Shown here: positions 1-33,803 of the stretch, one piece after another
Numbering within the stretch: the stretch's first letter is position 1
How the letters are laid out: every line of letters starts with the position of its first letter
Assembly: GCA_902606835.1 (NCBI GenBank)
Contig: CACLHW010000006.1
Span: forward strand, 27,501-61,303
Direction: 5' to 3'
Length of the DNA stretch: 33,803 bases
From: an uncultured Pelagibacteraceae bacterium
Lineage (GTDB): Bacteria; Pseudomonadota; Alphaproteobacteria; Pelagibacterales; Pelagibacteraceae
Made by a program: the position numbers and the translations under genes
The notes under the pieces: generated by a model
What the model was told of the DNA's origin: nothing
What the model saw: only the letters and a program-made list of their open reading frames with translations
Databases searched by the model: none

Positions 1-818
1 TTAGTTTTTAGATATTTTTTAAGTTCTTGAATTCCAAAAAAAAATAAATTTTTATAATCTTTGTTCATTAAAAAATTAGTACTACCTTGAAGCGAAATAT
101 CTTTTTTTTTAAGTAATTCTTTATAATAATTAAAATGAAATGCTGAAGCGATAATTACTCCATCAACATTAGAGTTTGCTAAAACTTTGTAAACGTCATC
201 TGGATTTCTTGCTCCCCCATGTGCCAATAATGATATTTTACTTAGTTTTGATGCTTTATCATAAAGGTTAAGATCAAATCCTTTGCCGACTCCCTCATTA
301 TTAATTGAAGTTAAAATAATTTCACCCACACCGATTTCTTGAACCTCTTTTATCCATTCAAAAACATCTAGATTTGTACTTGTCCGTCCAGTATCTGTAT
401 AAACTTTATATTTACCTTCAACTTTTAGCGTTTCAATAGTTATTGTAATTGTTGATGATCCAAAAACTTTAACAGCTTCTTTAATGAATTTTTTATTATT
501 TACTGCTGCTGTATTGATTGAGACTCTGTCAGCTCCATTAATTAATACTTCTTTAATATCGTCAATACTTCTTATTCCACCACCTACTGTAATAGGAGTA
601 AATATATTTTTTGTAATCTTATTAGTAAGCGAACTTAATTGGTTTCTTTTATATAAACTTGCAACAACATCCTGGAAAATTATTTCATCAATATTTTCGT
701 TGAAATATTTTTCAGCAAAAAACTCTGGGTAGCCTAAAATTCTTAGTCCTTCTAGATGCATACCTTTTACTAGAAATTTATTTTTTATATCAAGTCTAGC
801 TATTATTCTTTTTATCAA
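1..818 (-). CDS. HisF-like cyclase subunit of a sugar amidine pathway (3' end beyond window)
   Basis: This is a TIM-barrel protein of the HisF family. Seen: 272 codons are open from a TTG at 818 to the window edge, with an in-frame TAA upstream at 825-827 and no earlier ATG that would keep the first strand. HisF landmarks appear in order: an ARLD box with Asp10, Asp50 in a QDVVAS box, VGGGIR near residue 78, GADRVSINTAAV near residue 95, and LLAHGGA near residue 200. The residue matching the catalytic Asp130 of Thermotoga HisF is Glu129. Known: HisF/HisH paralogues next to a WbpG/PseA-type amidotransferase serve surface-sugar amidine synthesis, with HisH supplying ammonia. The amidotransferase gene lies 27 nt upstream, so this is probably not the histidine enzyme. 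A HisH partner is not in the window and may lie just beyond base 1. Confidence 0.85.
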   Translation of the reverse strand, partial: MIKRIIARLDIKNKFLVKGMHLEGLRILGYPEFFAEKYFNENIDEIIFQDVVASLYKRNQLSSLTNKITKNIFTPITVGGGIRSIDDIKEVLINGADRVSINTAAVNNKKFIKEAVKVFGSSTITITIETLKVEGKYKVYTDTGRTSTNLDVFEWIKEVQEIGVGEIILTSINNEGVGKGFDLNLYDKASKLSKISLLAHGGARNPDDVYKVLANSNVDGVIIASAFHFNYYKELLKKKDISLQGSTNFLMNKDYKNLFFFGIQELKKYLKT

Positions 819-845
819 TTTGTTTTATAATATTGAGTTATTAAA

Positions 846-2096
846 TTATTCCCATGGAGGGTTTATAAGTTCCCACCTATTTGATTTTTTTTCCCAAATA
901 TGATTTGGTCTAAATTTGTCACAAAGTTTATCAAATTCTTCCCTATTCATTGAAATATAATCTAAAAAATCTTTTTCATATTTTTTTGGAAACTCACCAT
1001 CAAATTGCTTAATTAATCCCAATCCTTCTTCTTTTGTTATATGTCCATTTCTAACTTCCATACTAGAGTCACTCATTGCTCTTCCGCAACCAAATTTTAT
1101 ATAAGCTGTATAAAAAAAGAAGCTATCAACTTTATCATCTATACTAGCATATTTTTGATATGTACCTTCTGATCTTTGAGTATTTGCTTCAAAACCTGTA
1201 TTTTCAACTGCATAATAAAAATTTTCTTGAGGTACCCACTTTAAGTAATAACCTAAATAGTATGTTTTTATTTTTTTCTCTTCCATTTTAGTAGGCTCTA
1301 AAGGTAAGTAACACTTAAAGTCGTTTACGTTAAAACCTTGTTCTAAATGACTTGATATCGGCTTACCTCCTAATTTAACATCTTCAATCTTCATAGAAGC
1401 TATTGGATCTTGTAAATAACCAGGGTGAGAGTTTTTGTTTGTTTTTTCAAATAATTTTTCATCTCCAACCTTGGTTCCGTAATCTGTTGGAGTCTCTCCG
1501 TAAAATATTAAAGGTATATCCATTAAATAAGCTATTTGAGGTATAAAGTTTTTTTGTCCCAATATAAATGGTTGAAAAGGATGAAGGATGTTCAAGGTTG
1601 ATTGTCTAGTTAAGTACCTATGCACTTTACCGTTTGGAGTAAATAAATAATTATCAAAACCTCCGGTATTGATCCAGCTTTGGAAATTTTTCCAACCTAT
1701 ATCTGTGTAAATTGTAGGAGACCAAGTCACAGTTAATGGTCTCATTCCATATTTGTACTTAAGTATATGTGATTGAAAAGCACTGTCTTTGCCACCACTT
1801 CCACCAACCAAACAGTTATATTGGGCTTTGTGATTTTTGTATTTACTACAAAGTTCTATTAACTCTTTTTCTCTTTCCTTCCAATTTATTTGACCGTCCC
1901 ATTTTTTTTCGTTGCTTTTACAAGCGAAGCAAACGTTATTTTTATCAAATTCAATTGGAATTTGATGGGTATCTTTGTCATGTTTATACTCATTAATAGA
2001 AGTAGGTTTTTGATTAGTAATATTACACTTCTTGCAATATTTAACTTGCAACGGCAACCCGAACATACCACGTTCTTTATTGTTATTTTTTTTCAT
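846..2096 (-). CDS. N-acetyl sugar amidotransferase (WbpG/PseA family)
   Basis: This ATP-dependent PP-loop enzyme should convert an acetamido group of a surface sugar to an acetamidino (amidine) group, using ammonia delivered by HisH/HisF partners. Seen: 416 residues, normal for the family. There are paired cysteines at 21/24 and 56/59, a likely zinc site, and the PP-loop SGGKDS at about 100-105. A FYGETPTDYG segment follows in the middle of the protein. Known: PseA/PtmG in Campylobacter and WbpG in Pseudomonas act on nonulosonic or di-N-acetylated sugars. It is followed after 27 nt by the HisF-like gene, a standard pairing. The nonulosonate-type genes on the plus strand of this window are a plausible source of substrate, but this is inference. 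Base composition is less A-homopolymer-rich than in the plus-strand cluster. Confidence 0.9.
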   Translation of the reverse strand: MKKNNNKERGMFGLPLQVKYCKKCNITNQKPTSINEYKHDKDTHQIPIEFDKNNVCFACKSNEKKWDGQINWKEREKELIELCSKYKNHKAQYNCLVGGSGGKDSAFQSHILKYKYGMRPLTVTWSPTIYTDIGWKNFQSWINTGGFDNYLFTPNGKVHRYLTRQSTLNILHPFQPFILGQKNFIPQIAYLMDIPLIFYGETPTDYGTKVGDEKLFEKTNKNSHPGYLQDPIASMKIEDVKLGGKPISSHLEQGFNVNDFKCYLPLEPTKMEEKKIKTYYLGYYLKWVPQENFYYAVENTGFEANTQRSEGTYQKYASIDDKVDSFFFYTAYIKFGCGRAMSDSSMEVRNGHITKEEGLGLIKQFDGEFPKKYEKDFLDYISMNREEFDKLCDKFRPNHIWEKKSNRWELINPPWE

Positions 2097-2174
2097 CTTA
2101 AACTGTAGATCAATAATGATTTTATACTATATTGTCTTGTAACCGAATATTTACAATGCATCAACCCAACCTTA

Positions 2175-2251
2175 TGGAGGGCCATGTAGGACTTGAACCC
2201 ACAACCTCAACGTCCGAAGCGTTGCGCTCTATCCAATTGAGCTAATGGCCC
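2175..2251 (-). tRNA. tRNA-Arg (anticodon TCG)
   Basis: The minus strand folds into a full cloverleaf. The acceptor is GGGCCAT paired with ATGGCCC, the D stem is GCTC/GAGC, and the anticodon stem CAACG/CGTTG encloses the loop CTTCGGA with anticodon TCG. The T stem is GTGGG/CCTAC around TTCAAGT. CCA is encoded at 2175-2177 and the discriminator base is T. It lies between the glycosyltransferase gene (23 nt away) and the amidotransferase gene, all on the same strand. It is a chromosomal landmark inside a surface-sugar region. Confidence 0.95.
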
Positions 2252-2273
2252 ATTTATAAGAATTCATATATAA

Positions 2274-3131
2274 TTAACTTAAATATTTTTTCAAATATTT
2301 TTTACTTGAAACAAAATATTGATCTATTCCAATAGTTTTTTCACCTGGTCTCGGCACTACCTGAACAGTTGGTTTAGTTTTATATCCTATTCTTACGCCA
2401 ATTTTGTTCAATCTTTCAAAAAAATCAAGGTCGTTTACTCTATTATTTGATTTCATCCAACTATAAATATTGTATTTTATTATTTTAAGATATGATCTGT
2501 AAAAGTATGAAGAAGCATTTCCTCTTCTTATTCCCTCAATAATATCAGGTTTTGACTCTATTTTTCTTCCATATCTATAAGAGTAACCTTTTGAAGTAAT
2601 AAATTCTAAATTTTTATTTTTTAAAAAATTAAGTGAACTTTTTAAATGATCTTTTGTCCAAATATCATCATCATCAATTCTTGCTATGTATTCTCCTTTA
2701 ACTAATTTTAAAGCATGGTTTGCTGCCATAACTGGGCCAACAAACCAAATATTTTCAATATTTTTTTTGTACTTTATTTTTCTAGGAATATTTACAAATT
2801 TAATTCTTTTATCATTTATTTTTTTTACTATTTTTTCCGTATTATCAGTGCAGCCATCTCCAACTATAATATATTCAAAATTTTTATATGATTGCCTAAG
2901 GACAGATTTTATAGCTCTTTCTTTAAGTATAGATGCTCTATTATATGTAGGGGTATATATTGAAATTAGTGGTTTTTTAGACTTTTTTGTATCGTTTGCT
3001 TTATTTAACCTTTTATACTTAACTTTATCAATAACTATTATAAAGAATTGTATAAAAAAAGAAAAAAAATTGTACACAGTTTTTTTTTCTAACTGTTTTC
3101 TCAATTTATAAATTTTTTTTTGTTGAATCAC
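2274..3131 (-). CDS. Family 2 glycosyltransferase
   Basis: An inverting GT-A fold glycosyltransferase, probably adding a sugar to a surface glycan at the inner membrane. Seen: 285 residues. A basic N-terminal stretch with a hydrophobic segment at about 20-34 could associate with the membrane. The GT2 start motif ISIYTPTYNR is near 57-66, VGDGCTDNT near 90-98, and the metal-binding acidic block IDDDD at 152-156. The donor and acceptor cannot be told from the sequence. It is last in a three-gene run: its start overlaps the end of the radical SAM gene by 4 nt, so the two are almost certainly co-translated. Confidence 0.88.
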   Translation of the reverse strand: MIQQKKIYKLRKQLEKKTVYNFFSFFIQFFIIVIDKVKYKRLNKANDTKKSKKPLISIYTPTYNRASILKERAIKSVLRQSYKNFEYIIVGDGCTDNTEKIVKKINDKRIKFVNIPRKIKYKKNIENIWFVGPVMAANHALKLVKGEYIARIDDDDIWTKDHLKSSLNFLKNKNLEFITSKGYSYRYGRKIESKPDIIEGIRRGNASSYFYRSYLKIIKYNIYSWMKSNNRVNDLDFFERLNKIGVRIGYKTKPTVQVVPRPGEKTIGIDQYFVSSKKYLKKYLS

Positions 3132-4027
3132 CTAGCTTTAATTTTTTCTGATTTGGGCATTAATCTATGTTCACGACTCATTTCCTCAGAGTGTGACATA
3201 AATCCTCTATATCTTGAAGGCGCCCATCCAAAAGAATTTTTTATAATTTCTTTTTCAGTTATTTTTTTGTCAAAAATTTTATAATGCCCTTTTTCAATCT
3301 TTAAAGATTTATTCTTTAACAATTGATAGTTCTTTTCCGAAATAGTATCCACGGTTGGACCAGTTCTCCCACCAAATCCATCACTTTCAGGCGGCAATGG
3401 AAGTGCTGCGCTACAATTTTTACAATAGGAATTTATTTGATTTCTAAAGTCCTCAAGTGGTTTTTTCCACCAGCCCTTTTCAATTGGAACGCCACCAGGT
3501 CCGTCTATTAATTGATCTAAAGATGCTGCCACTTCACAAAAAAAACCGCCTTTTGGAGTTATTGAAGCTGACCATTGTTCTTGAACCCAGCAGTTATTTA
3601 TAAGCTCATTAACTAACTCTTTATTTTCCACAACTTCATCAATTCCCACAAGCAATGGCTGATGTTTTCCAGGAGCTGTGTGGTCATTGTAATTTATTAA
3701 ATCTTTATCAAAAACTCTTTCAATCTCATTTTTAAATTCAGCCCATTGATGTCCCGCTGTCCATATTTGTCTTTTTCTTCTAGGTATTTTTTTTTCAAAA
3801 ATTTTTATTATTTCTAAGAAATTTGGATGTAACGCAGGCTCTCCGCCCATCATACCTATTCTGCCGGGAAAACCATCAAGGCTATCAATTGCTTTCTCAA
3901 TATATTTAAGATCCATAAAAAAAGGTTTTTTATGATGACCAACATGTCGCGTACAATTAGCACATCTTAAATGACATGCATTTGTAACTTCAATTTGGAT
4001 TACAGTCATTTCAGCTATATCACGCAT
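3128..4027 (-). CDS. Radical SAM protein with likely auxiliary cluster
   Basis: Seen: a CX3CX2C radical SAM motif at Cys18, Cys22 and Cys25, then MMGGEP at 59-64, a SAM-binding element. Further cysteines at 146, 164, 202 and 205 could ligate an auxiliary iron-sulfur cluster of the SPASM/twitch kind. The length is 299 residues. Known: such enzymes generate the 5'-deoxyadenosyl radical and modify sugars, peptides or cofactors. The exact reaction is not recognisable here. It lies between a pentapeptide-repeat gene (8-nt overlap) and a glycosyltransferase gene (4-nt overlap), so a role in modifying or dehydrating a surface sugar is the best inference. A peptide or protein substrate cannot be excluded. 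Confidence 0.82.
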   Translation of the reverse strand: MRDIAEMTVIQIEVTNACHLRCANCTRHVGHHKKPFFMDLKYIEKAIDSLDGFPGRIGMMGGEPALHPNFLEIIKIFEKKIPRRKRQIWTAGHQWAEFKNEIERVFDKDLINYNDHTAPGKHQPLLVGIDEVVENKELVNELINNCWVQEQWSASITPKGGFFCEVAASLDQLIDGPGGVPIEKGWWKKPLEDFRNQINSYCKNCSAALPLPPESDGFGGRTGPTVDTISEKNYQLLKNKSLKIEKGHYKIFDKKITEKEIIKNSFGWAPSRYRGFMSHSEEMSREHRLMPKSEKIKAR

Positions 4028-4628
4028 ATTTATCCCAATTGTCTAAAAATTGACCTTTATTATTTTTAAATAGTATACATACATCTTTAACTTTTTTCAT
4101 CGAAGTTTTAGATATATTATTATTAATAAATTTTGATAAAAATAAATTACTATTATCAAAAACTACATTATTTATATTACATTCAGCAAAAAAAGACATA
4201 AACATTTTACAATTTTGCATGCTATTATCCTCTAATTTCATATTTTCATAAATTACCCTGTTAAAGTCTACATTGTTAAATTGATTTTTAGATAAATCTC
4301 CATTCTTAAAATATGAGTTCCTAAATTTTGAATAATTTCCAGAATTGTTTATAAAATTAACAGCATCAAATTCACAGCCTCTAAAATCTGCATATTCTAA
4401 GTTTGAATTTATGATTTTTGTATCTTTGAGTTTTGAAGCTTCAAAATTTGTATTTTTAATTTTACAATCTTCAAATATACATTTATCAAAAGAAGACTCT
4501 CTAAAAAATGTTTTTTCAAAGTCACATTTCACAAAAGTCATATTAATTAAATAGGAAAATGTTAAAATTTTACTTGAATAATTTTTATTGACTATCTTTT
4601 CATTTTTTAAAATATTCTCAAAATTCAT
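4020..4628 (-). CDS. Pentapeptide-repeat protein
   Basis: Seen: 202 residues dominated by five-residue repeats with a central Phe, Leu or Ile followed by polar residues (for example FEDCK, IKNTN, FEASK, LKDTK), running from about residue 30 to 190. Known: such repeats form a right-handed quadrilateral beta helix. Functions vary widely and the fold alone does not give one. The repeats are degenerate in the C-terminal half and the last 25 residues are non-repeat. It is the first gene of a three-gene operon with the radical SAM and GT2 genes, overlapping the radical SAM gene by 8 nt. It is divergent from the MarR-type regulator. No signal peptide is visible, so it is probably cytoplasmic. A scaffold or substrate role beside the radical SAM enzyme is speculative. 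Confidence 0.85.
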   Translation of the reverse strand: MNFENILKNEKIVNKNYSSKILTFSYLINMTFVKCDFEKTFFRESSFDKCIFEDCKIKNTNFEASKLKDTKIINSNLEYADFRGCEFDAVNFINNSGNYSKFRNSYFKNGDLSKNQFNNVDFNRVIYENMKLEDNSMQNCKMFMSFFAECNINNVVFDNSNLFLSKFINNNISKTSMKKVKDVCILFKNNKGQFLDNWDKYA

Positions 4629-4730
4629 TTTAGTATAAAGATTTTAATTTACTTTTAGGTACATGCATATATTAAAAAAGGCTAAAATAGTACATTTTTT
4701 TGATAAATAGAAAATTAATGTTAATTTACC

Positions 4731-4759
4731 TTTACTGTTCAATAATTGAACGCTAAGAT
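4731..4759 (+). promoter_or_regulatory. Candidate promoter of the MarR/NusG-like control module
   Basis: A -35-like TTTACT (4731-4736) and a -10-like TAAGAT (4754-4759) are separated by exactly 17 nt. Each matches the sigma-70 consensus at 4 of 6 positions. The predicted start near 4766 leaves only about 10 nt before the ATG at 4776. The spacer is filled by the first palindrome. This is an inference from spacing and weak consensus matches. Confidence 0.45.
4737..4751. promoter_or_regulatory. Operator palindrome 1 (perfect 15-bp)
   Basis: GTTCAATAATTGAAC is a perfect 7-bp inverted repeat around one central A. It occupies the spacer between the candidate -35 and -10 hexamers. The same arms recur 23 bp downstream. 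A winged-helix dimer encoded 25 bp away is the natural candidate ligand (inference). Confidence 0.75.
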
Positions 4760-4774
4760 GTTCAATTATTGAAC
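4760..4774. promoter_or_regulatory. Operator palindrome 2 (perfect 15-bp)
   Basis: GTTCAATTATTGAAC has the same arms as palindrome 1 and differs only at the central base (T instead of A). It starts right after the candidate -10, covers the predicted transcription start, and ends one base before the ATG at 4776. It therefore replaces any Shine-Dalgarno sequence. Binding here would block initiation, which suggests autorepression. Confidence 0.75.
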
Positions 4775-4775
4775 A

Positions 4776-5072
4776 ATGACAGACAATCAAGACAATTTTA
4801 ACGTATTAAGAAAAATTCAGAAGAATCCAAATGCTACTCAAAGAGAGTTGGCCAAAGAACTAAACTTTAGTCTTGGTAAGCTTAATTATTGTATAAAAGC
4901 TTTGCAACTTAAAGGATTAGTTAAAATTAAAAATTTTAAAAAGAATCCTAACAAAATGAATTATTTATATGTTTTAACTCCCAAGGGCATTTCTGAAAAA
5001 ACAAAACTCACATTAAATTTTATGAAAAATAAAATGAAAGAATATGATGAGTTAAAAAAAGAGCTTAAGTAA
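4776..5072 (+). CDS. MarR-type winged-helix regulator associated with exopolysaccharide clusters
   Basis: Seen: 98 residues. A winged helix-turn-helix covers about residues 8-75, with NATQRELAKELNFSLGKLNY as the recognition region and a basic wing near 55-65. A charged C-terminal helix (about 80-98) may dimerise. Length and pattern fit the small EPS-associated MarR-type regulators known at the head of polysaccharide clusters. The start at 4776 lies one base after a perfect palindrome and has no ribosome binding site, so translation from a very short leader is likely. It abuts the NusG-like gene with no gap (stop ends at 5072, next ATG at 5073). Autoregulation through the two palindromes is inferred. 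The signal it senses, if any, is unknown. Confidence 0.82.
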   Translation: MTDNQDNFNVLRKIQKNPNATQRELAKELNFSLGKLNYCIKALQLKGLVKIKNFKKNPNKMNYLYVLTPKGISEKTKLTLNFMKNKMKEYDELKKELK

Positions 5073-5570
5073 ATGTGGACAATAATAAAATTTGACAAAA
5101 AAAATTATAATTTTTTTAAAACAGAGTTAAAAAATAAATTAAGCTGTGATTATGTTTTATATTGTCCAAAAATATTAATACATAAATATAAAAATCAAAA
5201 ACTTATAAAAAAGGAATATAATATATTAGGTGATTATATATTTTGTTATGATAAAAATTTAAAAAATAAAGAAACTTTGGCAAAATTAAAATTTATCAGA
5301 GGTTTAAAATATATTTTAAGTGGATTTTCGACTTCCCAAGAAGAGATAGTGCAATTCATTAAAAAGTGTAAAGAATTTGAAAATAGTAATGGATATATAA
5401 CACAAAGTTTTTTTAGCTTACAAGAAAATTCAAGATATAAGTTTGCATCAGGACCTTTTATAAATAAAATTTTTCAAATTATAAATATTCAACAAAATAA
5501 AATAAAAATACTAATGGGTGATTTAAAAACAACAATTACAAAAAAAGAGTTTTTATTTAATCCAGCCTAA
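5073..5570 (+). CDS. NusG/RfaH-like transcription antiterminator
   Basis: Seen: 165 residues with NusG layout. The N-terminal NGN-like domain (about 1-95) begins with a MWTIIKF strand and carries LGDYIFCY near 52-59, where NusG has its PGYIFV element. A C-terminal KOW-like unit (about 125-162) has SGPFINKIFQII and a second strand KIKILMG. Known: specialised NusG paralogues (RfaH, UpxY, LoaP) keep RNA polymerase processive through long polysaccharide operons and are encoded at or near their start. The position, translationally next to a MarR-type regulator and 85 nt before a 16-kb sugar cluster, fits that role. Divergence from NusG is strong, so it is not the housekeeping copy. Confidence 0.78.
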   Translation: MWTIIKFDKKNYNFFKTELKNKLSCDYVLYCPKILIHKYKNQKLIKKEYNILGDYIFCYDKNLKNKETLAKLKFIRGLKYILSGFSTSQEEIVQFIKKCKEFENSNGYITQSFFSLQENSRYKFASGPFINKIFQIINIQQNKIKILMGDLKTTITKKEFLFNPA

Positions 5571-5595
5571 AAAAAAATATATATGTATCTATTTT

Positions 5596-5632
5596 TTGTA
5601 AAATCAAATTTTTACAAAGTGCGGAGCTTATG
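5596..5632 (+). promoter_or_regulatory. Leader hairpin followed by a GCGGAGC block (candidate antiterminator recruitment site)
   Basis: TTGTAAAA (5596-5603) and TTTTACAA (5610-5617) form a perfect 8-bp inverted repeat with a 6-nt loop. It is followed after 3 nt by GCGGAGC (5621-5627), the only GC-rich block in the 85-nt leader. No U-tract follows, so it is not an intrinsic terminator. RfaH binds ops (core GGCGGTAGCGTG) and LoaP uses RNA hairpins. The resemblance to GCGG-AGC is suggestive only. Confidence 0.4.
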
Positions 5633-5655
5633 TATATTTAAAATTAAACTCAACA

Positions 5656-6687
5656 ATGCTTAAAGGTAAAGTCTTAAAAAAAATAATATTGTCACGTCAA
5701 TCAAAGATCATTGATGTAATAAATAATTTAAATGAATCTGGACTTAGAATAGTATTATTCGTAGATGAAAAAAAAAACTTTGCAGGAATAATTGATGATG
5801 GAGATATAAGAAGAGCATTACTAAAAGGGTACAATATAAATCATAAAATTTTAAATGTTATTAATAAAAAATGTTATGTTACTAACCAAGAGTTAAACGA
5901 AGAAGATCTAGACAGGTTAATTGCTAGATTTGACAACATACCAATTGTAAAAAATAAAAAAATTTATGGACTTTATACAAAAACTAATCTGGGCAAAATA
6001 AAGGTTAAAAAAAACAAAACACATGTTGTAATTATGGCCGGGGGTTTTGGGAAGAGACTTGGTTATCTTACAAAAAATAATCCTAAAGCATTACTAAGAT
6101 ACAAATCAAAGCCACTAATACAACACATAATAGAAAATATTAATAAGCAAGGTTTTAATAATTTATATATATCAATTTTCTATCTAAAAGATTTAATAAA
6201 AAAATTTATTAAAGAAAATAATTATTTTAATTCAACAGTTAAATTTATTGAAGAAAAGATCCCCTTAGGAACTATCGGATCGTTAAAATTGATCAAAAAG
6301 GTAAGTAATAATTTTTTACTATTAAATTGTGACGTAATCTCAGCTTCAGATCTTAATGAAATGTTAAAATTCCATATTAAAAAAAAAGCTTTTTTAACAA
6401 TTGGAATTAAAAATTATAAGTACAAAAATCCTTATGGTGTTGTGATAACCAAGGGGGGTAAATTTAGATCATTCCAAGAAAAACAGGAAATAGACTTTAA
6501 TATAAATGCAGGTATTTACGCAATTAATAAGCGAGCAATAAAAATTATTAGCAATAATAATTTTAAAAACATAGAAAATTTAATTGAATATTTAAAAAAG
6601 AAAAATTATAAGATTTTAATTTTTCCAATAATTGAAAATTGGCTCGATTTAGGTCAAAATAAAAAAGTTTTAAAAAAATTTAACTAA
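5656..6687 (+). CDS. CBS-domain sugar-1-phosphate nucleotidyltransferase (PtmE-like)
   Basis: Should activate a sugar-1-phosphate with an NTP. Seen: 343 residues. A CBS pair covers about 1-115 (FAGIIDDGDIRRAL near 42-55, VPIVKN-type second repeat near 95-108). A nucleotidyltransferase domain follows from about 123, with MAGGFGKRL at 127-135 and NPKALL at 142-147. A Cys-Asp pair near residue 225 sits in LLLNCDV, the metal-binding strand. Known: this CBS-transferase fusion occurs in PtmE, the glucosamine-1-phosphate guanylyltransferase of the GDP-linked legionaminic acid route. It is the first gene of the long plus-strand cluster, and its stop is followed immediately by the TTG start of the next gene. 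Nucleotide specificity is inferred, not visible. Confidence 0.82.
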   Translation: MLKGKVLKKIILSRQSKIIDVINNLNESGLRIVLFVDEKKNFAGIIDDGDIRRALLKGYNINHKILNVINKKCYVTNQELNEEDLDRLIARFDNIPIVKNKKIYGLYTKTNLGKIKVKKNKTHVVIMAGGFGKRLGYLTKNNPKALLRYKSKPLIQHIIENINKQGFNNLYISIFYLKDLIKKFIKENNYFNSTVKFIEEKIPLGTIGSLKLIKKVSNNFLLLNCDVISASDLNEMLKFHIKKKAFLTIGIKNYKYKNPYGVVITKGGKFRSFQEKQEIDFNINAGIYAINKRAIKIISNNNFKNIENLIEYLKKKNYKILIFPIIENWLDLGQNKKVLKKFN

Positions 6688-7596
6688 TTGAAAAAAAAAA
6701 TTTTAATAATTGGGTTTGGATCAATTGGAAGAAGACATGCTAAAATATTGAGTAAATTTAGTGATATTTCAGAGATTTTTATTTTAACCAATCAAAAATG
6801 CAACGAATATTTTAAATTAAATAAATTAACTCAGATTGATAAAATTAATCCAGATTATATTTTAATTTGCTCCCGCACTTCACAACACCTAAAACATCTA
6901 AAATATGTAGAAAAAAAGTTTAAAAATAAATTAATATTGGTAGAAAAACCTCTCTTTGAAAATACAAAAAATTTTAAAATTAAAAATAATAAAGTTTTCG
7001 TAGGCTATAATTTAAGATTTCATCCAGTTATTCAATATATTAAAAAATATATTGTAAATAAAAAAATTATTTCGATCAATGCTAATTGCTATTCCTATCT
7101 TCCATTGTGGAGAAAAAATATTGTTTACCATTTATCAAACTCAGCGAAAAAATCTTATGGAGGGGGAGCGCTTTTAGAATTAAGCCATGAGATAGACTAT
7201 ATTCAATGGATATATAAAAAAATTAAAAAACTACACAATGTTAGAATAAAAAAAATATCAAATTTAAAAATTGATACTGATGATACAGCAACCATTATAG
7301 GAGAAATAGGACAAGCAAATTTTATGATCGATCTGAGTTTTTGTAGTTTAAATACAGAAAGATTAATATTTATTCATGGAAATAATTTTACATTAAAGGG
7401 AGACCTAATTAACAACACTGTTCAAATAAATAAAAATAATAAAAAAAGACTTTTGTCTTTTAATATCAATAAAGATTATACTTACAAAGCCCAGCATAAA
7501 CACCTTTTAGAAAAAAAATATTTGAATTTATGTACTTTCAAAGAAGGTGATAATTTAATGAAACTTTTAGATAAAATCAGAAATTTAAATGAATAA
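6688..7596 (+). CDS. Gfo/Idh/MocA-family oxidoreductase
   Basis: An NAD(P)-dependent sugar oxidoreductase. Seen: 302 residues, with the Rossmann motif GFGSIGRRHAK at about 8-18, CSRTSQHLKHL near 60, and the family signature EKPL near 90. A GGGALLELSHEIDY segment near 157 contains the His/Asp catalytic region. It starts at TTG, directly after the previous stop, and the TTG is followed by a run of ten A. Its end overlaps the cytidylyltransferase gene by 8 nt. Similar genes accompany PtmE/PtmB/PtmA in legionaminic-type clusters, but the exact substrate is unknown. Confidence 0.82.
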   Translation: MKKKILIIGFGSIGRRHAKILSKFSDISEIFILTNQKCNEYFKLNKLTQIDKINPDYILICSRTSQHLKHLKYVEKKFKNKLILVEKPLFENTKNFKIKNNKVFVGYNLRFHPVIQYIKKYIVNKKIISINANCYSYLPLWRKNIVYHLSNSAKKSYGGGALLELSHEIDYIQWIYKKIKKLHNVRIKKISNLKIDTDDTATIIGEIGQANFMIDLSFCSLNTERLIFIHGNNFTLKGDLINNTVQINKNNKKRLLSFNINKDYTYKAQHKHLLEKKYLNLCTFKEGDNLMKLLDKIRNLNE

Positions 7597-8287
7597 AAAA
7601 GATATAGTTTGCTTTATTTTTGCAAGAGGAAACTCACAGGGAATAAAAAATAAAAATCTCTTAAAATTTAAAAAAATGTCTTTGCTTGCTAATTCAATTT
7701 TACAATCAAAAAAATCAAAATATATAAGTAAAACTTACGTATCAACTGATAGTAAAAAAATAGCAAATGAAGCTAGAAAATATAATGCAGAGGTTCCATT
7801 TATTAGACCCAAAAGTTTAGCAAGAAATAATTCTCCAGAAATCAAGGCATGGAAACATGCTATTAATTATTTAGAAAAAATATCAAAAAAAATTCCAAAG
7901 TATATTGTATCATTACCCACAACAGCTCCGTTAAGAAACAAATTTGATATTAACAAATGTATTTTAAAAGCAGTAAAAAATAATCTAGATATTGTTTTTT
8001 CAGTAACTCCTTCAACTAGAAATCCTTATTATAATATTTTAGTAAAAAAAAATGGAAAATTACAAACAGCATCGAATCAAAAGAGAAAACTTTTTAGACG
8101 TCAAGATGCGCCAAAATGTTATGATCTTTCTACAGTATGTTATGTATTTAAAACGCATTATATTAAAAAAACTTCGAATCTATTTTCTGGCAAAACCGGT
8201 TATGTTGTAATTCCAAAAAAAAGGGCTATAGATATTGATGATTTATTTGATTACAAACTAGCAAATTATTTATCGAAAAAAAATTAA
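7589..8287 (+). CDS. Acylneuraminate cytidylyltransferase family protein (CMP-nonulosonate synthetase, PtmB/LegF-like)
   Basis: Should activate an eight- or nine-carbon 2-keto acid sugar (nonulosonate, or possibly Kdo-like) as its CMP derivative. Seen: 232 residues, the usual size for NeuA-type enzymes. The nucleotide-binding motif FARGNSQGIKNKNL lies at about 11-24, STDSKKIA near 53, RP near 74, and LPTTAPLR near 110-117. Its start overlaps the oxidoreductase gene by 8 nt. The PtmE-like and PtmA-like genes on either side suggest a legionaminic-type product. No synthase (NeuB/LegI) gene occurs in the window, so the sugar acid must be made elsewhere or differ from legionaminate. Confidence 0.85.
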   Translation: MNKKDIVCFIFARGNSQGIKNKNLLKFKKMSLLANSILQSKKSKYISKTYVSTDSKKIANEARKYNAEVPFIRPKSLARNNSPEIKAWKHAINYLEKISKKIPKYIVSLPTTAPLRNKFDINKCILKAVKNNLDIVFSVTPSTRNPYYNILVKKNGKLQTASNQKRKLFRRQDAPKCYDLSTVCYVFKTHYIKKTSNLFSGKTGYVVIPKKRAIDIDDLFDYKLANYLSKKN

Positions 8288-8296
8288 GCTAAATTT

Positions 8297-9049
8297 ATGA
8301 AACAAGTTATAGGAATTATCGGCGCATGTGGAAGAATAGGATCTTCTTTAACAGAGCAATTATTAATAGATGGTTATAAAATTATTTTAGTCGATATTAA
8401 TAAAAACAAGCTTTTAAAATTAAAAAAAAATTTTAATTCGGCAAATTTAGAAATTCTTTGTTTAGATTTAACAAAAACAAAAAATATTGATAAATTTATT
8501 AAATTCGGTTTAAAAAAATTTAAAAAAATTAATGCGGTTGTAGATTGTTCTTATCCTCAATCTGCTGGATGGGGTATAAAATTTGAAAATTTAAAAGAAA
8601 ATTTCTTAAAAGAAGATTTGTTTAACCAATTAGGTTCAAAAATAATATTATGTCAGAAATTAATTAAATATTTTTTAAAAGTAAAAGAAGGAAATCTAAT
8701 TTTGCTATCTTCAATTATGGGCGTACAATCGCCAAAATTTGAACTTTATTATAAAACTAAAATGACAAGTCCTATTGAATATTCAGCAGTTAAATCTGGA
8801 ATAATTTCAGTTACAAAATATTTGTCAAAATATTATAAAAATAAAAATATTAGAATTAATTGTATTAGCCCGGGTGGAATTAAAGATAATCAGCCAAAGT
8901 TATTTCAAAAAAAATATAGAAATGCATGTAATTTAAAAGGCTTACTTGATGGCCAAGATGTTTCAAATTTAATTTTATTTTTACTATCTGACAAAGCAAA
9001 ATATATAACTGGTCAGAATTTAATTATTGATGATGGCTGGACCTCGTAG
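8297..9049 (+). CDS. SDR-family oxidoreductase (PtmA-like)
   Basis: Seen: 250 residues of a classical short-chain dehydrogenase. The cofactor loop GACGRIGSS is at 9-17, an acidic DINK segment at 33-36 favours NAD(H), catalytic Ser lies near 139, and Tyr162 and Lys166 sit in YSAVK. INCISPGGI follows near 190 and the typical SDR ending TGQNLIIDDGW closes the protein. Known: PtmA-type SDRs neighbour PtmB and PtmE in flagellin and surface legionaminic acid clusters and are proposed to work early, in GlcN-6-P supply. The 3' end overlaps the next gene by about 20 nt, which suggests coupled translation. Confidence 0.85.
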   Translation: MKQVIGIIGACGRIGSSLTEQLLIDGYKIILVDINKNKLLKLKKNFNSANLEILCLDLTKTKNIDKFIKFGLKKFKKINAVVDCSYPQSAGWGIKFENLKENFLKEDLFNQLGSKIILCQKLIKYFLKVKEGNLILLSSIMGVQSPKFELYYKTKMTSPIEYSAVKSGIISVTKYLSKYYKNKNIRINCISPGGIKDNQPKLFQKKYRNACNLKGLLDGQDVSNLILFLLSDKAKYITGQNLIIDDGWTS

Positions 9050-10292
9050 TAAAAAAAAACTAATTCAACTCCATCCCTATAAATATATTGATTATGATTA
9101 TTTTGCTATGGAGCTAAATCATTTGCACAAAGAACCCAATATAGAAGTTGAAATTCATGATTTATCAAATTTTTTATATAGCAAAGAATTTAATGGGGTC
9201 TGGCCAACTAAAGGGTTCAAAAAAGCTATAAAATTTCGTTCGTTATTTTCTTGGTTAAGCTATTTTATAAAACTAGATAAAAAAAATACTGCCATTTATA
9301 ACTTTGTTCCTTGTGATAATTTAAAAACATTTATTATACAGCTTGTAGTTAGACTGTCCAAGATTCCAATTATAATTTATTCAGTTATAGATGTAGCTGA
9401 ACTTCCAGTTAAAAAAAATATTAAAACTCTTTTTAGAAAAATTAAATTTTATAAATTTAATTTTAAATTATATTATTATACTTTCAATTCCATTTTTTTT
9501 AGTAAATTAATAAAATTATTTAAAATAGAAAAATTATTTATAATGTGTCTAAAAAAAAATATTAAAAATAATTTTTCTAATCTAAGATATGTTCTGATAA
9601 ATAGAAAAAATTTTAATCCTAATAATATATTAGCCGTGGAGTCTCATTCAGAAGATTTTTCAAAAAGTTTAATAAAATTTAATGGTAATAAAAAAAAAGA
9701 AAAGTATATAATATATTTAGATACACCAACTCCTTACCTAGATGGAGATCAGCAAACTATTGGAAAAAAATATAAAAAAGACTTACAAATTGTAAAAAAA
9801 TGGTACAAACAATTCAATGACTTTTTTGACGATCTTGAACTTTTTTATAAAGCCAAGTTACTTGTAATACCTCACCCAAAAACAAAAGGAATAGTTAATC
9901 CTTATTTTAAAAATAGAGTTATTAATCATCAGATTGATGCGGCTGTAAAATTTATTCCACAATGCAAGTTATTGGTTACCACAGGCTCTACGGGTATTTC
10001 ACACGCAATATCCCATTACAAACCTTTTACTTTGATTTATTCGCCACTATGGAGCTTTTTATATAAAGATAATTGGCGATATAAAATCGAAATGTTTTAC
10101 AAAGCAAAACTTTTTAAAAAAACACCAATAGATATTACCTCGTATAATAAAAAAGAAATCTCTAAGAACTTTAAAATTAATAGGAAACTATACGATTTAT
10201 ATAAATACAAATATTTAACTGCAAAAAATAATCCAAACAAGGATATGCCTAATTATAAAATAATTAAGAACATTATTAACAATTATGTTTAA
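9030..10292 (+). CDS. Putative GT-B-type surface glycosyltransferase, family unassigned
   Basis: Not confidently recognised. Seen: about 420 residues, no signal peptide, and a strongly basic, hydrophobic middle (about 80-190). The C-terminal half has a VIPHPKTKG strand near 290 and VTTGSTGISHAISHYKPFTLIYS near 320-345. That arrangement resembles the donor-binding half of GT-B capsule, sialic-acid or Kdo transferases, where PHP and a STG/His segment contact the nucleotide sugar. TTG at 9027 and ATGs at 9030 and 9033 are possible starts; 9030 is chosen as the first ATG. It lies between the PtmA-like SDR (overlap) and the ABC exporter (8-nt overlap), so it is probably the transferase of the CMP-sugar made by its neighbours (inference). 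Confidence 0.6.
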   Translation: MMAGPRSKKKLIQLHPYKYIDYDYFAMELNHLHKEPNIEVEIHDLSNFLYSKEFNGVWPTKGFKKAIKFRSLFSWLSYFIKLDKKNTAIYNFVPCDNLKTFIIQLVVRLSKIPIIIYSVIDVAELPVKKNIKTLFRKIKFYKFNFKLYYYTFNSIFFSKLIKLFKIEKLFIMCLKKNIKNNFSNLRYVLINRKNFNPNNILAVESHSEDFSKSLIKFNGNKKKEKYIIYLDTPTPYLDGDQQTIGKKYKKDLQIVKKWYKQFNDFFDDLELFYKAKLLVIPHPKTKGIVNPYFKNRVINHQIDAAVKFIPQCKLLVTTGSTGISHAISHYKPFTLIYSPLWSFLYKDNWRYKIEMFYKAKLFKKTPIDITSYNKKEISKNFKINRKLYDLYKYKYLTAKNNPNKDMPNYKIIKNIINNYV

Positions 10293-12000
10293 AAAAATAA
10301 AAATTATACTATCTAAAAAACAACTAAATCATTTTTATTTTTTTATTTTTTTATCATTTGTTTCAATGATTTTAGAAACAGTGGGAATTGGGCTTATCAT
10401 TCCATTTATGCAAGTGCTAGTAGCCGATGGGCTTAACCCTCATGTAATTGAATTTTTAAATATGTTTGGAATTTATCCAACATCAAAACAAAATCTAATT
10501 TTTATTTTAATATTGGTTGTAGCTTTTGTTTACACTTTTAAAGCTTCGTTTTTAACATACGTTTCGTACGCTCTTACAAAATGGTTGGCAGATACACGTG
10601 TTTCACTTTCCAACAAACTTTATAATATATACTTAAACAAACCTTATAGTTTTCATTTAAATAATAATTCCTCAAGTTTAGTCAGAAATATTAAGGAAAT
10701 TGATCTTGTTGTATTTATTATTAAATCTTCATTTTTGCTAGTAAGTGAAATAATTGTCTTTATAGGAATTTCAGCATTTGTAATATTTTATGAACCAATT
10801 GGATCATTAATTGTTATTTCATTTTTGGGCTCAGTTGGTTATTTATTTTATAAACGTGTACAAGTTAAAGCAGAAAAATGGGGGGTTACGAGACAAATTC
10901 ACGAAGGACTCAGCTTTAAATATTTGCAAGAAGGATTTGCAGCAATAAAAGATATAAAAATTCTTCAAAGATCTAAAGAGCTTACAAAAGCTTTTACTTT
11001 AAATAATAAAATAATTAATTTATCTGAATTCAAACAAAATTTTGTAGATACACTTCCAAGACTTTGGTTAGAATGGTTAGTAGTAGTAGGTTTTGTTTTA
11101 TTAATAATTTTAATGTTATATCTTGGAAAAGAATTATCATATATTGTTCCATTGCTAGGATTGTTTGCTGCAGCTGCATTTAGGATAATGCCTTCTCTTA
11201 CAAGAATAATGAATGCGGTTCATGGCATATTGTATAATCGCCCTGTAATTGATTCTGTTTATAAAGAATTTAATGAAAGTAATTTTCATAAAGATTATAA
11301 CAACAAATCTTTAACGAAAATTTTATTAAATAGAGAGATTGTTTTAAAAAATGTTGATTTTAAGTATTCTGAAACAGGTCCATTTGTTTTAAAAAATATA
11401 AATCTCAATATTAAAAATGGGAGCACAATAGGCATTATTGGTGAAAGTGGTATTGGTAAGACAACTTTAATAAATATAATTTTGGGTCTAGTAGAACCTA
11501 CAAATGGAGGTGTATATATTGATGGAACAAATATTTCAGAAAATATTGTAAATTGGCAAAATCAAATTGGATATGTTCCTCAAAATATCTATTTAGCTGA
11601 TGATACAATTAGAAAAAATATTGCATTTGCATTGCCGGATGACAAAATAAACAATAATGCAGTAGAAAAAGCCTCAATGAATGCAAAATTAGATAATTTA
11701 ATTAAGAGCTTAAACAAAGGATTAAATACAAAAGTGGGAGAATTTGGAGATCGAATATCTGGAGGTCAAAGACAACGTATAGCAATAGCAAGAGCTCTAT
11801 ATTCAGATCCAAAGGTATTAATATTGGATGAATGCACCAACTCCTTAGATTTAGAAACAGAAAAACAGATAATTAATGAAGTAAATTCTTTTAAAGGAAA
11901 AAAAACCATTATTATGATTACACATCGCTTATCAACTTTAGAAAATTGTGATCAAATATATAAAATAGACAAAGAAGGTTTAAAACTTGAAAAGGAGTAA
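10285..12000 (+). CDS. ABC exporter with fused membrane and ATPase domains (flippase type)
   Basis: Probably flips a lipid-linked oligosaccharide or glycolipid across the inner membrane, like MsbA or PglK. Seen: 571 residues. The N-terminal membrane domain (about 1-310) contains roughly six hydrophobic helices. The ATPase domain has Walker A GESGIGKTT near 386-394, Q-loop around VPQN near 430, signature SGGQRQRIAIARAL near 491-504, Walker B VLILDE near 511-516, and ITHR near 546. It is a half-transporter that must dimerise. It overlaps the preceding gene by 8 nt. No Wzx, Wzy or Wzm/Wzt genes are in the window, so this is the only visible export route for the cluster. Confidence 0.93.
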   Translation: MFKKIKIILSKKQLNHFYFFIFLSFVSMILETVGIGLIIPFMQVLVADGLNPHVIEFLNMFGIYPTSKQNLIFILILVVAFVYTFKASFLTYVSYALTKWLADTRVSLSNKLYNIYLNKPYSFHLNNNSSSLVRNIKEIDLVVFIIKSSFLLVSEIIVFIGISAFVIFYEPIGSLIVISFLGSVGYLFYKRVQVKAEKWGVTRQIHEGLSFKYLQEGFAAIKDIKILQRSKELTKAFTLNNKIINLSEFKQNFVDTLPRLWLEWLVVVGFVLLIILMLYLGKELSYIVPLLGLFAAAAFRIMPSLTRIMNAVHGILYNRPVIDSVYKEFNESNFHKDYNNKSLTKILLNREIVLKNVDFKYSETGPFVLKNINLNIKNGSTIGIIGESGIGKTTLINIILGLVEPTNGGVYIDGTNISENIVNWQNQIGYVPQNIYLADDTIRKNIAFALPDDKINNNAVEKASMNAKLDNLIKSLNKGLNTKVGEFGDRISGGQRQRIAIARALYSDPKVLILDECTNSLDLETEKQIINEVNSFKGKKTIIMITHRLSTLENCDQIYKIDKEGLKLEKE

Positions 12001-12015
12001 AAAAAAATAGATTTT

Positions 12016-13011
12016 ATGAAAATACTTGTAACAGGAGCTTGCGGTTTTATCGGATCACATCTAGTTGAAAAATTAGTTAAACAAAATCACTATGTTAAAG
12101 CTTTTTCATTTTATAATGCAAGAGGCTCAAATGGATGGTTAGATAATATAGATAATAAAATAATTAAGGATACTAATATAATTTCTGGAGATATTAGAGA
12201 TCATGATTTTTTAAACAAACATACAAAAAATATAGACATAATTTTTCATTTAGCAGCATTAATAGGAATACCTTATTCTTATCACGCTGTTAAAAGTTAT
12301 ATTGATACAAATGCAACTGGAACTTATAACATTTTAAATGCAGCAAAAGCTAACAACATTTCAAAAACTATTATTACTTCAACAAGTGAAGTTTACGGAA
12401 CAGCACAAAAAATTCCAATTTTAGAAAATCATCCACTTAGCGCGCAATCCCCATATGCTGCAAGCAAAATTGCAGCAGATCAGCTAGCACTATCTTTTTA
12501 CAGATCATTTAAGCTTCCAGTTACTATAATTAGACCATTCAATACTTTTGGCCCAAGACAATCTGCTAGAGCAATAATTCCAACTATAATCACACAAATT
12601 TTACAAAAAAAAAATATAGTAAAATTAGGAAACTTAACTCCCACTAGAGATTTCACTTATATTGAAGATACAGTAGACGCTTTTTACAATACAATTAAGG
12701 CAAATAAAATTGCAGGAGAAGTTATTAATATTGGAAATAATTTTGAAATTTCAATTAAAGGTATTTTAGAAATTTTCAAAAAAGATTTTGGTTATAATTT
12801 TAAAGTTAGGACCGATAAAAAACGCTTAAGAACAAAAAGTAGCGAAGTTTATAGATTATTGGCTTCAAATAAGAAGGCAAAAAAAATTTTAAAATGGCTT
12901 CCTAAATACAGCGCTGAAAAAGGATTTAAAGAAGGATTAAAAAAAACAATTAACTGGCTTGGTCAAACCAAAAATCTTAAATATTATAAGTCTGATATAT
13001 ACAATATCTAA
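12016..13011 (+). CDS. legB: NDP-sugar 4,6-dehydratase, LegB type
   Basis: Expected to convert GDP-GlcNAc (or UDP-GlcNAc) to the 4-keto-6-deoxy sugar. Seen: 331 residues of an extended SDR. GACGFIGSH is at 7-15. A characteristic YNARGSNGWLDN stretch near 35-46 matches the LegB signature region (YNSFNSWGWLD in Campylobacter). STSEVYG lies near 122, with the catalytic Tyr and Lys in SPYAASK near 145-151, and RPFNTFGPRQSARA near 175. The next gene, 10 nt downstream, is the matching LegC-type aminotransferase. The family call rests on recalled signature similarity, not a search. Runs of A10 occur inside the gene (12605-12614). Confidence 0.82.
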   Translation: MKILVTGACGFIGSHLVEKLVKQNHYVKAFSFYNARGSNGWLDNIDNKIIKDTNIISGDIRDHDFLNKHTKNIDIIFHLAALIGIPYSYHAVKSYIDTNATGTYNILNAAKANNISKTIITSTSEVYGTAQKIPILENHPLSAQSPYAASKIAADQLALSFYRSFKLPVTIIRPFNTFGPRQSARAIIPTIITQILQKKNIVKLGNLTPTRDFTYIEDTVDAFYNTIKANKIAGEVINIGNNFEISIKGILEIFKKDFGYNFKVRTDKKRLRTKSSEVYRLLASNKKAKKILKWLPKYSAEKGFKEGLKKTINWLGQTKNLKYYKSDIYNI

Positions 13012-13021
13012 AAAGTTTTAA

Positions 13022-14185
13022 ATGAACAATATTTCATATTCTAATTTAGCAAAAGAATTAATAGATCTTGTTAAAAAAAATAAAAATCTTAATAATTCAA
13101 TACATGAACCATATTTTGATAAAAATGAGAAATTTTTTTTATTAAAATGCATTAATTCTAGTTACGTTTCAACAGTTGGACCATTTGTTAAAAAATTTGA
13201 AAATCTAATAAAAAAATTTACCAAAGCTAAGTATGTTATAGCTACAGTTAATGGAACATCAGCGCTACATATATCAATGATAGTTTCAAACATTTCAAAA
13301 AATGATGAAGTATTAATTCCCGCATTAAATTATATTGGGAGTTCCAATGCAGCAACATATTGTGGTGCCATTCCACATTTTATTGATTGTAAAACCGATT
13401 CATTTGAAATAGATACAAAAAAATTAAAAAACTATTTATCAAAAATTTGCAAAATTAATAAATCTTATTGTATTAACAAAAAAACTAAGCGCATCATTAA
13501 GGCAATTATACCAACACATATACTTGGTCAAGTTTCAGATATGGATTCACTAATGAAAATATCAAAGGAGTTTAAATTAAAAATAGTTGAAGACTCAGCA
13601 GAATGCGTTGGCAGCTATTATAAAAAAAAGCATGCGGGTACAATCGCGCCGATTGGAGTTCTAAGTTTTAATGGAAATAAAATTATTACTACTGGAGGCG
13701 GAGGGGCAATTTTAACAAACGATAAAAAAATTGCAGAACATGCAAGACACTTAACTCAAATTGGGAAAATAAAACATCAATGGAGATATAATTACAATAC
13801 TATTGGCTTTAACTATAGAATGCCAAATATAAATGCAGCTATAGGATGTGCGCAAATAAAAAAAATTAAATACTTAATAAAAAAAAAAAGAAATATTTTT
13901 CTTTATTATTACAAGAATTTAAAAAAATATAACAATCTTTCAATTGTTAAAGAAGCAAAAAATTGCAAAAGTAATTATTGGTTAAATGCTTTAATATTAA
14001 AAAAATCAAACCAAAAAGTTTTAGATAATATTTGTAATAAAACACATAAAAAAGGAGTTCATCTAAGACCTTTGTGGCAGTTAATTAATGAAATATTACC
14101 TTATAAAAAAAATCCCAAAATGAACTTGTCTAATTCTAAAGATATTAATAAAAGAACATTGTGTTTACCAAGCAGCCCCAAATAA
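13022..14185 (+). CDS. legC: PLP-dependent sugar 4-aminotransferase, LegC type
   Basis: Should aminate C4 of the 4-keto-6-deoxy sugar made by the LegB-type enzyme, using glutamate and PLP. Seen: 387 residues of the DegT/DnrJ/EryC1 family. NGTSALH at 78-84 binds phosphate, EDSAE at 190-194 carries the Asp that pairs with the PLP nitrogen, and Lys220 in FNGNKIITTGGGGA forms the Schiff base. NYRMPNINAAIGCAQ follows near 275. The N-terminal segment, about 45 residues before the STVGPFV box, is typical of LegC-like enzymes. The 14-kb neighbourhood lacks LegH, LegG and LegI, so the next steps of legionaminate synthesis are not visible here. Confidence 0.85.
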   Translation: MNNISYSNLAKELIDLVKKNKNLNNSIHEPYFDKNEKFFLLKCINSSYVSTVGPFVKKFENLIKKFTKAKYVIATVNGTSALHISMIVSNISKNDEVLIPALNYIGSSNAATYCGAIPHFIDCKTDSFEIDTKKLKNYLSKICKINKSYCINKKTKRIIKAIIPTHILGQVSDMDSLMKISKEFKLKIVEDSAECVGSYYKKKHAGTIAPIGVLSFNGNKIITTGGGGAILTNDKKIAEHARHLTQIGKIKHQWRYNYNTIGFNYRMPNINAAIGCAQIKKIKYLIKKKRNIFLYYYKNLKKYNNLSIVKEAKNCKSNYWLNALILKKSNQKVLDNICNKTHKKGVHLRPLWQLINEILPYKKNPKMNLSNSKDINKRTLCLPSSPK

Positions 14186-14191
14186 AAAAAT

Positions 14192-14953
14192 ATGAAAAAA
14201 ATAAATCACCATTATAATGAGGCTTTAAAAAAATATATTCATTTTTTAAAAAAAAACTCTCTTTATTCTAAAAAGAAAAAATTTTTTTATGAAAATAATA
14301 TAGAAAAAATGTCTAACTGGACAAATGTAAATTTTAATAAAACTCTTAGATGGTACAAAAAAATCAAACGCTCTAACAAGGCTAAAGTAAAAACAATTCA
14401 TTTAGAAAAAATGAAAAAATGGACTTACGATAAAAAAAAAGGAGTTATAAAACATAAAAGCGGTGAATTTTTTCATATTGAAGGCAAGAGAATTGTAAAA
14501 TCTGATAGGGAAGTTAGCAGTTGGGATCAACCTTTTATAAAACAAGTAGGATATAACGGAGGAATTATTGGTTTAGTTAGATCAAATATAAAAGGTATAC
14601 CGCATTATTTAATAGACGCAAAGTATGAACCAGGAAATTACAATCAAATTCAGCTTAGCCCGTCACTTCAAGCAACATACTCAAATCTTAATAGAGTTCA
14701 TTTAGGATCTAAACCAAAAGTAGTAAGAAAATACTTTTCAAAAAATTATACAACCATAAGAAAATTTTGGGTAACGGAAGATGGTGGAAGATTATATTTA
14801 AAAAGAAACCTTCATTGGATTATTCAGTACGATGGAAAAATTAATTTACCAGGAAAAACTTTTAAGTGGATGACTTTATGGGAAATAGATAAATTTATTA
14901 AAATTGGTTCTCTTGTAGGCCCACACTTGAGATCAATATTATCATTAATATAA
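14192..14953 (+). CDS. Single-domain NDP-hexose 2,3-dehydratase (EvaA/TylX3-like)
   Basis: Seen: 253 residues with strong family signatures: HKSGEFFHIEG at 88-98, WDQPFI at 111-116, YEPGN at 145-149, and QLSPSLQATYSNLNRVH at 154-170, followed by a VGPHLRSILSLI end. Known: EvaA-type enzymes act on NDP-4-keto-6-deoxyglucose, removing the C2 hydroxyl to start 2,6-dideoxysugar synthesis, and are about 450-480 residues built from two tandem Nudix-like domains. This protein is half that size and carries one complete copy of the motifs, so it would act as a homodimer of single domains (inference). The next genes, a Gfo/Idh reductase and a WecE-like aminotransferase, fit the following steps. The CDP-glucose genes rfbG and rfbF are 3 kb downstream. 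Confidence 0.8.
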   Translation: MKKINHHYNEALKKYIHFLKKNSLYSKKKKFFYENNIEKMSNWTNVNFNKTLRWYKKIKRSNKAKVKTIHLEKMKKWTYDKKKGVIKHKSGEFFHIEGKRIVKSDREVSSWDQPFIKQVGYNGGIIGLVRSNIKGIPHYLIDAKYEPGNYNQIQLSPSLQATYSNLNRVHLGSKPKVVRKYFSKNYTTIRKFWVTEDGGRLYLKRNLHWIIQYDGKINLPGKTFKWMTLWEIDKFIKIGSLVGPHLRSILSLI

Positions 14954-14955
14954 TA

Positions 14956-15882
14956 ATGAATAAAAAAACAATCGGTATAATTGGAACCGGAAAACATTTT
15001 GATGAAAAAATTTATCCTATTTTGTTAAAATCTAATTTTTTTAAGATATCCGGCGCATTGAGAAAAAAAAGAAGTAATTTTAAAAATATAAAAATTTTAA
15101 AAGAAAGAGATTTTTTTAAAAAAAAATTTGATTTTGTTTATATATCTTGTCCAAATAAATTTCATGAAAATTATATTATAAAATCACTAAGGTCTGGGTC
15201 TCACGTTATTTGCGAAAAACCGTTCATAGTAAGAAAAAAAAATATGAAAAAAATTATACAATTAGCTAAAAGAAATAAAAAACTAATTTTCGAAGCATTT
15301 ATGTATCTTTATCACCCAGCCTACAAATATGTTGAAAAATTATTTAGAGATCAAACATATGGAAAATTTAGATATTTAATATCAAATTTTAGATATCCAG
15401 CCCTTAACAGAAAAAACAATAGGTACAAAAAAGGTGAAGGAGATGGGTTTTTTAATGATGCAGCAACTTACCCTCTTTCTTTAGAGAATTATATATTTAA
15501 GAATGAGAATAAAAAAGCTTTTAAATTATTTACACAAAAAATAAAAAGTAATGTGGATTTACGTGGAAATATTTTTATAAATTCTTCAAAAGGTAAAAGA
15601 TTTTATTTTTGGGGTGAGGGACAAAACTATTCTAATAATTTAGAAATTTTTTTTGATAAAGCATCCATTTTTATAAATAAGTTTTTTAGTAAAAAGAAAG
15701 ATGAAAAAATATATGTTAAAATTTATACAAAAACTCAAAAAAAGATAATTATAGAAAAAGTAGATCAATTTCAAAAAATGTTTTTAACTATACAAAAAAA
15801 TTATTTCAAAGAATCATTTCAAAAGTTTCATATAAATATGATAAAGAATCAATTAAATTTATTATTAAAATATAATTCATAA
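14956..15882 (+). CDS. Gfo/Idh/MocA-family oxidoreductase, likely NDP-sugar 3-ketoreductase
   Basis: Seen: 308 residues. A Rossmann start GIIGTGKHF at 7-15 is followed by the family signature ICEKPF at 85-90 and a FNDAATYP segment at about 166-173. That segment corresponds to the GGGALxDxGCYP active-site stretch, with Tyr172 as candidate proton donor. The Gly-rich part is altered to EGDGFFNDAATYP. Known: in 2-deoxysugar pathways a Gfo/Idh enzyme reduces the 3,4-diketo product of the 2,3-dehydratase. Direct adjacency to the dehydratase (2-nt gap) and to an aminotransferase (no gap) makes that role likely. Its own substrate is inferred only from context. Confidence 0.78.
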   Translation: MNKKTIGIIGTGKHFDEKIYPILLKSNFFKISGALRKKRSNFKNIKILKERDFFKKKFDFVYISCPNKFHENYIIKSLRSGSHVICEKPFIVRKKNMKKIIQLAKRNKKLIFEAFMYLYHPAYKYVEKLFRDQTYGKFRYLISNFRYPALNRKNNRYKKGEGDGFFNDAATYPLSLENYIFKNENKKAFKLFTQKIKSNVDLRGNIFINSSKGKRFYFWGEGQNYSNNLEIFFDKASIFINKFFSKKKDEKIYVKIYTKTQKKIIIEKVDQFQKMFLTIQKNYFKESFQKFHINMIKNQLNLLLKYNS

Positions 15883-17031
15883 ATGAAAAAAATTTTATTC
15901 AATACGCCGCTCCAAAAAAAGAAATATTTTGATAATGTAAAAAAATTACTAAATTCAAAGAAGTCTTTACATGGACCAGGTAGAAATATTTTCCAAATAA
16001 AAAAAGATCTCAAGAAACAATATGGTTTTAATCATGTTCACTTAACAAATAGCTGCACAGCTGCAATGGAAATGTGTGCATTGATGATAAATTTAAAAAA
16101 AAATGACGAGGTTCTTATGCCATCGTACAATTATAATACTACAGCATCAAGTTTTGTAAGAACTGGCTGCAAAGTTAGATATTGCGATATAGACAAAAAA
16201 AATTTAATGCCAACTTTTGATCATATAAAACGCAATGTTAACAAAAAGACAAAAGTTATAGTGATAATTCATATGCAAGGCCTGCCTGTAGACTATTTAG
16301 GAGATTTGCAAAATTACTGTAAATCAAAAAAAATAATTTTAATTGAAGATGCGGCACCTGCACTAGGATCTTACGTAAAAAATAAACCTGCCGGCAGCTA
16401 TGGAGATTTTGCATGTTTTTCTTTTCATGAAACAAAAAATTATCAAAGCGGAATGGGTGGATTGTTAGTTGTAAATAATAAAAAATTTAAAAGAAAATCT
16501 GATTTAGTTTTTGATAAAGGTACCGATAGAACTTTGGTGGTTTCTGATCCAAATTATCATAAAAAATATTATTCATGGGTGGAAATTGGTTCATGTTTCA
16601 GGTTACCAGAACTTAATGCAAGTTTTTTACAACCCCAAATAAAAGATATTGATGGAGTAATTAAATATAGATCTAATTTATATAAAAGATATTTAAAAAA
16701 TTTTAATGGTTGGTTAACCGACGAGTTTACAATATGTAATAAAATGACACATAAATATAAATATAATTATCATGCATTTACAATTATTTTAAAAAGAAGA
16801 GAAAGAGAGAAGTTTTTAAAGTATTTAAAAAAAAATAATATAATAGCGTTTATAAGTTTTGAAGCGCTACATCTTTCAAAAATAGGAAAAAATTTTTTAA
16901 CTAAAAAGACGAAACTTGAAAATACTGATGAGATTATAAAAAAAATAGTTAGGCTTCCTATGCACAATCAATTAACTATTAAAGAAGTAGATTTTATTTG
17001 TAAAAAAGTTAAGGAATATTTTAACTCTTAA
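15883..17031 (+). CDS. PLP-dependent sugar aminotransferase (WecE/RffA-like)
   Basis: Seen: 382 residues closely following the WecE pattern: TNSCTAAMEM at 55-64, VLMPSYNYNTTA at 77-88, IEDAA at 154-158, Schiff-base Lys185 in FSFHETKNY at 179-187, DKGTDR near 210, and a C-terminal RLPMHNQL. Known: WecE makes dTDP-4-amino-4,6-dideoxygalactose from the 4-keto sugar. Here the neighbours (2,3-dehydratase, 3-ketoreductase, CDP-glucose 4,6-dehydratase) suggest that the substrate is instead a CDP-linked 2,6-dideoxy-4-keto hexose (inference). It starts at the base after the previous stop and shows no truncation. Confidence 0.85.
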   Translation: MKKILFNTPLQKKKYFDNVKKLLNSKKSLHGPGRNIFQIKKDLKKQYGFNHVHLTNSCTAAMEMCALMINLKKNDEVLMPSYNYNTTASSFVRTGCKVRYCDIDKKNLMPTFDHIKRNVNKKTKVIVIIHMQGLPVDYLGDLQNYCKSKKIILIEDAAPALGSYVKNKPAGSYGDFACFSFHETKNYQSGMGGLLVVNNKKFKRKSDLVFDKGTDRTLVVSDPNYHKKYYSWVEIGSCFRLPELNASFLQPQIKDIDGVIKYRSNLYKRYLKNFNGWLTDEFTICNKMTHKYKYNYHAFTIILKRREREKFLKYLKKNNIIAFISFEALHLSKIGKNFLTKKTKLENTDEIIKKIVRLPMHNQLTIKEVDFICKKVKEYFNS

Positions 17032-17039
17032 TTTAAAAA

Positions 17040-18317
17040 ATGAAATTTTTGTTAATTTCTTATAGCGAATTCGATGGTGTTGGACAGCATGTAGCCAACT
17101 TAAATACAAATTTAGAAAAGTTAGGGCATAAATCAAAAGTAATTTTATTACATAAGTTAAATGATACAGAAAATAATATAATTAAAATCAAAAGATCATT
17201 TTTATCGAGAATATTTTTTTTCTTTTTAGAGTTTTTAAAAAAAGATTTAAAAGGTTTGTTCAGTTTTGGAAATAGCACAATTAAATACAATTCTATTAAA
17301 AGATATATAGATGAATCCGAAGTAATAATAATATACTCGATGCATAAAATATTATCATTTAATATGTTGGAAAAAATATTTAAAACTAATAAAGTTATTT
17401 ATTTACGCCCGTTAGATTGGGAATTTGCTACAGGCGGATGTCATTTAAATATAACAGATAAAGGTGACATATGTAATAAATTTCATACTAGTTGTGATAA
17501 ATGTCCGCAATTAAATTTTTTCAATTTTTTTAATCTTTCAAAAAAAATTTTTAATAAAAAACAAAAAGTTCTTGAAAAATATCATCCCAAAATATTTGTT
17601 GAAAATAATTTTACTAAGGATGTTTATAATACTTCTTCAATAACAAAAAACATGAAAATAGAAACAATCTTTCTAGGAGTAAATAAAGAAAGAATTAAGT
17701 TTATTTCAAAAGAAGATGCAAGAAAAAATCTTAATCTAGATAAAAGTGACAAGATAATATTATTTGGCACATTTAATATGGATGCACCTCATAAAGGTGG
17801 CAGAATTATTGAAAGCATTCTTAAAAATTTTATTTCAAATTTATATAAAAATAAAGAATCTAAAATAGATTTTAGTAAAATAAAATTAATAACCTTTGGA
17901 AGAAAAAACACTTTTACATTTAGTATACCAGAAATAAAATGGGTTCATTTTGGCGAAATTAATTCAGATCAAAAATTAAATTTTTTGTATAGATCCGCAG
18001 ATGTTTTTGCCTCACCTTCAACAGGATGTAATGGGCCCCACATAGTCCTTGAAGCCTTAGCGAACGATCTTCCAGTAGTAGCATTTGATCAGGGAGTTGC
18101 CCAAGATTCAGTTATTAACGGTGTAAATGGTTATTTGGTTCCTTGTTTTAGCAAAGAAAATTTTTCTAATTCTATTTTTAAAGCCCTATTTTTAAATGAA
18201 CTAGTCGATCCTAAAAATGAAAATGAAAAGTTAAAATCTATTTTTAACTATACAAATGAAGCTAAAATGATAATACAAAATGCTTCAGAAGATTTAAAAA
18301 ATAAAACTTATAATTAA
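17040..18317 (+). CDS. Family 4 glycosyltransferase (GT-B)
   Basis: A retaining GT-B transferase, probably adding one sugar to the surface glycan on the cytoplasmic face. Seen: 425 residues. The N-terminal acceptor domain begins FLLISYSEFDGVGQHV with the glycine-rich loop near 12-17. A WEFATGGCHLN segment near 128-138 and cysteines in a CxxC-PQL pattern near 151-160 match a common GT4 subgroup with a small cysteine cluster. The donor domain has ILFGTFN near 240, ADVFASPSTGCNGPHIVLEAL near 320-340 (donor-phosphate site), and PVVAFDQG after it. The donor sugar is unknown. It is preceded by the WecE-like gene (8 nt) and followed by rfbG (1 nt). Confidence 0.88.
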   Translation: MKFLLISYSEFDGVGQHVANLNTNLEKLGHKSKVILLHKLNDTENNIIKIKRSFLSRIFFFFLEFLKKDLKGLFSFGNSTIKYNSIKRYIDESEVIIIYSMHKILSFNMLEKIFKTNKVIYLRPLDWEFATGGCHLNITDKGDICNKFHTSCDKCPQLNFFNFFNLSKKIFNKKQKVLEKYHPKIFVENNFTKDVYNTSSITKNMKIETIFLGVNKERIKFISKEDARKNLNLDKSDKIILFGTFNMDAPHKGGRIIESILKNFISNLYKNKESKIDFSKIKLITFGRKNTFTFSIPEIKWVHFGEINSDQKLNFLYRSADVFASPSTGCNGPHIVLEALANDLPVVAFDQGVAQDSVINGVNGYLVPCFSKENFSNSIFKALFLNELVDPKNENEKLKSIFNYTNEAKMIIQNASEDLKNKTYN

Positions 18318-18318
18318 A

Positions 18319-19401
18319 ATGCTTTTAAAGAATTTTTTTAATAAGAAAACTGTAATAGTTACAGGACATACAGGGTTTAAAGGATCATGGATTTCTATTT
18401 GGCTGAAAACCTTGGGAGCTAGAGTAATAGGTTTATCCATAAGCGAACCTAAAGGTCAATCTCATTATAAAGCCATAAACTTAAAAACAAAGATAAAGAG
18501 TATAAAAATAGATATAAGAGATTTAAAAAAATTAAAAAAAGTATTTAAAAAATATCAACCCGATTATGTTTTTCACTTGGCCGCACAAGCTTTGGTTAAA
18601 AAATCTTATATTGATCCAATTTATACATGGAGCACAAATACACTTGGGACATTAAATGTTTTAGAATCTATGAGGTATATAAAAAAAAAATGCGTAGCAG
18701 TAATTATAACAAGTGATAAAAGTTATAAAAATCTTGAAATAAAAAGAGGTTATAGAGAAGATGATATTTTGGGTGGAAAAGATCCTTACAGTGCTTCAAA
18801 AGGATCTGCCGAGTTAGCTATACAATCTCATATAAGTTCATTCTTTCCAATTAAAAAAACTAAAGTTTTAATTGGAGTGGCAAGAGCCGGCAATGTTATA
18901 GGAGGAGGGGATTGGTCTGAAAATCGCTTAATTCCTGATTGCATAAAATCTTGGTCAAAAAATAAAAAAGTTATATTACGGAATCCTAACTCAACTAGAC
19001 CATGGCAGCATGTGTTAGAGGCGGTAGGAGCTTATCTAATTTTAGCAATAAACCTTAAAAAAAATAAAAAATTACATGGAGAAGTGTTTAACTTTGGCCC
19101 CAAAGATAAAAAAAATTATAAGGTTATATTTGTAGTTAAATTAATGAGGAAATTTTGGAGTAAAGTGAGATGGAAAATATTAAATAAAAAGAAAAATGTT
19201 TTTTATGAATCTACTTTATTAAAGTTAAATGTTAGCAAGGCTAAAAAAAGGCTTAAATGGAAAAGTATTTTAACAATTAATCAAACTATAAAGATGGTAA
19301 TAGAATGGTATAAAAATTATTATATGAGTTCAAAAAAAATATATAAAACCTCTTTAAGCCAAATTAAATTGTATGAAAAACTTTTAGAGAAAAAAAATTA
19401 A
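18319..19401 (+). CDS. rfbG: CDP-glucose 4,6-dehydratase
   Basis: Converts CDP-glucose to CDP-4-keto-6-deoxyglucose with bound NAD. Seen: 360 residues, the usual length. VTGHTGFKGSW at about 14-24 is the RfbG version of the cofactor loop, HLAAQALVKKSY lies near 92-103, SDKSY near 136 and the catalytic Tyr/Lys in YSASKGSAEL near 157-166. RPWQHVLEAVGAYL is near 232. rfbF follows after 2 nt, so CDP-glucose supply and dehydration are coupled. Known: the RfbH/AscC 3-dehydrase route to 3,6-dideoxyhexoses usually follows, but no such gene is present here. An A10 run (18681-18690) is inside the gene. Confidence 0.94.
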   Translation: MLLKNFFNKKTVIVTGHTGFKGSWISIWLKTLGARVIGLSISEPKGQSHYKAINLKTKIKSIKIDIRDLKKLKKVFKKYQPDYVFHLAAQALVKKSYIDPIYTWSTNTLGTLNVLESMRYIKKKCVAVIITSDKSYKNLEIKRGYREDDILGGKDPYSASKGSAELAIQSHISSFFPIKKTKVLIGVARAGNVIGGGDWSENRLIPDCIKSWSKNKKVILRNPNSTRPWQHVLEAVGAYLILAINLKKNKKLHGEVFNFGPKDKKNYKVIFVVKLMRKFWSKVRWKILNKKKNVFYESTLLKLNVSKAKKRLKWKSILTINQTIKMVIEWYKNYYMSSKKIYKTSLSQIKLYEKLLEKKN

Positions 19402-19403
19402 AA

Positions 19404-20096
19404 ATGAAAGTTGTTTTATTAGCTGGCGGTTTTGGAACAAGGTTGTCCGAATATACCAAAACAGTGCCAAAGCCCATGATAAGTGTTGGCGGCGAACCAA
19501 TTCTATTACATATAATGAAACATTATGCCAAGTATGGTTTTAAGGATTTTTATATCGCTCTGGGTTACAAAGGAAAAATGATAAAAAAATTTTTCAAGAA
19601 AAAAAAATTCAAGTGGAATATTAATTTAATTGAAACTGGGAAAAACACAATGACTGGTGGAAGATTAAAAAGATTAAAAAAGTATTTGGGCAACGAAACA
19701 TTTATGATGACATATGGAGATGGGTTATCCAATGTAAATTTAAAAAAATTATTAAAATTTCATAAAAAAAATAAAAAGTTAGTTACATTAACTGCTGTTA
19801 GACCTCCAGCTAGGTTTGGTGCTTTAAAACTTATTGGTCAACACGTAGGTTACTTTAAAGAAAAATCAAAGCTCGATGAAGGTTGGATAAACGGCGGCTT
19901 TTTTGTTATGGAACCAAAATTTTTAAAATTTATTAAAAATGACAAAACATATTTAGAAAGAGAGCCTTTAGAAGATGTGAGCAAAAAAAAACAGCTTACT
20001 GCTTTTAGACACGAGGGTTTTTGGCAATGTATGGATACGAAGAGAGATAAAGACTTGCTAAATAAAATTATAAATAGCAAAAAAATCAAATTTTGA
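19404..20096 (+). CDS. rfbF: Glucose-1-phosphate cytidylyltransferase
   Basis: Makes CDP-glucose from CTP and glucose-1-phosphate, the entry to CDP-deoxyhexoses. Seen: 230 residues, a little shorter than the roughly 257 of enteric RfbF. LAGGFGTRLSEYTKTVPKPM spans 6-25 and contains the pyrophosphorylase motif plus the RfbF-specific SEYT insertion. IETGKNTMTGGRLKR is near 76-90, a MTYGDG metal site near 105-110, and WINGGFFVMEP near 160-170. The missing length is at the C-terminus; all core motifs are intact. Its TGA overlaps the TTG start of the following SDR by 4 nt. The order rfbG-rfbF is reversed compared with the enteric rfbF-rfbG order. Confidence 0.94.
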   Translation: MKVVLLAGGFGTRLSEYTKTVPKPMISVGGEPILLHIMKHYAKYGFKDFYIALGYKGKMIKKFFKKKKFKWNINLIETGKNTMTGGRLKRLKKYLGNETFMMTYGDGLSNVNLKKLLKFHKKNKKLVTLTAVRPPARFGALKLIGQHVGYFKEKSKLDEGWINGGFFVMEPKFLKFIKNDKTYLEREPLEDVSKKKQLTAFRHEGFWQCMDTKRDKDLLNKIINSKKIKF

Positions 20097-20992
20097 AATC
20101 TAAAAATAAAATATTAATTGTTGGCGGTACTGGTTTTATTGGGTACCACTTAGCAAAAAAATGTTTATCAAAGGGTTGGTTAGTTACCAGTATATCTACA
20201 AAACATGCAAAAAAAATAAGATTTTTACCAAAAGTAAAATATTTAATTTGTGACATAACTAATAAAAAATTATTAAAAAAAAAAATAAAAAAAGATTTTA
20301 ATTATGTTGTAAATCTCGGTGGTTATGTTGACCATTCACATAAAAAGAAAACTTTTCAAAGTCATTATAAAGGATGTTTGAATCTAACTGAAATTTTTTT
20401 AAAAAATCCCCCTCGTGCATTTGTTCAAATGGGAAGTAGTGTTGAATATGGTAGCCTAAAATCTCCACAAAAAGAATTTGGAAAATGTAATCCAAAGTCA
20501 ATTTATGGAAAAGCAAAGTTATTGACCACAAATCATTTAGTTAAACTTTATAAAAAAAAAAAATTTCCAAGTACTATTTTAAGATTGTATTTAGCTTACG
20601 GAGCAAAACAAGACTTAAATCGATTTCTTCCGATCATTATTAATGGTTGTTTAAAAAATAAAAAATTTCCTTGTTCCAAAGGTAATCAATTAAGAGATTT
20701 TGTTCATGTAACTGATGTTGTGGAAGCTATAATTAAATCTCTAACGAATAAAAAAGCTAAGGGACAAATTTTTAATATTGGATCTGGTAAGCCGCAAAAA
20801 CTTATAAACATTATTAAATATGTAAGAAAAATTTCAAAAGGAGGCTATCCTCAATTTGGAAAAATTAAACTAAGAAAAGATGAGATTTTAAAAATTTATC
20901 CAAACATTAAAAAAGTAAAAAATTTTATTAACTGGAAACCAAAAATATCTTTTAGAAAAGGTATAAAAAATACAATTAGGTATTATAAATGA
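20093..20992 (+). CDS. NAD-dependent epimerase/reductase of the extended SDR family, probably acting on a CDP-deoxy sugar
   Basis: Seen: 299 residues from a TTG start that overlaps the rfbF stop. The cofactor loop VGGTGFIGYH is at 10-19, NLGGYVDH near 82, a QMGSSVEYGS strand near 118-127, and catalytic YGKAK near 143-147. RDFVHVTDVVEA follows near 203. Known: RfbJ-type SDRs next to rfbFG reduce the 4-keto group of CDP-4-keto-deoxy sugars. Tight linkage to rfbF supports that or an epimerase role. It has two long A-tracts (A11 at 20275-20285, A12 at 20552-20563). The downstream GT2 gene overlaps its end by 4 nt. Confidence 0.8.
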   Translation: MKSKNKILIVGGTGFIGYHLAKKCLSKGWLVTSISTKHAKKIRFLPKVKYLICDITNKKLLKKKIKKDFNYVVNLGGYVDHSHKKKTFQSHYKGCLNLTEIFLKNPPRAFVQMGSSVEYGSLKSPQKEFGKCNPKSIYGKAKLLTTNHLVKLYKKKKFPSTILRLYLAYGAKQDLNRFLPIIINGCLKNKKFPCSKGNQLRDFVHVTDVVEAIIKSLTNKKAKGQIFNIGSGKPQKLINIIKYVRKISKGGYPQFGKIKLRKDEILKIYPNIKKVKNFINWKPKISFRKGIKNTIRYYK

Positions 20993-21888
20993 TTATTGAT
21001 AAAGATAAAGAACCACTTGTTAGTATTATAATGAATTGTTTTAATGGAGAAAAATTTTTAAAAGAAAGCATTGAATGCATTATCTCTCAAACTTATAAAA
21101 ATTGGGAATTAATTTTTTGGGACAATCAATCAAAAGACAAAAGTGCAGAAATTTTTAAAAATTATAATGATTACAGATTCAAATATTTTTATTCTAAAGA
21201 TCACACAACATTGTACAAAGCAAGAAATCTAGCAATAGAAAAAGCAAAAGGTGATTTTATTGCTTTTCTAGACACCGATGATTTATGGGATGAAAATAAA
21301 CTTAAACTACAGATGTATCATTTTGACAAATCTAAAGTTGGAGTCGTTTATAGCAATTGTTGGATTTTAAAAAAAAATGGAAAAAAAAAGCTGTATGTTA
21401 AAAAAAATTTGCCCGCAGGTAATATTTTCCAGGAATTAATTGACAATTATAATGTTGGGATTCTTACTGCAGTAATAAGAAAAAGTATTTATTTAAAACT
21501 CCCAAAAAAATTTGATGAAAGATTTTGGATTACGGGTGATTATGATTTATTTTTAAGACTTTCAAAGATATGTTTATTTGAACCAGTTCAAAAACCTTTA
21601 GCATCTTATAGGTTGCACGATAATAACTTGTCAAAGCTTAACAAAGTTCGTGAAGTTCAAGAATCAGAAATTTGGCTAAATGAAAATAAGTTGGATCTAA
21701 ACGAATCTCAAATTAAAAAAGTACAAAAAAAAGTTGATTACATGAAATTTTTAAATTATAAAATTGAAGGAAAATATAAAGATTGCATAAGTATATTATT
21801 TAATCCAAAAAATAATCTACTAAGTATTAAGAATTTAATATTATTTTTATCACCGTCATTCTTTTTAAAAAAATTATTATGGTTTTAA
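20989..21888 (+). CDS. Family 2 glycosyltransferase
   Basis: An inverting GT-A transferase, last of the long plus-strand cluster. Seen: 299 residues. VSIIMNCFNGEKFL at 11-24 opens the GT2 domain, WDNQSKDKS is near 44-52, ARNLAIEKAKGDFIAFLDTDDLW at 78-100 holds the acidic metal site (residues 95-98), and FWITGDYDLFLRLS near 182-195 carries the candidate catalytic Asp. SYRLHDNNLSK follows, as in many O-antigen transferases. The last 25 residues are hydrophobic and basic and may touch the membrane. Its start overlaps the upstream SDR by 4 nt. No terminator hairpin is visible after it. Confidence 0.88.
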   Translation: MIIDKDKEPLVSIIMNCFNGEKFLKESIECIISQTYKNWELIFWDNQSKDKSAEIFKNYNDYRFKYFYSKDHTTLYKARNLAIEKAKGDFIAFLDTDDLWDENKLKLQMYHFDKSKVGVVYSNCWILKKNGKKKLYVKKNLPAGNIFQELIDNYNVGILTAVIRKSIYLKLPKKFDERFWITGDYDLFLRLSKICLFEPVQKPLASYRLHDNNLSKLNKVREVQESEIWLNENKLDLNESQIKKVQKKVDYMKFLNYKIEGKYKDCISILFNPKNNLLSIKNLILFLSPSFFLKKLLWF

Positions 21889-21952
21889 AGAAAAGAATTA
21901 AATGATATATTTTTAATTAATTAGATATAAAATAGTGGAGATTAACAAAATT

Positions 21953-22075
21953 ATGAGCGACGATCATAAAATGACTAAAAAAGATAAATTGGTTTTAACA
22001 ATAACTCTTGCCGCAATATTTTTTGGGGTATTTGGTTTAGGGTTTGTTGGTCTAATATTCAATTTATCTAGTTAA
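21953..22075 (+). CDS. Small single-pass membrane protein (40 residues)
   Basis: A short open frame not overlapped by any larger gene. It begins at ATG 21953 with a plausible ribosome site GGAG at 21937-21940 (12-nt spacing) and ends at TAA 22073-22075. The product has a charged N-terminus (MSDDHKMTKKDK) followed by one hydrophobic helix of about 22 residues rich in Leu, Ile, Phe and Gly, and ends NLSS. It should sit in the inner membrane with the N-terminus inside. It fills the gap between the glycosyltransferase cluster and the large radical SAM gene. The function is unknown. The combination of start, ribosome site and coherent helix makes it likely real. Confidence 0.6.
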   Translation: MSDDHKMTKKDKLVLTITLAAIFFGVFGLGFVGLIFNLSS

Positions 22076-22122
22076 ATTAATAATTGCACTTTTAAAGAAA
22101 TTTTGTATATTCTATAAGCAGA

Positions 22123-24555
22123 ATGTTTAAAGAAAATCAAATAAATCAAAGTAAAAATAATGAACATTATGATGTTGTGTTATTACAACTTCCGCTTTGG
22201 GGAGCATATCACCCACCTTTGTCACACGGTCTTTTAAAGTCTTATTTAGGGCACCACGGTATAACTTGTAAAACAATAGATTTAAATGCTGAAATATACA
22301 GCACAAGAGGTAAAAAATATTTTGACTTTTGGCATGTTAAACACAGTCAGTCAGATAAATTATTTGTTCGTAAGACAATGATGGAAATGTATAAAGATTT
22401 TAGACCAATAATGCTTTACTACATGAATGAAATAAGAAAAGCTTCTCCATTGGTCGTTGGCTGTTCAATATTTGATTCTTCAAGAATTATATCAGAGATT
22501 TTTTTTGAAGATCTTAGAAAAAATGTACCAGGATGCAAACATATTATGGGTGGTCCTGGAGTTGCACATTTTATGAAGAACACAGAAGAGTTACTTTCCC
22601 ATGATCATATCGACGCTGTTTGCCAAGACGAAGGGGAAAATGCACTTCTTGACTATTACAATGCAGTTAAGAACAATACAGGCGAACCAGTTGCCGGCGT
22701 AGTTTACAAGCACAATGGAAAAGTTCTTCAAGGTCCTCCTTCTCAGTACAAAGGTAAGCTAGATACTTTACCTTATCCAAATTTTGATGACGTAAATATA
22801 AAACATTATATCGATAGAACTTTACCTCTTTACAGTTCTAGAGGATGTGTAAACAAGTGCAATTATTGTAGTGCAATCGGATTTATGACAAACAAAAGAT
22901 ATCCTTTTAGATTTAGATCAGGGCAACGAATGTTTGACGAAGTAGTTTATCTAACAAATAAATATCCCGAGATAGAAGAGATAAGATTTGCCAATAACAT
23001 TGACAATGGAAAGGTTAGAGCTTTGGAAGAGTTTTGTGATTTAATGATTGAATCTGGCCTTAATAAAAAAGTTACATGGTGTATGGAAAGTAGTGTTATT
23101 CGTAAAGAAATGAGAAAACCATTTTATGAAAAATTAGCAGAAGCAGGATGCACATTTATTAACTACGGTGTGGAAACACCAGCAAAACACTTATTAGAAA
23201 AAGTTGGAAAAACTCTTGCAATTAATAAAGATGTAGATCTTCCCGCAATACTCAAAGAAGGATCACAAGCTGGAATTGATATAAATATTAATATAATGTT
23301 TGGTTTACCAGGTGAAACCGAAGATGATTTTAAATTTTTAAAACAATTTTTATCAGATTATAAAGATACATTAACAATGGTTAGCCCGGCATTGCAGTTT
23401 TGTGAATACTATCCAGGATCCCCAGGTAATTCTAATCCAGATTCCATAGGTGTAGATTTTAGCAAGGGTACGTTAATGTGGGAAAGTAAAGATGGAACAA
23501 ACACTTATCTAACAAGAATGGATCGTTTTGAAAAATTAACCGCACATTTAAGAAAATTAAAAATTCACAACTTTTTCCAAGTTGACGAAATAGTTGATAA
23601 GTGGGCCAGACTTTTTGAGTATTATTATGTATCTAAAGATCCTGAAAATGCCAAAATTAATTATCACAAGATTCCAAAAGAACAATTAACTGAGCAAATT
23701 ACAGCTAAATATATACATATTACTACTGGCGACACTTCAGCATTAAAAAAATATGACGAAAAACGAAAAAAGAAACAAATAGCAAAAATAGAAGACTATC
23801 TTGCTTACAGAGGTACTCTAGAAAAAAATTTCATTCATGAATCTTTAGATAGTTTTATTCAAGATTACGTTAACGTTAAGCCTTATGATAGAGAGTATCC
23901 AATAGCAACATGGAAACACAATGTAAGAAAGTTTGCTCTAGCAGCTACAGGATATAATAAGATAGAAACTTTAATTAGTAAGGTGCTTATAGCTCTTGGA
24001 AAGATTGACAAAACCTTAATCTCTGCTTCAGAATTACAACTAAGCAGTAATGACAAGTTTACTTTAATTGAAAAATCTTTCGACAATCTTGATTTATTAA
24101 TAAATAATACAGATAAAAGCATGAATAGTCTTATTTCTAAGTCTATTAAAAAGATTAATAAAACCTCCTACTATCATGAAAAAATTTGCGAGATGTTACA
24201 CTTGTTTGTTAATGCGTTTAGAATAATTAATGATGATAAATTTGATGTGAAAAATAATGATTTAAATTCTATCACAGACAAATTATTTAAATTGCTAAAT
24301 TCAACAGATGAAAATGAAAATAGAATATTTTCAAAACTGCAAATAGAAACTCGTATAATGGGAATGTATAATCGTATTATTGGTTACAGAAACACTGAAA
24401 GAGGAATAGCAATGCTTCATTCAACAATGTCTATAATTATAAGAAAATTAGTAGAAGTAAAATGTCATGAATCTTCAGTAAAAATTTCAACACCAGAGCG
24501 TCAAGTTCATAATTTAAATGGCGCAACTTCTAATCCAGCCCACGTAAGCAAATAA
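22123..24555 (+). CDS. B12-binding-type radical SAM protein, long form
   Basis: Seen: 810 residues. Residues 15-230 form a cobalamin-binding-like Rossmann region (MGGPGVAHFM at 142-151, EGENALLDYY near 170). The radical SAM domain begins with CVNKCNYC, with cluster ligands Cys242, Cys246 and Cys249, and contains INYGVETP near 345 and NIMFGLPGETEDDF near 388. The B12 DxHxxG motif is not evident, as in many members. From about 480 to 810 there is a long, helical, mostly charged extension with no recognisable family. Known: this class does methylations and complex sugar or lipid rearrangements. The substrate is unknown. It stands between a 40-residue membrane-protein gene and the convergent minus-strand operon, and its base composition is less lysine-codon-rich than the preceding cluster. 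Confidence 0.85.
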   Translation: MFKENQINQSKNNEHYDVVLLQLPLWGAYHPPLSHGLLKSYLGHHGITCKTIDLNAEIYSTRGKKYFDFWHVKHSQSDKLFVRKTMMEMYKDFRPIMLYYMNEIRKASPLVVGCSIFDSSRIISEIFFEDLRKNVPGCKHIMGGPGVAHFMKNTEELLSHDHIDAVCQDEGENALLDYYNAVKNNTGEPVAGVVYKHNGKVLQGPPSQYKGKLDTLPYPNFDDVNIKHYIDRTLPLYSSRGCVNKCNYCSAIGFMTNKRYPFRFRSGQRMFDEVVYLTNKYPEIEEIRFANNIDNGKVRALEEFCDLMIESGLNKKVTWCMESSVIRKEMRKPFYEKLAEAGCTFINYGVETPAKHLLEKVGKTLAINKDVDLPAILKEGSQAGIDININIMFGLPGETEDDFKFLKQFLSDYKDTLTMVSPALQFCEYYPGSPGNSNPDSIGVDFSKGTLMWESKDGTNTYLTRMDRFEKLTAHLRKLKIHNFFQVDEIVDKWARLFEYYYVSKDPENAKINYHKIPKEQLTEQITAKYIHITTGDTSALKKYDEKRKKKQIAKIEDYLAYRGTLEKNFIHESLDSFIQDYVNVKPYDREYPIATWKHNVRKFALAATGYNKIETLISKVLIALGKIDKTLISASELQLSSNDKFTLIEKSFDNLDLLINNTDKSMNSLISKSIKKINKTSYYHEKICEMLHLFVNAFRIINDDKFDVKNNDLNSITDKLFKLLNSTDENENRIFSKLQIETRIMGMYNRIIGYRNTERGIAMLHSTMSIIIRKLVEVKCHESSVKISTPERQVHNLNGATSNPAHVSK

Positions 24556-24570
24556 GTTTTATTTTTCCAG

Positions 24571-25434
24571 TTAAAAATCTTTAAGTTTAATATATTTTTT
24601 TAAACCTTTTTTTAAACTGTGCTTTGGTCTCCAAATTAACAGATTTTTTGCATAATTACTTTCATATGAAGGAATTGGCTCAAAATCATCTAAACGTTTT
24701 TTTCTATTATTAAAAATAATTTTCGATTTAGATTTTGTTAGTTTTATAATTATTTTTGCAAGATCTATGATTTTAGTGCTTTTTTTTGGCACCAGAGTAA
24801 TAATTTTATTTGTTGCTCCTTTTTCTAAAGCTTTAACTGATTGATTTCCTAAATCTTCTACATAAATATAATTTCTTCTCTGTTTTCCATTTCCATGGAT
24901 AACTAAATTTAAATTTTTTAATGCACGTTTTACAAATATTGAAACAGCATCGACATTTCGATTTTTAGGTCCATAGGCTGTAGCATATCTAAGAATAGTA
25001 TATTTTTGACCATATATTAAATTATAATTTTTTATAATTAGTTCTGAAGTTGTTTTAGAAGTAGTATATAAATTTCCAGCGCTTCCATAAGAATAAACAC
25101 TTCCTGCATAAATAAATCTTTTTATTTTCTCTTTTCTTGCACATTCTAGTAAAAAAGTTGTACCCAAAACATTCGTTTCTATAGTTTTGAGGGGGATTTT
25201 TTTAACTTTAGTAATGTCAGATACTGCAGCTAGATGAAAAATAATATTTATATTTTTCAACGAAGATCTAATTTTAGATTTGTCTAATATACTTCCTTTA
25301 ATAAACTTAACATCTTTTCTCTTTGGTGAATTAAGATCTAATACGGTTACTTTATATTTTTTTTTTACTAGCGCATCAACAACATGGCTGCCTATAAATC
25401 CACTTCCTCCAGTTATAAGAACATTTTTACTCAT
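24571..25434 (-). CDS. NAD-dependent sugar epimerase/dehydratase (extended SDR)
   Basis: Seen: 287 residues. The cofactor loop ITGGSGFIGSH is near 7-17, HLAAVSDITKV near 67, the strand YAGSVYSYGS near 109-118, and catalytic Tyr/Lys in YTTSK near 123-127. RYATAYGPKNRNVDAVSIFVKRAL follows, then the IYVEDLG motif. It lacks about 30-40 residues compared with typical GalE, mainly around the middle loops. It is the last gene of the minus-strand run, 5 nt after the aminotransferase. It converges with the 810-residue radical SAM gene across only 15 nt, without a hairpin terminator. The substrate is not determined; GDP- or UDP-hexose is plausible. Confidence 0.82.
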   Translation of the reverse strand: MSKNVLITGGSGFIGSHVVDALVKKKYKVTVLDLNSPKRKDVKFIKGSILDKSKIRSSLKNINIIFHLAAVSDITKVKKIPLKTIETNVLGTTFLLECARKEKIKRFIYAGSVYSYGSAGNLYTTSKTTSELIIKNYNLIYGQKYTILRYATAYGPKNRNVDAVSIFVKRALKNLNLVIHGNGKQRRNYIYVEDLGNQSVKALEKGATNKIITLVPKKSTKIIDLAKIIIKLTKSKSKIIFNNRKKRLDDFEPIPSYESNYAKNLLIWRPKHSLKKGLKKYIKLKDF

Positions 25435-25439
25435 AGCAA

Positions 25440-26588
25440 TTAAGTTAAAATTTCTAAAGTTTTTTTAAGAGATTTTACTGTGTATATAATTTCTTGTTTA
25501 GTTAAACCAGGGTATAAAGGCAAACATAAATGTTCTGATGAAATTTTATGAGCTATTTTAAAATTATTATTTTTTCCCTTTACAATTTTATTTTTGTATT
25601 TTTTAAATACAGGTTGTGAGTGACACAAATGGTTGTAAACCTCTCCCGGCAAAGATATACCAAATTTTTTGTACATTATTTTTTTTACCGAGTTTCTAAT
25701 ATTTTTATTTACAAAAACTATATATTTATAATATGAACTTTTGATGTTGTTTGGAATTTTTAATAGCTTTAGGTTTTGTGTGTTTCTTAAAAGTTTATTG
25801 TACATTTTGGCAATTTTAATTCTTTCGTTGATTATTTTTTTAGCTTTTTTTACCTGCATCAATCCTAATAAGCCTTGGATTTCACTCAGACGCCAATTAG
25901 ATCCTAATTCTGTATGTATGTTTATAGCTGGGTTTAGCTTTCCGTGATCTCTTAAAATTAGAAACTTTTTATAAAGTTTTTTTTCATTAGTAGTAATCAT
26001 TCCTCCTTCGCCAGTGGTTAAAACCTTAGTTGGATAAAAAGAAAAAGCAGCTGCTTTTCCTAAATTACCTGCACTTTTATTATTAATTTTGGATCCATGG
26101 GCGTGAGCAGCATCTTCTATGATAAAAATTTTTTTTGAATCGCAAAACTTTTTAATCTTGTTCCAGTCACAAGATATTAAACCTCCTATATGCACTAAAA
26201 TTATTCCTGCAGTATTTTTTGTAATTTTTTTTTTAATTTCTTCAATTTGAATAGATAATGTTTTTTCTGAAATATCTGCAAATATTACTTTAGCACCAGC
26301 ATGAAGTACGGCCATTGGTGTTGCCACAAAGGTATTTGTAGGTACTATAATTGATTTGCCCTCAACATTTAACGCTCTTAGGGAAATTTCTAGGGCACTA
26401 GTCCCACTATTAACAGCTACAGCATATTTAGTTCCTACAAATTTTGCAAAAAGTTTTTCGAATTGAAAAACTTTTTTTGACATAGTTAGATAACCCGAAT
26501 CTAAAATATTTTTAATTTCTTTAGAAATATTATGTTTTTCTCTTTTAGAATAGTTTAATCGAAGAATAGGGATATTCTTTTTTTTCAT
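25440..26588 (-). CDS. PLP-dependent sugar aminotransferase (DegT family, perosamine-synthase-like)
   Basis: Seen: 382 residues. SGTSALEISLRAL at 61-73, PTNTFVATPMAV near 83-94, IIEDAAHAHGS at 156-166, and Schiff-base Lys188 in SFYPTKVLTTGEGGM at 183-197. NWRLSEIQGLLGLMQ follows near 231. Known: the FYPTK-TTGEGG form is shared by PLP aminotransferases making 4-amino-4,6-dideoxy sugars such as GDP-perosamine. The neighbouring gmd gene would supply GDP-4-keto-6-deoxymannose, so GDP-perosamine synthesis is the favoured role (inference). Other NDP-sugars remain possible. Confidence 0.83.
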   Translation of the reverse strand: MKKKNIPILRLNYSKREKHNISKEIKNILDSGYLTMSKKVFQFEKLFAKFVGTKYAVAVNSGTSALEISLRALNVEGKSIIVPTNTFVATPMAVLHAGAKVIFADISEKTLSIQIEEIKKKITKNTAGIILVHIGGLISCDWNKIKKFCDSKKIFIIEDAAHAHGSKINNKSAGNLGKAAAFSFYPTKVLTTGEGGMITTNEKKLYKKFLILRDHGKLNPAINIHTELGSNWRLSEIQGLLGLMQVKKAKKIINERIKIAKMYNKLLRNTQNLKLLKIPNNIKSSYYKYIVFVNKNIRNSVKKIMYKKFGISLPGEVYNHLCHSQPVFKKYKNKIVKGKNNNFKIAHKISSEHLCLPLYPGLTKQEIIYTVKSLKKTLEILT

Positions 26589-26609
26589 TTTATTTTGTTT
26601 TTTTTAAAA

Positions 26610-28052
26610 TCAAATATACCCAAGACCTTTTTTGGTTTTGTTATTGAGTTCACTAAGGGATAAATATTCTTGTAATACTTTGGTAGAAATTTTATCATTT
26701 ACCATAGGTTTTGGTGATTGATGAAAAAAATATTCCCAAGGTTGTTTATCAAGAGCATGACCATTTGCCATTAGTTGATCGTAGAGTTCTGTTCCATAAT
26801 AAGGTGCCAAAACTGACAAGGAATAATAATCCGCTTCTATTTTTTTAGCAAAATCTATAGTTTCTCTTACATCAGCATCAGTCTCTCCTGGAAAACCCGT
26901 CATAAAATAAGCTGAAAAAGGTACACCAGCTTTTTTTAACATTTCTGCACCTTTAAGCATTTCTTCTTTGGTTTCTAATTTTTGTACTTGTTTTAAAATT
27001 TTATTACTACCTGACTCAAAACCTATTTTTACTCTTTCACATCCTGCTTCAGCCATTAATTCGCAAATTTCATCATCCAAATGATCTGCTCTGGCTTCAC
27101 ATTTCCATTTCATTCCTAAATTTTGTTTTATCATCATTTTTAAAAGTTTTTTTACGCGTTTTTTGTTCACTGTAAAAACATCATCAACAAAGTAAACTAA
27201 AGTATTGTCTGCAATTTTTAACGACTCTTTGTCGCCAATGTTCGCTGATGCGCTATAATCATATTTGGTTGCATGCCAATAATGTTCTTTTAAGTGCTTC
27301 ATTTCTTCGATTACAGATTCTGGTGAACGTAAACGAGTTGTCTTTCTATCCCAATGAAAAGGAGAAGCACAATAAGTACATTTATAAGGACAGCCTCTAA
27401 TAGTACAAATATAGGAGACATCTACATTTTTCTTTTCATTATCTGGTATGCCCCACAACTTATCTCTTTCTGGAAATGGCAAATTATCAATATCTTTAAT
27501 TACAGGAGCTAGTCCATTATCTATGAGGCCATTTTTACCTCTTGATATTACGCCTGGAATTTTTGTTGGATCTTTGTTTTCTACCAATGCATAAACAGGT
27601 TCTTCTCCTTCTCTTAAAACGCTGTAATCAATAGAAGTTAATGTTTTTAAAAGATTTTTATCAAGAGTAGCATGTACTCCACCTACAAATTGTCTAATAT
27701 TTGGATTTGCTGATCGAATTTTTTCTGAAATAATTTTTATTGCACTTATATTTGCTGTGTAAGAGGTATAACCAACCCAATCTGGTTTAAAAGATAAGAT
27801 CTTATCTTTTACTTCATGCCATAAAACATGATCTGTATTTTTAAAATATTCTTTATAGTTATTAAAATTTTGGAAAAGTTTTTTAACCTTAATATAGCTG
27901 TTATCGCTTAAATAATCTGCGTTATAAAGCCAAGCATCATGGCCACGCTTATTTAAATAGGAAGCTATATAAGCGATACCCAAAGAATTTGCGTTGTAAT
28001 GAGAACCAAGCAATCTATAAAACGGGGGGTTTACTAATAAAATCTTTGCCAT
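26610..28052 (-). CDS. B12-binding-type radical SAM protein, short form
   Basis: Seen: 480 residues. A cobalamin-binding-like domain covers 1-160 (LLVNPPFYR at 5-13, GYTSYTANISAIK near 94-106, VGGVHATLDK near 123-132). The radical SAM cluster CPYKCTYC uses Cys221, Cys225 and Cys228. CERVKIGFESGSNKIL lies near 345 and SAYFMTGFPGETDADV near 380. It lacks the long C-terminal extension of the 810-residue relative. Its ATG and the gmd stop share one base (TAATG at 28050-28054), so it is translationally tied to gmd. This suggests action on GDP-4-keto-6-deoxymannose, its aminated product, or the glycan made from it, but the reaction is not known. Confidence 0.87.
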   Translation of the reverse strand: MAKILLVNPPFYRLLGSHYNANSLGIAYIASYLNKRGHDAWLYNADYLSDNSYIKVKKLFQNFNNYKEYFKNTDHVLWHEVKDKILSFKPDWVGYTSYTANISAIKIISEKIRSANPNIRQFVGGVHATLDKNLLKTLTSIDYSVLREGEEPVYALVENKDPTKIPGVISRGKNGLIDNGLAPVIKDIDNLPFPERDKLWGIPDNEKKNVDVSYICTIRGCPYKCTYCASPFHWDRKTTRLRSPESVIEEMKHLKEHYWHATKYDYSASANIGDKESLKIADNTLVYFVDDVFTVNKKRVKKLLKMMIKQNLGMKWKCEARADHLDDEICELMAEAGCERVKIGFESGSNKILKQVQKLETKEEMLKGAEMLKKAGVPFSAYFMTGFPGETDADVRETIDFAKKIEADYYSLSVLAPYYGTELYDQLMANGHALDKQPWEYFFHQSPKPMVNDKISTKVLQEYLSLSELNNKTKKGLGYI

Positions 28053-29026
28053 TATTGAATATTTTTTAAATCATGTTCAACCATATCTACTACCAATTCA
28101 TCAAAAGATATTTTTGGTTCCCATTTTAAATTTTTTTTGGCTTTCTTGCAATCAGCCATAAGTGTATCTACTTCAGCCGGTCTTTCTAATTTTTTATCTA
28201 AGACGATATAGTCTTTGTAATTTAAACCCACATGGTTAAAGGCTTTTTTAGCGAAATCTTCAACTGAGTATTTTTTTCCACTTCCAATTACGTAATCGTC
28301 AGGATTTTTTTGTTGCAACATTAACCACATAGCCTCAACATAGTCTTTTGCATGACCCCAATCTCTCATTGATTTAATATTTCCTAACTTTAATTCTTTT
28401 TGTAAACCCTTTTTAATTCTTGCCGCGGCTGATGAAATTTTTCTTGTAACAAATTCAAATCCCCTTCTTGGAGATTCATGGTTAAATAATATTCCGCTTG
28501 AAGCGTGCAAATTATAAGCTTCTCTATAATTTTTTGTTAAATAGTAACCCGTAACTTTTGATACTCCATAAGAAGATCTTGGATAAAATGGAGTTTCCTC
28601 ATTTTGTGAATCTTTACTTACTTTACCAAACATTTCAGATGATGCGGCGAAATAAAATTTTACATTTTTTTTAACAAATTCTTTTGTTGCAGAGAGCATA
28701 TAATGTGTACCATTAATATTTGTGCTGAGTGTTGAAAATTCATCTTCAAATGAATACCCAACATAACTTTGTGCACTTAAATGATATACTTCATCAGGTT
28801 GCACTTTTTGTAAAATATTAAATATTCTTGCGTAACTATCAACAGATCCAGAATGCAAGATGATGCTATTTAAGATTTTTCTAATTCTCCAAAATCTTCG
28901 AATTTCATCTTCTAGAGCTACTCTTCTTACAATTCCATGTACTTCATATCCTTTAGATAATAATAATTCAGCAAGATAAGATCCATCTTGTCCAGTAATT
29001 CCTGTTATCAGTGCAATTTTTTTCAT
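28052..29026 (-). CDS. gmd: GDP-mannose 4,6-dehydratase
   Basis: Converts GDP-mannose to GDP-4-keto-6-deoxymannose. Seen: 324 residues. ITGITGQDGSYL at 7-18 is the Gmd cofactor loop, GIVRR near 32-36 is the NADP-binding segment, LSAQSYVGYSFEDE near 82-95, AASSEMFG near 127-134 with the catalytic Thr replaced within the S-S-E motif, Tyr/Lys in SSYGVSK near 150-156, and NHESPRRGFEFVTRKI near 182-197. RDWGHAKDYVEAMW follows near 220. All Gmd landmarks are present. No GDP-fucose synthase (fcl) gene follows; an aminotransferase lies two genes downstream. The transaldolase gene ends 9 nt upstream. Confidence 0.95.
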   Translation of the reverse strand: MKKIALITGITGQDGSYLAELLLSKGYEVHGIVRRVALEDEIRRFWRIRKILNSIILHSGSVDSYARIFNILQKVQPDEVYHLSAQSYVGYSFEDEFSTLSTNINGTHYMLSATKEFVKKNVKFYFAASSEMFGKVSKDSQNEETPFYPRSSYGVSKVTGYYLTKNYREAYNLHASSGILFNHESPRRGFEFVTRKISSAAARIKKGLQKELKLGNIKSMRDWGHAKDYVEAMWLMLQQKNPDDYVIGSGKKYSVEDFAKKAFNHVGLNYKDYIVLDKKLERPAEVDTLMADCKKAKKNLKWEPKISFDELVVDMVEHDLKNIQ

Positions 29027-29035
29027 GTTTTCATA

Positions 29036-29734
29036 TTATATTTTAAAATTAGAGTCTCTGCTATCTTTTAAAAATTTTTTTACCGTATCAAGGGTTAATT
29101 CTTGATACGTCTTTCCAAATTTTGATATTTTTTCGATTATTTCTGGTGGCATCGTGATAATAGAGCACCCACAATTTTTAGCTTGCAAGTAATTATAAGC
29201 TTCCCTTGTACTAGCCCAAAGTATTTCTACTTTTCTCATTTTTTTAGTTAAGCGAACACTTTCTTTGATTATTGGAACAGGATCTTTTCCAACATCACTC
29301 ATTCTACCAGAAAAAATTGAAATTATAGTTTTAGAATTTTTATTTATATTTTTAATTATATTCTTTACTTGATTGACTGTATAAACGGCTGTTATATTAA
29401 GTTTTACACCTTTTTCACTTAATATTTTTATAACCCTACCCGTAAAAGATCCCTTTGAATTAACCACAGGTATTTTGACATAAACATTTTTTCCCCAAGA
29501 ATTTATTATCATAGCTTGCCTAAACATTTGTTCGTAATTATCTCCAAAAACTTCTAATGAAATAGGTTTTTTTTTACAAATTTTAAGTAATTTTTGAGAG
29601 TATTTTTTATAATTTTTGGCTCCTGATAATTTTATTAGACTTGGATTAGTTGTAAAACCGTTAACAAGAGAATTTTTATTAAGTTTTTTTATTATTTTTA
29701 TATCTGCACTATCGCAAAAAATTTTAGTTTTCAT
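29036..29734 (-). CDS. Transaldolase (TalC/fructose-6-phosphate aldolase-like subfamily)
   Basis: A class I aldolase of central carbon metabolism, exchanging three-carbon units between sugar phosphates. Seen: 232 residues, the short single-domain form. CDSAD at 7-11 contains the catalytic Asp8, TTNPS at 28-32 is the family signature, LEVFGD follows near 60, and Lys87 in VYVKIPV is the Schiff-base lysine. FSGRMSDVGKDP near 141-152 binds phosphate and WASTRE follows near 173. It lies between pntB (18 nt) and gmd (9 nt) on the same strand. Whether it serves the pentose phosphate pathway or supplies a sugar for the adjacent polysaccharide genes cannot be judged. Confidence 0.88.
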   Translation of the reverse strand: MKTKIFCDSADIKIIKKLNKNSLVNGFTTNPSLIKLSGAKNYKKYSQKLLKICKKKPISLEVFGDNYEQMFRQAMIINSWGKNVYVKIPVVNSKGSFTGRVIKILSEKGVKLNITAVYTVNQVKNIIKNINKNSKTIISIFSGRMSDVGKDPVPIIKESVRLTKKMRKVEILWASTREAYNYLQAKNCGCSIITMPPEIIEKISKFGKTYQELTLDTVKKFLKDSRDSNFKI

Positions 29735-29752
29735 TTATATATCAAAATACTA

Positions 29753-31147
29753 TTAATTAAGATTTTTTACTATCTCTTCTGTCATTTTTTTAGCGTCTGC
29801 AAAAAGCATTAAAGTATTGTCTCTGTAGAAAAGCTCATTATCTATCCCAGCATAACCTGGAGACAAACTTCTTTTGACAAAAAGAACTGACTTCGATTTT
29901 TCAACATCTAATATTGGCATACCATAAATAGGGCTTTGGGGATCAGTTTTAGCGACAGGATTAGTTACATCATTTGCGCCAATTACAAAAGCAACGTCTG
30001 TACTAGCAAAATCATTATTTATATTTTCTTGTTCAAAAACTTCGTCGTAAGGGACATTAGCCTCAGCTAACAAAACGTTCATATGCCCTGGCATTCTTCC
30101 AGCAACCGGATGAACTGCGTAAGTGACTTTTACCCCATTTTTTTTTAAAACATCAGCCATTTCTCGAACAACATGTTGGGCTTGAGCCACAGCCATTCCA
30201 TAGCCAGGAACAATTATAACTGAAGAAGCATTTTTCATTAAATAAGCCGCATCTTCTGCGTTGCCACTTTTAACTGGTTTAGTTTTTTTATTATTTTTTA
30301 ATGTAGAATTTGTTGCACCAAATCCACCAAGAATTACGTTGAAAAAAGAACGATTCATTCCTTTACACATTATGTAAGATAGAATTGCACCTGAAGATCC
30401 AACAAGCGCACCAGTAATTATTAAAGCTGTATTTTCTAATGTGAATCCAATTCCTGCTGCAGCCCATCCAGAATAAGAATTAAGCATAGAAATAACAACT
30501 GGCATATCTGCACCTCCAATTGGTATAATTAATAGAAGTCCTAATAGAAAAGATATCTCAATTATTCTCCAAAAAATACTATCTGACTGTGTTCTACAAA
30601 GATAAAAAATTAATACTATAATTGTTAAGCCTAATAATAAGTTAATGTAATGTTGTCCTTTAAAAGTAATTGGTGAGCCAGACATTATTCCTCTAAGTTT
30701 TAAAAATGCTATTACTGATCCTGAAAAAGTAATTGCTCCTACTGCGGCACCAATAGACATTTCTATCAAACTTGAAACTTTAATATTTCCTGGCGAACCA
30801 AGATTAAAAACTTGTGGATTTAAAAAAGCTGAAATTGCTACAAAAACTGCTGCTAAACCTACAAGGCTATGGAAGCCAGCTACTAGCTCTGGCATTGCCG
30901 TCATTGGTATTTTGTAAGCTATAAAAGCTCCTATTGATCCTCCTGCTAACAAAAAAATTAAAACATAAATGAAACCAGTAGAGAAATTTTCTATAGATAA
31001 GAAAGTTACAGTTATAGCAATTATCATTCCTAAAATTCCAAATAAATTGCCTCTTCTAGATGTTTCTGGCGATGATAGTCCTCTTAGAGCTAAAATAAAT
31101 AATACACCTGAGATTAGATAAAATATTGCTAATAAATTTACTGACAT
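29753..31147 (-). CDS. pntB: Proton-translocating NAD(P) transhydrogenase subunit beta
   Basis: The membrane and NADP(H)-binding subunit that couples proton flow to hydride transfer from NADH to NADP+. Seen: 464 residues, typical length. The N-terminal membrane part (about 1-285) has around nine hydrophobic helices. The NADP domain (domain III) includes SVIIVPGYGMAVAQAQHVVREM near 308-330, the HPVAGRMPGHMNVLLAEA segment near 345-362, and FVIGANDVTNPVAKTDPQSPIYGMPI near 388-413, all conserved domain III elements. It is the last pnt gene, 2 nt after pntA part 2. Its codon use is less A-biased than that of the polysaccharide genes. Confidence 0.97.
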   Translation of the reverse strand: MSVNLLAIFYLISGVLFILALRGLSSPETSRRGNLFGILGMIIAITVTFLSIENFSTGFIYVLIFLLAGGSIGAFIAYKIPMTAMPELVAGFHSLVGLAAVFVAISAFLNPQVFNLGSPGNIKVSSLIEMSIGAAVGAITFSGSVIAFLKLRGIMSGSPITFKGQHYINLLLGLTIIVLIFYLCRTQSDSIFWRIIEISFLLGLLLIIPIGGADMPVVISMLNSYSGWAAAGIGFTLENTALIITGALVGSSGAILSYIMCKGMNRSFFNVILGGFGATNSTLKNNKKTKPVKSGNAEDAAYLMKNASSVIIVPGYGMAVAQAQHVVREMADVLKKNGVKVTYAVHPVAGRMPGHMNVLLAEANVPYDEVFEQENINNDFASTDVAFVIGANDVTNPVAKTDPQSPIYGMPILDVEKSKSVLFVKRSLSPGYAGIDNELFYRDNTLMLFADAKKMTEEIVKNLN

Positions 31148-31149
31148 AT

Positions 31150-31458
31150 CTATTTATTTTTCTTTTTCTTTTTATACATTTGAAGCATTCTTTGAGTTAC
31201 TAAAAAACCTCCAAAAATATTTATTGCTGCTAAAAATATAGCAAGAAAACCAAATATATTTGATGTCTCAAAAATATTTTTTATATCTCCTGACAATCCA
31301 GCAATTATAGCTCCAACTATAATAACTGATGAAATTGCATTTGTTACTGACATTAAAGGTGTATGTAACGAAGGAGTAACGCTCCACACAACATAATAAC
31401 CAACAAATATTGATAAGATAAAAATACTAAATCTAAAAATAAACGGATCAATTTCCAT
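31150..31458 (-). CDS. pntAB: NAD(P) transhydrogenase subunit alpha, part 2 (membrane segment)
   Basis: The small membrane segment that in enterobacteria is the C-terminal part of PntA and in alphaproteobacteria is a separate polypeptide. Seen: 102 residues with about three hydrophobic helices, the conserved WSVTPSLHTPLMSVTNAISSVIIVGA segment near 25-50, and a lysine-rich C-terminal tail (KKKKKNK). It sits between pntA part 1 and pntB with 2-nt gaps, an arrangement known from the three-subunit alphaproteobacterial form (Rhodospirillum). Confidence 0.93.
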   Translation of the reverse strand: MEIDPFIFRFSIFILSIFVGYYVVWSVTPSLHTPLMSVTNAISSVIIVGAIIAGLSGDIKNIFETSNIFGFLAIFLAAINIFGGFLVTQRMLQMYKKKKKNK

Positions 31459-31460
31459 AA

Positions 31461-32561
31461 TTATAATTCCTTATCTATTAAAGTTTGCTTAATGATTTCG
31501 TCTTCTTTATCAATATAAATTTCTTCTTTCTTTTTATCATATAAATTATAAACAAAATTAAATAAATTTTTAGCATACAAACTTGAAGCAGTTGATGCTA
31601 AGTTGCTTAATATATTTTTAGCGCCCATAATCTTTACACCTTTTATTAATTTAATTTTATCTGCTTCAGAAAAGGCCGAGTTTCCCCCTTGATTTACAGC
31701 TAAATCGTATATTATAGAACCAGGTTTCATAGAGTTAACCATATCTTCTGAAAGAATTCTTGGTGCTTTTTTTCCAGGTATTAAAGCAGTACAAATAATT
31801 ATATCATTTTTTATAACAGCATCTTTTAAAAGCTTTGCTTGGTTTTTTTTAAAATCTTCACCTGCTTCTTTTGCATATCCTCCGCTTGTCTCCAAATTTT
31901 CTGATCCTTCAACAGATAGAAATTTGCCTCCTAAACTTTCAACTTGTTCTTTCGCTGCAGTTCTAACATCTGTTGCGGATACTATTCCTCCTAATCTTTT
32001 AGCAGTAGCTATTGCTTGTAGCCCAGCAACACCTGCACCGATAATTAAAAATTTTGCTGGAGTAATTGTTCCTGCTGCAGTCATCATCATTGGTACTGCT
32101 TTGTCATATTCTTCTACGGATTCTATAACTGCTCTGTAGCCAGCTAAATTTGCCTGTGATGATAAAACATCCATTGATTGAGCTCTTGTAATTCTAGGTA
32201 GCAAAGAAAGTGAAAAAATTTTTATATTCCTTTTAGTTAATTTATTAATCGTATCCTTATTTTCGAAACTATCAAATTGACCAATTAGTATAGATTTATC
32301 TTTTATTAAACTTGCTTCACTATTCGATGGGCAGTTTACTTTTAAAATTATTTCAGATTTTTCAAGAACTTCTTTCGCTGAATTATAGAAATTAGCCCCA
32401 TTATTTTTATATTCTTCATCTTTTATTCCTATGTGTTCAGCATAATTTTTTTGAAGAAAAACAGAAAATTTCAAATTAGAAAATTTTTTTACAATATCTG
32501 GAGTTATGGAAATTCTTTTCTCTTCAGCAAGATCTTCTATAACAGATCCAATAATTTTCAT
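31461..32561 (-). CDS. pntAA: NAD(P) transhydrogenase subunit alpha, part 1 (NAD-binding)
   Basis: The soluble NAD(H)-binding subunit (domain I) of the transhydrogenase. Seen: 366 residues. The first half resembles alanine dehydrogenase with the mobile loop RITRAQSMDVLSSQANLAGYRAV near 140-162. The Rossmann motif FLIIGAGVAGLQAIATAKRLGG is near 171-192, followed by ATDVRTAAKEQVESLGGKFL near 196-215. TALIPGKKAPRILSEDMV and the GGNSAFSEADK segment follow. Its start lies 3 nt after the rpmJ stop. The three pnt genes together with rpmJ form one tight minus-strand run. Confidence 0.96.
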   Translation of the reverse strand: MKIIGSVIEDLAEEKRISITPDIVKKFSNLKFSVFLQKNYAEHIGIKDEEYKNNGANFYNSAKEVLEKSEIILKVNCPSNSEASLIKDKSILIGQFDSFENKDTINKLTKRNIKIFSLSLLPRITRAQSMDVLSSQANLAGYRAVIESVEEYDKAVPMMMTAAGTITPAKFLIIGAGVAGLQAIATAKRLGGIVSATDVRTAAKEQVESLGGKFLSVEGSENLETSGGYAKEAGEDFKKNQAKLLKDAVIKNDIIICTALIPGKKAPRILSEDMVNSMKPGSIIYDLAVNQGGNSAFSEADKIKLIKGVKIMGAKNILSNLASTASSLYAKNLFNFVYNLYDKKKEEIYIDKEDEIIKQTLIDKEL

Positions 32562-32564
32562 TAT

Positions 32565-32690
32565 CTATCTCTGTCTTACTTTATACTTTGGATTTTTTTT
32601 GTTAATTATGTAAACGTGTCCTCTTCTACGAACTAACTTAGAGTTTAAATCTCTTTTTTTGTGTGATTTTAGGGAACTTACTACTTTCAT
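32565..32690 (-). CDS. rpmJ: 50S ribosomal protein L36 (bL36)
   Basis: A 41-residue basic protein starting [14 protein letters not shown] and ending NPKYKVRQR, with RRRGHVYVINK in the middle. This is the cysteine-free form of L36 seen in alphaproteobacteria (compare the widespread MKVRNSLKSLKKR form). It begins at ATG 32690, 22 nt downstream of the 5S rRNA end, and stops 3 nt before pntA part 1. A TATATTAAT stretch in the 22-nt gap could hold a promoter, or the gene may be made from readthrough of the 5S transcript. Confidence 0.93.
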
Positions 32691-32712
32691 AATTAATATA
32701 TTTCGTATTTTT

Positions 32713-32830
32713 ATGCCGGCGATGTCCTACTCTTCCATGTCTTAAGACAAAGTACCATCGGCGCAGAAGGGCTTGACTTCCGAGTTCGGAATGGGATCGG
32801 GTATGGCCCCTTCGCAATAATCACCGGCAT
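32713..32830 (-). rRNA. rrf: 5S ribosomal RNA
   Basis: The minus strand reads as a 118-nt 5S rRNA. The terminal stem pairs ATGCCGGTG at the 5' end with CGCCGGCAT at the 3' end. The conserved interior includes CATACCCGATCCCATTCCGAA and CTCGGAAGTCAAGC, followed by GAGAGTAGG-like loop sequence (AGAGTAGGACATCG). No 23S or 16S rRNA is in the window, including the 970 nt upstream on this strand, so it is not in a conventional rRNA operon. In Pelagibacter such a separated 5S next to a hypervariable region is known. Confidence 0.96.
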
Positions 32831-32893
32831 CTAGGGTATATATATTTTACTGTTTTTTGTAAATAGACAAAAAAAATAAAAAGACTGAAAAAA

Positions 32894-32968
32894 TGGTGGG
32901 TATGGCTAGGATCGAACTAGCGACCTCTACGATGTCAACGTAGCGTTCTACCACTGAACTACACACCC
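32894..32968 (-). tRNA. tRNA-Val (anticodon GAC)
   Basis: The minus strand folds into a cloverleaf. Acceptor GGGTGTG pairs with CATACCC, D stem GTTC/GAAC, anticodon stem CTACG/CGTAG with loop TTGACAT (anticodon GAC), T stem GCTAG/CTAGC, discriminator A and encoded CCA at 32894-32896. It is 63 nt upstream of the 5S rRNA. Its first 10 nt are also the last codons of the upstream epimerase gene. Confidence 0.95.
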
Positions 32969-33803
32969 TTAAGTTTTAAAAATCTTAAATGAGCTATAGT
33001 AATGTTAAGACCATTTTCCAAGCTAGTAAAATTATATTTTTTTAAACCCAAAAATTTGAGAAGTTTGTTAATATTTCCCGATGATTTTTTTGGATCAAAT
33101 TTATCTAATTTTTTTATTGTAACTTTAGGTTTTGCTTTTGTAATTTTTTTAAGCAGCGTAAACAAAAAATTTATTTTTACTGATCTTCCAGTGCAAATGT
33201 TAAAAATAGCAAAATTTTTATTTTTTTGAATTTTTGTCATAAGTTTTAGCATTATATTTAGCGCATCTTCGACATAAATAAAATCTCTGGTTTGAAAGCC
33301 ACCGTTAATTGTAACAGTTTTTTTTTTTAAGATTTGATTTATAAATTTTGGAATAACCGATGAATATGGATTATTTGCTGACTGGCCTGGACCATAAACA
33401 TTAAACATTCTTAAGCCTATAGAAGATACTTTATAAATTTCAAAAAGTGTTTTTGCATAGTTTTCCATCACTAATTTGTCTTGGGCATAAGGAGAAGTTA
33501 TAGAAAATTTTTTTTTCTTATCACTTCCAAAAGGTAAATTACCGTATACTGCTGCAGATGATGCATAAATAACTGGAGCAGAAAATTTTTTAGAAATTTC
33601 AAAAACTTTAAGTGAACTTTCGACATTGTTAACACTACTTTTATAAAAATTTTTTAAAGATAGAGGTACTGACGATTGGGCTGCAAAATGAAAAATACCA
33701 TCAAGTTTATTTGTTTTTAAATTTTCAATATTTTGAATTTTTTTTCTAATTAATTTTTTTCTAGTTTTTTTTGGTAAATTAGTTATAGAACTTCCAGATA
33801 AAT
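32959..33803 (-). CDS. NAD-dependent epimerase/dehydratase, UDP-hexose 4-epimerase-like (5' end beyond window)
   Basis: Seen: 280 codons plus TAG; the cofactor-loop end lies outside. Visible landmarks in order are FHFAAQSSVP, YASSAAVYGN, catalytic Tyr/Lys in SPYAQDK, RMFNVYGPGQSANNPYSSVIP, and RDFIYVEDAL, all standard for GalE-like SDRs. The frame continues upstream of the methionine at 33471 without a stop, so the gene is not a short 170-residue protein. The final codons GGT GTG TAG overlap the 5' end of tRNA-Val by 10 nt. The product is probably a surface-sugar epimerase, and its substrate is unknown. Its reading into the tRNA gene places the right edge of the conserved block exactly at tRNA-Val. 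Confidence 0.88.
   Translation of the reverse strand, partial: LSGSSITNLPKKTRKKLIRKKIQNIENLKTNKLDGIFHFAAQSSVPLSLKNFYKSSVNNVESSLKVFEISKKFSAPVIYASSAAVYGNLPFGSDKKKKFSITSPYAQDKLVMENYAKTLFEIYKVSSIGLRMFNVYGPGQSANNPYSSVIPKFINQILKKKTVTINGGFQTRDFIYVEDALNIMLKLMTKIQKNKNFAIFNICTGRSVKINFLFTLLKKITKAKPKVTIKKLDKFDPKKSSGNINKLLKFLGLKKYNFTSLENGLNITIAHLRFLKLKGV

Follow-up and report, generated by a model that had tools for sequence, protein, structure and literature searches.

A single-domain relative of EvaA-type NDP-hexose 2,3-dehydratases in a SAR11-type genome carries the motif sets of both halves of the doubled enzymes

Background

According to the sections on EvaA in PMC8987622, this protein is the only well-characterised 2,3-dehydratase, mutation of either E139 or E190 abolishes its activity, and its second pocket (pocket B) is described as an inactive leftover. 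The pocket-B mutants are named E352 and D353 in the same sections (PMC8987622); in the EvaA PDB sequence residue 352 is V by count, D353 being the one aligned with E139, and the published numbering deserves a check. The Pfam family, PF03559, has been listed in a table as one that 'in majority of the cases exists as a single domain' (table entry in PMC12210691), which may merely mean that other domain types are missing from these proteins. Among open-licence papers, no prior description of single-domain PF03559 members was found.

A trans-acting mode of nucleotide recognition is known from the dimeric Nudix enzyme Bd3179, in which the base is held by R37', E38' and G115' (loop L8') of the partner subunit, and the opposite monomer accounts for 46% of the ligand surface that is buried (structural part of PMC4629899).

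The window analysed here is a stretch of 33,803 nucleotides from an uncultured Pelagibacteraceae bacterium (GCA_902606835.1, contig CACLHW010000006.1). It holds a single-domain PF03559 gene together with genes for CDP-glucose enzymes. The CDP-3,6-dideoxyhexose pathways, which lead to abequose, paratose and tyvelose, start with RfbF and RfbG, followed by RfbH.

Results and discussion

A complete gene with one domain

The gene at 14192-14953 (+ strand) encodes a protein of 253 aa with N-terminal helices (residues 8-61) and exactly one stretch matching PF03559 (residues 50-252 against profile positions 3-202/203, E 6e-51, Pfam), at a score of 173 bits against a curated cut-off of 25, while a scan of the protein against NCBIfam gave no match at E 0.01. 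The opposite strand contains stops throughout, so that the frame is read on the + strand only. EvaA (471 aa) aligns twice to the window protein, with 87 bits over EvaA residues 43-245 and 58 bits over 262-459, the N half being the better match. With its one domain, the window protein lacks the EvaA-type tandem duplication, in which pocket A is active and pocket B is not. An earlier note on this DNA had described a half-length protein with one set of motifs and had set it against the duplicated domain of EvaA-type enzymes; both statements hold, and the three motifs that it quoted are all found.

The note had also called both neighbours intact and the gene no truncation. The LegC-type aminotransferase gene that precedes it (13022-14185, over its NCBIfam cut-off) ends 6 bases upstream, and the Gfo/Idh/MocA gene (14956-15882, + strand, over Pfam cut-offs) starts after a gap of 2 bases; both are indeed intact. 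In pairwise comparison with four relatives (L006, L019, L021 and L022), dN/dS is 0.09-0.26, which means that the gene is under purifying selection and is not a decaying fragment. Similar lengths and organisation recur across many independent assemblies, and the window protein falls in a different clan from the halves of doubled SAR11 proteins (see below). Some SAR11 relatives have doubled versions, but nothing else that would favour a truncation, a pseudogene or an assembly artefact of a doubled gene was found, and such an origin is hardly credible.

Distribution and the question of a partner

Single-domain (S) relatives occur in seven phyla: a scan with a single-domain alignment gave 49 loci in as many named genomes, and four IMG/VR contigs carry one as well. 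With taxa assigned by record title, the 49 loci comprise 23 Pelagibacteraceae, 4 other Alphaproteobacteria, 11 Gammaproteobacteria and 6 Actinomycetota, as well as one each from Gemmatimonadota, Spirochaetota, Campylobacterota (Helicobacteraceae), Bacillota (Syntrophomonadaceae) and Poseidoniales. Every one of these loci has one PF03559 domain, and all 47 members of alignment A3 match the family. Most records are MAGs or single cells, which carries a risk of misbinning for lone records; isolates are included as well (L034, L052, L055 and L065). The S proteins make up a real and widespread branch of PF03559, which, judging by open-licence papers, appears to be undescribed.

Motif-independent searches with the family model gave four single-domain genes among 148 relatives (the own genome, G013, G104 and G050), as well as three that are doubled and a fragment lying at the end of a contig. 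The 385 genomes of the class added one doubled gene, one single gene and one weak match below the cut-off, and the 398 genomes of the phylum had no PF03559 match besides the own genome. Six of the 217 Actinomycetota besides the centre were matched, all with doubled genes, and three of the 239 Gammaproteobacteria besides the centre (a single gene, a doubled one and a divergent single one). Apart from the centres, nothing matched in the archaeal phylum (116 genomes) or in the phylum of G899 (121 genomes). Left out of the counts were a doubled gene cut short beside transposases (L122), a match below the Pfam cut-off (L014) and three second views (L107, L108 and L110) of loci already included (L102, L103 and L104).

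A half-length protein might require a second PF03559 half-protein as an obligate heterodimer partner, a possibility that the earlier note had raised against its own proposal. No such copy is present in the own genome, where the gene is the one PF03559 match; at 965 kb this genome is only 78% complete, which leaves some room for a partner. The S protein is, however, the sole match in 48 of the 49 genomes, including the complete chromosome of a Catenovulum isolate (L052, exactly one match), and the one exception (G909) additionally encodes a doubled protein, which makes an obligate partner very improbable.

On two of the viral contigs (L016 and L017) a Gfo-type gene lies directly 3' of the S gene, and the L017 contig (88 kb) also encodes a terminase (PF03237, E 3e-15); on the other two (L068 and L070) a C-methyltransferase gene lies directly upstream. 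Among 50,697 GenBank phages there was no match to the window protein or to a viral copy, and neither the window protein nor L013, each used as a single query, gave a match when viral contigs were scanned. The T4-type capsid profile PF07068 matched none of the four viral records, but it also matched none of the control genomes.

Motif sets of the two halves

The alignment compared 57 S domains with 20 N-terminal halves (A) and 20 C-terminal halves (B) of doubled proteins, EvaA included. The dipeptide R106-E107 (14507-14512, +) is found at the aligned columns in 56/57 S domains and in all 20 B halves, whereas it is found there in none of the 20 A halves, three of which (EvaA, L106 and L124) have an RE outside the aligned columns, adjacent to W111. 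The reverse holds for the EPG[ND] motif (E146-P-G-N149 in the window protein, 14627-14638, +), present in 57/57 S domains, 19/20 A halves and no B half, and for K204 (57/57, 20/20 and 0/20), while H170 (14699-14701, +) is kept in 56/57 S domains, 20/20 A halves and 2/20 B halves. Between predicted strands 186-195 and 205-213 lies the loop E196-D-G-G-R200 (14777-14791, +), with G199/R200 typical of B halves: R200 occurs in 20/20 B halves, 3/20 A halves and 56/57 S domains, where the conservation of GGR is partly circular because the S-locus scan pattern contained GGRL (RE was in no pattern of the scan). E196 itself is shared more evenly (S 56/57, A 19/20, B 15/20). In fact, 56 of the 57 S domains carry both the A-type and the B-type motif sets.

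The halves of the doubled enzymes thus appear, from the alignment, to hold complementary motif sets, both of which are held by S. The loss of GGR from A halves is incomplete (R200 in 3/20), and all 20 sampled copies of the half that the literature treats as an inactive leftover retain RE and R200. When a 50% threshold is applied, 21 columns unite S with A to the exclusion of B and 5 unite it with B to the exclusion of A; L117 and L008 are in the residue table and were left out of this column count. Loss of active-site residues, which the earlier note had named, together with lack of activity, as refuting its proposal, was looked for as well, and both catalytic glutamates of EvaA pocket A are kept, E146 being aligned to E139 and E196 to E190.

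The S exception at each motif position short of 57/57 is L117, a divergent single PF03559 protein from a gammaproteobacterial genome (L117:1483-2118, 42 bits), which keeps EPGN and lacks RE and the E196 equivalent. It is probably something other than an S enzyme, maybe a non-dehydratase relative.

Predicted fold and a composite active site

The AF2 model of the window protein (pLDDT 92.6, pTM 0.88) matches EvaA residues 11-246 with a Foldseek E-value of 4e-14 and a VIA Z of 17.6 over 221 residues (rmsd 3.5), which gives the window protein a predicted EvaA-like fold. The next-best fold matches are Nudix enzymes of the NudK and ADP-ribose pyrophosphatase types (VIA Z about 10), while a search of PDB sequences with the S profile (hmmsearch) found EvaA only. 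The Nudix box has the form Gx5Ex7REUxEExGU. It is absent from the window protein, the translation of which has no EE pair, and hydrolase chemistry is therefore not expected.

By analogy, the trans-acting RE dipeptide and glycine loop of Nudix enzymes suggest that S proteins form homodimers with composite active sites. E146 (of EPGN) and E196 would act in cis, while the N-terminal beta-hairpin of the partner with R106-E107, a proposed nucleotide-recognition element, and its G199-R200 loop would reach in and hold the nucleotide. NudK and NudF have REV and REI in their N-terminal domains, and S proteins have REV. The spacing from RE to the next strand differs, however (about 8 versus 17 residues), and profile alignment (hhalign) of the S family with NudK and NudF gave no significant alignment and did not map R106-E107 onto the trans R-E, so that residue homology between the two is not established. 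If RE and GGR act in trans, this would explain why EPGN was lost from one half and RE/GGR from the other: after doubling with fusion only pocket A would have stayed active, and with pocket B silenced, half B would have been free to lose EPGN, H170 and K204, and half A to lose RE/GGR.

Ancestral or secondarily single

A tree of 97 domains contains three clans, with SH-aLRT/UFBoot support of 91/99 for S, 93/98 for A and 95/99 for B. Since A and B are separate clans, the doubled proteins of SAR11 and of actinobacteria appear to share one duplication. Derivation of the window-type S proteins from SAR11 A halves was rejected by the AU test (p 6.7e-5), which rules out that the window gene is a recent truncation, or half, of a SAR11 doubled gene. 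Placement of all S with the SAR11 A halves (p 0.447) or with the SAR11 B halves (p 0.298) was allowed, and since these constrained trees (c1 and c2) come from shortened searches, the two alternatives may fit even better. The AU trees left out L117, L008 and both L123 halves; they supersede an earlier AU test with fast tree searches, in which three constraints gave p 0.031, 0.346 and 0.0015.

These placements bear on the possibility that an early doubled enzyme, the A half of which still had RE and GGR, lost its other half, which would give a protein that works alike without being ancestral. Both placements allowed by the AU test are compatible with such a loss, as is the closer mean identity of S to A (0.32) than to B (0.25). 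It requires one event more than a protein that was never doubled, though, and since S combines the RE/GGR of B with the EPGN-type residues of A, the loss must predate the decay of A; an origin of the window-type S from the SAR11 A halves is in any case rejected. We consider this secondary loss rather unlikely. Motif parsimony favours, and does not prove, that S is ancestral. The earlier note, which had suggested an ancestral undoubled homodimer and a phylogeny of single domains against each half, is thus borne out in part: the gene is complete, under selection and undoubled, and no second half-length copy turned up, while indirect support comes from the motif distribution, which fits an ancestor with both motif sets, and from the closest folds other than EvaA, which are domain-swapped homodimers with elements acting in trans. 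On these grounds S may be an ancestral and active homodimer, although the trees also allow the early loss of a half.

The sugar module

The genes downstream of the 2,3-dehydratase gene hint at its substrate. The Gfo/Idh/MocA oxidoreductase at 14956-15882 is a predicted NDP-sugar 3-ketoreductase, its best solved-structure match being 3rbv (E 7e-19), the sugar 3-ketoreductase KijD10. It is followed by a DegT-family protein (15883-17031, +), a predicted C4 aminotransferase closest to dTDP-4-amino-4,6-dideoxygalactose transaminases in NCBIfam (313 bits, under the equivalog cut-off of 375), and by a putative glycosyltransferase (17040-18317, +), which was named by reading the sequence, not from a family match, and is kept with the module in close SAR11 relatives. 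Next come a CDP-glucose 4,6-dehydratase (18319-19401, +; TIGR02622, 445 bits, cut-off 278), a glucose-1-phosphate cytidylyltransferase-like protein (19404-20096, +; TIGR02623, 292 bits, just under the cut-off of 300) and an SDR/epimerase family protein (20093-20992, +; PF01370, no equivalog over cut-off), a candidate NDP-4-keto-sugar reductase.

Judging by the CDP-glucose enzymes at 18319-20096, the sugar is probably CDP-linked, and the most economical reading, by analogy with described pathways, is a 2,6-dideoxy- or 4-amino-2,4,6-trideoxyhexose module that would be CDP-linked here and dTDP-linked elsewhere. The combination of a 2,3-dehydratase, a 3-ketoreductase-like protein and CDP-glucose enzymes in a SAR11-type genome makes a CDP-2,6-dideoxyhexose route possible; the pathway sections of the review PMC8987622 describe none.

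Directly upstream, at 5656-14185, lie genes resembling a legionaminic-acid-type module (a CBS-domain nucleotidylyltransferase, a CMP-sugar synthetase-like protein, an SDR, and LegB-type and LegC-type proteins), of which LegB and LegC are named by NCBIfam profile and the others by reading of the translations.

Similar partners are found in the relatives. After merging of identical proteins (49 genome loci to 45), a Gfo/Idh/MocA gene lies within two ORFs of the S gene at 39 of the 45 loci, across phyla, a DegT aminotransferase gene at 20 and both at 19. The best solved-structure match of the Gfo protein of Glaciecola is again 3rbv (E 1e-32), as it is for the partner of a doubled enzyme from Streptomyces. 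In the Glaciecola locus (L034), RmlB, RmlA and a WecE-type aminotransferase, all over cut-off, accompany the S gene, whereas L021 resembles the window: its CDP-glucose 4,6-dehydratase scores over cut-off and its glucose-1-phosphate cytidylyltransferase-like protein falls just short. In L035 the RmlB- and RmlA-like proteins also fall just short of cut-off; with them are RmlC-like and RmlD-like proteins and, directly upstream of the S gene, a sugar 3-C-methyltransferase that matches solved enzymes of this kind.

Two further arrangements were observed. A sugar formyltransferase gene lies between those of RmlA and the aminotransferase in Glaciecola pallidula (L034:5938-6861), which suggests a formamido-2,4,6-trideoxyhexose, and in the Poseidoniales archaeon AG-422-I18 (L044:6603-8621) the S domain follows a DegT aminotransferase within one fused frame of 672 aa.

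An NDP-sugar-binding protein with other catalysis (e.g. epimerisation or 3,4-keto-isomerisation), or an inactive relative with a regulatory role, would have to be placed in this same setting. Single-domain members are not known to have been assayed, and the nucleotide in the window is probably CDP, not dTDP, both of which leave room for such a function; both glutamates essential in EvaA are kept, however, and the neighbours are enzymes acting before and after 2,3-dehydration, so that another function is quite improbable.

Following these results, we infer that the window gene encodes a complete, active and undoubled NDP-4-keto-6-deoxyhexose 2,3-dehydratase, which would work as a homodimer with composite sites and the doubling and fusion of which would have led to the EvaA type, a reading that we regard as rather probable on the combined grounds of sequence, conservation, clans, neighbours and predicted fold. 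As in EvaA, it would take the C2 hydroxyl off NDP-4-keto-6-deoxyglucose to give a 3,4-diketo-2,6-dideoxysugar, after which C3 would be reduced by the KijD10-like enzyme encoded next and C4 aminated by the product of the WecE-like gene that follows. A more far-reaching version, in which S proteins are the surviving ancestral homodimers, half B of the fused and half-silenced EvaA-type enzymes is no dead remnant and supplies RE/GGR in trans to pocket A, and the SAR11 lineage switched to a CDP-sugar and a CDP-2,6-dideoxyhexose route, is offered tentatively, as something that could well be wrong in one part or another.

The undoubled family offers a natural comparison that shows which residues each half of the doubled enzymes has retained, and makes both the proposed composite nature of the active site and its partition by domain duplication directly testable. 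It also extends 2,6-dideoxysugar biosynthesis beyond the antibiotic clusters of actinomycetes, since marine SAR11, an archaeon and one or more phage contigs carry such genes, and a CDP-linked 2,6-dideoxysugar route is suggested as well.

Comparison with known systems

The CDP-3,6-dideoxyhexose pathways have their first two steps in common with the window module (glucose-1-phosphate cytidylyltransferase and CDP-glucose 4,6-dehydratase). No RfbH was found over cut-off among the eight window ORFs scanned, and the module has a 2,3-dehydratase in place of the 3-dehydratase, so that the oxygen expected to be removed is the one at C2, not the one at C3.

The dimeric Nudix NDP-sugar hydrolases (the GDP-mannose hydrolase NudK and the ADP-ribose pyrophosphatase NudF of E. 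coli, and Bdellovibrio Bd3179) likewise combine an N-terminal beta domain with a Nudix-type domain, at about 10% identity to the window protein.

EvaA and the other two-domain dTDP-4-keto-6-deoxyglucose 2,3-dehydratases (TylX3, OleV, Gra27, SpnO and UrdS) are closest: they belong to the same Pfam family, have both catalytic glutamates and the predicted fold of window protein residues 22-253, and are encoded with the same kinds of partner genes (a 3-ketoreductase, and also an aminotransferase or a C3-methyltransferase). The window protein differs from them in having one domain, which carries the motif sets of both A and B halves, and in being encoded in a surface-polysaccharide-type cluster, probably within a CDP-glucose pathway, instead of in an antibiotic cluster.
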